Shown here in pieces: positions 1-64,000 of a stretch of DNA of 64,000 bases. The stretch is from NCBI GenBank assembly GCA_900323505.1, contig OOIN01000047.1:1-64000 (forward strand), given 5' to 3'. Positions within the stretch are counted from its first letter, which is position 1; every line of letters starts with the position of its first letter. The translations under genes were made by a program, and so were the position numbers. Source of the DNA: Ustilago trichophora (Eukaryota > Basidiomycota > Ustilaginomycetes > Ustilaginales > Ustilaginaceae). Under the pieces are notes generated by a model, which worked only from the letters and a program-made list of their open reading frames with translations, was not told where the DNA came from and made no database searches.

Positions 1-960
1 GCCTCGTAGCACCATCTGTACAGCTGAGTTGCGGCTACCTCGAGCTCGATGAGGTGCTCATTGGCCGAGTCTTCGCTTGTTCGCTCGAGAAGTACGCCTA
101 GCATGGCGGAGAGTGGGGTCACCAAGATGGTGTCGATGTCTCGAATCGCCTCGAGCTCGTCGATAGCGAGCATGGTGTGCAGGCTACGTTCGACCAACGT
201 TTTGGTCTCGTTGAATGGAAATGCACCGCTTACAGCAAGACCGGCAAAGGGGTCATGAAGCTCCTCGTTGAGCTTTGCAACGACAGCAACGGCCATGACG
301 ACAGCGATCGCAAAGCCGCAACTTCCACCTCGCCTGGCAACCCGTCAAGGATTCCCACTGCAATCTTGATCTCACAACTTTTGCGCCAGACCATGTCGAT
401 CAACAACCGCGCCGCTGTGCTTACGACCGAATCGTGTTTTTCAACTCCAACTACAGCCGTCCAATCGAGCTCGGCAAACGCATCAAGCACGATACCCAAC
501 AGTCCGAGCATTGCATGTCGCAGCTGTGACTCAGCTTGAATATGGTCGATTGCCCTTGCAAGACTTTCGACCAGATTCTGGGCAACCGTGGTGAGATCTT
601 GAGCGCAGTGTTTGGCAGCAGGGAGCGAGGTGAGGAGATGAGCAGGTAGTGAGCCAAGTTGCAAGGCCCACCCCAGAATTGTGGACAGCCAACGAGTTGG
701 AGATCCAAGGCGCTTCGTTGGGCATCTGAGGATTGCTCTAGCCACTTGCGTGTGCGGTCGATGGTTTGGCGTGCGTCGACGACCGACTCATCTGCAAGAC
801 CAGGGAGGGTAGGGTGAGTCATCCATGGCTGCGTTGAAATCGGAGATGTCATCTGGGCTGTCCACTTACCGTTCCTCCACTGGGCAACGAGAAGAGAGAA
901 GATGCGATACATCTGAAGGGGAAAGGCAGAGGCTGGGCTGGGAAACGGTGCAATGATCAT
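1..960 (-). CDS. Unrecognised helix-rich protein, 3' part outside window
   Basis: I do not recognise this gene. Coding character on the minus strand runs from an ATG at 960 to the left edge, so the gene is partial. A clean donor (GTAAGT) follows the codons for residues ...QWRNG at 869. The acceptor is uncertain: CAG at 792 keeps the first frame, while an AG at 737-736 joins the second frame, which then reads through a Leu/Ala-rich amphipathic stretch (containing LVESLARAIDHIQAE) to about 390. A third frame is open from about 320 to position 1 and includes FAIAVVMAVAVVAKL and HDPFAGLAVSGAF. A second short intron near 340-385 is needed to reach it. The composition suggests HEAT-like or membrane-associated helices, but I do not assign a family. 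Confidence is good that something is encoded here, low for the exact exon structure. Confidence 0.45.
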
Positions 961-1094
961 AGGAATTGGGAAACATTCTGCTCCAAAGCATCGCTGGGGT
1001 ATATAGTTGGCTTAGGAGTCGCCGTTATGCCGAGTATGATCTGATGCTTGCATCAGTGACATCATAGTCAACACCAGCGAATCTTTGAGTGTGT

Positions 1095-1177
<83 letters not shown>

Positions 1178-1591
1178 ATACGACGAGATCTCACTACGCC
1201 GCTGCACTGATCAATGCCTGTGTATGAACGACAAAAGTGTTTGCCAAGGTGTGATGATAACGACGACGACGACGATGACTTAGCAACAAATCAGCCAAGT
1301 GTGTCAATATATTCCTTTCGCCGGACCCACATCCTGAGCAACCACACACCGTCAAGATGCTTACTGTAAGTATTCGTGATGCTACCTCAGGGTCTGCTCA
1401 TGCCGTTCAGGACCAAGGTAGAGGTGATCGGGATGATTAAGCGGATGTTATTAATATTTGTGCAGATGATGTGTCCCTCTGCTTCCTAGCGCAGCACCAC
1501 ATAAATTTGGCCACCCTTTGCTCTTCGCCGTCCGATAAGCGTCGGAAATGTAGATCTGCGAGAGCTGCACCAACGGCGGATCTATACGCCA
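961..1591. other. Intergenic, microsatellite only
   Basis: Apart from the dinucleotide tract I see no supported gene. A very short spliced ORF could be drawn from the ATG at 1356 (donor GTAAGT, acceptor CTCAG) but it ends after about 16 codons. Confidence 0.5.
1096..1173. repeat. Compound (GT)n-(GA)n microsatellite
   Basis: About 14 GT units are followed, after GATATA, by about 21 GA units. The tract is pure and therefore likely to be length-polymorphic. It lies between two minus-strand genes. Confidence 0.95.
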
Positions 1592-2425
1592 CTAAGCAAG
1601 ACCGAAGACCTTGTACTCCCCTGAGGCCGTTTGTGGAATCTCTTTGACGCCGAATTTCGTCCAGCTGATCAAACCAAGCCACTCGTTGTCAAATTCCTTC
1701 TTCTCTGCAGCAGTAAGCTGTCTCCCAAAAGTATCAGTAAGTACTTCGTCCAAGGTCTGCGTGACGGATGAACTCTTGGAGGGCGATTCGACAGGTGGGA
1801 TGGAAGAGAGAAGTTTCGTCTTGACAAGCAGCTGCATCTTGGCGTGGTCATTCTTTGCAAATGTTCGAAGAATGCGAGACCAGCCAGAACGGCGACGGGC
1901 GTTGATGAACCAGTGAGATACCTTCCGTATGTCGAGTGCAGAGTGTTGCCCCACAGACGATGCAGAGATTCTCGAGACCGATGCATTGGTGACCCGAGCG
2001 AGCATTTCTTTGTCTTTGGATGATGGGTATGGATCATGAAGGTTCTTGAGAAAGTATTCCCGCAAATGATAATTGGGAAGGAAGATTGAAACACGATCTG
2101 TCCTGTGCCTTAGTGATCCCTTGTTGCTTTCCAAACAATCGAGTGTTTCTTGAACTAGATCGCGGCATAACGTCGAGAAGAATCGATCCAGTTGCAGCCT
2201 TGTCTCGAGTACAGTCTTGATCCTCGATATCGTCTGATAGATCTTGGTAGCGGTGGACATATCTTTTAAATCGCCCAGGAGCGCCCTCTGTGCTTTTAGC
2301 GTCAGTGCCTCCGATTGGATCAGCAGATCAGTCCCAATTTCCTCTTTAGATATTAAGACTTCTTGTTCGAGGCTCTCCAAAGCTGCGAGCATGGATAGCA
2401 AAGAGTGTTCGACGTTACGTTCCAT
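1592..2425 (-). CDS. bEast-like homeodomain protein, C-terminally truncated
   Basis: 277 residues in one exon. The N-terminus (HSLLSMLAALESLEQEVL, residues 7-24) and the following heptad-rich region up to about residue 110 correspond to the variable dimerisation region of smut bE proteins. Residues about 116-180 form an atypical HD1-class homeodomain starting LPNYHLREYF and ending in the recognition helix VSHWFINARRRSGW. The conserved block after it is also present (DTFGRQLTAAEKKEF, ISWTKFGVKE). In Ustilago maydis, bE is about 470 residues and continues with a basic constant C-terminal region; here similarity stops right after GVKE and the frame ends 14 residues later. No divergently transcribed bW is found to the right, although bE/bW are normally a head-to-head pair. 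No splice donor near the break would restore a longer product. In smuts bE/bW heterodimers control filamentation and pathogenic development; a truncated solitary copy may be a relic, a diverged paralog, or a regulatory variant. Confidence 0.85.
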   Translation of the reverse strand: MERNVEHSLLSMLAALESLEQEVLISKEEIGTDLLIQSEALTLKAQRALLGDLKDMSTATKIYQTISRIKTVLETRLQLDRFFSTLCRDLVQETLDCLESNKGSLRHRTDRVSIFLPNYHLREYFLKNLHDPYPSSKDKEMLARVTNASVSRISASSVGQHSALDIRKVSHWFINARRRSGWSRILRTFAKNDHAKMQLLVKTKLLSSIPPVESPSKSSSVTQTLDEVLTDTFGRQLTAAEKKEFDNEWLGLISWTKFGVKEIPQTASGEYKVFGLA

Positions 2426-3155
2426 GCTGGGTAATCACGTCGGCGTGGAAGAAGGACGATACCAGGTGGTCTGAAGCTTTGAATTTTGCCAAATTGGCCG
2501 TAACGAAGATGCAAGATCCCTTCATCTCGGGTGTCCACGAAAGGGTCGAAGCGATCTGTTCGGCTACTGGCAGGCTGTGATACGCAGCATCTCTGTCCCT
2601 TCCGCAATGAGCTTGCGCAGTCCGGATGAACAACGTCCGAACGGTTCTTGCGCATTATGTATTCGCGAGTGGCGCATGTGAACCTAAATACATGGTTCAG
2701 CTGCGCCAGACGTAGTGATTTGCGCAGGTCGTCATCTGCTATGGCCCACTTTGATACCCAGTCTTCTGTAATATTTTGGCGTACCTCATCGTAAGCGAAA
2801 GCGATTCATGCTCCGACCGCCAACAGCATCGCTTCCAGGGGGCGGATTGCAACCGTCTCAGATACTGTTCGATGGCGACTGGGACGTGATAATAACCCAG
2901 ACATTTGGAAGACAAGAAAGCAGCCATTCGACAGTCAATAGTGGAAGGTTCGAGGAGCTTTTAAAAATGGGCAGAAAGGAAATTTCCGAACGCTTCGTGC
3001 TTGAAGAACAAGCTCAAGCGCAGCCCGCTCAAATGCGATCAGTGACCAGTCGTCTTTTTTACATTTGGCAGACAATATCGAAGGGTGGTGGAATGAATGC
3101 AGATCTACAGTACAGTACAATCAAGCAGGTTCACCGATCTGTCTTTGCTCTGATA
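2426..3155. other. Intergenic; expected bW position is empty
   Basis: This is where a divergent bW gene would begin. Frames here give only short unconvincing peptides without a homeodomain. A tandem TACAG motif occurs at 3106-3117, just before the MITE. Confidence 0.5.
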
Positions 3156-3625
3156 TTATTCTTTTCCCGCAAGACTACGTGGAGCCGCGCTGACTTGCGC
3201 GAGACCACCGCAGAGGCTTGCGTGAAGAGCATCGTCAAAGCGTGAAGCAGCAACTTCACAGCGTGAGACCAGCCATGATGACTCCGTGAGAAGCCGCTGT
3301 GGCTCGATGATCAATGTAGATTCGAAAGAGAGACGCGACGAGAAAATCTAAATTACACGTGCGGGTGCGGCCGTCCAGCCACACTGCCATAGCGTGAGAC
3401 CCACGTGGACACAGTAAGTGACTTCAAGGCCAACCCTCCGTAACGTTAGCACAGTGCTGTCACGCAAAGGAAGTTCTCTCACGCTGTCATCCTGGCTGGC
3501 CTCATGTCACGACGTGCCTCATCATGCTACTGGCCTGCCTTTCACGCAATGACAGGCCTTCATGCTATCAAGGCATTCACGCAACGCTTGTGAAGCATCA
3601 CGGACTCATCTGGGAAAAGGAATAA
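3156..3625. mobile_element. MITE, non-autonomous relative of the Tc1/mariner element at 6973
   Basis: The left end reads TTATTCTTTTCCCGC and the right end, on the other strand, TTATTCCTTTTCCCAG. TA flanks both sides (3154-3155 and 3626-3627), the target duplication expected of Tc1/mariner elements. The ends and the repeated CGTGA/CGTGAGAC words behind them match the ends of the transposase-bearing element at 6973-8717. The 470-bp interior has no coding capacity. I infer a deletion derivative that was mobilised in trans. Confidence 0.8.
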
Positions 3626-4400
3626 TAGAATTTCTTTGAAAATTGCGACAACGCAGAAGGCGGCTCAACCCGCTTCCGTAGAAGTGGCGCTACGCAAACC
3701 CTTGCATCAGCTCGTTCGGACCAAAAATTATGGCAACTCTTCCGAGTTTGAAGTCTAAGTAGAGGTGCGAAAGGCAACTTCAACTCTCGACGCAGGTCAC
3801 ACTCTTTCACCAAGTTCGAACAACCGGCTTTTCGGAGTTCGTCGGCTTCTTGCCCTATTAATATTAATACTGTTTTGCGATTGAGCATTCAGACCTGACT
3901 TTGACTTGAATCACATAATTTGTTTGACTCTCAGCCCCACTACCAGGTTATCACAATCCTAGCTCTCGCTGAAAAACGATGGATTTGTCTCTGCTGAAGA
4001 TTGTTGCGACTTTATCTCAGAATATGCGTGTCTAAAGTCACACGCAAGCCATGCGATGCACAAGCCGACGCACGAGGTCTGTGGCGTTCACGGCCGTGCA
4101 GCATCATCTCAAGACGCCTTACTAGGCTCGTGCGGTGCCTGACTTGACAATCTTGTGATGCGCCTCTCCAAAGACACTTCTCCGATGTTCCTGCTGCAAA
4201 CGTGCTCAATTCATCGATCCTTATCACAGCCACAACGCAGAAGCAGGAAAGGCAGACCAACTGACAGAGCCGCTCGATGTCTGCTTATAGTCGGTAGCAA
4301 GATCCTTCAAAAGCTGGGGGCGCTTCCGTTTGCTCGCTGATCTTCGTATTATCTACTGGGGATGCACGCCAAGCACATACTCCAACTTGCGTATAGAGCG
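3626..4400. other. Intergenic
   Basis: No supported gene. Several short AT-richer stretches and unlinked short ORFs only. Confidence 0.5.
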
Positions 4401-6787
4401 ATGAATGCTCTGTCCAATCTCTCGCGCCCCTTCATCTATCTACACCGATCTGCGGATCACTTTCACCGACGACCGAATCGGATCAACACTCTGCACTGGT
4501 TCCACTGTCCGACTACGACAACGCTGAAAGGCAGCTGGTAGAAGACTTAGAAAGCGCTGAAGCAGCACTCGAGGACCTCCTTGAGCAGCGATATGTTGCA
4601 GATGACCCAAATCTATCACTCGAAAATTCTGTGATTCAGGAAAACCATCTCCGAAATCAAGCCGAAGATCTCGAGGAACGTATTGATTCCTTGCGTACTC
4701 GCAAAGGCGAATACATGGAGGCGAAAGTCAATGTTGACAGGAAGATGCAAGAAAGAAAGCGGCCGGAGCTCGACGAGACCTCAAACAATCTTGAAACGAT
4801 TTCTATCAGAACAGAACCATCTCGACTGGCCTCTTATGCTGAAGACCCAATTCGAAACGAGCTCGCAAATACGATACAATTCTATTCGACGTCGATCGAA
4901 CACTTGAACGGAGAACTGATGAAACCAGATCCGCGGTATGCTCCACAGCTTTTTGCAGTTTTGATCCTCCGCTCCCAGTCATACGCAGCTATAGGTCTTC
5001 TAGGTCTCGCTAAAAATGATGCAGAGCGCGCTGTGGAACTCTTCGCGGAAATGAAGAGAACGCATGTCGCAGACCATGGGTCCTCGCTTTCCGGGGCTAT
5101 CCCGAGCGACAAGAGATCTTCCACTCAGCGCGTCTGTCCCTTGACTGACAATCGAGTTGCACACTCTCGACAAAGTCATCATGCGGCGATCAGCACCGGC
5201 CACTCTTCTGCGAAGCGCCAGAAACGCGAGGAAAGGCTGTCTCAGAGCACTTTTCTAGGTGTACTCGAGATGCCAACGGAGATCATATTGACAATCGCTC
5301 ACCATCTCGATCCTGTTAGTCGCATCCGCTTAGCTGGCACTCATCCTGGGTGGAGAAAGCTTCCTCACTTGTGGCAATCGCTCCATTTCTCCCGAATCGA
5401 CCAGGTCAGTGTTAAAGGTTGGCATCGTGACTCCATTAATGCTTGCATCGATGCCATTCAGACATGCCAGGTACGATCGCACGGTACCTTAGCGAGCGTG
5501 ATCCTCAAGGGCTTCATCACGCCCAACATGGTAGGCCGGATCCTGGATGCTTTACGTTCCAGCAGTGCGACCCTTACGCATCTCGCGATTCCAACTCTCG
5601 ATCAATCGCAATGTTACGACAAGCTATATCAGCACTGCCACAGCCTGAGTGGCATTGATGTACGACTCTGCCTGGATGAGCGCGAGCCTAATTTGTGCGA
5701 AGAGAATCTCCTCCGAAGTACACATCTGTTCTGCTCAGCAAAAGTACCTTTCCGGATTAAGACATTTGTGGGTAGTCCAGACTACGACTGCGGAAACGTA
5801 ACACCTCACCTGGAGGGTTTCGAGGTCGTCCGCGGTCTCCACCTCAAGCGGCAAAAACGACCAGACTTCATCAGTGCTCTTCGGCGTGCTGCACCTACAT
5901 TGATCGAATGGAGAGACTGTCCCGACAACAAGTGGGACAACACGCTGGTCTCACTTGATGACTACGGCATGAGCGTGCAGGACCTACCTCAATCTCCTAT
6001 CATCTTTCCTAAGCTGCGCAAGCTCAACGCCTTGTGGGCAGAGTCGGTATTTGATTGCGACTTCCCAGTTTTAATCGAGGCAAGATTTCACTCGCTTCGA
6101 GTCCCTTGGGCTCTTGCGCGATCGCCAGGGTATGGACGCAATCGAGTTGCCTCAGCTATTCACAGAAGTCCGTCACTCAAAAAGCTCGATGTCCTGCTTC
6201 CTGGCACCCATACTGCTCTTAAGCAAATCTTTACAGCCATCGGCCAACTCGAACATTTGGAAGAGTTAGGACTTTGGTCCCCCAAGACCATTTCATTACA
6301 AGCCTTTGTGGATGTTCAATACACAACTGCAAACGAACACCCTTCCCGCAAGATCATGTGTCCCGCACTAAAGACACTGCGACTCAGTGCACGGATGATC
6401 CCGACGAGGTTTGAAAAGGAGCTGGAACGTGAGCTTAGCGAGATGCTTCTTTCACGCTTCTATCTAAGCAACGGACACAAGCTCAACGAAGTCAGGGCAC
6501 GGACCAAGGCCGCCCTTTCGGCACATCAAGTGATGGGTTTCGTAACGCAGATGGATGAAGATGGATCAGTGAGCTCACAAAGCTCCTTGGGTAAGACTGC
6601 CGTTTCCCGAGTTCTCGGGGGCGAAAGAGAAATATTCGAGCCCGTCCTAACGACACTCATTATCACTCGCGGCCTGAGCAAGAACTTGATTGAGGGCAAT
6701 CAGTCTCTTCTGAACCAGCTTATTCTCGAAATCCACGAGGTAGGTACTTACTGTGAATCTGGTGCCTACACCGGTGTGGAATACTAA
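4401..6787 (+). CDS. F-box protein, damaged 5' end; paralog of 55248-57659
   Basis: The reading frame from about 4397 to 6787 encodes a protein collinear with the intact F-box protein at 55248-57659. It has an acidic coiled N-terminus, a TPR-like stretch (LILRSQSYAAIGLLGLAKNDAE), an F-box near residues 210-260 of the open frame (LEMPTEIILTIAHHLDP ... WRKLPHLWQSLHF), then leucine-rich-repeat-like sequence to the conserved end ILEIHEVGTYCE. The ATG matching the paralog start is at 4401 (MNALSNLSRPFIYLH against MVSAYLDDRPYIFL), but it is in another frame; an indel near 4450-4470 separates them and no GT-AG intron can bridge it. The first in-frame ATG is at 4715. Either translation now starts there, giving a shortened but F-box-containing protein, or the copy is a pseudogene. 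F-box proteins normally link SCF ubiquitin ligases to substrates; the substrate here is unknown. Confidence 0.7.
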
Positions 6788-7230
6788 GTCCACCCTTCAT
6801 CAGAGTACATTGGAGGCGACTGCCTTCGTACATAGGCTGGACCAGTCCCTCGCTGAGGGACATAGCTTCCTTCCCTGTCCAAGTTAAAATCACTTATCGT
6901 TAATCAGAACTCATCTGGAAATTACCTGATCCGGCGCTTTTGTGTGCTACCTCATACAATAGTTGAGTATTTATTCCTTTTTTCGCATGACTACGTGATG
7001 CCAGCCTACCATTGCGTGAAACAACTTGGACCATAACGTGATGGTGCTGCGTGATGAGCAGCCTTGTAGCGTGATGAAGCAAAGTCATAACGTGAGACCT
7101 GCAATAATGACAACATGATACCGGCCAAATGACAGCGTGAGACTGCGCAATAACATGACTGTGCTCATTGTGATCACAAGCAAACTGGAAGCAATGAAAC
7201 CAATGGATTGCTGCGCTACATACAACAATA

Positions 7231-8325
7231 CTAGGCAAAGATCGAGTTAAAGTACACCTGGAGACCATCAGAGAGACCGTGGCGAGCAAGGGCAGCACTT
7301 GCGTTGTGCTCAGGACCAAGAGGATGACCGTGCTCTGCAACGATCATCCAGCGTGCAGTCTCACGAAGCCAACCAGCGCAGTCATTGGCGGTGATGGTGC
7401 TGAGCATACTGTCGATGACATTGGTCAAGCCATTATGGTCGCACAGCTCCTTGCAACTCACAACCGGCTTTATCTTACTGAAGACCCATTCGGAAATATT
7501 GAACCATGGCGAATAGGGAGGAAGGAAGCAAAGACGATGACCAGCCTGCTCAACGGCCTCTTGGACCTCTCCTGTGTGGTGGAAGCGTGCATTGTCCATG
7601 ACGGGAGTGCGATGTTGGCCTGCAATGTCCGGGAACAAGCGATCATTGAGGAAAGCGACAAATGAAACTGAGTTCCAACCACCTGTGACCATGTCGGTGG
7701 CGTACAGACCATCCTTGCCAATGGCAACAAGGAGCGAGATGTTGGGTTTGCAATCTGCAGGTCGGCCTGTCTGTTGAGCCCGCTGACCGGTAGGAGCGCA
7801 ACCAACTGATCGTGACGAGTGCAAGTTGAAACCAGCTTCGTCGAAGAAGATGGCATTGTCGAAGGAGCCCATCTCAACCTGGAACTGGCGCACCCAGGCC
7901 GGTCGAGCTTGGATCGTTTTGGCGCTGTTGTAGCGCTCGTGCTCGATGTGGAGCCGTTTGAGCGTCAGGTGACAGCGATCGGCAAGGAGACGAGAGAGGT
8001 GAGTTGCTGAGATGGCCGGACCACCAGTGGAAATGAGATGGTCTCGGATTTCATTGAGTGTGGCCGACTGATGCTCTCCAACGAAGGTAACCATTGTGTC
8101 GAAGTGCTCTGGCTTTATCTTACTGCCTCGGAAGGCACCACCTTTTTTGCGCTAACTCTTGGTCTCGCCGGTGTTGTTGAATTTGTCGATGATTGTGCTG
8201 ACCGTGCTCCATGCATATTCGAATCTCTTTGAAACTTTGGCCTTGGAGTGGCCTCAAAACACCACCATGTCGACAATCTTCTCCCGGATCAAGTCTGGTA
8301 CCTGGTTGCGGCGCTGCACCGGCAT
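7231..8325 (-). pseudogene. DD34E transposase (IS630/Tc1-mariner), two in-frame stops
   Basis: Read from the ATG at 8325, the frame encodes about 364 residues: an N-terminal helix-turn-helix (VPDLIREKIVDMVVF, then SKAKVSKRFEYAWSTV) followed by a DDE_3-type catalytic domain. The catalytic residues are all visible: D in IFFDEAGFN, D in VMDNARFHH, and E in FNISEWVFSKIK, with 34 residues between the second D and the E. Two stop codons break the frame, TGA at 8256-8254 and TAG at 8154-8152. Both can be explained by a single C-to-T change (CGA to TGA, CAG to TAG). Downstream of the second stop the frame is open for 288 codons, so the decay is recent or the C-terminal part is only lightly damaged. 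Confidence 0.9.
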
Positions 8326-8336
8326 ATTGTGGTTGG

Positions 8337-8460
8337 CCGGAGAGAGGCAGGAGCGTGGTTGCTCCAAAGGAGGCAGGAGCGTGGTTGGCGGAGAGAAACA
8401 GAAGCGTGCTTGCTCCAAGAGAGGCAGGAGCGTGGTTGGCAGAGAAAGGCAGGAGCGGAT
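8337..8460. repeat. Imperfect minisatellite GGCAGGAGCGTGGTTG
   Basis: The unit GGCAGGAGCGTGGTTG recurs three to four times with diverged spacers containing CTCCAA or GGAGAGAAA. It lies between the transposase start and the right inverted repeat. Confidence 0.75.
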
Positions 8461-8717
8461 GATGGTGGGAGGAAGCAAGGAAGGAGGACCGGAGAGATGA
8501 GATGACAGAATTGGGCTGAGTCAGTGCAACGCGCACGGACTGCGCACGGTCTCACGCTCCACGCTCTCGATCAGGCTGTCTTCCTGGCCTGTCTCACGTT
8601 ATGACGTTGCACCATCATGCTACCAACCTGCTCTTCATGCAAAGACAGACCATCACGTTATCAACGCCCTCACGCAACGGCTGTGAACCTTCACGTAGTC
8701 ATCCGGGAAAAGGAATA

Positions 8718-9479
8718 AGAAAGAGGAATCTGTTCGAATTTTTTTTTTCTTCTGTTCACAAATCGCTTCCTGCCACCCCTTTCACGAAATGATATCTCCT
8801 TCTCCTTTCAGCTTAGGACATTTTGATACAGAAAGTGAAAACGCAATTGGATCTATCGAGGCGCTCGGAGCTTGAAGTGGGTATCTGATCGCTGTAACAC
8901 GTGCAATCTGCTACAGATGGAGAGAGCACAAACGTAGAAAAAAAAAACCCCAAGAAGTGCGGAAGATTGATGGGGGACACGTATTCCTTTCGGCGGACCA
9001 ATTCGTAACAATCGTAATGCCTGCGCGTTCGTCCTTGATGAGTGTTATCCTACCAGGGACACAAGCCTGATGCTTACGCGACAAGTTGCTGCTCAGCGCT
9101 GCTTTGGAATTTGGACCCTTTTTGCTTTTTTTCTGTCTCATCGTGATTGCATCCACATCTTTGCGCCTCTTTCCACATCAATCACCTTGTGGCCCTTTCT
9201 CGCTCTTTCGTCTTTGTCACCATTCGTCACGCTACCAACTTAGTATCATTCGCGCTCTTTCATCCACACTTTGCGCACGATTCAGCTCAGCTCAGCTTTG
9301 TACCTCCAACCTCGACCTCATCGCAACATCTTTGACTCAATATCCTCGATCGCTACCCACAACGCATTCCACTTTCACTTTGACATCCCCGTCTTCCAAC
9401 TAAAGCCAATACATGTCAGCCATAGCGAGGTGCTAGCTCATCTTAGCGCACAGCTGAGCCACTCGGCACTCTCAAACCC
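8718..9479. promoter_or_regulatory. Upstream region of the CDCA7-like gene
   Basis: No gene seen. The last 300 bp before the ATG are strongly pyrimidine-rich (CTTT/CATC words), as is common upstream of smut start codons. Confidence 0.4.
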
Positions 9480-12098
9480 ATGCCTTTGAGGCGGCATGCC
9501 ACTTCACGGCGCTCCGCATCGTGGACTCAGCCAATCACCCCAAACACACGCACCACCAATCCTGACCCCTCAGCCACCACCACTCGTGACTTCCGCACCA
9601 ATGCTGCCACTCCCAGCCCCAATGCTTCTGGTCGTGCCACTCTTGGCGATCTCCTCTCATCTTCGCATAACCTCAGAGCCGCCAAGGCTGCTAGACATGT
9701 CATCGGGCTATCCGATAGCAATGACGATGACGACGACGATGATAATGTCGATGCACCATCAGCCACAAGAGTCCAGACCCAGCGACCCATCAATCAACCC
9801 GAATCGGATGACGTAGTAACTCCCGAGCTTCCTCCCGCCGATGCTTCCGCCCCTGCGCTACCAGACACGCTCGCGGATCTGTCGGATTCGCTTCACCTGC
9901 CGTCAGTCGAAGTTGTGATCGAAGATGATTCAGGTGTGGAAACCACAGAGCTTCAGCTCGACGTTCCTCAGAATAAACAACCTCTCCATCCGCCAGAGCC
10001 ACCACCAGATCCTCTCGCAAACCAACGACCCATCATCGATTGTGAGGAGCTCGACATGCAGATCAACGAGCTCATGACTCGCCTCGATGCAAAACAGACG
10101 AGCGACAGCGAACATGACGACGAAGATTACGAGGAGCGTCGTCAACGCAAGCTGCGCGAGAATGATGTCCTCTTGGCTATGCTCGGCCTTGCCCCTTCAG
10201 GAAGCAAACCGAATCCGTACGATTCCGCCACCGCCGATTTCCAAGACGAACATGACCATGACGCCGACGATGAGCAGATGCAAAACGATGCCTCAGCATC
10301 TCGACGGCGTGGACGACCCAAAAGGCACCTACACGATGATTCAGCACGTCCCTCAGATGGCGTCAACGACACACGCTCCTACAAGAAGAAAAAGTACGAC
10401 CGCAAAGTCAAGTTTGCAGACGACGGCACCACCAAAATGGCCCCGCTTCCGGGTGAATCATTCGACCTTGCCTACGTCGACATCTCTGCGTTACGAGATC
10501 GTGCTCGCAATGACTACGTCTTTATCAGAGACGTGCCAGATATTCGCCCTGAGGACTTGATCACCTGGAGCGAGGACGAAGAAGAGGCCGAGGAAGAAGA
10601 ACAAGAGGCAGGCAAAGCTAATCAATACGTCTCGGACGAAGACCCTGACGATGCGGGCTTCAGAGGCTACGACGCGTTGGGTCGACGTATCACAAAGCGC
10701 AAATACCGTCAGCCCGACGTTCTCCCGGACGGCACCGTGTTTACCTCTTGCCATCAATGCAGGCGCAAGACCCCTGGCACCAAGATGCGATGCCATCTCA
10801 TGCGACAAGGAGATGCGTGCAAACTCTGGTACTGCGAACGCTGCATCACGATTCGATATGGCATCGACTTTGATCCCGACAACTCGAATTTCCAGTGTCC
10901 CAGGTGTCTGGGCTATTGCAATTGTTCTCTCTGCCTTCGACGCTCCGGATTCGGCGACGTAGTTAGAAGCGGCATGCATCGCGTATTGGCCGTGACCCAG
11001 GAGCTCAAAAGACTCGCAAGTCAGAAAGCACTCGATGGTGTCGACGACGCGATCGGCGCTATCGTTGCAGAGCCTGCGGCAATCGAAACCGAAGCGCCGA
11101 CCCCAAAGAAGCGCGGCAGACCTAAAGGCAAAGCAAATGGCAAGGAAGCCGGCGATCTCGACACACCCGTCTTCGGCCCGCAGAAGCGACGCGGTCGACC
11201 ACCAAAAGAGGCGAAAGGCGGTGACAACTGGAAACCCGACAAGCTCGAGCTTAACCTATCAGACGAAGTGGCCGAAGGCGAGGTCTTGAGCGAGCTCGAA
11301 GGATACACTCTTGGTCGACTCAATGTGGCGCGTCGCGTGTTGAAATTGATTGCCTCCAAGCGAGCTGCCGCGGAAGCACGAAAAGCAAAGCTGATTGTGC
11401 GGCTCAAGATACCTTCACGCACGTTAACGTCGGTAGAAGGGTCAGCCGCTGCTACCGATGGTGGTGAGCACAAGAGAAAGATGGCCAATTACCACGACAT
11501 GGAGAAAGACGTATGGGTACGCAGCGCAGCCGATTACAGCACTTCCGAGTCCGATGTTGACTCCTACTCTGAACACGATGAGCTTGCGGACGATGTGACG
11601 GACGCCGAGGCAGAAGATGTCGATGAGGCCGTGTTTGAAGAAGGCCGCACGCAAGTCTTTGCGGCATCGTATCTGCAGCGGACAGGCATCGCGAGCACGG
11701 TAGCCAGTCGAGGCAGTTCGCCATTGACCAGTCTGGATGGATCCGAAAGCAACTTTTCCATGGCCTCTTCTCACTATGATGCTCAAGACAAGGATGCATC
11801 TCAAGAGGCTGAGATCCAAGAGGGCCCAGAAGCATCCACAGAGGCCAACCTAACAGCCATCTTGCCGCAAACATCGCTCAGCGTACCGCAAGACATGCAG
11901 CAGCTCGCTCTCGCTGTTCTCAAAGATCCCAACGGCGCCAGCAAGGCGGTGCATGCTGATATTCTACGACTTGGCGACTCGCCAGCATTTCCCACTTCGT
12001 CCGGCTCAGAAGCTGGTCAATTGGCCGCTCTGCTCGACCCTGAACCTTTAGCAGGGACGCCAGTTTTTTACGCAGAATCCGCCTTGTCAGGTCCCTAA
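9480..12098 (+). CDS. CDCA7-type 4CXXC zinc-finger protein with AT-hooks
   Basis: 872 residues, no intron. Residues about 424-496 form a zf-4CXXC_R1 (CDCA7-type) zinc finger: CHQCRRKT, C in TKMRCHLM, WYCERCITIRYG, CPRCLGYCNCSLCLRRSG. Three AT-hook cores flank it: RRGRPKRH near 275, KKRGRPKGK near 542 and KRRGRPPKE near 568. The rest is acidic and low-complexity, including an Asp run near residue 80. In animals CDCA7 recruits the remodeller HELLS to nucleosomes and hemimethylated DNA and supports maintenance DNA methylation. I infer a nuclear chromatin-binding role here; whether this species has a DNA methyltransferase cannot be seen. The start is the first ATG after a long pyrimidine-rich leader. 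Confidence 0.85.
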   Translation: MPLRRHATSRRSASWTQPITPNTRTTNPDPSATTTRDFRTNAATPSPNASGRATLGDLLSSSHNLRAAKAARHVIGLSDSNDDDDDDDNVDAPSATRVQTQRPINQPESDDVVTPELPPADASAPALPDTLADLSDSLHLPSVEVVIEDDSGVETTELQLDVPQNKQPLHPPEPPPDPLANQRPIIDCEELDMQINELMTRLDAKQTSDSEHDDEDYEERRQRKLRENDVLLAMLGLAPSGSKPNPYDSATADFQDEHDHDADDEQMQNDASASRRRGRPKRHLHDDSARPSDGVNDTRSYKKKKYDRKVKFADDGTTKMAPLPGESFDLAYVDISALRDRARNDYVFIRDVPDIRPEDLITWSEDEEEAEEEEQEAGKANQYVSDEDPDDAGFRGYDALGRRITKRKYRQPDVLPDGTVFTSCHQCRRKTPGTKMRCHLMRQGDACKLWYCERCITIRYGIDFDPDNSNFQCPRCLGYCNCSLCLRRSGFGDVVRSGMHRVLAVTQELKRLASQKALDGVDDAIGAIVAEPAAIETEAPTPKKRGRPKGKANGKEAGDLDTPVFGPQKRRGRPPKEAKGGDNWKPDKLELNLSDEVAEGEVLSELEGYTLGRLNVARRVLKLIASKRAAAEARKAKLIVRLKIPSRTLTSVEGSAAATDGGEHKRKMANYHDMEKDVWVRSAADYSTSESDVDSYSEHDELADDVTDAEAEDVDEAVFEEGRTQVFAASYLQRTGIASTVASRGSSPLTSLDGSESNFSMASSHYDAQDKDASQEAEIQEGPEASTEANLTAILPQTSLSVPQDMQQLALAVLKDPNGASKAVHADILRLGDSPAFPTSSGSEAGQLAALLDPEPLAGTPVFYAESALSGP

Positions 12099-12389
12099 GC
12101 TGGTCATTGGATGACCGACTCTGGTTTCGTATGGCCTGGCAGGTACACTTTATGATTCTTGTTCCAAAATGGGCTCAAAGCCTAAATCCAAGGCTGTCTG
12201 TTGCTGTGAAAAAAGGCACAGAGGCACGCATGTGTTACCGTGTATTCATTGTATAACAATATCAAATTTGGTTTCAATCATTCCGTGGGGCAGGGACGTG
12301 GCGTGAGCAAACCGGCTGAAGGGAGTTGCGTCTCGATGGACGATCAAGTCAGATTAAGCAAGCTCAACGCATGGACGTGGGATGCGAGC
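12099..12389. other. Short convergent intergenic region
   Basis: Tail-to-tail space between the CDCA7-like gene and the MAPEG gene. It holds both 3' regions; I see no further element. Confidence 0.5.
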
Positions 12390-13083
12390 TTACTTGAGGC
12401 CGAGGAACGATTTGAGGGGTTCCCAACCGAGGTTGAGCTGTTTTTGGAATTGCGACAGAGGAGAAGCGAGAGAAGAGGAGTTAGTAACAAGAAATACCAG
12501 CAAAGATGGTTCCAGTTGTGGAAAGAGAGGTACACACGTTGTAGAGACCGGCGCCGATGGTGACGGCGAGGGTGACGATGGTGCCGATGGCGCGACCTGG
12601 GGCGGCGCTGTTGTCGGCCTGGATGCCGAGGTTGGCGTGGGCGACACGAGCGGCAAAAAGGGTGGTGTAGGCGGCGTGGACGAGCGAGGTGGGGGCACCG
12701 TTGAGTTCGGCGAGGAAGATCAAGAAGAAGGCAAAGGGGGCAGATTCGGCAAAGTTGCCGTGGGCACGAACGGCACGCTGGAGCTTGGCAACGTCGGCGG
12801 GGCTGTTGACCTTTTTGTTACCGGGACCGTAAACCTTGTCCGAGTCACCGGAACCGAGATAGATGTTGGTGTTGAGTCGGTTGACGACGACGTTGGCTGA
12901 GAGGTAAGAGTAGTAGCCTGCGAAGAGGGCCGAGTGCGCCAAGGAGGCCTAGTTTGCAGCCAAATCGATGAAAGTTTGAACCAAGGGATTATGATGAAAG
13001 AATGAGCACATGCCAAATCTATCGCAGGACGAAAACAAAAAACAACAACATGAACTTACGGGGCTAAGAACGAAGAGAGGCAT
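12390..13083 (-). CDS. MAPEG-family membrane protein
   Basis: Three exons: 13083-13060 (MPLFVLSP), 12948-12538 and 12437-12390, with introns GTAAGT...CTAG (111 nt) and GTGTGT...CAG (100 nt), giving 160 residues. The protein has about four hydrophobic helices: LAHSALFAGYYSYLSANVVV, then after the loop with RLNTNIYLG and LQRAVRAHGNFAE the segments APFAFFLIFLAEL, VHAAYTTLFAARVAH and IGTIVTLAVTIGAGLYN. The RAHGNFAE block is the MAPEG hallmark (microsomal glutathione S-transferase / leukotriene synthase superfamily), which binds glutathione in ER-type membranes. It probably conjugates or reduces lipophilic electrophiles; substrate unknown. The third exon has the weakest support because its donor GTGTGT is not the common GTAAGT form, but the resulting end LNLGWEPLKSFLGLK gives a normal family length. 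Confidence 0.85.
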
Positions 13084-13584
13084 GTTTGAATAATATGAGT
13101 GTTGTACGAGGTAAGAAGGAGGCTAGCTTTGAAAGATGATGGATGGTGGATGAGGGTGAAGATGATGCCAAAGATCGCGCGCTGGTACAAATGATGATGA
13201 TGATGCCATTTTTAGCGAGTGGAGGCTGCCAAAATGCACGTGCCATCATCCATAGACACTCTTTCCGTATCGCACGATAGCAAGCGTACAGTAGAACGAC
13301 TGTGAACCTCCCGACAAATGGCCCCACGCTGCCCCTCTTTTTGTCCAACAGCACTGTGAGAGTCAACAAAAAAGGCTTGGCCATATGAAGCGTGAATTCA
13401 ATTTTAATTTAAATAATAATTTTTGGGATTTTTGGTCCAAAGCAACCGATGGCTGTGCGCCCATTCTCAGATGGCACTACTGCACGCATCAGCACTTTGG
13501 CATCATGCTCCTATCTTGTCACCTACTTCCACCTTCTAACCACCATACACACACAACACACAACACAAACCTATACAACCAAAA
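13084..13584. promoter_or_regulatory. Divergent promoter region, MAPEG and synaptobrevin
   Basis: About 500 bp between two start codons on opposite strands. It holds a GATGATGATG tract, a TACAGTA heptamer at 13287 and an AT-rich patch near 13400-13430. No gene. Confidence 0.5.
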
Positions 13585-14502
13585 ATGTCTGCACAGAACG
13601 ACAGCCGCTACGACCCTTACATCCCCTCGGGCAACGCAAGCTCGGATCCCTCGGGCGGTGGAGCCAACTTTTCCAACTCAAAAACCGCCCGGATCCACTC
13701 GGAGATCGACAACACCATCTCGATCATGCGCGACAACATCAACAAAGGTGAGTCTCTTTCACCAGTATCTTGACTGATATGCATGCCACACACCATCTTT
13801 GCTGACTCTCTTCAACTTTCTTTTCTCTTGTCGCAGTTAACGAGCGCGGCGAAAACCTCAACAGCCTTCAGGACAAGACTGGTACGTTGTCTCCAATCAG
13901 CAGCAGCAGTTGCAACACCAACCTAGTGGCAAAGGCTGCTGGATTCGCAACGAATACATTGTAGCCAGAGGAAATGCCGGCTGACTTTTACTCACAACCT
14001 TTAACTCCCCGCTCATAAAACAGACAACCTCGCCGTGTCCGCTCAGGGCTTCCGACGAGGCGCTAACCGAGTCCGCAAGCAGATGTGGTGGAAGGATATG
14101 AAGATGCGAAGTAAGTCGCCGCTCACACACACACGTCAACTTTAAAACAGAGTCAAGGAATCTCATTCTAATCTTGGCCATACATCCGTCTGCATCCTCT
14201 TTCGAACTACAACTTGCGTCGCCTCACAACAGTCATTATTGGTAGTAAGTATACTGTACACAGCATCGAATAGATTGCTCACTCGCCATCAAGGACACAG
14301 CGCTAACGAACCATTCTCATTGGGCCACTCCTTCGCCTTCCATCTTTGACAGTCGGTATCGTCATCCTTCTCTGCGTCATCATCAGTAAGTACAGGCCGT
14401 GCTACCAAGTCGATCCGTCATCGCAAGCAGCGTTCCAAGTCAATTCCAGAACTGACTCGTACTTCTTCCGTCACTACAGTCCCCATCGTCGTTAAGCACT
14501 GA
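13585..14502 (+). CDS. Synaptobrevin/VAMP R-SNARE (Snc-type)
   Basis: Six exons: 13585-13747, 13837-13881, 14024-14110, 14233-14244, 14353-14385 and 14480-14502, all with GT(A/G)AGT-like or GTACGT donors and AG acceptors, giving 120 residues. The R-SNARE motif spans about residues 31-92: [16 protein letters not shown], then KVNERGENL with the zero-layer Arg, then [16 protein letters not shown] basic stretch ([11 protein letters not shown]) precedes a C-terminal membrane anchor built from exons 4-6 ([19 protein letters not shown]) and a short tail VKH. It should sit on secretory vesicles and pair with plasma-membrane Qa/Qbc SNAREs in exocytosis. Exon 4 is only 12 nt long; skipping it keeps the frame but shortens the anchor by four residues. 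Confidence 0.95.
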
Positions 14503-15072
14503 GTGCGAAGCCGAACACCCATTCGGTCCTCACGAAAAAATGACAAAAGAAAACCCACTTTTCTCGACGTTATACTGTTTGCTCCTGTACAATACCCTTC
14601 TGACGAATTTGCAAAGCATCACTGTTTCTGATTCGTTTCGTGAAATGGTTCTTTTGAGAGATACCGCTCGGCTTGAACGCTCTACTCTTTGACATACAGC
14701 CGCCGCTGAAAGAGTGATGAGCAACTAATGTGCACACACTTGAGAGCTCCAATTCCGACTCCCGAATAGCGTGGAATGCAGCGATAAATTTGGCTGCAGT
14801 TTTGGAATCCACGCATTGCTTTCCGATTACGCGATGCGGCAGCCAATTTGGTGGATCAGTATTGTACATATATCAGCTCGGTATGTCGGAAAAGTCAATC
14901 CTTCCCAAGTTACAGCCCTTCTCCACCAGTTCACACGTCATTCTTTTCCCACATCCACTCACTCACATATTACATACACGCACACCACAGTTACTCGCAT
15001 TCCATCCTGGAATAGTCGACACTGTCAACGAAAAAAAAAAAAAAAAAAAAGATCTCGAGCTCGTCAAGAAGC
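14503..15072. promoter_or_regulatory. Intergenic; ferrochelatase upstream region with poly(A)
   Basis: A run of about 19 A lies at 15031-15050, 22 bp before the ferrochelatase ATG. No gene seen. Confidence 0.5.
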
Positions 15073-16341
15073 ATGCTTGCAGCCACCGGACGCATCAGCA
15101 ACTTGGTTGATGTCTCGGCAACCACCAAGGCCAAGCTCGTTCGAACCGTGCCTTTGCACCGAACGTTGGCTACTGCCGCCAAGACCCAGGCTAAGCCTCC
15201 TACAGGTATTCTTCTCATGAATATGGGTGGACCCTCCATCTCGACGCATGAAGAGGTCGGTGATTTTCTCTCACGACTCTTTCACGATCGAGAACTCATT
15301 CAGCTGCCCTTTCAGTCTCATCTCGCTCCGCTCATCGCACGTAGGAGGACGCCCAAGATCGTCGATCAGTATGACAAGATCGGTGGTGGATCGCCCATCT
15401 TGCGTTGGACTAGGATGCAAGGTAAAGCCATGACCGAACTTCTCGATGAGCTCCATCCCGAGACAGCTCCGCACAAGGTCTATGTCGCTTTTCGCTATGC
15501 TCGTCCTTTGACCGAGGAAGCCTTGGACGAGATGGCCGAGGATGGTGTTACCCGCGCTGTCGGCTTTACACAGTATCCTCAATACAGCTGCAGCACCACT
15601 GGTAGCAACCTCAACGAGCTCTACCGTGAGATCCAGAGACGCAAGCAGCGAGGAGCACCCGAAGCCAACATTTCGTGGTCGCTGATCGATCGATGGCCAA
15701 CTCACCCTTTGCTCGTCGAAGCTTTCACTAATCGCATCCAGGCGGTGCTCGACACTTACCCGGAGGAGAAGCGCAACAAGGTACCCATCATGTTTAGCGC
15801 TCATTCGCTTCCCATGCAGATCGTTTCGGGTCGAGGAGATCCTTATCCTGCCGAGGTGGCTGCCACCGTTGCTGCCGTCATGACCCGCTTGAAGTGGAGC
15901 AACCCTTACCGAGTCACATGGCAGTCGCAAGTTGGACCTGCCGCCTGGCTCGGTCCGCAGACCAGCGATACGATCAAAGGTTGGGCCAAACAGGGTCACA
16001 AGGACGCCATCGTCGTCCCTATCGCTTTTACCAGCGATCACATCGAGACGCTGTACGAAATTGACATTGAACTTCAGGAAGAAGCCGAGGAGCATGGCAT
16101 CACGCTCAAGCGTGCCGAATCGCTCAACGACGAGCCTACTTTTATCCGTGCCATGGCAGAGATCTGCGCTTCGCACCTCTCGGCTGTCGAAGGTACACCC
16201 AGCAGGATCAAAGATGATAAACGTGGAGAGGACGTCTGGAGCCAGGGTTTCACGAGCAAGCAGATGCTCCTCCGATGTCCCGGTTGCGTCAACTCGATCT
16301 GCGGTGAGCAAAAGGCATTCTTCGGCCGAACCTCGCAGTAA
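15073..16341 (+). CDS. hem15: Ferrochelatase, mitochondrial
   Basis: 422 residues, intron-free. It inserts Fe2+ into protoporphyrin IX, the last step of haem synthesis, at the matrix side of the inner mitochondrial membrane. The first 35 residues are rich in Arg/Ala/Thr without acid, as in a matrix-targeting peptide (KLVRTVPLHRTLATAAK). Family motifs follow in order: ILLMNMGGPS near 47, YDKIGGGSPI, QYPQYSCSTTGSN, FSAHSLPM with the catalytic His, and SDHIETLYEID. The end carries the Cys triplet LLRCPGCVNSIC, which with the Cys in QYSCSTTG would bind the [2Fe-2S] cluster found in animal and many fungal enzymes. Length is normal. Confidence 0.97.
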   Translation: MLAATGRISNLVDVSATTKAKLVRTVPLHRTLATAAKTQAKPPTGILLMNMGGPSISTHEEVGDFLSRLFHDRELIQLPFQSHLAPLIARRRTPKIVDQYDKIGGGSPILRWTRMQGKAMTELLDELHPETAPHKVYVAFRYARPLTEEALDEMAEDGVTRAVGFTQYPQYSCSTTGSNLNELYREIQRRKQRGAPEANISWSLIDRWPTHPLLVEAFTNRIQAVLDTYPEEKRNKVPIMFSAHSLPMQIVSGRGDPYPAEVAATVAAVMTRLKWSNPYRVTWQSQVGPAAWLGPQTSDTIKGWAKQGHKDAIVVPIAFTSDHIETLYEIDIELQEEAEEHGITLKRAESLNDEPTFIRAMAEICASHLSAVEGTPSRIKDDKRGEDVWSQGFTSKQMLLRCPGCVNSICGEQKAFFGRTSQ

Positions 16342-16543
16342 ACCTTTGCAATCTTTGCCTCCCACACGCATACACACATGCGGCCTTGCCAAACAAACCA
16401 GGCTCATTTGCTCTCACCGATGTCATGTTGACAACCTTGAAAACGTCACATGACATTTGCGCAATGTCACTACTACTGTTTCGAAGAGAGAAAAAAAATC
16501 ATGACTGTTCACCATTGCCAAGTTATGTGGAAGAGAAGCTCGA

Positions 16544-17200
16544 TCAGACCGTGTCATCGTCGTAGACGAAGCGGCTATCCTTGGGAGAGAGCGGCGCACG
16601 TTTGACGTAGGCATCGTTGTCCGGCGGGGTCTGAAGCTGTTTGCAGCTGGCGAGCATGCTCTGGAGTGTAAGTAGTATCGAGCTTATGGTGAGTACGGGT
16701 GACCATTCGTTGCCCAGGATCGAGGCACAGATGTGGCCATTGCTGTAGACGTGTGGATGCTGTTTTAATCTTTTAATTTTTTTTTAATATTGAGAGTCAG
16801 CTTTTTCGAAGTCGATTGCGATCACTTTTTTTTTGAGAGGAAGAGGGACTCGACTTACAATGGGAGCCTTGAAACCGTCGGTAACCATAAAGACGACTTC
16901 GGGGCTTTCCATGGGATAGTTGTCAGAGAATCGGAAGCGAAGGGCAAACTTTTGACCCTGATAGAGGCTGTTTCCGAGCACCTGTATCGAGAATTGCCAT
17001 TCATCGAGATCTTCCGCCCTGATGATTGCACAGCCTTCGGGTGGGCCTTTGAGTTTCATCTCGGAGCTGATATCGCGTTGAGGGATGGAAGGAAGCAAAG
17101 AGCAAATGGTGTCAGCGCAATTTTTGCATTGGGAGATGAAAAGTTGGCAGGTGGGATCGCCTTACAGCTCCTTTTGGAGACGCTTGGTGGCGATCCTCAT
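16544..17200 (-). CDS. Ubiquitin-conjugating enzyme E2, UBE2W-like
   Basis: Three exons: 17200-17166 (MRIATKRLQKEL), 17066-16859 and 16759-16544, with two 99-nt introns (GTAAGG...CAG, GTAAGT...CAG), giving 152 residues. The UBC fold is visible: KRLQKEL helix, PPEG, DLDEWQFSIQVLG, LYQGQKFALRFRF, YPMESPEVVF, then HPHVYSNGHICASIL with the active-site Cys at 92 and NEWSPVLTISSILLTLQSML. Position and context of the Cys and the overall length match UBE2W, an E2 that ubiquitinates N-termini of proteins with disordered ends. It lacks the HPN triad (HPH instead), also typical of UBE2W. It is divergently arranged with a HECT E3 gene 616 bp away. Confidence 0.93.
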
Positions 17201-17815
17201 CTCTGCAGCTACTTGAGGAGCACCAGGCACCTATTTGAGCGCTTCGATGAGAGGTGGATATGATTGGGTTCAGGATGGTGGTTGGGGGAGGATTATGTGG
17301 GGAACGCGAGGTGTTGAACACTTTCATGCAGCTCTACAGCACTCTCCACTCTCCACTCTCCAAAAAGCTGAGCCTTAAATTGCGTGGAGGCTTCGAGATT
17401 TAAAGATCCATCGGCAAGTTGAAATCGGGCTTTCTAATCGAGATTTCAGCTGCTCCACTTTTGGTGGCGTCGAGGATTGTGTGTTGAACTCTTCTTTTTT
17501 CCGGCCTCTGTTGTTGCTCTTCCTCATCAGCATACCATTCTCCGCATCTCATCCGTCCATTCCAGAGCACATCAGCATCCAAGTACCTCTGATCCAAACA
17601 AACGTAACTCTCAAAGCCCACTTTTCCGACTGGAGCAGCATTCAAACCGGACCGGTCAACCCGGCATTCATCTACCTACTCCTACTGAGGAGCGCTCATT
17701 AACTCTACGCTGGATCATAACTGCAGTGCACCCTCTTCGCCTTTCTGCCTCTGAATCTTACGGTAGGCTTGCTGGTTCTTCATTTCACCGTAGACCGAGG
17801 ACTTTCCTGACGGCG
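17201..17815. promoter_or_regulatory. Shared divergent promoter of the E2 and HECT E3 genes
   Basis: The 615 bp between the two ATGs face both ways. Several ACTCTCCACTCTCCA repeats lie at 17340-17360. The HECT frame is open through part of this stretch, but the codons there are not family-like. Confidence 0.5.
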
Positions 17816-19569
17816 ATGCCAGACCAAACCGACAGCCCGCCTCACGGCGCATTTATCGCGGTCGATCACAGAGGCATCCCTGCACATGGATCCATGCTCG
17901 GTATCGACGGCTCATCTGGAGATCCAAGCCTCGAGGCGCTCAACATGTTTCTACGTATGCCTTATCCCGGTGACGCACGCACCAGTCCAGCCGCACGCAA
18001 ACACGAAAACACTCACAGCGAAGCCCAAAAGAAGAAACGCGAGGAAGACGAAGCCAAGCTCGGAGCCATCTACGAATCTTTCAAATTCGATCCTTTGTGG
18101 GCCAAGCTGAGCGATGTGTTGTCAAGGATGAAAAACGATCCCGGCGCCGCCCAGATCATGCTACCCTTGATCGAGAGTATGATGGTCGTATCGCAGCATG
18201 TAACCAATTCCGATCCCGAAGCCTCCACCTCTGCATCCACCAGCGACCTGAGACCGCCGCTGAGTCGCTCCTCTACTCAAACTACACCCAAGACGCGTAG
18301 GGAAGTCATGGAAGACAACTTTTTCGCCTTTACAGAAAAGCACCGCAAGATCCTCAACATCATGGTACGGCAGAATCCTGCACTCATGTCCGGTTCCTTT
18401 GCTATGCTCGTCCGCAATCCAAAGGTGCTCGACTTTGACAACAAGAAAAACTACTTTACACAGCAGCTCCACAAGGGTCGACGCGATCACTACACACCTC
18501 TCTCGCTCTCGGTGCGTCGAAATTCCGTCTTTGAGGACAGTTTCCGTTACTTTTCCAGAAAAACTGGACCCGAGGTCAAGCACGGCAAGCTCAATGTTCG
18601 ATTCAACAACGAAGAAGGTATCGATGCCGGAGGTGTTACCAGAGAATGGTTCCAGGTCTTGGCGAGAGCCATGTTCAATCCCGACTATGCACTCTTCCAA
18701 CCGTGTGCGGCGGATCGTACCACGTATCAGCCAAATCGCATGTCGTACGTCAACCCCGATCATCTTTCCTTTTTCAAGTTTGTAGGCCGCATCATCGGAA
18801 AGGCGATCTACGATGGTCGGCTGCTCGACGCCTACTTTACTCGAAGCTTTTACAAGCACATCCTCGGCAAGGCGGTCGATTATCGCGATTTGGAATCCAT
18901 CGATCCAGAGTACTTTAAGAGTCTCGAATGGATGCTCAACAACGACATTACCGACATTCTCGATCTCACCTTCAGCGTCGACGATGAAGAGTTTGGCGAG
19001 ACCAAAGTCATCGAGCTCAAACCCAACGGTATCAACATTGCCGTCACCGAGACTAACAAGCAAGAATACGTCCGCCTCGTAACCGAACAGAGGCTTACCA
19101 AATCGATCAAATCCCAAATCGATGCCTTCCTCGACGGCTTTAACGAGATCATCCCCGCCGACCTCATCCGCATCTTTTCGGAACAGGAGCTGGAATTGCT
19201 CATCTCCGGTTTGCCCGATATCGACGTCGATGCGTGGAAGAACAACACCGAGTTGCACGGCTATAGTTCGGGCGATGCCGTCATCCAGTGGTGGTGGCGT
19301 GCAGTTCGTTCGTTTGACCAGACTGAAAAAGCCAAATTGTTGCAATTCATAACCGGTACCAGCAAGGTACCGCTTGAAGGGTTTGCCCATCTTCAGGGTG
19401 TACAGGGTACCCAGAGATTCAACATTCACAAGGCTTACGGTGCAGATAGGCTGCCTGCCGCACATACCTGCTTCAACCAACTCGATCTGCCTCAGTACGA
19501 CTCGTACGACAAGCTCCGTTCCAGTTTGCTCCTCGCCATGAACGAAGGAGGCGAAGGTTTCGGATTCGC

Positions 19570-19573
<4 letters not shown>
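17816..19573 (+). CDS. HUWE1/TOM1-type HECT ubiquitin ligase, HECT portion only
   Basis: 585 residues from the ATG at 17816; the frame is open further upstream but looks like leader. Residues 1-190 contain a helix-rich region (FDPLWAKLSDVLSRMKND, IMLPLIESMMVVSQHV). After TPKTRREVMEDNFFAF comes a complete HECT domain: LVRNPKVLDFDNKKNYF, VRRNSVFEDSFRYF, GIDAGGVTREWFQVLARAMF, FKFVGRIIGKAIYDGRLLDA, and the catalytic Cys552 in PAAHTCFNQLDLPQYDSY. It accepts ubiquitin from an E2 and passes it to substrates. The sequence is closest to HUWE1/Tom1, but those are proteins of over 3000 residues with N-terminal armadillo-like arms. Here the adjacent upstream gene is already the E2, so the arms are absent from this locus. 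Confidence 0.9.

Positions 19574-19620
<47 letters not shown>
19574..19620. repeat. (GA)n microsatellite after HECT stop
   Basis: About 23 GA units begin directly after the HECT stop codon and end some 20 bp before the stop of the convergent fructosamine-kinase gene. Confidence 0.95.
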
Positions 19621-19628
<8 letters not shown>

Positions 19629-19641
19629 CAATACTTGGGAT

Positions 19642-21440
19642 TTATGGAGCATCGTTGACTGATTCACAGAATTGGATAAGTGAACGCATGATCGAGATGG
19701 CTCCTGATCTGTAACTTTGTTTGAACATGAGCAGATCTGAAGGCATGTTTGTACGGTTTTTATGCATCAAATCATGCAAATTTATCACAACAGGGTGGGG
19801 TGTGATGTTAGTCTTTCAGGTTTCGTGTGTCAAGTTGGGAAGGTTATACAGTGCTTACGGTTCAAGCTGTAGCCAGTGTATTGTGAGATGATGGAAAATG
19901 TGTGAATTTGTTTCGTGAGCAACTTTTCAGAATCTGTGAACTTTGGAAGAAGCAACTTCGAAAAAGAGAGAGAGAGAAGACTTACTGATGATACAACTCG
20001 TAAAGTTCAAGTCTCTGATTGTAATAAGGTTGAAATTTGGGTAAGATGTCATGATAGGCATTGAAAAAGTCTTTTGTGAATCCTCCGAACATGGACATGA
20101 TTCCTAGACTTTTTTTATTTTATTGGAGAAAAAAAGGTGGGTATGGATTGGATTAGTTGAATTGAAAAGAGGAGGGATGTTTTTGGGATTTGAGATGGGT
20201 TGATATCTACTCTGCTTCATTGTGACCGTAATAGCTTGATCTGATTTTGATTCAAGATTGGAGTGCAAGAGGTTGAGTTGATATAACCAGAGTCGATGAA
20301 AAGGATGTTGTTGACTTACGGACTAAGAAGGGTGGTAGTGATCACGTTAGCGGGGGGAAGGGGGTGGGTGGGTTTCAATTAAAGATTCTAATTTTTCGAG
20401 GCTCTGAAAAAGAGATAGATAATAAGATGCTAAAAGTTTACTCACTCGAAGATGGCTGGTTCACCAGTATTCAACGTGCCAGCATTGCCCGACCTTATTC
20501 ATCCCAAACAATCAAACAAACATCTTGTTTGTATGTGTCAAAGTTCCATTACGTACACCACAATTGGGCTTGACTTAAGCCGAAAAAACTCACCACAAAT
20601 CACCATGCAAGATACACGGTTTGACCTTGCCTTCGAGTGGAGCTAGCAATACCGGGTATACCCTATCAGATGTTAAACAATTTGGGCACGTTTTAACAGC
20701 AATCGCTACTTGTGCTCCTAGAAAGAGCTTGGAATGCAGTTTTTTTTTTTAGACTGGAGAAAAGATACATACTTGTCCCGCATTTGCTTTTCCAAATGCT
20801 TAAGTTCTGGATCGGGTTGATCTGCATGAATCCGTTTTATCAGGTCACCTATTCGTTGATCAGCCCAGAATCTAGGCCACGAAGTATTCCAGTTATTGTC
20901 TTGCCTCTGCATTTGCTCTCTCGTACAATTTGGTAAAAGCAGAGTTGATATAAGTAACTGGACGTATGGCTGTATTATAAAAAGAAAGAGAAAAGAAAAG
21001 GGGGAAGGGTTGAGTAGTGCACTCACAGTGACACCGCAGTAGGTGGCTACGTTAAACCCAAATCTCCCATCCTTGCTAGTTCCGTTCTTGTGCATCTCTG
21101 CGAGACGTATACCCAGCATCTTTTGTCCATCTTTGCTAATCGACGGCTTGAGATCGAGGTAATCTGTAATAAGGTAAGCACGACCATCCTCAGTCTTGCC
21201 GTAAGAGTGTACCTTGGGTACCAGATTTTCTTGACCACTATTGATGGACAATCTCATGGCGACAAGGCTCTCTGCTTCACCCATGGTCTGCTCCACCGCG
21301 TTCTCGATCTTGCAAAAAAGCAGCTGTTTACTGGGTTGTGCTACTACAACAGTATTGGACCCACTGCGTGAGGCAAATGATGTACCGAGATGCGAACATT
21401 CGCTCCGGAGAATCGTATCGAGGGTCTTGTCCAGTGTCAT
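19642..21440 (-). CDS. Fructosamine-3-kinase family protein, nine exons
   Basis: Exons: 21440-21027, 20906-20773, 20662-20594, 20493-20446, 20322-20320 (3 nt), 20240-20211, 20108-19986, 19866-19859 (8 nt) and 19736-19642, giving 307 residues, the usual family length. Motifs fall in order: SGSNTVVVAQ, LFCKIENAVEQTMGEAESL, LITDYLDLKP, GFNVATYCGVT, QDNNWNTSWPRFWADQR, PCILHGDLWSGN with catalytic HGD, EPAIFDPSSYYGHNEADL, MSMFGGFTKDFFNAY, LELYELYHHLNH and YRSGAISIMRSL. The kinase phosphorylates ketoamines such as fructoselysine so that glycated proteins can be repaired. The 3-nt exon TCC supplies the codons of the invariant DP (GA+T, CC+A), and the 8-nt exon restores HLNH; both sit between good acceptors and GTAAG donors. 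Confidence 0.92.
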
Positions 21441-21931
21441 TGTTTTTGCTGTTGCTTTTTATCTATCTGGTGGAATCTTGGTTGAGCTGTCTCGTCTCTC
21501 TATATATAGAGAGAGAAAGGAGAAACGAAATGAAAAGGAAATCCGAAGATCGAATCTGGATGGCGAGTCAAGACGAATAGGAAGTTGATCGACCTTGGTG
21601 ATGGATGTCAGACGCCGGTGGTGATGATTCACAGAACATCTGAACCCTGCATATCGGCGTTGAACCTCCACACTGTCCAGCTGTGCACAGACTTTTCAAA
21701 AAATAAAGCCTCCTTCCCCTTCTTTCGAACGCGCACTATTTAGGGCAACCAATACACTGATCATAGAGTTCTTGAGCTCCCCATGAGATAACAAAGCTCT
21801 CGTGGTGCCTGTCGTCTTTGGTCATAATCATGCATGCAAACAGCAGCGTTTCACTATCAAAGGGGTAACAAAAAAAAAAAAATAAAAAATAAAAAACATC
21901 AAAAGGAAAACAGAAAAAAAAAATAAAGAGG
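21441..21931. other. Intergenic
   Basis: No gene. A TATATATA stretch near 21500-21510 and GA-rich sequence lie upstream of the fructosamine-kinase start. An A/T-rich tract at 21868-21940 lies downstream of the tRNA. Confidence 0.5.
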
Positions 21932-21936
21932 AAAAA
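21932..21936 (-). terminator. RNA polymerase III terminator of tRNA-Ala
   Basis: TTTTT on the minus strand begins 9 nt after the tRNA 3' end. A longer T-run follows about 10 nt further on as a backup. Confidence 0.75.
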
Positions 21937-21944
21937 GAATTGGA

Positions 21945-22036
21945 TGGAGTCGTGGGGGATTGAACCCCAGACCTTCTCGAAGTTTGAACAAATTCCCTGA
22001 TGCAAACGAGACGCTCTACCACTGAGCTACGACCCC
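21945..22036 (-). tRNA. tRNA-Ala (anticodon UGC) with a 20-nt intron
   Basis: The minus strand folds into a full cloverleaf. Acceptor GGGGTCG pairs with CGACTCC, the D arm is GCTC/GAGC, the anticodon stem is TCTCG/CGAGA around loop TT-TGC-A-T, and the T arm carries GGTTCAATCC. The discriminator is A. A 20-nt intron (22000-21981) interrupts after position 37, the canonical nuclear tRNA intron site. Box A (TAGCTCAGTGG) and box B (GGTTCAATCCC) are intact. It reads GCA and, by wobble, GCG Ala codons. Confidence 0.92.
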
Positions 22037-22868
22037 GAACGATGAATTTCATATTTCTGATTGCTATTATGATTACTGCCTATCACGACAAATAGTACAA
22101 CACTGCATATCGATCATTCTCTGGATCAATATCCAAAGACGATCTCGGCGTTCAAATCGACATTCTGATGGAATACTTGATTTCCAATCAAGCCTTTGAC
22201 GACGGCGTTGTGGTCGTCAGAGGTGGAAAGTTTTCAGGTTGCTATTCTGTTACGTATCTTCTTGTTGACTGACGGCCAAAAAAATTGTACATGAATTGTT
22301 GCCTGCCTGTCATCCAGATCACCATCGGTAGCTCCTCTGGCGATCACGAAACTCTTATGAGCTCAATATCATCTGGGAACAGACCAATTTCTATTCTACG
22401 AGCAGCACACTTCCCGCCCAAATTCTAGAGCTAGGAAGAAAATACATTGAAGCATACATACTGTAGCTCTTGGCTTCGACCAAGCCTTGGGCGATCCAGT
22501 GGCTTCGATCGACGATATTTTGTCGACGACACCACTGGAGCAAGCTCTTGATTTTGAAATCTGCACGAATTCAAGCTCAACCCAACAAGATGCTTTCTTG
22601 TCGCTCATGCAAACAGATCTTCTTTCCCCCGCCAGATTCTTGTCACAGTCTGATACTTTTAAGATAACATGTCAAATTTGTGCAGCGAATGTTCTAATTC
22701 TGAACGAATGCAAAAGGACGACATGTCTAATTGCTAATAGAGCCTTGTCTAAAACATCATCTTGTCTTGATTCGGATGGAGATCGAGGAAGCCAATTCTT
22801 GCTCAGAACGTTGCTTGTTGGCACCATTCCGACGCGTCGTCGTTCTCTACTTTTCAGCCCTCTTACGC
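22037..22868. other. Intergenic
   Basis: No supported gene. A plus-strand ORF here overlaps the end of the secreted-protein gene antisense and shows no family features. Confidence 0.5.
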
Positions 22869-24614
22869 CTAATGTGTCCTGGATTGAGGAAAAATTCGAG
22901 TTGCAGCGGGTTGAGCAGCTAGCTTCCATTGTTGGAAATGATGTTGTGCCAAAGGGAAGATCGCAACGATTACAAGGGCGTGTTCGTCTCCTTCTTTTCC
23001 TTGTCTCCAAATTGTAACATAGCTTGCCGGGAGGGCCTTGATCCCGAACTGTAGTTTATGATGTGTGATCAAGTATGGTTTTCCGTCCAACTCGATTTGC
23101 ATCAAATTAGCGCGGCGGTAGAGACCTGCCTGCAAGGCTTTGGCAAAAACAGACTCGTCCTGCGGTGTGTTGAGATGAATCTCTTCTCCCAGCTTTGCCT
23201 CTGGTACAGACTTTCTAAGAGTCTCCAGGAGTGGAGATGCTAGTCCTTGTTTTGGTGAGTATTCGACTGAGGAGTACCAAAAATCTTCGCTCGCAGCTGG
23301 ATCGTATAGGTTGTATGGCCTGTTGGCGTCGAGACGTTTTCGAGTCGGACGCATCAAAAGTGTCTTATCGACCGGCTTGGCCATGAAGATGAGCTGGTTC
23401 GAGCCTGTCTTAAGCTCGATTTGGTATGCAGGGTTGGAAGATGATTGCGAAATACTCGACCAGATTTCGCGACGCATGGGATACATGCCCCGCGACACCA
23501 GGAATGCTCCCGACCCATGCCTCTGGAGCTCCCAGACAAATACAGACCTTCCTTGCATTCCAACAAACGAGGTTTGTATTTGATCCATGAAGGTTAGCAA
23601 GAAGCTTCTGTCCCCCAGCATTAATTTGATGGCTGTCCTTCCTGTTCCAAAGTAGCGTACTGAATTGGCGAGGAAAACCTCAGGATTGGGTATGCGCTTC
23701 GGCTTACCAAGACGAAGCTTGTCGCCGCCAACTCTTGTATCCTTAAGACTTTTGATCAGCTTTGTTGCTCCTTCGTCTTCCTGGTAGATGATGCGAATTG
23801 GTTCACCCGACACGGAGACCGGATCGACACTTTCTACCTGGTTCATTGGAAAATGAATCGAGCTCGAGGCGTCAGAAGACATATGCTGTTGTTGCCTTTC
23901 CGGGAATCCTGGCGTAGCAGACGTGCTCATCTCCTCAGCCTCGTCACTTGCAGACTTCGAAGCAGTGGATGCTCCAGACGGGTGCTCGCCTTCAAGCATC
24001 CGAATGTACATATCCCAAGGATTTTCAGCCTCGAGCTCGTTTCCCTGGTGCAAGTCTACGTGCGACTGGGCAACATGAGCTGAACGTTCGGGTAATGAGG
24101 TGTCCTGCGACGCATGTAGATTCCAATTTTGCAACCCTGGCTGACTGGCCTCGTTGTGAGGATAGCCTGCCAAAGTCGAAGGATATTCGGCATGCTGAGG
24201 TGTCAAAAAGCTGGCATGGTCTTGATTTGGTAAGGCATTATTCGGGGCGTGGCTGAAGCTCGATTGCGGATAGGACCATTCCTGAGAATGAGTGCCTTGC
24301 CAATGCTGAGGATTAGCGTACTGACTTGGTTGGACATGAGTATTCGGCCAATGATGAGTTTGCGGATCCGGCCATTGATGTGAAGGTCCAGGACTGAAAC
24401 GAGACCCTTCGAGTAGCCTATCTGGAAAGGTGTAGTGATTCGAAGATGAAGCTCCACCACGCGAAGGAGAATGATGGTCAAAATATCCAATGAAGTCATC
24501 CAGAGGTTCCAGATGGTTCAAGACCTCATCAACTGGAGATCGAACTGGAGAATAGAGTGCAAAAGTCGCCTGGACCAAGAGGAGGCAACTAAGCAAAATA
24601 ACGTACAACGTCAT
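22869..24614 (-). CDS. Secreted Gln/His/Pro-rich protein, candidate effector
   Basis: 581 residues, intron-free; I do not recognise a family. The N-terminus (MTLYVILLSCLLLVQATFA) is a typical cleavable signal peptide. Residues about 60-250 are low-complexity and rich in His, Gln, Trp, Pro and Ser, with recurring short words such as HHWPNTHVQPSQY and HWQGTHSQEW. A basic segment (LRLGKPKRIPNP) leads into a folded C-terminal part (about 330-581) containing FWYSSVEYSPKQG and two similar modules: TAIKLMLGDRSFLLTF and ANLMQIELDGKPYLITHH, each followed by a stretch with Trp and a hydrophobic strand. The repeat suggests a duplicated beta-rich domain. No transmembrane segment follows the signal, so it is probably secreted or wall-bound. 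In smuts, large secreted proteins without known domains are often plant-interaction effectors; that role is inference. Confidence 0.75.
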   Translation of the reverse strand: MTLYVILLSCLLLVQATFALYSPVRSPVDEVLNHLEPLDDFIGYFDHHSPSRGGASSSNHYTFPDRLLEGSRFSPGPSHQWPDPQTHHWPNTHVQPSQYANPQHWQGTHSQEWSYPQSSFSHAPNNALPNQDHASFLTPQHAEYPSTLAGYPHNEASQPGLQNWNLHASQDTSLPERSAHVAQSHVDLHQGNELEAENPWDMYIRMLEGEHPSGASTASKSASDEAEEMSTSATPGFPERQQQHMSSDASSSIHFPMNQVESVDPVSVSGEPIRIIYQEDEGATKLIKSLKDTRVGGDKLRLGKPKRIPNPEVFLANSVRYFGTGRTAIKLMLGDRSFLLTFMDQIQTSFVGMQGRSVFVWELQRHGSGAFLVSRGMYPMRREIWSSISQSSSNPAYQIELKTGSNQLIFMAKPVDKTLLMRPTRKRLDANRPYNLYDPAASEDFWYSSVEYSPKQGLASPLLETLRKSVPEAKLGEEIHLNTPQDESVFAKALQAGLYRRANLMQIELDGKPYLITHHKLQFGIKALPASYVTIWRQGKEGDEHALVIVAIFPLAQHHFQQWKLAAQPAATRIFPQSRTH

Positions 24615-26525
24615 GGCTGCTAATTGAAGCTGACTAGCAGACGGTAAGAAACTCTTGCGGCGCTGAAAGGAAGGGAATCGTTCTAGAACCTCAACAATGA
24701 GTGTCGAGAGAAGAATCGTAGAGGGAGCGACTTTGCACGCTATTTATCCTTTCTTCAAGGAGTCATCGGTGGGTCTTTTCTTTTCCTCTTCCTTCTTCTT
24801 CGCTCGTCTCTCGGCGCCTTTTGGACTCTTTGTACCATCCTGCCCGCCAGCGGTGGGATGTCGAACCCACGCCTGCACATCATCATTGCGCCAAAACCTG
24901 AAACCTGAACAGATTGCATGTTTGGGTGTCAATTTTTCTCCCCGCCATGACTGCTTGTCGGTCCTTTTGCGTCGCTTTTGGTGCCGCGATCTGACGAATC
25001 CTGAGTCCATCAATAATGCAGCTTTTTGATCGACGAACAGCTGAAAAGATGGAGATCAGCGACTTTCCTCAAGGTACATTTCGTTCGCCCAGAAGAAAAG
25101 CAGTAGGGCTCGTTGCAGTTGATTGCGGCAGGAGAATGAAGTGAACCCACTGCAAACACTGACCCCACCATTTACAACAGATCGTTTCGCCAGCCACGCA
25201 GTCGACCCGCAGTACACTCTTTGAGGCGTGCTGTCACAGCTTCTCAGGTGGATCCACTAACGCATCAACAGAAGTCTGCAGCTGCAATGCATCAACTTTG
25301 TCGCAATGCAGCATCTATCATGTTCATCATTCTGAAGTGGGACCAATCAAGATAATCTGCATGCAGCAACAAATTAGGGCAGACCGACGTCTACCTCGTC
25401 GGTAACTTACAGCTGTGAGATGTTCCCTTATGTCAAGAGCGCATACGTAAGATTCGCGTTGATGGGCATCGGATGCTTCACGTATCTCGATGCAAGTGAG
25501 AGCTTCAGCGTTGACAATGACGTTGAAGCGGAAACATAACTTTATTGATAAAAGTGGGCTAGTGCCACTGCGAATCCACAAAGTGCATACGTGGGATTAC
25601 CACAAGCACTGTATGCTGCAGCCATGAAACCAAAAGGATGCCACCACGTTCATCGAGGCGACATACTTTGCCCCACCAGCTTGGTCATACACACATGTTG
25701 CTGGAGCTGCCTGCGTATGATCGTCTCACTGTTTGTGTATTGTTGGACCCACTACTGCTGCGGACGCCCTTGAGCAGCGAATGACCCATTTCGCAGCTTG
25801 ATCTTCATATGTCCAAAGTTCAACCCACACTTTTACCGTTAAAGAAGCACCAAACAGTGTGTGGGTAGTTACTGCACAAATCACCAGGCGCTCTTTAGCA
25901 GACGTCGCAGCTCAGCAGCCTTCATACATCCAAACTCAGCATCCCCCCCTCCCGATACATTTGCTTCCCCGATGCGAGTCTGTGTTGTTCCTCTCGCGCT
26001 TAAGTCTTCCATAAAAAGACAAACATATGCCTCGATGCTTTTCCCCTGGTTCGAGGAGAGGCGGATAAATATGTCCAAACTCCTTAGCACAGAACCTCTA
26101 TTAATATCAATTTATTATTTATTATTCTTTGACGTATTTAGGCTTCTATGGACCGTGCGTCGTTTGTGTTTCCCCACACTTTTCTTGCGTTTTTAAGCAC
26201 ATGTCCAAGTTGGCAAGCGCTACCGCGGGGGTCCTCCTCCTCCCTTTTGTTGGTCTCCTCTCTTCCGTGATAAGCGAGGGTTTAAGCTGCGCGGCATTCC
26301 AGCGCTTGCATCACATGGACCTTTTTGTATGCTTGTTCCCGTACCTCTTTTCAAGGTCGATTCTTTTCGGGCCAAACATCTTGCGCTCGGTCCTGCTCAG
26401 AATACAGAGGGTCATGGGACCTCGTAATTTGGATTCGATCTCGTGCTTGCCAATCTATCTCATCTGTGTGGTTTTTTCACTGCGAGTTCTTTTATGAGGT
26501 ACTTCACCGACAAGTCTCCGGCAAA

Positions 26526-26563
<38 letters not shown>

Positions 26564-26731
26564 TCAGATCTCGAAAAAGTTGCGCGCCCCACCCTGTTTC
26601 CCCTTGGATGAAAGGTGTGACCTAGGTTTCTTATAAAAGGAGGACTTCGAGCAGAGCTTTCTTCCTCCCCAAAAGGTCGCTCAAAGCGTTTCTTCTGCAC
26701 TCGGCCACAATAGAAACGACAAGACCGAAAC
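24615..26731. other. Two-kb region without supported gene
   Basis: Short ORFs on both strands have no family features. A (GT)n tract at 26530-26559 lies in the promoter of the serine-hydrolase gene. A tRNA-like T-arm plus half acceptor stem occurs at 24846-24874 (minus strand) but no 5' half follows. Confidence 0.5.
26530..26559. repeat. (GT)n microsatellite
   Basis: About 15 GT units lie roughly 170 bp upstream of the serine-hydrolase ATG. Confidence 0.9.
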
Positions 26732-27937
26732 ATGTCGATCCAAGAGACTCTCCAAAAAGCGCTCGATACGGCCACTGCCGACATTTCACAGCCCATGGCC
26801 GTGCCCGGTGCTGTCATGTACATCGCCGACAAATCGGGCAACCAGATCGCCTGGGCCTCTGCCGGTGTTAAACAAGCCGGTAAATCGGAACCCATGACTA
26901 AAGACTCCATCTTTTGGGTTGCCAGCTGTACCAAACTCATCACTGCCATCGCATGTCTACAGCTTGTCGAGCAGGGAAAGATTCGTCTTGAAGATCCTGT
27001 CACCAAGTATCTCCCCGAGATGGAGAGTGTCACCATGCTCGACGGATCCAAACCCAAGAAGGTACCCACTGTCTGGAATTGCCTGACGCATACTTGTGGT
27101 CTTGGATATTCATTCTTTAATCACAAGCTCAAGGATCTAGAGGAAAAAAAGGGAAGAAAGGTCATCGATAGCTTTGACGCTTCCAAGGAAAGCATTAGAG
27201 GTCCATATGTAACTGAGCCTGGATCCGAATGGGAGTATGGTGTGGGTATTGATTGGGCTGGACAGGTGGTTGAAAAAGCATCCGGTCTCTCGCTGAATGA
27301 CTATTTCCAGGAACATATCTTCAAGCCTCTTGGTATCAAGAATGCCAGTTTCCTACCCAAGAAAGCTGGACTTTCGGACAAACTCGTTGGATCTCACTAT
27401 CGAAATCCAGAAGGCATCATCTCACCCAACGATCACTGGATGCAACCTGATGAATCCAAGATACAAGTTCACTACGGAGGTGCCGGTTTATGGGCCAACG
27501 CCGCCGAATACTGTCAAATCCTAATTGCCCTTCTCAACGGCGGAAAACATCCCATGACCAACAACACCATTCTAACCCCCGAAAGCGTTCAAGAACTCAT
27601 CAAAGAACAACTCACCGGCAAACTCGCAAACGACATTGATCGAGAATTCCCAAACACGGATCCAACCATTACAAACTACTTTGAAGGTTGCACCGTAAAG
27701 GGTATCCCCAAAACATGGGCTTTGGGGGGTCTACGTCTGCTCGTACAACATCCAATGTTTAAGCGAAGCGAAAAATCTCTCTTCTGGTGCGGTATTCAAA
27801 ATAGCTACTGGTGGTGCGATTTTAACGACGGTACGTGTGGAATGATTCAGTCCCAAATCGGTCCTTTCCTAGACATGGGCACGCTGGGAATCCTCGCACA
27901 GATCGAACCAATGGTTCACGCTGCTTATGCAAAGTAG
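26732..27937 (+). CDS. Beta-lactamase-fold serine hydrolase
   Basis: 401 residues, no intron, no signal peptide. The N-terminal domain has PGAVMYIADKSGNQ and the active-site SxxK as SCTK in FWVASCTKLITAIACLQLVEQGK (Ser near 65). The usual follow-ups are present: PTVWNCLTHTCGLGY (the family LLxHTSGL region), then the Tyr motif in EWEYGVGIDWAGQVVEKASG, and GGAGLWANAAEYCQIL. This is the class C beta-lactamase / family VIII esterase / LovD-like superfamily, which in fungi mostly hydrolyses or transfers acyl groups rather than acting on antibiotics. The substrate cannot be read from sequence. It is probably cytosolic. It is convergent with the catalase-peroxidase gene. Confidence 0.88.
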   Translation: MSIQETLQKALDTATADISQPMAVPGAVMYIADKSGNQIAWASAGVKQAGKSEPMTKDSIFWVASCTKLITAIACLQLVEQGKIRLEDPVTKYLPEMESVTMLDGSKPKKVPTVWNCLTHTCGLGYSFFNHKLKDLEEKKGRKVIDSFDASKESIRGPYVTEPGSEWEYGVGIDWAGQVVEKASGLSLNDYFQEHIFKPLGIKNASFLPKKAGLSDKLVGSHYRNPEGIISPNDHWMQPDESKIQVHYGGAGLWANAAEYCQILIALLNGGKHPMTNNTILTPESVQELIKEQLTGKLANDIDREFPNTDPTITNYFEGCTVKGIPKTWALGGLRLLVQHPMFKRSEKSLFWCGIQNSYWWCDFNDGTCGMIQSQIGPFLDMGTLGILAQIEPMVHAAYAK

Positions 27938-28258
27938 AATCCATCATCACGAGGCAGTGGTAGTGTATGAATTTGCGAAATCTCTATATAGTCTAGGACT
28001 TCTCTTTTGCTATCCCCTACGAATTGAAACAAGCTTTATACAAAGGTGCAGCCATAATCGCATTTGTCTAAACATAGACACTTCCATCCATGCCTTGCAT
28101 CTCGCTCAGCAAATGATGAGGTTACAGATTCATACAGTGATGCCCCTCGAACACATAGAACAGATCAGGTCAAAAAAGTAACATTCCATAAAAGAGGAAG
28201 GGTGGGTAATCATACTAGAGAAGGAGGAAAATACATGCTACCTAGAGCGGAAACGATT
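27938..28258. other. Convergent intergenic region
   Basis: 3' regions of two convergent genes; nothing else seen. Confidence 0.5.
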
Positions 28259-31386
<3,128 letters not shown>

Positions 31387-33033
31387 TTAATGTACAAGAG
31401 GACCCTGATACACGCTTCGGTAGCGAATCCAGCACACGCAAGGTACTACCAATCCGCCACCCACCAGGAATACCGAAGTGTAATTCATGTTGGCGCTTGT
31501 CACTGGCCACGTTGGCGGCAGCGACAAGAAGACACACAGCAGAATCGTAAATACGATGGTCAGCACGTTGGCCGAAATCGTCAACAGCTTGGGCATCTTG
31601 AACCGTGGATTCCATTCGCTGTCGCCCTCGCTCGCTTCCGACGTCATGCCATCGTGGCTCACCTTGTCGGTGCTTCCCACGTTGACCTCTGACCTTGCTT
31701 TTGATCTCCAGCGTGCCATCAGGCACACGTAGGCAACAATCGAATACGACGCTGCCAGCAACAGTGTTGGCACCGAGATCAGCGCACTGAATGCCGCAGT
31801 GTTGCCAAGGTATATCAAGCAAATACAGCTCTGGCACACCAGCACCAGCACTCCGGCTCGCAGTGGCGAGTCAAACCTCGTGTCCACTTTGCCGAAAAAC
31901 TTGGAAAATGGAAACCCCTTTTGGCGAGAAAAGCCATAGATGCATCGACTCGTCGCCATCACCACATCCGCCGACGTGATCAGGAACGACACCAATGGGA
32001 TCAAAAGCAGTACGATCGCACCCACACGCGATGTCTTGATGCGAAGAATCTCGGCAAACGGAAACCCCGTCGAGGTGGTGATAATGTCTTCCAGATGGGG
32101 CAATGTGAATACGAGCACAAATGCATATGCCAACGTGATGACAATGCTCGTTCCAAGTCCACCAAAGATGGCCATCGGTACCTGTCGTGCAGGATCCGAC
32201 ATCTCTTCCGAGAAATGAGTGGGTACGTCGATCGCTGTCGTCGAAAGAGCCGCTTGCGAGAGCCCCAAAACCCAGGGGATAAAGTTGTTGCCCCATCCCG
32301 AAACGTTGACAATGTCGACCAAGGCAAATTCCACCGTGTTGTAGTTGCCTCGTGACTGGATCAGCAACGTCAATATCATCACCAACAGGCCCACCACCGA
32401 CCACGTAAATGCAAACACGTTGAGGCGCGATACGAGCTTTGATGCGAATCCAGCCACCACAAAGCTGAACATGGCTGTCACGATGATCGAGACGCAAATG
32501 TGCCACACCTCGATCACGTATCCCGGGAAGGTTAGGTTGATCATGGCCAGTAGGATCGTCGTCGTGATCAGCTGCGCAGCTACGCTCAAAAATACGTAGC
32601 CCAGCAGCACCGTCCACGACGTAATGTACGAAAGGAATCGCCCATGCAACCGATACACCCATGCCGCCTGTCCAGACGCGTTGGCAAACTGCGAGGCCGG
32701 TTCCGCAATCGTCACAGCCGCCGCCATATTGCAGACACCCACAATCAGCATGCCGTACACGAGCACGTTGGCACCGCCACTCGCCAACGCAGTCGCTGCA
32801 CTGGCAGAGTACGCAATCCACGTCGAGAGCGAAGTGTAGCCCAGAGCAATCGCACCGAGTGTGCTCAGCTTATTGCCAAGCACTGCTTCTCCTCCACGGT
32901 GTTGGTGCGCTTGCGCTTCGCTACCGTCTCCCATGTAGCTGACGGCCGCTTGACGGTCTAGCTCCGACAGCGTGATCTCGGCAGTGGCTGCATTGGGATA
33001 TTTGGGAGACATTTCCTTGACCTTTTCTTCCAT
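31387..33033 (-). CDS. APC-superfamily amino acid / GABA / choline permease
   Basis: 548 residues, intron-free, with about 12 hydrophobic helices after a 50-residue hydrophilic head. Helix 1 begins LGNKLSTLGAIALGYTSLSTW and contains the unwound-helix pattern of the APC fold. The segments FVVAGFASKLVSRLNVFAF and AIDVPTHFSEEMSDPARQVP are typical of the fungal ACT group (UGA4 GABA permease, HNM1 choline transporter). FITSADVVMATSRCIYGFSRQKG is the matching helix 8-9 linker. It likely imports a small amine or amino acid with protons across the plasma membrane; the exact substrate is not readable. The gene is divergent from the copper amine oxidase gene and next to katG, which supports a role in amine uptake. 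Confidence 0.9.
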   Translation of the reverse strand: MEEKVKEMSPKYPNAATAEITLSELDRQAAVSYMGDGSEAQAHQHRGGEAVLGNKLSTLGAIALGYTSLSTWIAYSASAATALASGGANVLVYGMLIVGVCNMAAAVTIAEPASQFANASGQAAWVYRLHGRFLSYITSWTVLLGYVFLSVAAQLITTTILLAMINLTFPGYVIEVWHICVSIIVTAMFSFVVAGFASKLVSRLNVFAFTWSVVGLLVMILTLLIQSRGNYNTVEFALVDIVNVSGWGNNFIPWVLGLSQAALSTTAIDVPTHFSEEMSDPARQVPMAIFGGLGTSIVITLAYAFVLVFTLPHLEDIITTSTGFPFAEILRIKTSRVGAIVLLLIPLVSFLITSADVVMATSRCIYGFSRQKGFPFSKFFGKVDTRFDSPLRAGVLVLVCQSCICLIYLGNTAAFSALISVPTLLLAASYSIVAYVCLMARWRSKARSEVNVGSTDKVSHDGMTSEASEGDSEWNPRFKMPKLLTISANVLTIVFTILLCVFLSLPPTWPVTSANMNYTSVFLVGGGLVVPCVCWIRYRSVYQGPLVH

Positions 33034-34915
33034 GTTGGTTCGCGTTTCCGTTCTTGATTCCTCTTGCGCTTGATGTTGAGGGGGCGATACTAGACTTTTA
33101 ATGGCTCCTCGGCTGGCGTCCAGGCTCCATGCGTTTCGAAAAGGGCGATTTGGTAAGCACCGACCGACTCGGTGGCTAAATATAAGGCAGAGCTTTGCAG
33201 CCAGATCGACTCGTGATGGTCACAGGGAGCTGTCGATGGTGGAGAGGGTATCAGCACGGTCTGTTTTGGTGGGCTCGAGATGATAAGACCAGCACTGGGT
33301 TGAACCGTTTCATGCAATGCAGTGCACCGGATTCCCAATCGCAGCTGATCGGATCTCAAATGTGGCCAGCTGACCCTTGCTGCCGAAAGGCATCAACGAG
33401 GGAAGCAAGGTGCACAATCTTGTGTGGGCTGCAGTGACCACATTGTACAACCGACGGCAAGCACGCTTGCGTGTATCAGACACCAACTCACAGTATGCAA
33501 ACCTTATCGCTACTGGACCCTGGCGTATCTGCTCTTCTTCAGGTTGGAAATGTTGATGCTGAATCCCGTACACTTTGCCAGAGTCGTGTTTCGGGCATTG
33601 ACACGCTGAGAGTACTGCCAAGCACATTGGGCCTCCGCTTGCCGATCGGCAAGCAGTAGGCGATACTCAGCTATCTGTTGTTATCTCGGGAAAAGGGTCC
33701 TTACATTGTCTTGAACCCGTGATCACATTGTGGATCGTTCTTGTCCTTTCTTTGCAGACAGACAGATAGGGTAGACAGAAATGCGGGGTAATGACACCCA
33801 ACAACTGTCGCGCTGATTCGTGCAAGGAAGGTGATGCCAAGATAGAGTTGTATTCTTCCCAGTGGAGGAATCAGGCCTGCCGAGATATTTGGCTCGCCGT
33901 CAATTCAAGCACGGTCCACACCACGATGCTCCCGTGTGGATAAGCTCGTCGGAGCTTGTCACGAGGATGGCGTGGACCACGATAGCAACAGCGTACGGCG
34001 TACAGAGCGATATGGTGACAAGCGATCGATTCCGATTGGTGGAAATTCTTGACTCATGTCGGCTATTCCCTTGTTCGAGAGAAAGAAGCATGCTGAAGGG
34101 GGCAGGTTCCTACGGTTTTGCCGAGTGGCGAAGAATGCCAGAAAAAAGAGAGAGGGAAAGAGAGAGAGAGAGAGAGCGCGCGCTTTCGCCAAGCTCTGAC
34201 AGATTGCTTTAAGCGTGTCAAACAAAGCAAGCGAGCCAATCGGAAAGCGCTGCTTAAATCAACGCGTACAAGCGCTGCTCAACGCATAGATTACTCTCTT
34301 TCTTCTTTGCTCGACTAGCGATAAGCGTCGTTCCAGCCCTTTGCTACTTCCAGCCTCGGTCGCTTCGATTCGTTTTGAGGGTCCTTCAAATCTGTCGGTC
34401 CGACGGCTGCGGATTTTCAGCTCAGAAACAGTGCTTGGTGCAGGACACAAGTGCGCGTGACCTCTCTTGGCCCATATGGGCTCTCTCGCTCTTTCTCAGG
34501 TTGCTGCCACGGTAATTGGAATGATGTCTGGTTCTCTGTCGGCCGCTTTGGCAGCATGGTCTGAGCGCTTCAGACCCAATCGGCTATCTCGCTTGCTTCG
34601 GCTGCGTATCGACTGCATCGTATCTTTGTCTGTGTATAGCGTTGATGGCTTTATCCTGCTGCGCTCCACTGGTCAGCCTGGGTATCCACTCCGCCTATCG
34701 CGGACCCTGTTCTCTTTTGGCAGTACAACGAGCCAAATATGCTCAAGCTAGACGAGGTTTTGACAAATGCGAAACCTGCCAGATCTGCTCAGACGACGGC
34801 GCTTTGACGAGCATCGTCTTCTCTTCATACATAAACCTCGTGGCTACCAGTGCAAATTCTTTTCGCTCCTTCTCATCCTAAGAAAAAGCTTGATCCTTTC
34901 TTGTTCACCAACAAC
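33034..34915. promoter_or_regulatory. Divergent region, permease and copper amine oxidase
   Basis: About 1.9 kb between the two start codons with no supported gene. It contains a (GA)n tract at 34149-34177 and CT-rich leader near 34860. It is long for this compact genome, so it probably holds control elements of both genes. Confidence 0.5.
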
Positions 34916-37030
34916 ATGGCTCCAACTGCAGTAGACATGGTCGGCACTAGCGCCACCAGTGCCACCGCCCCCACCAAGCCCGTCAAGCAAGTCGAGCTTC
35001 ACCCTCTGGACGACATCACACCCGCAGAGAACAAGCTCGCCGTCGAGCTCATCCGCGATTACCACAGAAACGACGGTTTCGAGCCATGGTTCAAGGCCGT
35101 TCAGCATCAGGAGCCGCGAAAGGCAATTCTGCTTCCATGGCTTGACGCATATCACGCCGGTCAGAATCCACCTGCTCTACCACGTAAAGTAGAGGTCCTC
35201 TACATCGAGCCCAAGACCGCCAAGATTCATGAAGCAGTCATCGATGTCGCTTCTCAGAAGGTGGAATCGCATCATGTTGTGCCAGGCAACCACCGCACCA
35301 ACCTCGACATCTCGCAGCTCGAAGAATTCGAAAACGAGGTTGTTAAGGATCCTCTTGTCAAGAAGGCGCTCCAGGAGCTTGGATTGGCACCAGACACTCC
35401 CATTGCCTCGGACCCTTGGATCTACGGCGCCGACTCGTTCGAGGACCAGCCTTACTTGATGCAGTTCCTCATGTATCTCAAGTCACCAAGGGTTGCTGAT
35501 GATGGAGACAACTTCCACTACTCGTGGCCTCTGCCTTTCGTTCCCGTTGTCGATGTACTCACCGGCAAGATTGCCCGTGTCGACTGGTGCTACACTGGCG
35601 ACTCGGCAGATGGCATGGTTCACACTTGGAAGCAAGGTTGGGCTCAGAGCAACATGGAGGAGCGCGAGTACATGCCTCACCTTCAGAAGAACTTCCAGCC
35701 ACGACCCAACCTCAAGCCTTTAATCGTGCAGCAGCCCGAAGGCGCCTCGTTCACGGTCAACGGTAAGAGTGTCGAGTGGCAAGGTTGGAAGTTCCGAATC
35801 ACTTGGACCGCCAGGGAAGGACTTGCCTTGCACGACCTGCGCTTCAAGGACAGATCCGTCTTCCATCGACTCTCCATGTCCGAGATGACGGTCCCTTACG
35901 GAGACCCTCGACCGCCTCTTCACCGCAAGCAGGCTTTCGATGTCGGTGATGCTTCCTGCGGGTTCACTGCCAACAGTCTCGGTCTGGGATGCGATTGCCT
36001 TGGTGCGATTCACTACTTTGACGGTCACCTTGCTTTGCCGAATGGAGAGCTTCTCCAACAGCAAAAGGTGGTGTGCATGCACGAAGTCGACGATGGCTTG
36101 GGCATGAAGCATACCAACTACCGCACTGCCAACCCTTACGTCGTTCGTCGCCGCACCCTGGTGCTTCAGACCATCATCACCGTCGACAACTACGAGTACA
36201 TTTTCCTGTGGCACTTTGACCAGACCGGTGCCATCTCGTTCGAGGTTCGTGCCACTGGTGTTCTCTCGGTCTCTCCCATTGATGCAGGAAAGACTTCGCC
36301 GTATGGCAATGTCGTGTCTCGCGGTGTCTTGGGTACCAACCACCAGCACATTTTCTGTGTTCGTGTCGATCCGCGCATCGATGGCGACGGCAACACGGTT
36401 CACTACGAAGACAGCGTTCCCATGCCTTATGTTACCGAACAGGATAAGCTCGCCAACCCATACGGAACAGGTTACCTTGTCGAGAAGACGGTGCTGGCGC
36501 ACGAAGGTGGTGTCAACCTTGACCCCATGAAGAACCGAACCTTTAAGATTACCAATCCCAACAAGATCAATGCCATCTCGCAAAAGCCCATCGGGTACAA
36601 GCTGCACCTGCCCGCCACGCAGCTTCTGCTCGCTCATCCCGAGTCGGTTGCGTATGCTCGAGCCGAATTCGCTCGTCATCATGTCTGGGTGACCAAGTAC
36701 CGCGACGACGAGCTCTGGGCAGCAGGAAAGTACACCAACCAGTCCAACGGCAAGCAAGGCGGTTTGGCTACTTACAGCCAAGCCAAGCAGAACACCGTCA
36801 ACGAGGATATCGTACTCTGGGCCGTGTTTGGCTTGACACACAATCCGCGTGTCGAAGACTTCCCCGTCATGCCCATCGAGACGCTCATGATGTCGCTCAA
36901 ACCTGCCGATTTCTGGGAGACTTGCCCGATTCTCGATATTCCTACCAGCTCGCAAGCAGTCAACCGCTCAACTTTGCTCAGCTCGCACGAGGACCAAGAA
37001 GCCGAAGCCAAATCCTGCTGCAAGATCTAA
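34916..37030 (+). CDS. Copper amine oxidase (TPQ-type)
   Basis: 704 residues from the ATG at 34916. It oxidises primary amines to aldehydes with release of NH3 and H2O2. The N2/N3-type domains come first (VELHPLDDITPAENKLA at 25-41). The catalytic domain has the cofactor Tyr426 in TVDNYEYIFLW (TxxNYD/E consensus, post-translationally turned into topaquinone) and copper His ligands in LGTNHQHIFCVR and further downstream. SLGLGCDCLGAIHYFDG is the family block before the active site. The C-terminus (EAKSCCKI) has no classic peroxisomal SKL. There is no signal peptide. The aldehyde dehydrogenase gene follows on the same strand 1.3 kb later, giving the next enzyme of amine breakdown. Confidence 0.95.
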   Translation: MAPTAVDMVGTSATSATAPTKPVKQVELHPLDDITPAENKLAVELIRDYHRNDGFEPWFKAVQHQEPRKAILLPWLDAYHAGQNPPALPRKVEVLYIEPKTAKIHEAVIDVASQKVESHHVVPGNHRTNLDISQLEEFENEVVKDPLVKKALQELGLAPDTPIASDPWIYGADSFEDQPYLMQFLMYLKSPRVADDGDNFHYSWPLPFVPVVDVLTGKIARVDWCYTGDSADGMVHTWKQGWAQSNMEEREYMPHLQKNFQPRPNLKPLIVQQPEGASFTVNGKSVEWQGWKFRITWTAREGLALHDLRFKDRSVFHRLSMSEMTVPYGDPRPPLHRKQAFDVGDASCGFTANSLGLGCDCLGAIHYFDGHLALPNGELLQQQKVVCMHEVDDGLGMKHTNYRTANPYVVRRRTLVLQTIITVDNYEYIFLWHFDQTGAISFEVRATGVLSVSPIDAGKTSPYGNVVSRGVLGTNHQHIFCVRVDPRIDGDGNTVHYEDSVPMPYVTEQDKLANPYGTGYLVEKTVLAHEGGVNLDPMKNRTFKITNPNKINAISQKPIGYKLHLPATQLLLAHPESVAYARAEFARHHVWVTKYRDDELWAAGKYTNQSNGKQGGLATYSQAKQNTVNEDIVLWAVFGLTHNPRVEDFPVMPIETLMMSLKPADFWETCPILDIPTSSQAVNRSTLLSSHEDQEAEAKSCCKI

Positions 37031-38310
37031 CTTCGGAATTCATCTCCTGTACAACAAAAAAGGATTCGAAATGCCAATTGCTCTGTTTGAAAGTGAGTAA
37101 ACATCCAGCATCATCTCTTGCTGCATGATGAAAAGCTTGTGACTGTGAGCACGAGATGGATGGCATTGTCTGTGTTTGCGATGTGATCGTGAAGATAAAA
37201 GTTTCTCGGGCCTCTGTTGCTTTTCCAGAGCCTACTCCCCCAAGAAAAAAAGGCTCTTCAATCACGAGAACATTGAACGAACGTTTACTTCTGATAACAA
37301 TGAGAGTTGGCACGAAGACACAGAAGAATATACACGTAATCCCAATGGAGTAAGAAGGATGAGCGCAGAGCCGCAAAGCAAAAAGGAGGCACGCATGTGT
37401 ATTTGGTCACGGCAGTTATGTACCGAAGATGCTTAGCATCCCCAATGTGCAGAAGAGTGTGTGTCACCGACGAGTGGCGCGGGGCAGCGAAGCTTGAGCT
37501 TGCTCCCTGCGTACGGTACGGTACTATATTGAGTCAACATGGAAGCCTCGTGCGTTTTTACACTCTCCACGTCTGTGTCACCACTCAAAAAGACTGATCA
37601 AGCGCCTCATCCTTCAAGTTGCCCCGTTCGAAAGTGCCACTCGTACCAGATGACAGCTGTGGCGCCTCGAATCCAAAATCTGCAAAAAAAAAAATGAAAA
37701 GAAAAATATATTTAACCGAGAGCACAAGAGCCTTTGATCCAACAGCGCGAGGCCGTGACACTAGACGAATCGGCATTTTCTTGGCATACCTTTTGCCGCA
37801 TAGCACACAAATCCAGTAACGTACAGAAGGATGGATAGTATTTGATGGTCTTGTTGACAATATATATATAGAGAGAGAGAGAGAGGGGCGAAGGATTTTG
37901 AAGCAATGAGCAAACGCAGGTCAAAAGGAAGGAAGGCTGTGGAAAAAAAAGAAAGGTGTGTTGGTGTTGTTGGGTACTGAACGGCGGCTTGTCTCCGCAT
38001 CCTCGCTTCTGTAGAGATTCGACAGTGCAACTTGATGGCACTGCAATGCCAGAGAAGCCTCAGATGATTCGCCTCCACCCCCGCTGATTCTCTCCATGGA
38101 ACAATACCTGACCCGTGCGTTGACCGTTGGCCGTGAGTTCCAGCTGTTGAGCGTTACCACCTTTTCCGGCTCACCTCCGAGGTCATCAAACTGTTGCCCC
38201 ACATCTAAACCTCGAGACCTATATAATTCGCTCCTTTCCTGTACCTCTTTACGTTCATCTTTGTCCTTACCCTTTCCCCTCAAATCATAGCTATACACAC
38301 TTGATTCACA
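37031..38310. other. Intergenic, upstream of aldehyde dehydrogenase
   Basis: No supported gene. An A/T-rich tract lies at 37684-37720 and a TATATATA-(GA)n tract at 37859-37885. The last 100 bp before the ATG are CT-rich. Confidence 0.5.
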
Positions 38311-39756
38311 ATGGCTGTCGGCGTCGCTTCCAAACTCCTCGATGCACCCTTCTCGCACGTGATCAACGGCAAGTCCGTTGACACCAAGGGTGCCAAGATG
38401 CTCGATGTCATCGACCCTGCCACCGAAAAGGTTCTCGCTCAGGTACCCATCGCCACCAAGGAGATCCTCGACGAGGCCGTCGATGCTGCCCACGCTGCTT
38501 TCCCTGCCTGGTCCAAGACCTCGTGGGATGAGCGTGCAAAGCTCGTAGAGCAGTTTGGACAAGAGTTCAAGGCCATCACTCCCGAGCTCGTCAAGCTTCT
38601 CACCGCAGAGCAGGGCAAGTCCATCATGTTTTCCCAGCACGAGTGCGAAAGCATCCTTCCCTGGTTCACCGAGCTCGCCAAGGTTCGCCTCGACGAAAAG
38701 GTCGTTCACGAGGACGAGACCCACAGGGCCATCGAGCGATACCTTCCCCTCGGTGTCTGCGCAGGTATCGTCCCCTGGAACTTCCCCATCCTTCTCATGC
38801 TCTGGAAGGTTCTCCAGGCTGTAGTTACCGGTAACTGCATCATCATTAAGCCTTCTCCCTTCACCCCTCTCTGTGACGTTCGCATCATCGAGGCCGCTCA
38901 GAAGGTCTTCCCCCCTGGTGTCGTTCAGATCGTCACCGGTGACGACCACCTCGGCCCCTGGATCACCGAGCACCCTCGCATCCAGAAGATCTCGTTCACC
39001 GGTAGCACCGTCACTGGTCGTCTTGTCGCCAAGAGCTGCTCTGCCACCCTCAAGCGCTTCACCCTCGAGCTCGGTGGCAACGACCCTTGTGTCGTTCTTC
39101 CTCAGCAGACCGACTTGGCCAACGCCGCTCAACAGGTTCTCCTCAGCGCCTTCTTCAACAGTGGTCAGGTCTGCATTGCCGCCAAGCGTATCTACGTTCA
39201 CGAGGACATCTATGATGAATTCAAAGCCGCTCTCGCTCAGGTCGTACAAAACTTCAAGGTCGGCCCCGGTAACCAAGAGGGCGTCATGTTTGGACCCATC
39301 AACAACAAGATGCAGTACAACAAGGTTGCCGAATTCTTCGAGGAGTCCAAGTCGAAGAAGTTCAACTTCATCTCTGGCGGTGAGGTCGAGAAGAAGGAGG
39401 GCTACTTTTACCCGCTCAGCATCGTCGACAACCCTCCCGAGGACAGCAGGCTGGTTCAGGAGGAGCCCTTCGGCCCCATTGTGCCTCTGCTCAAGTGGAA
39501 GGACGAGGCCGACCTCATCAAGCGCGTCAACGACTCCGAGTGGGGTCTCGGCGCCACCGTTTGGGGCTCGGACAATGCCGCAGTTGAGCGTATCGCTCGC
39601 CAGATTCAGAGCGGAACAGTGTGGGCCGGCCGCTTGGTCTGCCACCACCCAGCAGTTCCCTTTGGTGGTATGAAGAGCTCTGGTATCGGTGCCGAACACG
39701 GCAAGGCCGGTTTGAGCGCCTATTGCCAGGTTCAGGCTCTTTGGCTTCCCAAGTAA
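38311..39756 (+). CDS. Aldehyde dehydrogenase (NAD(P)+)
   Basis: 481 residues, intron-free, no targeting peptide. It oxidises aldehydes to acids. The cofactor-binding block LGVCAGIVPWNFPILLMLWK, the IIKPSPFTPL lysine, the Rossmann motif FTGSTVTGR, the general base Glu253 in LELGGNDP, the catalytic Cys288 in NSGQVCIAAKR and the EEPFGPIVP motif are all intact. Codon use is strongly biased to C-ending codons, as in highly expressed smut genes. The closest type is the broad betaine/aminoaldehyde/gamma-aminobutyraldehyde group, but the substrate is not certain. Lying behind a copper amine oxidase, it probably clears the aldehyde made by that enzyme (inference). Confidence 0.95.
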   Translation: MAVGVASKLLDAPFSHVINGKSVDTKGAKMLDVIDPATEKVLAQVPIATKEILDEAVDAAHAAFPAWSKTSWDERAKLVEQFGQEFKAITPELVKLLTAEQGKSIMFSQHECESILPWFTELAKVRLDEKVVHEDETHRAIERYLPLGVCAGIVPWNFPILLMLWKVLQAVVTGNCIIIKPSPFTPLCDVRIIEAAQKVFPPGVVQIVTGDDHLGPWITEHPRIQKISFTGSTVTGRLVAKSCSATLKRFTLELGGNDPCVVLPQQTDLANAAQQVLLSAFFNSGQVCIAAKRIYVHEDIYDEFKAALAQVVQNFKVGPGNQEGVMFGPINNKMQYNKVAEFFEESKSKKFNFISGGEVEKKEGYFYPLSIVDNPPEDSRLVQEEPFGPIVPLLKWKDEADLIKRVNDSEWGLGATVWGSDNAAVERIARQIQSGTVWAGRLVCHHPAVPFGGMKSSGIGAEHGKAGLSAYCQVQALWLPK

Positions 39757-39964
39757 AGCTGACGTGCCAATTAATGAATCAAATGCTATTTCTTTGTTCC
39801 TGTATTACTTTTCTCGCAATCAAGGATGTTCTTTGCCCCAAACGTTTGCGACCATTGTATGTGTATGAGCAGTTCTACACTAAGGTCATAGGATCCCATG
39901 TGTCAAATAGACTTGGACGATGTAGCAGAGCATGGTCTACTCAAATGAGAGCCTCGATTACACT

Positions 39965-41314
39965 CTAATGTACTGTTGAGAAAGCTGCTAGCAACCCCAA
40001 ATCGTATGCCGTCTTCAAAGCACCCGCCACGTGAAACGCCCAACCCATCCTGCCCTTGCTCGTCAACCAACCGGTCAATGTCGGTCCGCCCGATTGGGCG
40101 AGCGTCTTGATGGTATTCACGAGTCCAAGCACCCTTGTTCTATGGTGCGCGGGTAAGAAAGCTGATAAGAAGGCCGATCGAGGCGCTTGATCCATCGAAG
40201 AGGTCGCCGCTCTCGCTACGATCAGCGCCGATGTAGCAACTAGGCTGTTGGGCAGTGGTGTGAGGGCCAGGATGATGCTCGAAGGGAGATGGGTGAGAAC
40301 CATGGTGGGTACGAGGCCGAGTCGATTCGCCAGACGTGCTGAAAAGAGGTTCGAAATGGACGAGACAAAAAGTGCAGCCGAGAGGATACTTCCGAGAGAG
40401 GAGAGATTGGCGTTGAACTTTCGAAACAAGAACCAAGATTGAAGCGTCTGAGACACCATTCCGCTACCCAGAGAGTCGATGGCGAAAAGGATGCAGAGAC
40501 TGGCGAATTTGATGTGACCAAAGACCTGCTGCGACGCAGCTTGTGGTGAATCGGATGAGGGTGCCAATGCCGAGGTGGAGCGGGGCAAGAGCGGATCCCG
40601 CTCGTCGGCTTCGGTTCGAGATGTAGCAGCCAGTTCAGATGTTGGTCTCGGCGGACGCTCGCAACGCCGACTCAGCGCGAATGAAAGCATCAGCTTGACC
40701 AAGCCCAGCACAGCGTACACGACAAACACACACCTATAATACCCCATCAAGCCTCCATGCTCATCGTGCTTGACAATCCCATTCAACCATCCACCGAGCC
40801 AGGTGGCCAAACTCGCAGCCAACGAGCCCGTCACCACGTACCAACCAAACAAGCTCGGCCTATTCTGTTTCTCCACCAGCTCCGCCAGAATGCTCTCCTC
40901 GACCGCCCTAAACGGTCCAATCTCATTCCCTGAAGGGCTAATGACTCCAAACACGGCCGCAACCAGCAAAAGATGCGGATGGGAGGTCATCGCAAACACC
41001 AGTCCGGAAACAAGCATAGAAAGCGCACCCAGCCGAAGCGTATTTCGCCGTCCCAGAACCGAATCGGCGACAAAGGTAAGCAGCAGAGAAAGCAGAAAGT
41101 CGCCGATCAGCGTGAAAGTGAGAAAGCGGCCCACTTGGACGGGCGTCTGTCCAAGACCTGACAGAAATAGTGCAAGAATGAGCGACGATGATCCAAACGC
41201 AAGCATTCGTACAAAGCGCGCTGCGAGCAAGAGCCACACATCGCGATTCCAGGAATCATGCTTGTCGTTGTTGCCTTGCTGCCGCGGATGCCGAAGAGAA
41301 GAGTCCGATGGCAT
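39965..41314 (-). CDS. MFS transporter
   Basis: 449 residues, intron-free, with about 11-12 hydrophobic helices in two halves split by a hydrophilic loop (about 205-250, rich in Arg/Ser/Pro). The loop between helices 2 and 3 has VADSVLGRRNTLRLGA, the MFS motif A variant. SGNEIGPFRAVEESILAELV and SMDQAPRSAFLSAFLP are matching acidic/proline segments of the halves. This pattern fits the fungal family resembling bacterial YfkF/YajR-type drug exporters, but the substrate is unknown. It is convergent with the aldehyde dehydrogenase gene. It could export a toxic product or be unrelated to the amine genes. Confidence 0.85.
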   Translation of the reverse strand: MPSDSSLRHPRQQGNNDKHDSWNRDVWLLLAARFVRMLAFGSSSLILALFLSGLGQTPVQVGRFLTFTLIGDFLLSLLLTFVADSVLGRRNTLRLGALSMLVSGLVFAMTSHPHLLLVAAVFGVISPSGNEIGPFRAVEESILAELVEKQNRPSLFGWYVVTGSLAASLATWLGGWLNGIVKHDEHGGLMGYYRCVFVVYAVLGLVKLMLSFALSRRCERPPRPTSELAATSRTEADERDPLLPRSTSALAPSSDSPQAASQQVFGHIKFASLCILFAIDSLGSGMVSQTLQSWFLFRKFNANLSSLGSILSAALFVSSISNLFSARLANRLGLVPTMVLTHLPSSIILALTPLPNSLVATSALIVARAATSSMDQAPRSAFLSAFLPAHHRTRVLGLVNTIKTLAQSGGPTLTGWLTSKGRMGWAFHVAGALKTAYDLGLLAAFSTVH

Positions 41315-43218
41315 TGTGCTTGAGCTTTGTTTTAGGTCTGCGTTGCCATTGGTGTCTATGAAGTATATGTGTGTATGGATGGGAGCTTGTCATAGTGCTT
41401 GTGGTCTAGGGTAAAACTTCACCTTGAAAGTCTGCATTGCCGCCAGAGAAGTCTACTTGGAGTGCATTGCCACGTGCTTGATGTTTGGCGGTGGGAAATG
41501 AAAAGAAAGAAAGAAAGAAAAGAAAAGGAAAAATCCGGCCAAAGAAGTGGTTGCAAAACAAACGTCGTCGATCGATGCCTCTTCGAAGAGGAAAGATCGG
41601 CGATTCGATCAAGCTTGCTCAGCCATATAAGACCTGCAACTCTGGTGTTTCTCGGCTTCGGCAAGTGTAGAGCGGTAACTATATTCACCATCATGGTTCC
41701 CCCTCTCGACGCCCGAGTTTCTACAGCCGCGAGACAGTCCCGACTTCGTTGCAAAACATGACAATCCTCCCTATGACACATTGCCGTTCATGACGCCATC
41801 TGAAGTTGCAATCTGCATTGGATTGGCAGCTCTTGTCTGGGGCCCCGTTTGCACTTTTGCCGCCGCCGGCTCAGTGTGCGGAAGGGCAATGGACGTTGAC
41901 GTGCTTCGGAACCTTGTGACCCCTAAAACTTCCTGTACAGATAGCCCAAGACTCGGTCTGATTGAGCGCCCCGCATCCTGCATTACTTGGCATTGCTGAG
42001 CCTCAGTTCCGATAGGGTCAAGCATGAGCAGCAGCTCACTACAACAACGTTGGACTCCGACGTCCATTCGATCTCGACACCTGTCACACAACGCCGTAGC
42101 TTCGTCTGCGAGCATGTCAGCTCGGGTCAGCTCTGGTGGATACACATTGAAGCAGTCACCAAGAGACATTGGCGCACGACGCGATTGCCCACGCCCGCGG
42201 TCTCCAGAAGCCCAGAGCTTTGATCTTCAAGCAGGCGCCGGAAAAATTACGGCATCATGTGTGGGTGACCTTCCACCTGCTTTTCTTTACCACAGAAGAC
42301 GCCTAGAGCTACCGAAAGAGGCAAGTGTTTCAAGAAGTCTGTCAATGAAAGCGAAACAGATTAGTCTCGTGTCAGCCCCGACATGCTTGTCAAATCGAAA
42401 CCGAGGCAATGTCAGGCCAGACTGCACCCTTTCCCGAAAGCCTTGACATGAGCTGATCCACAGGTAGATGTCTTGGATTCCGTGCTGAACAGCGATTGGC
42501 GTATCACATGAATGTTCTCATGTCTGCAAAGAGAGGCGTCTCGGCTAGAAGATCAGTGTACACATCGAAACTCGGATAGCCTCCTAGCTTGGTTCTACTG
42601 CAGAACAGCATAACACGCCTACTGTAACTCTGTAGACGCATGCCTGTCAATTGCACGTTGACCGAAGGTCTGGCCGAGTCAAAGTGGCGCCCATCTCAAA
42701 GTGCATGGATTCTGCGTTCTTGGCCAATTTTTTTTTTCTTTGGTTCTTCTCTCTTTCCTTTTGTCGAAGGAACGGAACGACCCGCGTTCATGCAGGAAAG
42801 GAGGTTGGACGGATAGAGACCTCCGTGCGACACAGCTGTCAAAACCAGCATGGTGTCCTGTCATGTCAAGCACTGTCATGCAAATCTCTTCCCTCGATTC
42901 GATGCTTGCCCCTCTCAAACAGTAGTCTCTGGCCAAGGACATCTGTGACAATGGTTTCCTCCGCTCGGCTGATTTGGCGCTTCGGTATTGCCCCGCGAAC
43001 AGTAAACTGACTCTGTGATCTTCTTCGTCGAGAGCAAAGTATCAAGTCCGCGCCATGGCAGGTGGGATGCATAGCCTTTCAGGCTAAGGAGTCGGTCGAT
43101 GTCGTTCACGACCCAAGGAATTGCCTATAAAGAGGCCCTTTGATTGTCGACCTTACCATGCCCCAACCAGCTCTTCCTCCTTTGTCAAGTCCGCCTTTGA
43201 GTCTACACCCGCACCACG
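41315..43218. other. Intergenic, about 1.9 kb
   Basis: No gene I can support; ORFs of 120-140 codons on both strands have no recognisable motif. A GAAAGAAAGAAAGAAAAG tract lies at 41500-41530. The region includes the lipase promoter. Confidence 0.5.
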
Positions 43219-44598
43219 ATGAAGTTCTTCCCCCAAGCCTTGATCGCACTGGCAGCAGCAGCCACCGCTGCACTTGCCGTGCCCATGGAGCGACGAGCAC
43301 CATTCCCGGACCCCAACGACGACCCATTCTACCAGATGCCTTCTAACATCGGCACCTACGCTAATGGCCAGGTGATCCAGTCACGCAAGGCACCCACGGA
43401 CATTGGTAACATCAACAAGGCGGAATCGTTTCAGCTCTCGTACCGAACCACCAACACGCAGAAGGAGGCTTCAGTCACGGTAGCCACCGTCTGGATTCCG
43501 TCCAAGCCTGCTTCGCCGCCCAAGATCTTCTCGTACCAGACGTACGAGGATTCGGCTCAGCTCAACTGCGCCCCGAGCTACAACTACTTGACTGGCATTG
43601 ACCAGCCCAACAAGGTGACTACGATCCTTGACACACCCATCATCATCAGCTGGGCTCTGCAACAAGGCTACTACGTCGTGTCGTCGGATCATGAGGGCCC
43701 TGGTTCCGCCTTTATTGCCGGTTACGAAGAGGGCATGGCCGTCCTGGACGGTATTCGTGCATTCAAGAACTTCAAGAACCTGCCCCAGGACATCGGTGTT
43801 GGACTCTATGGCTACAGTGGTGGTGCTCACGCTACCGCCTGGGCCGTCAACCTGGCCGAAGGATATGCTCCCGAGATCAAGATCGACGGTGCTGCTTACG
43901 GAGGCACACCCGCCAGTGCCAAGGAGATGTTGACGTTCCTCAACAAGGGCTTCTTTTCTGGTTTCGTAGTGGCTGGTGTCTCGGGCCTGGCTCGGGCTCA
44001 CCCGGACCTGGAAGCTTACCTTCAGACTCGACTGACTGCCAAGGGCAAGCAGGCGCTCCAGCAGGTCCGAAGTCGCGGCTTTTGTGCACCTTCAGTGGTG
44101 TTGAACAACAACTTCCTCGACATCTTTTCGCTGGTCAGCGACACCAACATTCTCGCTAAGGAGCCCGTCTCGGGTGTCCTTAAGCAGGAGACGCTTGTTC
44201 AAGCCGAAGCAAGCTACACTGTGCCCGTCCCCAAGATTCCTCGCTTCATGTGGCACGCTCTGCCCGACGAGATTGTCCCCTTTCAACCTGCTGCCGCCTA
44301 CGTCAAGGAGCAATGCCAAAAGGGCGCCAACATCAACTGGAACGTCTACCCGATCGCTGAGCATGCCACTGCCGAGATCTTTGGTCTGGTGCCTGGTCTC
44401 CACTTTTTGAAGCAAGCCTTCCAGGGAAAGACTCCCAAGGTGGTGTGCGGTAGTGATGTGCCTGCAATCACTGGCATCAACTCGCCCTCGGCCCAAACGG
44501 TTTTGGGATCGGACCTCGCCAACAAGCTCAACAGCCTCAAAGGCCAGCAGTCTGTCTTTGGAAAGCAGTTTAGTAGCCACTCTCCTCCCCTTGCCTAA
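43219..44598 (+). CDS. Secreted lipase, close relative of C. antarctica lipase A
   Basis: 459 residues. A signal peptide (MKFFPQALIALAAAATAALA) precedes a short propeptide ending in Arg-Arg (MERRA). The mature enzyme has the family start DDPFYQMPSNIGTYANGQVI. The catalytic triad can be read directly: Ser200 in YGYSGGAHATAW, Asp350 in LPDEIVPF and His382 in IAEHATAEIFG. All three are displaced by the same 16 positions from the Ser184/Asp334/His366 of lipase A, so spacing is fully conserved. It hydrolyses triglycerides and bulky esters outside the cell. There are two cysteine pairs in similar places (LNCAPSY; VVCGS). The gene has C-rich codon use typical of a strongly expressed gene. Its 3' end lies 280 bp from a nested transposon. 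Confidence 0.97.
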   Translation: MKFFPQALIALAAAATAALAVPMERRAPFPDPNDDPFYQMPSNIGTYANGQVIQSRKAPTDIGNINKAESFQLSYRTTNTQKEASVTVATVWIPSKPASPPKIFSYQTYEDSAQLNCAPSYNYLTGIDQPNKVTTILDTPIIISWALQQGYYVVSSDHEGPGSAFIAGYEEGMAVLDGIRAFKNFKNLPQDIGVGLYGYSGGAHATAWAVNLAEGYAPEIKIDGAAYGGTPASAKEMLTFLNKGFFSGFVVAGVSGLARAHPDLEAYLQTRLTAKGKQALQQVRSRGFCAPSVVLNNNFLDIFSLVSDTNILAKEPVSGVLKQETLVQAEASYTVPVPKIPRFMWHALPDEIVPFQPAAAYVKEQCQKGANINWNVYPIAEHATAEIFGLVPGLHFLKQAFQGKTPKVVCGSDVPAITGINSPSAQTVLGSDLANKLNSLKGQQSVFGKQFSSHSPPLA

Positions 44599-44883
44599 GT
44601 CAAGATCCCTTTTTTGATAGTCTCACCTACTACCCTTTCTTTTATTCCTTTTGACGGGTGGATCCCCCCATTTGGCGTCGGCTCTCCCGCTGCTCTTTTT
44701 TGTATTGTCTCTTCTTGTCGAATTGGAAATCTGTTCGAGTCTGAACTTTAACCATTGTGATGTTTAAAGATACTGCCGCACGAGCTGTTAGAGTAGTCAG
44801 TGATGCCAACAATGATTTGTGGTGAGTTTAGAATGTTTGGAAGCGTGTGCGGAAGAGCAGAACCTACAGCTGTACTGTACAGT

Positions 44884-45010
44884 AGGGGGTTTCAAATTTT
44901 TCGAGTTTTCGAAAACTCGAGTTTTCGACGAGTTTTTGTAGACTCGAGTTTTCGAAAACTCATGAAGCTCTGCCAAAATTTCAAAAACTCAAGTTTTCAA
45001 AAACCTGCCC
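44884..45010. repeat. Left terminal and subterminal palindromes
   Basis: The 42-bp terminal repeat runs into several copies of the palindrome GAGTTTTCGAAAACTC and variants (CTCAAGTTTTCAAAAAC). These may be binding sites for the element's Myb-like protein or transposase (inference). Confidence 0.85.
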
Positions 45011-45196
45011 ATTTCGAGCGTCGTGCGACCATCAAGTGTGAGTTTTTGTCGAGTTTCTGTGACCACGTGATATATTCCGACTTCCGTTCTTTGATCCTGC
45101 GCCTCCACTCCACAAGGCCTACTCAACTTCAACCCTTTTGTTCTTTTCGTCAACCATCAACCTCGCCTCCCCTCGCCTCTCCGCTCCTCATCGGAC

Positions 45197-46796
45197 ATGG
45201 CAGGCTCTATTCATGACAACGACGATGATGAAAGCCAGAGCTTATCTCTTGGTGGCTGCGAAAGCACCTCGAGAGCTCTGGCCACAACAACAGCCCGCTC
45301 GTTTCTCTTCCCCGACTCGGCCCCTTCTCCAACCATGGCCAACTCCACGCTCGCTCAGCCCAGCGCGGGACGAAACTCGACAAGCTCAGCCGGGACATCT
45401 GCTCTTTCTCCTAGTCCCTCATCATCCCAGCCTTCTACTATCCCCGCCGCATCCAGCTCTCGCCACGAACAATCATCTTCTCAGCGACGTACCCTCCCTC
45501 CCCGCGCGACTCGCGCTTCCTCAACCGCTGCACGCGCCTCATCGACTAACTCAAGACGAGGTGCGAACTACTTCAATTGGACGGACGAGGAGACTGAGCG
45601 ACTTGTCGACGTCATCTATAACAACAAAAGGTTCCAGATCGCCTTGCTTCGCGGTCGAGTCTCCAACGCCAAAGAAAAGGGTCACAAAACCAACAAGGTT
45701 GTCACTTGTCGAGAAGTCTTCAAGCTCGTGTTCCCCGACGAAGAAGTCGCGAAGTGTGGAGATCGTATCAAGGCCAAGCTTCGCTTCCTAGACGAAAAGT
45801 ACAGGAAGATCAAAGCAACGCTGTCACAGACTGGATCGGGTATGCTCTTTCGCGACATGCAGTCGGACCACTCGGTGAGTATGCTGTTCTTGTCATTCTT
45901 GTCATGTCGTGGTATCATGTATTGGGTTATCTCAAAACTGACACGCTACCTCTCTTTTGCCAACTTGTCTCCTCCAGGACTTTGCCAACCGTGCTGCAAT
46001 TCTTTCGTACTACCCTTGGTTCGAGTGGTGGCACGAGATGGCCTTGAATCGTCCCGACACAGGACCTGTCGTGTTGCTCACCAGCTCCCCTTACGACTCT
46101 GGCCCTGCGCCCAGCGCTTCTGAATCCGACGTACAGGATATGGACGAGGATGTGGACGACGTCTTCACTCAAGACCGCCGCATTCCTGCTCTGGATGCGA
46201 TTGCCGAAACTTCTCACGACGACCCGTTCACAGGTAGGGTCCTTGCTTCCTCCTTGTCGGCCACCATTGCGCAGGCAAACCCTCTTGCCAACGATGCCTC
46301 ATCCAGCCGTCCTTCTGCCTCCTTTGACACTCCTGCGCCCACCAGCAGCCCCTTACGCCGCACCGGCAGCGCTACTTTGGGGGCTGATGACAACAACGAT
46401 CCCAACAACGGTACTGCTCGCGAGTCGGCAGTCTCAGGTTCACCTACCAGGAATCGATCGACTTCTCAAGCAAGGGGCAAGCGCGACGAAATCACAGACT
46501 TCCTGCGTGCCTTTATCGAAGACCATTCTGAGTCACAACTCAAGATAGAGGAAGAGCGCACAAAACGGGAGGAAGAGCGCACAAAGCGAGAGGAGTTGCG
46601 ACTCAAGTACCAGGAAAAAGAGAGAGAAAGAGTGGAGCGCATGAGGGCAAGGGAGCATACGTTCATGCTCAGAGTCATGGCTCAGTCACGGGCCCCTCCT
46701 GCCAACGATCACACCTCCATCAACAGCATGTTTGGCGGCTTGGATGAATCGCTCCAGGATCAGGACGCCAATAATCTCGACCAGCCTTTTACTTAG
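45197..46796 (+). CDS. Myb/SANT-like DNA-binding protein of the Harbinger element
   Basis: Two exons, 45197-45874 and 45978-46796 (intron GTGAGT...CCTCCAG, 103 nt, phase 0), giving 498 residues. The first 125 residues are Ser/Ala/Pro-rich. A Myb/SANT-like trihelical domain follows: YFNWTDEETERLVDVIYNN, then KTNKVVTCREVFKLVFP and IKAKLRFLDEKYRKIKATL. Exon 2 starts with a short aromatic block (YYPWFEWWHEM), then a disordered region, and ends with a charged coiled coil (KIEEERTKREEERTKREEL). In plant and animal PIF/Harbinger elements a Myb-like protein binds the transposon ends and carries the transposase into the nucleus; the same role is likely here. An intact frame and splice sites argue for function. 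Confidence 0.85.
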
Positions 46797-47166
46797 TCTC
46801 TGCCCTTGCTCCTGTATGTACAATCGCGCCACTGTACTTCAACCGCTGCAATTCTGTTCCCGCTTTGTTGTTCTCTTGTATTGTTTCTACGTTGTAATGC
46901 TTAGCTCGTCATGAACCTCAATGCAATGGCCTTTACATCTTCAAGCTCAACGTTGTCTCTGGATAGGTTGGTATGTGCGCTTCTCCGATTCCCGAAAAAA
47001 TGCAAAGGCGTTGTTTGCGCAGTTTTCTCTTGCAAGGACCGTCCATCCTCACTTCCATGCTTTGCTCTCCAACCTCAAGACCATCATCATCATCATCATC
47101 ATACCCACATCCATCCTTCATTCACGAACCCCAAGACCGTCACCGCCAGTAACATCACCTCCAGCC

Positions 47167-48738
47167 ATGGTTCGCGTCTCGCCAAAGCAGGAGCTCCTCA
47201 ACGAACTCAAAATGGCACTACAGTTCTCAATCGTGGCCGAAACGATGATGAACTCAACCTCTACCTTAGACGATGACTTGGATGACAGCGACGACAACGA
47301 TTACGGCGATGAATACGACTACGATGACAACTATGCATTCTCACGAGCACTCGCCATTGCGTACTTGGCAGTTCAAAGCGACCGATACTCTGTAGATCGT
47401 CGTATAATGCCTTGGCGCAGAGATACAATCTTAGATCGTCTGGACCACTACGCCGAACACAACCATAAGCTCTACCGCGGCCTAGTTCGCATGACACCGC
47501 AGGCTTTTGAGGACCTCACGCTACGACTCAGCTCAACGGATGTCTTCAAGGAAACCAGGATTTACAGGAGGGTACAAATGCAGATTGCTGTGGGCTTGTA
47601 CTGCCTCGGTCGATCAGGCAATGGCGGAGGCGTTCGAGATGCTGCTTTTGCGTGTGGGTGCTCATGGGGTTCCGTCCATCTTTGGACCGAGAAGACAATC
47701 AGGGCGCTATACGAGATCAATACGGAAGTTGTCACCTTTGCCACTGAAGACGAACGTGCCAAGGCCTCGGCCTGGGTGAAGCGAAAGTCTGGCGTGGAAG
47801 AATGGGGTCGCGGATGGCTTGTTGCAGACGGTACACACATCAACCTGGCGTGGAAACCTGCAATGAACGCTCGAGAACACTACTCATACAAAGGCGACTA
47901 CACCTTCAACGTCGCTCTAGTCTTTCTTCCTCATTCTCTTCGCATCGTGGAATCAGTTGTTGGCCATCCTGGGTCTTCCCATGACTCGCGTGTCTGGGCG
48001 TCTGGGCAGGGCATTGTTGCCAAACCTTGTCTCCATCTGGACGAAGGCGAGTTTGTCTGGGTTGACTCCGGATTCGGCTACTCAAGCTATTCTGTAAGTC
48101 CATTTGGCAATACGTTTGCTAACCAGAGTCGCGACATAAGGTTCTTCAACTTCAGCATGTCTCGCATTCGCGTTCGAGCAGAGCATGGCATCGCCTACCT
48201 CAAGAATCGATTTCAGTGTCTAATGGGTTATCGAGGAAACCTTTATTGCGAGGAAGACCATGAAAAGGCGGCGTACGCCATTCAAGCATGCATCATTGCT
48301 CACACATTTGCGAGCCGTTACGATCGACCTGAAGATGTAGCCGAATATCTGTTGGAATCGTATTCGCCTGAAGTTGTCGAGGATGTCACAGCTGAACTCA
48401 GCTCTTACCAGCAAGCGACGGAAAGTGCAAGGGTACAGCGTCGAGATAACCAACTTCAATACGAAGAGGAACTGGCACAGGCGACCCAAGGCATGTCTCA
48501 ACGGCAGCTGGCTAACTTCAGAGCTGATGGTGCACACGCTCTTCGAGAGGAAATGATTACTGCTTTGTTCTCCTCTCTTTCTCGCCGATTTGAAGATACA
48601 ACAGCGGCCTCGAGGCGCAGAGGCAGAACTGAGGCAGGCCTCGAAGCGGATCAGGTCCGTGAGGCTCGACGCAACGAGGTACGAAGAGCTCAACGGTCAC
48701 AGCAGGCTCGAAGGTCACGGTCACAGCAGGCGCAATAG
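47167..48738 (+). CDS. HARBI1-type DDE transposase
   Basis: 523 residues from the ATG at 47167; an upstream in-frame ATG at 46921 exists but the extra 82 codons look like leader (a CAT-repeat-encoded Ile run). The N-terminus is acidic (DDDLDDSDDNDYGDEYDYDD). A helix-turn-helix region (IYRRVQMQIAVGLYCLGRSG ... ACGCSWGSVHLWTEKTI) precedes the DDE_4 nuclease fold: first Asp in LVADGTHINL, second Asp in FVWVDSGFGYSSY, Glu in RVRAEHGIAYLKNRFQ. The C-terminal tail is Arg/Gln-rich. The protein should cut and paste the element together with the Myb-like partner. No stop or frameshift interrupts it. Confidence 0.92.
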   Translation: MVRVSPKQELLNELKMALQFSIVAETMMNSTSTLDDDLDDSDDNDYGDEYDYDDNYAFSRALAIAYLAVQSDRYSVDRRIMPWRRDTILDRLDHYAEHNHKLYRGLVRMTPQAFEDLTLRLSSTDVFKETRIYRRVQMQIAVGLYCLGRSGNGGGVRDAAFACGCSWGSVHLWTEKTIRALYEINTEVVTFATEDERAKASAWVKRKSGVEEWGRGWLVADGTHINLAWKPAMNAREHYSYKGDYTFNVALVFLPHSLRIVESVVGHPGSSHDSRVWASGQGIVAKPCLHLDEGEFVWVDSGFGYSSYSVSPFGNTFANQSRDIRFFNFSMSRIRVRAEHGIAYLKNRFQCLMGYRGNLYCEEDHEKAAYAIQACIIAHTFASRYDRPEDVAEYLLESYSPEVVEDVTAELSSYQQATESARVQRRDNQLQYEEELAQATQGMSQRQLANFRADGAHALREEMITALFSSLSRRFEDTTAASRRRGRTEAGLEADQVREARRNEVRRAQRSQQARRSRSQQAQ

Positions 48739-48840
48739 AGCGATGGATGCCCAGCAGCATAGCATCCATCGTACCACCAACACTTGGCTCACATCACTAC
48801 CTTGACGTAACGCTCGATCACCACCACCACTTGCGATAGG
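48739..48840. other. Spacer before the solo LTR
   Basis: Short stretch between transposase stop and LTR. It may hold the start of the captured MCM4 upstream sequence, which resumes after the LTR at 49792. Confidence 0.4.
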
Positions 48841-49786
48841 TGTTACAGGCCTCACGTGGGCTGACCAGGGTCAGGCACGAGTGGAGGCCGGAGGAGCGCA
48901 GCAGCGGCTGTGCGCAGAAATGGCGCACAGGTGCATAAGTACTCGGCCGGCAGGTGGAGCTCACTGGCCGACTTTTTGGAAGGAAATCGGCAAGTGGCAC
49001 CCAACCGGCGATCCGTACGCGCTGAGCGCAAAAAGGCGCCACCAGGGACGTACGGGAGAGGTGCGACCAATGACGCACGGCGGAGGGATGGCCAAGGGCT
49101 TGTTGCCATCAGGGATGGCGAGCAAGACGCTTGGGGGGAGATATGAAGGGCGCGTAGATGAGGGGGGGAATGAAGTGGGTGGCTCCCCACGGGTGCCGCC
49201 CAGAGCCGATGGACACAGGCTGATACAGCATGTGGCCACGTCGAGCCTTACGGCCGCCCTCCTGGTGAGGGTGAGGCCATATATACTCACACTGCACAGG
49301 CGTGCGATGGGGCGGAGCCCCATCCACTCTACTATTACTTAACTTATCACAATCGTTCAACCGTCAGTACAGCACTGTCTCTTGTATTCGTCGTCTTGCA
49401 GCAATCCAGGCATTGCTGCTATCTCCCGTGTGTGTAGTATCACGTTAGCGACGCCGTCGACACCTACATCGACGCTACGGAACCTCAACCGTAGGCAGTA
49501 CCCCCACTGCGGTCCTGATACCTCCATCAGTACCATATAACGACTGTCGGAGCGCTACGGACACTCGTGCACCGACAGGCGTCAACCTGCATTCCCCGAA
49601 CCCTCGTACGACCCCTCGTACGATTCGCCAAGGTCTAGTTTCGTGCCGCTCTGCCTCTGGACGGAGTGTCCACAGCGGTTAGCCGAGAGTTGCCCGCAGA
49701 CCGCCGACCACCGATTAATTAGTGGAAAATCGTCAGAAGACATCGATTCGGCGATTCCGGGATTCCCAGGCACACGACCCCTGACA
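48841..49786 (+). mobile_element. Solo LTR (946 bp) inside the Harbinger element
   Basis: The unit starts TGTTACAGGCC and ends CCCCTGACA. ATAGG stands directly on both sides (48836-48840 and 49787-49791), a 5-bp duplication as made by LTR retrotransposons. TG...CA ends form a short inverted repeat (TGTTA/TGACA). A CCATATATACTC TATA-like box lies at 49273-49284. No gag or pol sequence is present, so this is most likely an LTR left after recombination between two LTRs. I infer its orientation from the TATA-like box. Confidence 0.7.
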
Positions 49787-49872
49787 ATAGGCATCTCACG
49801 AGAACCACTCTATCCTTCCACCGTGCTCACCACAAGTCGCACACAGTTCATCAACCCCAATCTCATACCACA

Positions 49873-50596
49873 ATGTCGACTCCCAGCGGTCCTCCTAGTG
49901 ATGCCAAGATGCGCGATGCCGAGCAGCGCACACCTCTCGCTCCAGCATCTCTCTCAAACCGAAACGCAGCAGGTGCCTCGTCGCCACTTGCTTTTCCCTC
50001 GAGCAGTCCTCTCAAGAGTCAGGCCTCTAGCGTGAGGCAATCACAGGGTTCACTGGGAGGTAAGTCTCATTCTTCTGTCAAAGATGCTTACATGCCTTCG
50101 ACAATGCTGACCTTCCTTTTCTTCGCCCAATCTCCCAGCTTCGTCGCCACTTCACTTTCCAACATCATCACCATCGGCCCAAACATCAAGGGGTCAGAGG
50201 ACACCGCTTGCTTCAGCACGACGCGGCCAGAACGCAGAGAACCGCTTGCCTTTGAGCAGCAGCGGTATTAGCCGTCTCGACGAGCCTCTCTTCTTCCCCA
50301 GCTCCGGCGGAACCACTCCACAACACCAGCGTCGTGGTGAGATCCACTCTTCCGTCGCGCTCTCCTCGCCATCATTGCTGAGGAGAACGCGCATCAACAA
50401 TGACCCCAACAGCGCAAGCCAAGGCGAAGGCGCACCTGCCTGCGCCTCCTCCGGGTCCATGTCGCTTATCCACAATCGATGCAAATTTTCGGATCGCCAG
50501 GTGGTTCGCATTCAAGAGACATCTCGCCGGTCCACTGTATTGATAACCCTACACCGTCAATTGCACGTCATTTGTCATGCTTGTTGTCATGCTTGA
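49873..50596 (+). pseudogene. Captured, internally deleted MCM4 fragment
   Basis: Exon 49873-50059, a 79-nt intron with good sites (GTAAGT...TCTCCCAG), and exon 50139-50596 give a 214-residue ORF. The first about 165 residues resemble the Ser/Pro-rich N-terminal tail of fungal MCM4/Cdc54 (SSPLAFPSSSPLKS, SSPLHFPTSSPS, LDEPLFFPSSGG, QRRGEIHSS). The frame then jumps to the end of the MCM N-terminal zinc-finger domain (SMSLIHNRCKFSDRQVVRIQ, then ET), where it departs from MCM4. The AAA+ ATPase core is absent, so it cannot be a helicase subunit. The intron shows capture at DNA level rather than through mRNA. It may be transcribed from its own or the LTR promoter. Confidence 0.8.
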
Positions 50597-50859
50597 TGAA
50601 TGAGGGTAATGCCTTCGCCATGACAAGCTTTTGAGTCCAAGAGAGTTCTGAGAAACAGGCGTGAAATTTACGGAATTCGGGAACCCTTTCGTGAAATTTA
50701 TGGAATTCGGGAAATGACTGCAATTCGGCCGTGTGAGCCCAAAACTTAGATTGCAAAAACCCAAATTCGGTGCACACAAATGGGGGCGTCAAATTCTGAG
50801 TATTTTCAAGTTTTTCAAAAACTCGAGTTTTCGAAAACTCGAAAAATTTGAAACCCCCT
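50597..50859. repeat. Right subterminal repeats and terminal repeat
   Basis: GTGAAATTTA(C/T)GGAATTCGGGAA occurs twice at about 50664-50716. GAGTTTTCGAAAACTC lies inside the 42-bp right terminal repeat (50818-50859). The GTGAAATTTA repeat has no obvious counterpart at the left end. Confidence 0.75.
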
Positions 50860-51362
50860 AGTGAACTCGCGATCTTTGAATGCCTCAATAAATGAATATT
50901 CCACATATTGGATAAAAAATTGGCTGGACATTTTTGGGCGCAGCCAATTATTAAATAAATTCGCTTTTCAGATAATGGATAGGTCAGCTGCAGTCCCAAA
51001 TTTGAATAACCCAGCACATGTCAATACAAACCACAGCTTAATCTTGTTATTATCTGAATGAATATAATGTGCTTCTTAATCACTCACTGGAAGTGGCTTT
51101 ACAGGCATAAAATGGACACAGCTCTATTCAAAAAACTATAAAGGAATTGCAGCAATTTGTGATAAAAAAGGGGGAAAATGATGTTAATGCGAAGTAATTG
51201 GATGTCTCTAGTCAGGGAGAAACAGGCTGCACAGCTCAAAAATGCGGTGCTAACATAAATCAGTCAATTTTTTCCAAATTCTAGCTCTCAGTAATTAAAT
51301 ATTTCACACAATGAATAAAATATGCCTCCGCCCAAAAATATTCAAAGATCGCGAGTTGACTG

Positions 51363-51690
51363 TAAATAGCTCATCGGAGTGTTTCCTTACAGTGCATCCT
51401 GCACAATTTTTGTGACGTGGGGAGAAAAAAAGCCGGGGCTAAAAAAGTAGCCGGTGCATATTTGAGAAAAGAGAGTTAACGTGAGAGAGAGTGGGAGACC
51501 CATGCGGCTATATCCGAATGCGTGTGAGATTAAAGCTTCCACAGTAGACCCTGAAAAGCTAAGCTTCGGCAAGACCGATGTATGTCACACTTCTCTACTC
51601 TACTGTCACTTGCCTTGATACAGTACAGTACTCTACTACCATCACCAGCATTTTGTCGTCATCGGCACAACATCGCCATAGCTAGCCAGA
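51363..51690. promoter_or_regulatory. Upstream region of the Zn2Cys6 gene
   Basis: Short region between the split MITE and the regulator gene. It includes a TACAG tandem at 51619-51630, 61 bp before the ATG. Confidence 0.5.
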
Positions 51691-54573
51691 ATGCAAGCTG
51701 GTCGGTCTGACATGTCAGCTTCTGGCAGCGGCAGCGCCGCACTACATACACCGCAGAAGCGCTCTGCTTTGGCATGCCTACCTTGCCGCACCGCCAAGAA
51801 CAAATGCGATGGTGCACCACCACCGCTCATCGCCGAGCTCTCGTCGCATCTCGAGACCAAGATCCCCCATCCCACAGGCCATGATGTTCAACTCAGATCC
51901 GATGATGCATGTACACGATGTGCTCGGCTCCGTCTTGAATGTCTCTGGCAGCCGTCTCATCGTACTGGACGACCCCGAAAGCGCGCCAGAGGGCTGGATT
52001 CAGCGCTGGACACGCATCTCAGCAGCTCTCAGACGCCCGCCGTAGCGAGCGCCAGCACCGAACAGCACGGTATGAGCCAGGACAGCTTTGCTCCTGCGCC
52101 TCATCCATCGGCATTCGACAGTACTACCGCAATGATGATGGGCTTGTTCGAGCAGAATCAGAGTCAGGGTCAGAGCCCAATCCAGCTGGACAACTCGTCA
52201 TCCAGCTTTGCTGAGTCCATGTCAGCCTTTCAGCTCTCAGAGTCAGATCTCATGGCCCTCCTCAACCATTCGCCCTTTGACTCTAGCAGAGCTGCCATCG
52301 AGACAGAGCAAGACGATTCGGCAACCTCACAGCCACAGATACTCCCTTCTCTGCCCGCAAATGGAGCTCCGATGTTCGACCCATTGCAATCGGGTCCTCT
52401 TCCGGATCAGCTCATTGTCTCTTTGGATCAAATTACTCCGCTCTCGTGCCCTCCTCCGCCAACGTATCAACAGCCGACAACTGCCGACGATCCATCCTCT
52501 TGCTCCCCACAAGCGAATCTGCCCCACGTCTCTTTAACAGGCACCTCCTCACGCGCCCGCACCCAACTCTCTGCACTGCGCGCTCGGCTCAATCCCGTCT
52601 CACAATCGCCTCCGCCCAACATTCCTCGAGCCGAGACAACTGATGCTCCAAACGTTGTGCACTTTAGAGAAGCAAAGAAGATGGTGTTGCGCTACATCAA
52701 TCGCACCGACTCGAATCCTTCTGCGGATGACGGCGTCGATACTGCGGTTTTGGACAATGGTCTCAAGCTCTACTTTTCTGGCTTCGCAAAGACCGTTCCC
52801 TTGCTGGGCGACACTGTCGAGTTTCAGACCACCGTACTGGATGCCTTGCCACGGCAAAACAACGTGAGACGGCTACTGAGCCGGATTGTAGCCACGCTCG
52901 GATATCTCGTTTCGACAGCGAATCTCGTCACAGAGAATGACAGGAATCAGCTGCTGCAACAGCTTCGATCAGAGGCTCGCACCTTGTTATACTCTTGCCT
53001 GGATCGCATTGAATCTCTTCCTTACATTCGTCTCGACGATCTCGAGGCGCTGGCGATCCTGCAGTCGTTGCTGCTGATGGCGTACGACAACTACGGTCAG
53101 AGTCAGCTGTCCGACGCTGAATCGACGATGCGCTCGGCAGTCAATCTTGCGCTCAAGATGCAACTCTTCAGTATGGACGCGCCATCGCAGACTAACATCC
53201 ACGGCGCGAGACCAGCGCTTTCCGAATCGCATGCTGAATCGCTCCGTCGTGCTTGGTGGGAGCTGTACCTCTGCGATCTCATGTTCACTGTTACCACCAG
53301 CGGCAAGATAGCACGCTGCATCGACACTGTCAATCTCGAGGTAGCTGTCCACACGCCGATGGATCCAGGACTGGCCAGCCTCGGCCGCCACGCCAGGATG
53401 CTACTGGGTGGCAACAGTGCGATGAAAGCAGAGTCGTCCGAAGAGGCAGGTCCCGATCGCCATGAGCTCTCGCAAGCCTACGACGTGCGAATTCGCACCT
53501 GTGCCTTGATCCACGAAAGCGTCAAGGTGCCAGACAATCCTAATGAGCCCGACTTTGAGCGGATCCGTGCAATCGATACCATGTTGAGCAATATCATGAT
53601 CGTCGCGCAGCGTCACTGGGCCAATGCCAGCACACACAATAACGCAAGCAGGCAGAACGGCATTGACGACCGAAACGGGAACGAGGACGAGCGCCTACGT
53701 TGGGTCAAAGATACTCGAATCGAATTGCTCTTCACTTCTATGACCATGCTGCACGCGAGCCGCATTCATCTCCATCGAATCGCCTGGTTCCACGATCTGA
53801 CTATGGACTTTACCTCGTGCTCGTTCAAGAAGCTCGACAACGCCGCCGAAAACGTCAATGCTGCCGTTGTTGGCTTGGGCTCTCCCATGTCCGTCACTGC
53901 ATCGCCGCAGACAACTGCTGCCGGTGATGCGCGGCGTCAAGCGATGCTGTCGACCAGCGTGACCCGGATCGTCTCGTCTGCCGACGCCATCATGCGATTG
54001 GTGAGGCTGGACCAGCGCATGTCGTCGCCTTGCACCTGGACCAACACTGGAGGCATCGGATCGGAATCCGACACGCAGTCCTACGTCGCTGGAAGGTTGC
54101 CTGCCCATTGGCCGTTTTTGGGTTGTTGCAATATGGTCGCTGCATTTGGCTATGTGGTCGCTGTTGCTGCTAGCGGTCCTGATAACTCCAATCTGCCGAC
54201 TTATGGCGATGAGATTCGACTGTACGATGCGGACGATGGTTTGCTGGGTGAAGAGAGTCTTTCTGTGGCGCCTGGCTGGCAGCACCAACCATTCGAATCC
54301 AGTCTGTCCCTCTTTGCAGCTTCTCCTGCCTCTCCAGCTGACATCTATACTGGCGCTGTCAGCCTGGGCTCGAGCTCGAGCACGAGTCCATCAACCAGAA
54401 CAAAAAGAGATGCAATGGTGTGGAAGCTGCGGGCAGCGATCAGCAATATCGGCTTTGCCGAATCGACGCTGTCACAGTATGCTCATATTTGGCCGATCTG
54501 TGCGGTATATCAGCGTGAAGTTGCGCTCTGTCGCGATGCCATTGATTCCACAGGCCCGACCGGCTTGCAATAG
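51691..54573 (+). CDS. Zn2Cys6 fungal transcription factor
   Basis: 960 residues, no intron. The binuclear zinc cluster is near the N-terminus: ACLPCRTAKNKC (residues about 28-39) and CTRCARLRLEC (about 74-84), followed by a basic linker GRPRKRARG. The loop between the two Cys triplets is 34 residues, far longer than the usual 5-12. Residues 110-330 are low-complexity. The fungal_trans middle region spans about 340-600, with PYIRLDDLEALAILQSLLLM and SLRRAWWELYLCDLMFTVTT, the usual signature. It should bind CGG-type DNA sites in the nucleus and control transcription. Targets are unknown. In context it faces away from the transposon and has no obvious linked pathway. Confidence 0.9.
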   Translation: MQAGRSDMSASGSGSAALHTPQKRSALACLPCRTAKNKCDGAPPPLIAELSSHLETKIPHPTGHDVQLRSDDACTRCARLRLECLWQPSHRTGRPRKRARGLDSALDTHLSSSQTPAVASASTEQHGMSQDSFAPAPHPSAFDSTTAMMMGLFEQNQSQGQSPIQLDNSSSSFAESMSAFQLSESDLMALLNHSPFDSSRAAIETEQDDSATSQPQILPSLPANGAPMFDPLQSGPLPDQLIVSLDQITPLSCPPPPTYQQPTTADDPSSCSPQANLPHVSLTGTSSRARTQLSALRARLNPVSQSPPPNIPRAETTDAPNVVHFREAKKMVLRYINRTDSNPSADDGVDTAVLDNGLKLYFSGFAKTVPLLGDTVEFQTTVLDALPRQNNVRRLLSRIVATLGYLVSTANLVTENDRNQLLQQLRSEARTLLYSCLDRIESLPYIRLDDLEALAILQSLLLMAYDNYGQSQLSDAESTMRSAVNLALKMQLFSMDAPSQTNIHGARPALSESHAESLRRAWWELYLCDLMFTVTTSGKIARCIDTVNLEVAVHTPMDPGLASLGRHARMLLGGNSAMKAESSEEAGPDRHELSQAYDVRIRTCALIHESVKVPDNPNEPDFERIRAIDTMLSNIMIVAQRHWANASTHNNASRQNGIDDRNGNEDERLRWVKDTRIELLFTSMTMLHASRIHLHRIAWFHDLTMDFTSCSFKKLDNAAENVNAAVVGLGSPMSVTASPQTTAAGDARRQAMLSTSVTRIVSSADAIMRLVRLDQRMSSPCTWTNTGGIGSESDTQSYVAGRLPAHWPFLGCCNMVAAFGYVVAVAASGPDNSNLPTYGDEIRLYDADDGLLGEESLSVAPGWQHQPFESSLSLFAASPASPADIYTGAVSLGSSSSTSPSTRTKRDAMVWKLRAAISNIGFAESTLSQYAHIWPICAVYQREVALCRDAIDSTGPTGLQ

Positions 54574-55247
54574 CCATCCTGTATCGCAACATTTAGACAG
54601 TCATCAATCTGCACGGACCCAAAAATCACGCAGTCAAAGGAGTCATCTCTCCTTTCTCTCTCTTTGGTCAGGACGATCCGATATAAAGTCGCCAACTGGC
54701 GTTCATGTGATCTCTTGAAAGTGGAAGTGAAAGTGAAAGTGAAGAGGTGACGTTGGGATGGCGCGAGAAGCTGAGCTTGTTTCTGCAGGGACCGCTTGGG
54801 CCCCCCCTTCTTTTGATGTCGAGCACAGGTCTAGTGTAGGCCTGCGCGGTCTGTGCACCGGATGACTTGGCTGAGTCGAGTCAACTCCAAGCAAGCAGAC
54901 AAGCATGCAGTATGGAGCACATTGTCAGAGTCGGCAAGAGCCGACTTAATCAAAAGTGTGTGAGTGCAAAGAAGCTCTGCATATGCACATCCCCCACATG
55001 CACACACAACTTCATCTCGAAGCCAAGAGGAGAAAAAAAAAAGCTGTCGACCGAACTCCTTAGCTCTCCTCTTCCTCCTAGTGCCCTACAAACGCTATTC
55101 AGGAAGCAAGACAAGGGCGGAAAAGGTGCTTAAACAGAGACTTGCCCCAACTGCCATCTTGCTTTGCTTCCTCCTCCTGCTCTAATTCGCCTTCTTCCCT
55201 TTTCCCTCCTTCCCTTCACCATCGATCGATTCTTGTCGCGGCGAGCG
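54574..55247. other. Intergenic
   Basis: No gene. A GTGGAAGTGAAAGTGAAAGT tract lies at 54720-54740. The last 100 bp before the F-box ATG are CT-rich. Confidence 0.5.
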
Positions 55248-57659
55248 ATGGTCTCGGCATATCTCGACGATCGCCCTTACATTTTTCTTTCCGAACCAGA
55301 CTTGGACCTCACGCTCGAATACGAGGCCCACACAGGACCTGACAGCCCTGACTTCGACGCCGCTGAAGTAGAACTGGATCTCGAGATTCAGGCGAACGAC
55401 CGCGCTGCACGTGCTCTTCAGCTGAACTTGCCACCTGAAGCGCTCTCAGATTCCGATCTCGAGGATTGGCACCTTGAAATTGAACGCTTTGAACATCAAG
55501 CCTCAGAGCTCGATTACAGGCTCGCCGAACTGGAAGCACGCCGCGAAGACGATCTTTCGGCACGGACGGAAGAGGCAATGGAGAAGGCGTTTAACGCTAG
55601 AGTGAAATGTGAGAAGGTCAGCGAGGAAGACAATGAACTGGCCCTCATTCCCATTGCCATCGCCAACCCTCGACCTGCCAACCTGCGGGAAGCGTGTCTT
55701 CGAAACGACCACGAAACGGCGATCCAACTTGCATCCGGCTTGATCGAGGGCCTTTCCAACGCTCCAGCTCAATACGATCTTGATGGTGTCCAGCAGCTCT
55801 GTGCCGCTCTGCGATATCGTTTCAAGGCGTATGAATCCCTCGGCCTGAATGGATTGGCGGTCGCCGATGCCAATCGACTTCTCGCACTCTTGGCCGAATT
55901 TGGCGATGTGGATGTCGAGGTCGACCAAAATCTCCTTCCGCTATTGGCACCAACTGCATCGACATCGAATTCCAGTCCAGAGCGGAGGTCACACCGCCTC
56001 ATTGGCCAGCAAGGTCCGAAACGTCCATCGGAGGATCAGTTGGGCGGCCAGCTTGTCAAGCGCAAGAAAGGCGGCAATCGAAGGCTCGTGCGCAAGTCGG
56101 CACGCATCATCCAATTGCCTGTCGAGCTCATTGTAGAAATTGCCGATTACCTCCCAACCGTCGATCGTATCAGTCTGGCCAACACGCGTCACGAATGGCG
56201 AGGCATTCCCCAGCTGTGGCGGTCGTTGGAATTCGTGCGCATCAAGAACGTCGATCGAAAAGGCTGGCACCGAGACACGATCGATGCGTGTATCTTTGCG
56301 ATCGAGACTTGTCAACGACGTTCGCATGGCACTTTATCTCGTGTGGTGCTCAAGGGCTTTTTAACGTCGCGTACCGTAGGATCAGTCTTGGACGCACTGC
56401 GATCCAGCAGCGCCACGCTCAAATACCTCGCTATCCCCACGCTCGACCAGGCACAGTGCTTCGAACGGCTCTATCAGCGCTGCCCTAACCTGCAGGGTCT
56501 CGACATTCGAATCCACACCGATGCAAAAGAAGTCAACACTATTCAGGACGAGCACCGATGTCGAGCAACAAGCCTGTTTTCCTCACCAAAGCTGCCCTTC
56601 AAGCTCAAGACTCTTATCAGCACTCAGGATATCGACTGCGGAGATGTCGCACCTCACATGGAAGGGCTTGAAATCGTTTACGGGCTCAAGTATACGAGGC
56701 AGAAGCAGCTTAACTTCATCGACGGCATTGTGCGCGCTGCACCGAATCTGATCGAATGGCGAGACGAGCTGGACAATAGATGGGATTCTACGACTGTCGT
56801 GCTGGGCGACTACGGGGTGGGTCAAGAGCAGCTTCCCAAGGAGCCTATCGTATTCCCCAAACTGCGCAAGCTCGCCGGCATCTGGAGCGAGCACTTCATT
56901 GACTGCGAGTTTCCAGCTTTGACCGAAGCCAGACTCAACTCGCTCCGAGGTCCATCGTCACTCTCTCCTGTCCAGCAGAACGATCGACTGCGCATTGCGA
57001 CGGTCATCACTAAAAGCCCTTGCCTCAAGAAACTTGATGTTCTGTTGCCAAGTGGCAATCAGGCTCTCAAGCAGATTTTCTCTGCCATTGGTACGCTTGA
57101 GCATCTCGAAGATTTGGGACTCTGGACGTCGGGAAGCCTATCGCTGCAAGCGCTGCTGGATGTGCAATCGCAATCGGAGGGCTCCACGGAGCATCCCTGC
57201 CCAAAGGTGATTTGCCCGGGTCTGCATACGCTTCGTCTGCACTCGCGGATGGTATCTGTCAGATTTGAACGAGAGCTGGAGCGCGAGCTGAGCGAGTTTC
57301 TGTTGCTGCGTTTCTATCTCAAACGAGGCTGCACGCTAAAGCACGCAAAGGACAGGACCCATGCAGCACTCGTGGCTTACGAGAAGGCTGGCTACGGCAT
57401 GAACAAGACCCAAAAGAAGAAGCTGGTTGCAAGCTCGGCTGCAGAAGCGGCCAAATCGTCGTACCAAGGCACCTTCGTCACGGTCGATAACAACAAGCGA
57501 GAGACTTTCGATACGGTGCTTTCCAAGCTTCTGCTCTCGCGCAACATGAAGCAGAATCTTCTCGAGGGAAATCAGTCGTTGCTGAACCAGTTGATCTTCC
57601 AGACCTGCGAGATCGATACTTCCAAGTTCTTTGAATGCCTTGGTGGTCGGTACTATTAA
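55248..57659 (+). CDS. F-box protein with LRR-like C-terminus (intact paralog)
   Basis: 803 residues from the ATG at 55248; the frame is open further 5' but codons there look like leader. Order: acidic N-terminus with coiled coil (LEIERFEHQASELDYRLAELE), TPR-like helices (about 150-240, LRYRFKAYESLGLNGLAVADANRLL), Lys-rich linker, F-box at about 312-360 (LPVELIVEIADYLPTVDRISLA ... WRGIPQLWRSLEF, here shown in parts), then LRR-like repeats (LDALRSSSATLKYLAIPTL; LKKLDVLLPSGNQALKQIF) to the end. It probably acts as the substrate-selecting subunit of an SCF ubiquitin ligase. It is collinear along its whole length with the damaged copy at 4401-6787, with blocks such as WHRDTIDACIFAIETCQ and LLEGNQSLLNQLI shared. 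Confidence 0.85.
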   Translation: MVSAYLDDRPYIFLSEPDLDLTLEYEAHTGPDSPDFDAAEVELDLEIQANDRAARALQLNLPPEALSDSDLEDWHLEIERFEHQASELDYRLAELEARREDDLSARTEEAMEKAFNARVKCEKVSEEDNELALIPIAIANPRPANLREACLRNDHETAIQLASGLIEGLSNAPAQYDLDGVQQLCAALRYRFKAYESLGLNGLAVADANRLLALLAEFGDVDVEVDQNLLPLLAPTASTSNSSPERRSHRLIGQQGPKRPSEDQLGGQLVKRKKGGNRRLVRKSARIIQLPVELIVEIADYLPTVDRISLANTRHEWRGIPQLWRSLEFVRIKNVDRKGWHRDTIDACIFAIETCQRRSHGTLSRVVLKGFLTSRTVGSVLDALRSSSATLKYLAIPTLDQAQCFERLYQRCPNLQGLDIRIHTDAKEVNTIQDEHRCRATSLFSSPKLPFKLKTLISTQDIDCGDVAPHMEGLEIVYGLKYTRQKQLNFIDGIVRAAPNLIEWRDELDNRWDSTTVVLGDYGVGQEQLPKEPIVFPKLRKLAGIWSEHFIDCEFPALTEARLNSLRGPSSLSPVQQNDRLRIATVITKSPCLKKLDVLLPSGNQALKQIFSAIGTLEHLEDLGLWTSGSLSLQALLDVQSQSEGSTEHPCPKVICPGLHTLRLHSRMVSVRFERELERELSEFLLLRFYLKRGCTLKHAKDRTHAALVAYEKAGYGMNKTQKKKLVASSAAEAAKSSYQGTFVTVDNNKRETFDTVLSKLLLSRNMKQNLLEGNQSLLNQLIFQTCEIDTSKFFECLGGRYY

Positions 57660-59200
57660 CTCCCTTTCGGAATCTTATCGCCAATTTCATGCAGACGTGT
57701 CGCTACCAGAAGGCACTTGCCGCGCAATGCCGTTACCTGTTTGTCTCGATCTGCTTCGCCGCGGTCGTCTTTCGTTCAATTTGGCTGTCTCGTCCGTCTC
57801 GTCTCCCTGACCGTATGCTTTTGATTGATCCGTCATCTGTCTCTGTCAAGTGTTTCGCAATCTGGGTCCGATAATCGCACAAACGCATGTCTCCATGGTC
57901 TCTTTGTCTCGAAAATCAATTGTTGTCTCTCATGAGTCGCCACGTTGTATGTGGGAATCTATCCAGCGTGCCAAGACCAGGCGAGGCAGATCAAGAGCCG
58001 AGGTTGCAACTATCTGTTAAGATGCTTGACAAATCGACCCTGAGAGACATGTTGAGCTCAACACTCATCTCAATACCTCAAGGGGCATCTTGATTTCCAT
58101 CGCCTCGTTCTCGCTGCAACATGCTCCCTCTCCCGCAAAGCCTCTCTCTCACACGGAGAAAAAGCGTGGGCTATCTGTCGGCCTCTCCACTCTTTCTCGT
58201 CGTTATCTGTCACTTTTGCGTCAGTCTTCATCTGATTTTGGCGTCGCCTCGTCTTTGAGCAGCTGAAAAGTGGTCAGAAAGGTCACAATTATCGAGATGA
58301 GATTCCTCCTTCGTTTGCGCTCCGCTAGCACACAGGTGGGATTTCCCCACATTTCTTGTCTAAGGCTATCTAGCTTTCACGGTAAGTGAATTGTTTGCAC
58401 ATTTCCTCATCCCGCTTCCTCCTCTCGCTCCTCCTGCTTGAGCGTCATTCCATGTCGCTGCAGGTAGTAAGCGTATCAAGAGATATGACCATCTACAAAG
58501 TCGAGTCAACGGAAATATCGAACCTTATCCCTGCCCCTCGATCCACTGTCTCCACTGTACTGCTTTACTTTGTACCTTATCTGCCATGGGCCAGGGTCGA
58601 TACCTCCAGTCGACCTTCTTTTTGACACTTGAAAACCTTGTATTGGTGATATTCTAAACGTGACCATCAGGTCATCCGACAAGCGGCCGATGAAATGTAC
58701 GCCGAACATCGAACATCTCAATGAGACCAAGTTCGGCTGGCAAGATGATGTTTTCAACGTGCATCGGGCTTTGTAGGATGGTAGAGGTCTCCTTCTTCTT
58801 GGCGAAGAGGATGATGAAGAAGGGGAAAAGAAGACGAGACTCGTTGAGAGGCGAGAATTTTGCGGAGTGCTATGTGTGGCTTTGATTTCTTTGGTTGAAT
58901 TGGGATGCGAAAACAAAACAGCTGGATTTGCTGCTTTCAATTCGAGTCTCAAAGAGAGTACTGAAGCACTTTCAGCTCATAGCAAACACTCAAAAGCATA
59001 CTTGAAAAATCTCAAGACGCACTTCACTCAGAACAAAACCACAAACAACACATTCAGGTCCAGAAAAATCAATCCAAAGCATCCATTTCCTCCTCTTCCT
59101 CAATACAAGCAAAAACATTTCCTAATTCATCCATCATCAACACCATTCCTCTTTTCCTCCTCCTCAGTAAAAGTTCGAAGCAGGTCTAACTTTGTTTCTT
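57660..59200. other. Intergenic, about 1.5 kb
   Basis: No supported gene. Sequence just before the xylanase stop is A/T-rich. A GAAGAAG-rich patch lies at 58790-58840. Confidence 0.5.
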
Positions 59201-60334
59201 TTAGTTGAGGGTGTTGAGGACGGCGCTATAGGCAGCCTTCTTGTTGTAGTTGGTATCCCAGAGGAGAGGAGATTTATCGGACCTCCAGCTTTGTTTGTCG
59301 CTAACACCCCATACGGTGATGCCTACGCAGTTAGGTTGGTTGAGGCATGCTTGGGTGGCCTTTGTGTATTGATCGCTAGTGGCACCTGCAATGTCGAGTT
59401 CGGTCATTGCGCATTCAGGAGCAGCTGAACAGAGAGCTTGCATAGCAGCACCCACACCAGAGGCATCACCAAACGATCCAGCCGTGTTGAGGTGAGATTG
59501 AGAACCAATACCATCAATTGGAATTCCTGCTGCTCTCCATTGCTTTACCTTGCTCACCAATCCCTTCAGCTTGGCATAGTTGGCATTGTCCAAGCTGCAA
59601 CGTTCAATCAAATTCATCGAGGTAACCACAAAAAAAATAAAGAAAAAAAAAAAGAAAATATTCAGAACTGTGTGTCGCTGTCGGAAACGTTTCAAGGATC
59701 TAAGTACGTACTTGTAATCATTGATGTAAAGCTTAGCATTAGGATCGGCAGCACGAGCAGCTTCGAAAGCGATTCTAACGTAATTTTCACCCAGAACGTT
59801 GTAAAAAACGCTCTGACGCATAGTACCATCCTCGTTAAAGATCTCGTTAACCACGTCCCAAGCATAGATTTTACCCTTGTATCTGCCCATAACGGTGGAG
59901 ATTCTCTGTTTGAGAACGTTGGTTAGATCGGTAGGGTCTGTGATGGTCTGAACCCAACTGGGCAACTGCGAGTGCCAAACTAGCGTATGTCCACGGATAA
60001 GTTTGCCGTTGGAAGTGGCGTAATTGACCAACGCATCAGCTCCCGTAAAAGTAAACTGACCACGGGATGGTTGGGTTGCATCCCACTTCATACTATTCTC
60101 AGGAGTCACTTGACCCATTTCGGTTTTGATAATGTTAGAGACCTGAGAAATGCTAAAGGTGTTAGAGTCGGTTGCGGTGCCAAAGTACTTGCGACCATCG
60201 GCTCGAATGGCGGCGTTCAAGGTGGACGCAGCACGCTCTCCTAGCATGGGATCGCCAGAGGGGATGACAGAGGCAGTCACACCAGAGGTAGCGACAAGCA
60301 GCGTCGAGAGCAGAGCAACAAAGTTGGTCTTCAT
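59201..60334 (-). CDS. Secreted GH10 endo-1,4-beta-xylanase
   Basis: Two exons, 60334-59712 and 59594-59201 (intron GTACGT...TTGCAG, 117 nt), giving 338 residues. The signal peptide is [21 protein letters not shown]. The GH10 barrel is complete: [33 protein letters not shown], the acid/base Glu164 in [24 protein letters not shown] across the splice junction, [10 protein letters not shown], and the nucleophile Glu273 in AMTELDIAG, then [14 protein letters not shown]. There is no carbohydrate-binding module. It cuts xylan in grass cell walls, suited to a grass-infecting or leaf-surface smut. The intron is proven by the restored NDYNLDN motif. Confidence 0.96.
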
Positions 60335-61857
60335 CTTGTCTTGATTTCTTCTTCTTTTTGGTCTAGAGAAAGAGAAAGAGAGAGAGAGGGAAGGGGAAGA
60401 GTTGAGATGATGTGTGGACTGGCGTCAAGAGTAAACTCAAGTTGGTCGGCCTTTTTATGCTCGATGAGAGTCAAAGCTTGTGTTTTGGAAGAGATTTTGC
60501 TGCTTTAGGTAGGTAGACGCTTTGAGGATCATGATGCGACGATGTTGTGCACAGTAAGAGCATGGTGCTCGGCGAAGAAGCTGTCGAAAGCCAGTGTCGT
60601 AGAGGTTCTGGCAAGAATCTGCTGCAGAGCGTTACAGGAGGCTAGAGATGCAAATGATCTGGCGTTCAAGTGACCGGCAATCCATTTCCATGCTTCTTGC
60701 GACGCCATCTGTCGAATCACCTGCACTATTCCTGCTGGCTGTCAACGCCCATTCTTTCCTGCATCGCGCATCGCGCATCCTCTTTGCTTCTACAGTACAT
60801 CGTGTTTCCAATTAACCCACTCCGACGATGCTCGAGCGTTTCGCTCTCCCATCGATCCAGATCAAGCATGTCACGATTAGAGAGTGCGACTCAACCATTC
60901 ATCTCTTCTTCATCTTTGCATCGGTCATACATGTCCTTCGTTCGACCCTGCTTTGCTGTTCATCGTTGAAAAACAAATCAAGCAAGCGGATTCCTTACAC
61001 CGGCGAACCGGACACCGTCACCGGTATTCAGTGCGTAACCTGACAACCCATTTTTGGTTAGCGCCAAAGCCAATCTTGATCGTGTCGAAGAACAAAATGG
61101 TGCGTGGCTTAAGCGAACCAACCAGGTCACGCGGGGAAAAAGCCCACTCACTCATTCGCACATCTCGGCATTCTTTTCCTCTTCTTCTTTTTCTTCTTCT
61201 CGCCATCAGAACCCCCTGATGGTGCAGAACAACACATCGATGCACCAAAAAGAATCAAAAGGCAAAGGCGAACTTTAAATGTGACTCTCTCCGCAAACTC
61301 CTCCTCCTCCTCCTCCTCCTCCTCCTCCCGTCGGGTCGTCTGTGGGGGTTGCCGGTCCGTCTTTCACCTCCACGTTTTCTACCCCCACAGTGCATGAAGG
61401 ATCGCTTGAGAGAATCACCATTTGTGGCTTTGCGGGGTCAATGAGAGGTGATGAGATGAGATTGCCGACCATCCCCCCCAATCAGACAGTCACTGGTCCT
61501 TGGTGATGGACTGTACTGTATTCATCCATGTATTTGATCATGTTGGATCCACGTTCAGGGTTGTTGCAGCGAACCTTCTTTGTGGTTGTTGCGCCTTGAA
61601 TGTTCTGTTGCAACGCCACTCTGCAGCAGATTGTGTAACTTGGCCACCTTGTCACCCTTAGCGGCACGATTGCATCTCTGCATATCCTCGGATGTACATC
61701 TTCCGCGCAAGCCCCCCATTTTTTTTTTTTCTTTTCTCGTGTCAATGTCTCACTAAGCCGCTTCTCGCAGATCCCATCTCCCGTCTTCCCATCTTCAATC
61801 ACATACAGTATACGCATATTCTTCTCACTCCCATTTTTTGAAGATCCAAATTGCATT
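60335..61857. other. Intergenic, about 1.5 kb
   Basis: No gene I can support. It holds the xylanase promoter with a (GA)n tract at 60368-60387, a (CTC)n repeat at 61298 and TACAGTA/TACTGTA heptamers at 60791, 61514 and 61804. Confidence 0.5.
61298..61328. repeat. (CTC)n microsatellite
   Basis: About ten CTC units in a row, non-coding. Confidence 0.9.
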
Positions 61858-63039
61858 TTACAGTTGACCCACCGAACCAGACACATAAACTTTATCATCC
61901 TTCTCACCGATACATCTCCAACGCTTTTCATCGGATGACTGTGCAACGAGTCGGATGGGAAGTATCATTGGTCGCTTGAATTGCATCTCGACCCACCATG
62001 CGCCACCTTTTTCACCGGCCATCTTGTCGGTCGAAGAAACAAGATGGAGCAGCTTGGCAACTACGTGATTTCCATGGGCGATCTTTCCGCGGAAACCAAA
62101 AAGCTTTGCTAGTATCGAGGAGACATGGATGGGATTGTAATCTCCACACACGCGACTCCATATCGAAGGAGCTGAAAAACACATGTCGATTGCGCCGATT
62201 TTGTTAAAGTTGTCGTTCGAATGTGTTTGTGGGGGTGCTGAAGGTAGAGTCGTGGAAGTTTTGCAAGGGGTGAGGATGGTTATCACCTGACGGAGGACCA
62301 AAGCTTGAGGGGAAGAGGTATTGAAAACGTCGATGTGGATGTCTAGTTCGATTCCTCTTCTGGTGACTCTGCCGAGATTGGACTTGCCTCCAACGTATGC
62401 ATGAGCAGTGAGCGATTGATCTTCATGTGACGAGTACGATTGCTGGTGGTGAAACTCGATTCGATTGCGCACATTGACAGCGCCCAAGGGCGAAATTGGC
62501 AATCGAGGATGAACCACCAACAACAGCATCAATTGATTCGTAATCGTCGCCAGCAAAAAGTCGCCCGCCAACTTTCCCATCCCACGCTCTTCCTCTCCCA
62601 CCCTCAACAATGCCTTTTCATACAAGTCCCTCTGCTCAACATCCACCACTACAGGACATCGAATCTCCAACCGTGGCAACTCAACTTCATCCTTCCCCTC
62701 CACATCAAGCCTAAACCCAAATACACCCTTTACCGCCTTCCACATCACTCCAAAAACTACAAAAAAAGCTCGATCCGCCCATCCGATCTCGCTCGGCGCA
62801 AAATCCAACTTGCAACACCCATCCTCTTCTTCTTCTCGCCGAGGCTTGCGGAAAAAGTACCTGCAAAGCGAAACAAGGTGCAGATTCGCCATAGCGTAGA
62901 CAGAGACGCTGAGCCCAACGCCGAGTCCGACTTGTGCTATCCCGCGTGTAAGCTCGGATGAACTAGATCGAGCAGCAAGATCGAACATTGCGTGGTGAAG
63001 AAGGTAACGGTATTGATGGTGGGTGGTGGTGGACGCCAA
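61858..63039 (-). CDS. MaoC-like hotdog-fold protein
   Basis: 393 residues if started at the first ATG (63039); a start at Met18 or Met50 is also possible. The C-terminal third has the MaoC/R-hydratase motif FSAPSIWSRVCGDYNPIHVS with the catalytic Asp and His, followed by FGFRGKIAHGNHVVAKLL. This hotdog fold hydrates or dehydrates enoyl thioesters; in fungi such proteins act in mitochondrial or peroxisomal fatty-acid metabolism. The middle (about 150-250) could be a second, degenerate hotdog repeat. A hydrophobic segment near residues 30-50 (IAQVGLGVGLSVSVYAMANL) and 85-100 suggest membrane attachment. No specific substrate can be assigned. Confidence 0.8.
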   Translation of the reverse strand: MASTTTHHQYRYLLHHAMFDLAARSSSSELTRGIAQVGLGVGLSVSVYAMANLHLVSLCRYFFRKPRREEEEDGCCKLDFAPSEIGWADRAFFVVFGVMWKAVKGVFGFRLDVEGKDEVELPRLEIRCPVVVDVEQRDLYEKALLRVGEEERGMGKLAGDFLLATITNQLMLLLVVHPRLPISPLGAVNVRNRIEFHHQQSYSSHEDQSLTAHAYVGGKSNLGRVTRRGIELDIHIDVFNTSSPQALVLRQVITILTPCKTSTTLPSAPPQTHSNDNFNKIGAIDMCFSAPSIWSRVCGDYNPIHVSSILAKLFGFRGKIAHGNHVVAKLLHLVSSTDKMAGEKGGAWWVEMQFKRPMILPIRLVAQSSDEKRWRCIGEKDDKVYVSGSVGQL

Positions 63040-63513
63040 GAATCAAGTGCAAGTACTGTACAGTACAGTACTGTACTGTTCAGAGTAGTTCGGTAGTGAG
63101 TGAATTCAGATGCCGGTTGCCGAGTTCCGATTCTGCCTCTCGAGATTGATAAGATTATGGCCACGATGCGTTTGGCATTTGACAAGAAAAAGACACACAT
63201 CTCATCGTCTCCAACGTCCTTGACAGAACGCACATTTGACAGCGTACAGTACACGTTGCCTGACATTGGTCCTGGCGGGAACAATGTCAGAGTAATGAAT
63301 TGATACCGCTCATAGTTCAACTCGATCCGCAAGAACCTCACTCTTTTTTCTGCACATTCTGTTCTCACTTTAGATACACCTCTGAGTCACAAGGGCAAGG
63401 TGCCATACAAGCAATGTCATTGCAGAGTCCGATCTTGCGTCGACAACAGGTCATACTTGATAACGAGCAGAATTTACAAAACAGTGGTGGATCACATCAA
63501 AGGCATTTCTGCT
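63040..63513. other. Intergenic
   Basis: Between the MaoC-like start and the end of the monooxygenase gene. No gene; contains the TACWG array and a further TACAGTA at 63245. Confidence 0.5.
63054..63078. repeat. Five tandem TACWG units
   Basis: TACTG, TACAG, TACAG, TACTG, TACTG stand head to tail 15 bp upstream of the MaoC-like ATG. Shorter versions occur at 3106, 44873 and 51619. Confidence 0.9.
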
Positions 63514-64000
63514 TCACTTCTGAGCCAAATATCGCTCCTTGACAAGCTCGAAATCCTTCTTACCTCTCGTGTAGAACATGACCTTGTCCGCAAACCATAC
63601 CACTGCAAGCAACCATGTCACACTGAATTTGCCCACCAATCTCCACACTGGATCCAACAACCATCTCGCAACCACACCTCTTTTGGCCAACCTATCCTTT
63701 CGGTACTCTGGCACGTCTCCCAGTCTCAACCAAGATGCGATGAGTTTGGCGTAGCTCCAACCTGCCTTTGCCGATGTATTGCTATACTCTAGATCCGACG
63801 CCAAAGGATGATCGGAGCGCCAAGCGAACGTCATTTGGAATCCGGGATACAGGGTTGAAACTCTACCGTTTGCATTCGTGTACCATCCGCTGCAACCTGA
63901 AGTGTAAATAAGATCGCGCATCTGATGTCTGATCATGGCATCTTCTTTCTCCTGCGCTTCTTCTTTGACGTCTATCGTTCTCCCCTTTGACCTTTCCAGC
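63514..64000 (-). CDS. Flavin monooxygenase (Baeyer-Villiger type), C-terminal part
   Basis: The frame is open from the right edge to a stop at 63514 (about 161 codons seen), so the 5' part lies outside the window. The visible end contains SGCSGWYTNANGRVSTLYPGF, here split as SGCSGWY and GRVSTLYPGFQMTF, the C-terminal signature of fungal FAD/NADPH-dependent monooxygenases of the Baeyer-Villiger/cyclohexanone type. It is followed by a hydrophobic anchor-like segment (FSVTWLLAVVWFADKVMFY). Such enzymes insert oxygen next to ketones or hydroxylate. The Rossmann domains cannot be inspected. Confidence 0.8.
   Translation of the reverse strand, partial: LERSKGRTIDVKEEAQEKEDAMIRHQMRDLIYTSGCSGWYTNANGRVSTLYPGFQMTFAWRSDHPLASDLEYSNTSAKAGWSYAKLIASWLRLGDVPEYRKDRLAKRGVVARWLLDPVWRLVGKFSVTWLLAVVWFADKVMFYTRGKKDFELVKERYLAQK

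Follow-up and report, generated by a model that had tools for sequence, protein, structure and literature searches.

An MCM4-bearing PIF/Harbinger-type transposon in Ustilago trichophora, with signs of rewriting from the host gene

A PIF/Harbinger-type element of the smut Ustilago trichophora carries DNA of the replication gene MCM4 as cargo. The element exists as two lineages, A and B, and the cargo of each is most similar to a different one of two host MCM4 genes, with far less divergence than separates the elements themselves. This suggests that, since its first uptake, the cargo has been copied anew from the host gene. The lineage B cargo is moreover a mosaic, with a host-like middle between older ends.

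Results

An element of the PIF/Harbinger type

The element lies in a 64,000-nucleotide stretch of DNA (the window), which is part of C44; C numbers denote the contigs of a 38.8-Mb, 45-contig assembly. Its features are listed in Table 1. The terminal inverted repeats pair over 52 nt with 94% identity (44877-44928 against 50815-50866). The right end of the element lies 263 bp beyond the end of the feature described in an earlier note on this DNA. A 3-bp target site duplication was read by eye in 10 of 10 element copies with both ends read (AGT and AAT three times each, ACT twice, ACA and TGT once each), the ACA copy being weak evidence as it sits in an AC repeat. A first reading of the junctions had given a 1-bp or TA duplication and was dropped, as termini A...T give 3 bp in all 10 copies. 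Members of the PIF/Harbinger group prefer TTA or TAA targets, a preference that was not seen among the 3-bp duplications of these 10 copies. Canonical Harbinger elements are described as making a 3-bp target site duplication (PMC12730594). The site that received the element is a MITE, and the uninterrupted sequence CAGTGAACTCGCG is present in all four other MITE copies that were read. This MITE (CAGTGAACTCGCGATC...GATCGCGAGTTGACTG) has TA on both sides, occupies 44880-44883 and 50860-51362 of the window, and has several other genomic copies at 97% identity or more.

Table 1. Features of the MCM4-bearing element in the window.
Feature	Position	Strand	Details
PIF/Harbinger-type element, complete	44884..50859	+	5976 bp; termini AGGGGGTTTC...GAAACCCCCT; terminal inverted repeats and junctions in 10 copies
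Left 3-bp target site duplication AGT	44881..44883	.	Junction reading by eye
Right 3-bp target site duplication AGT	50860..50862	.	Junction reading by eye
Left terminal inverted repeat, outer part	44884..44928	+	Terminal inverted repeat pairing
Right terminal inverted repeat, outer part	50815..50859	-	Terminal inverted repeat pairing
Probable second element gene	45197..46796	+	Overlapping ORFs 45197-46123 and 45957-46796; putative intron between
Transposase, DDE_Tnp_4	47167..48738	+	523 aa from this ATG; ORF open from 46921; PF13359
Left capture junction	48741..48771	+	CGATGGATGC / GCATCCATCG, inverted pair across junction
MCM4 5' UTR piece	48758..48840	+	96.4% to host C5 over 83 nt
Nested solo-LTR-like insertion, 946 bp	48841..49786	.	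TGTTA...TGACA; ATAGG at 48836-48840 and 49787-49791
MCM4 5' UTR, exon 1 (49873-50059), intron, exon 2 start	49787..50452	+	96.7% to C5
Retained MCM4 intron, 79 nt, GT...AG	50060..50138	+	Position as in host gene
MCM4 zinc-finger piece	50453..50520	+	97.1% to C5 over 68 nt; in-frame join
MCM4 C-terminal piece, 14 nt	50520..50533	+	Exact match, C5 4020-4033
Element right end	50534..50859	+	Sequence comparison with lineage B, C38 and C40

A DDE_Tnp_4 transposase is the defining trait of the PIF/Harbinger (PHIS) superfamily. The transposase in the window matches PF13359 (E = 7e-18, 65.1 bits, cut-off 24.8) and is 98% identical to UTRI_10393, a 523-aa protein; together with the terminal inverted repeats and the 3-bp duplications, this makes the element one of PIF/Harbinger type. 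The first ORF of the probable second gene has a weak Myb/SANT-like match (PF13837, E = 0.0015, 19.3 bits, cut-off 27), and a second protein with a Myb/SANT domain is stated for the Nuwa lineage (PMC12730594). The transposase frame is open in the window copy and in the C40 copy, so MCM4 is the cargo of elements that are probably autonomous. The likeness to Pack-TIR elements drawn in the earlier note is not supported for elements with such open transposase frames.

MCM4 DNA in the window copy

MCM4 DNA begins 20 nt after the transposase stop codon (48758) and extends to 50533. At its left junction stands a perfect 10-bp inverted pair, one half before and the other within the MCM4 match, possibly a trace of fold-back during repair. 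A solo LTR with the 5-bp duplication ATAGG lies within the MCM4 5' UTR piece and is absent from the C16 copy. The main MCM4 block (49787-50456) is 96.7% identical over 670 nt to the host MCM4 gene on C5, and 85.1% identical to that on C8. Between this block and the zinc-finger piece (97.1% over 68 nt) 765 bp of the gene are deleted, C5 coordinate 2044 being followed by 2809, with the reading frame kept. These matches bear out the earlier description of an ORF that joins the N-terminal tail of MCM4 to a zinc-finger piece by an internal deletion. They also bear out capture at the DNA level by a Harbinger-type element, given the retained intron and 5' UTR and the 3-bp duplications. Alignment to the host MCM4 gene, by which the earlier note had proposed that its reading could fail, agrees with that reading in nucleotide similarity and in the position of the 79-nt intron.

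An open spliced frame of 214 aa is present in the window and C16 copies. In NCBI the window fragment is the 193-aa 'uncharacterized protein' UTRI_04207, a prediction that ends differently. In lineage B and in a remnant on C38, MCM4 is followed by element sequence to which the right end of the window element has weak similarity in its first part and clear similarity in its last 160 nt (76% to C40). An origin of the lineage A right spacer from another gene was considered and discarded, as window positions 50530-50710 match only themselves and the C16 copy in the genome; against the C5 and C8 MCM4 genes, the spacer gave no match above shuffles.

Host genes and two apparent subgenomes

The host MCM4 is a pair of genes, on C5 and C8, each encoding 1018 aa and each with a closely similar WD-repeat-like ORF upstream. 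Other U. trichophora strains are reported at 20.7 Mb (PMC4966473, PMC8951962), about half the 38.8 Mb of this assembly. The right flank of the window has one homoeolog, on C17 (86%), and the matching place there is without the element and without the MITE. The assembly appears to hold two subgenomes about 15% apart. From the assembly size, the MCM4 pair and the C17 homoeolog, we infer that it represents a hybrid or diploid of two lineages. MITE copies at 97% identity or more were found on C44, C19, C2, C5, C28, C13, and C16. The six contigs with lineage B copies are absent from the 25 MITE matches listed. This distribution fits C44, C16, and C5 belonging to one subgenome.

Element copies and the extent of the cargo

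A search of the genome with the transposase, which gives lower bounds for copy counts, found at least 10 long element copies: two of lineage A (C44 and C16) and eight of lineage B (C40, C42, two on C37, C17, C14, and two on C1). Beside these, there is one copy truncated where C17 ends, and there are distant transposase relatives, four of which (L023-L026) had no MCM4 match to C5 in the stretches fetched. MCM4 DNA stands behind the transposase stop codon in a single orientation in all 10 long copies found. The cargo of both A copies is closer to C5 and that of all eight B copies is closer to C8. In one of the C37 copies, a stretch of about 7.4 kb of other sequence interrupts the MCM4 cargo (C37:400409-407777).

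The lineage B cargo is a pseudogene that has lost its ATG and has an in-frame TAA stop in exon 1. In C5 coordinates, the C40 cargo consists of 1488-1769, 1936-1985, 2813-3218, and 3667-4488. The C38 remnant (L020, C38:12438-14554) spans MCM4 2620-4494, continuous except for 52 nt and without the deletions of lineage B, and then runs into the same element sequence as in B; the fetched stretches of C38:1-28000 gave no match to the transposase or to the left part of the element. Lineage B and this remnant show that the B cargo once ended about 35 codons short of the MCM4 stop codon, and lineage A shows the 5' UTR as part of the cargo. The original cargo was probably the nearly whole MCM4 gene. 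The earlier claim of captured MCM4 is supported as to the capture and not supported as to its being a part of the gene. An ancestral internal deletion common to A and B, which their right breakpoints at 2809 and 2813 had brought up, was dropped because C38 is continuous there; given 4 and 6 internal breakpoints to compare, it is unsurprising that two should fall within 4 nt of each other (an estimated chance of about 7%).

The C38 remnant differs from both hosts mostly by C-to-T changes at CpG sites (103 of 344 CpG against 14 of 675 other C). The window copy (8 of 120 CpG against 4 of 285) and the C16 copy (13 of 116 against 2 of 280) have the same excess in weaker form. Repeat copies here thus carry RIP-like CpG mutation. 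A CpG shortage in repeats, with RIP as a possible cause, is described for U. bromivora and U. hordei (PMC5106213).

The lineage A cargo is younger than the split of the elements

Between the window and C40 copies, the transposase has a pS of 0.365 and a pN/pS of 0.20 (515 codons). The host C5-C8 pair has a pS of 0.333 in the first 166 MCM4 codons (0.20-0.37 along the gene), so the A and B elements split at about host depth. Over the same 166 codons, the window cargo has a pS of 0.015 to C5 (2 synonymous and 6 nonsynonymous changes), and its letters are therefore far younger than the element split; the C16 cargo has a pS of 0.031 to C5 (4 synonymous and 7 nonsynonymous changes). In the N-terminal tree, the window, C16, and C5 are separated from B and C8 with a bootstrap of 100, and the window groups with C16 (93). 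Re-copying is suggested because each cargo is much closer to the MCM4 of its own lineage than the elements are to one another.

The lineage B cargo is a mosaic

In a pseudogene such as B, private changes are expected to be spread evenly. Along the cargo from 5' to 3', the changes private to B number 15 in exon 1, 8 in the intron, 2 at the start of exon 2, none in the 406 positions of the middle, and then 5, 5, 6, and 12. This distribution is uneven over regions (chi-square, p = 0.003) and in the middle against the rest (p = 1.4e-4). A longest-run test was not significant for B (p = 0.066), and a window-count test chosen after that result showed that the emptiest 450 columns contain 2 changes where 15.3 would be expected (p <= 5e-5; p = 6e-4 for non-CpG sites alone). 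Scaled to the C5-C8 divergence, that between B and C8 has a ratio of 1.25 for exon 1, 0.64 for the intron, 0.20 for exon 2, and 0.07 for the middle, and past the middle the ratio is 0.60, 0.42, 0.67, and 1.00 towards the 3' end. The corresponding pS values are 0.20 in exon 1, 0.04 at the start of exon 2, 0.01 in the middle, 0.04 in 3667-4100, and 0.09 in 4100-4490. In the middle, individual B copies have 96.8-99.5% identity to C8, with C14 lowest.

Ten derived sites are common to B and C38 against both hosts; all lie in 3999-4483 and none in 2813-3218, and one further shared site, at 3786, falls where the hosts differ. Trees place B with C8 in the middle (99, in a quartet that rests on 2 informative sites) and with C38 both in 3667-4100 (85) and at the 3' end (100). 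The cargo of B is thus a host-like middle between older ends. We conclude that its middle is a replacement copied from a C8-type MCM4 once B and C38 had parted, with host-to-element as the natural and probable direction. No mosaicism was detected in lineage A, where divergence from C5 is even along the cargo (run test, p = 0.59), so that for gene conversion in A only the age argument for the cargo as a whole applies.

Discussion

On balance, we consider it slightly more probable than not that MCM4 was captured once and later rewritten from the host gene. A probably autonomous PIF/Harbinger element would have taken up almost the whole gene as DNA, into the space from the transposase stop codon to the right terminus, before A and B split alongside their hosts. 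The resident MCM4 would then have overwritten the cargo through homology-directed repair, for instance in filling the gap left by element excision. The cargo would by now be functionless, with internal pieces lost and the C38 remnant hit by CpG C-to-T mutation. One capture is favoured because gene, orientation, slot, left edge, and alignable right edge agree. The element-side left edge GGATGC is common to A and B, and the right edge can be aligned between them (3 of 2000 shuffles were as good, and 1 of 500 for whole spacers); the same-site argument depends on short junctions. Within MCM4, A and B share one site against both hosts (1660, G to A, a CpG in C5 and not in C8), so the case for a single capture comes entirely from position and edges. 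Given one capture, rewriting later than the host split must have reached all surviving cargo. The old ends of B are no exception, as they group with C8 and do not fall outside C5 and C8; they were therefore also replaced, or else captured, after that split.

This last option belongs to a somewhat unlikely reading, in which two elements captured MCM4 independently from their own genomes after the split, at the same element spot, and B was later partly converted by C8. Such a history would explain directly why A goes with C5 and B with C8 and why the two have only one derived site in common, and the MCM4-side ends do differ (1306 to 4033 in A and 1488 to about 4490 in B, in C5 coordinates). It requires the same gene, orientation, and element site twice, however, and the 3' end of A at 4033 (GCCGGTC) resembles GCCAGTC at the 3' border of C38; a deletion between the two would yield the end seen in A, an ordinary alternative to a separate breakpoint. 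We regard it as improbable that a single lineage made the capture and the other obtained its cargo by recombination between elements once the genomes had met, to be overwritten by C5 afterwards. Both lineages are now within one assembly, in keeping with this, but the two A copies are closer to C5 and the eight B copies to C8, and there is no site at which B has the C5 state and the window that of C8.

The cargo may renew itself. Once MCM4 had been taken up, its own homology would draw repair back to the resident gene, so that after the hosts part each element lineage would bear a recent copy of the MCM4 of its own host, on elements that otherwise diverge at host pace; we give this reading as a whole an even chance. 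Were the cargo self-renewing, the sequence age of captured fragments would not date their captures.

It is very improbable that the fragment is retained for an effect on MCM4, whether through competition by an N-terminal peptide or through silencing RNA. The open 214-aa spliced frame is kept in both the window and C16 copies, and the fragment is a predicted gene (UTRI_04207). The few changes of the window fragment nevertheless look unconstrained, with a pN/pS to C5 of 1.07 (only 8 changes) and of 0.62 for C16 to C5 (only 11 changes), both against 0.07 between C5 and C8, and the eight copies of lineage B lack the ATG and have a stop in exon 1, so that this lineage could not produce the protein from its natural start. 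By these measures, a function of the cargo finds no support, and neither does the competition with the real protein envisaged earlier.

The nearest known systems are a hAT element with histone H3 and the TET-bearing Harbinger relatives of rusts. In Dothideomycetes, transduplication of histone H3 by hAT elements is described (Dhillon et al. 2019, PMC6710886). There as here, a housekeeping gene of the host travels on a fungal DNA transposon and is multiplied with it, the copies decay by C-to-T changes, and the host gene keeps its frame. That account discusses transcript capture and retrocopies, whereas the MCM4 cargo keeps its intron; it also describes H3 copies in species clades away from the original H3, whereas the MCM4 cargo groups with the host gene of each lineage. 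The rust PHISTA elements are likewise Harbinger relatives in Basidiomycota with an acquired gene, but they are described with TA duplications and a TET/JBP dioxygenase gene (PMC12730594), in place of the 3 bp and the broken MCM4 found here. Host gene fragments in a basidiomycete DNA transposon are also described for Helitrons of Pleurotus (PMC4289320), which are rolling-circle elements with a different mechanism. As in Pack-TIR and Pack-MULE elements, for which gap filling with template switching is one proposed route, gene DNA lies between terminal inverted repeats and its parent gene lies elsewhere in the genome; Pack-TYPE elements are described as non-autonomous, whereas an open transposase frame adjoins the cargo here (PMC8277862, PMC8903248). 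Neither a Harbinger capture of MCM4 nor a fungal transposon cargo rewritten from its parent gene appeared among the matches listed in the open PMC literature. With the present case, the housekeeping genes known from fungal DNA transposons come to include the core replication gene MCM4, on a Harbinger-type element of a smut.

Identity to the parent gene is the common yardstick for dating gene fragments captured by transposons, and it also decides whether similar fragments in two species are taken as one capture or two. Should the host gene rewrite the cargo, capture dates would come out too young and capture counts can be wrong. The matched pair of lineages in the two subgenomes here would make the direction and tract length of gene-to-element conversion measurable for an essential gene.

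MCM4 cargo in other species was sought with two protein queries, which covered annotated proteins, so that unannotated pseudogene cargo is invisible to them. The query with the window fragment gave seven matches, its own protein and six others, of which P0049-P0052 read as pieces of ordinary MCM4 genes. The query with the MCM4 C-terminus had no Ustilaginaceae among the named matches, a minority of the 120 listed of 3817, and the matches listed include P0126, at 93% identity, on a 614-bp contig.
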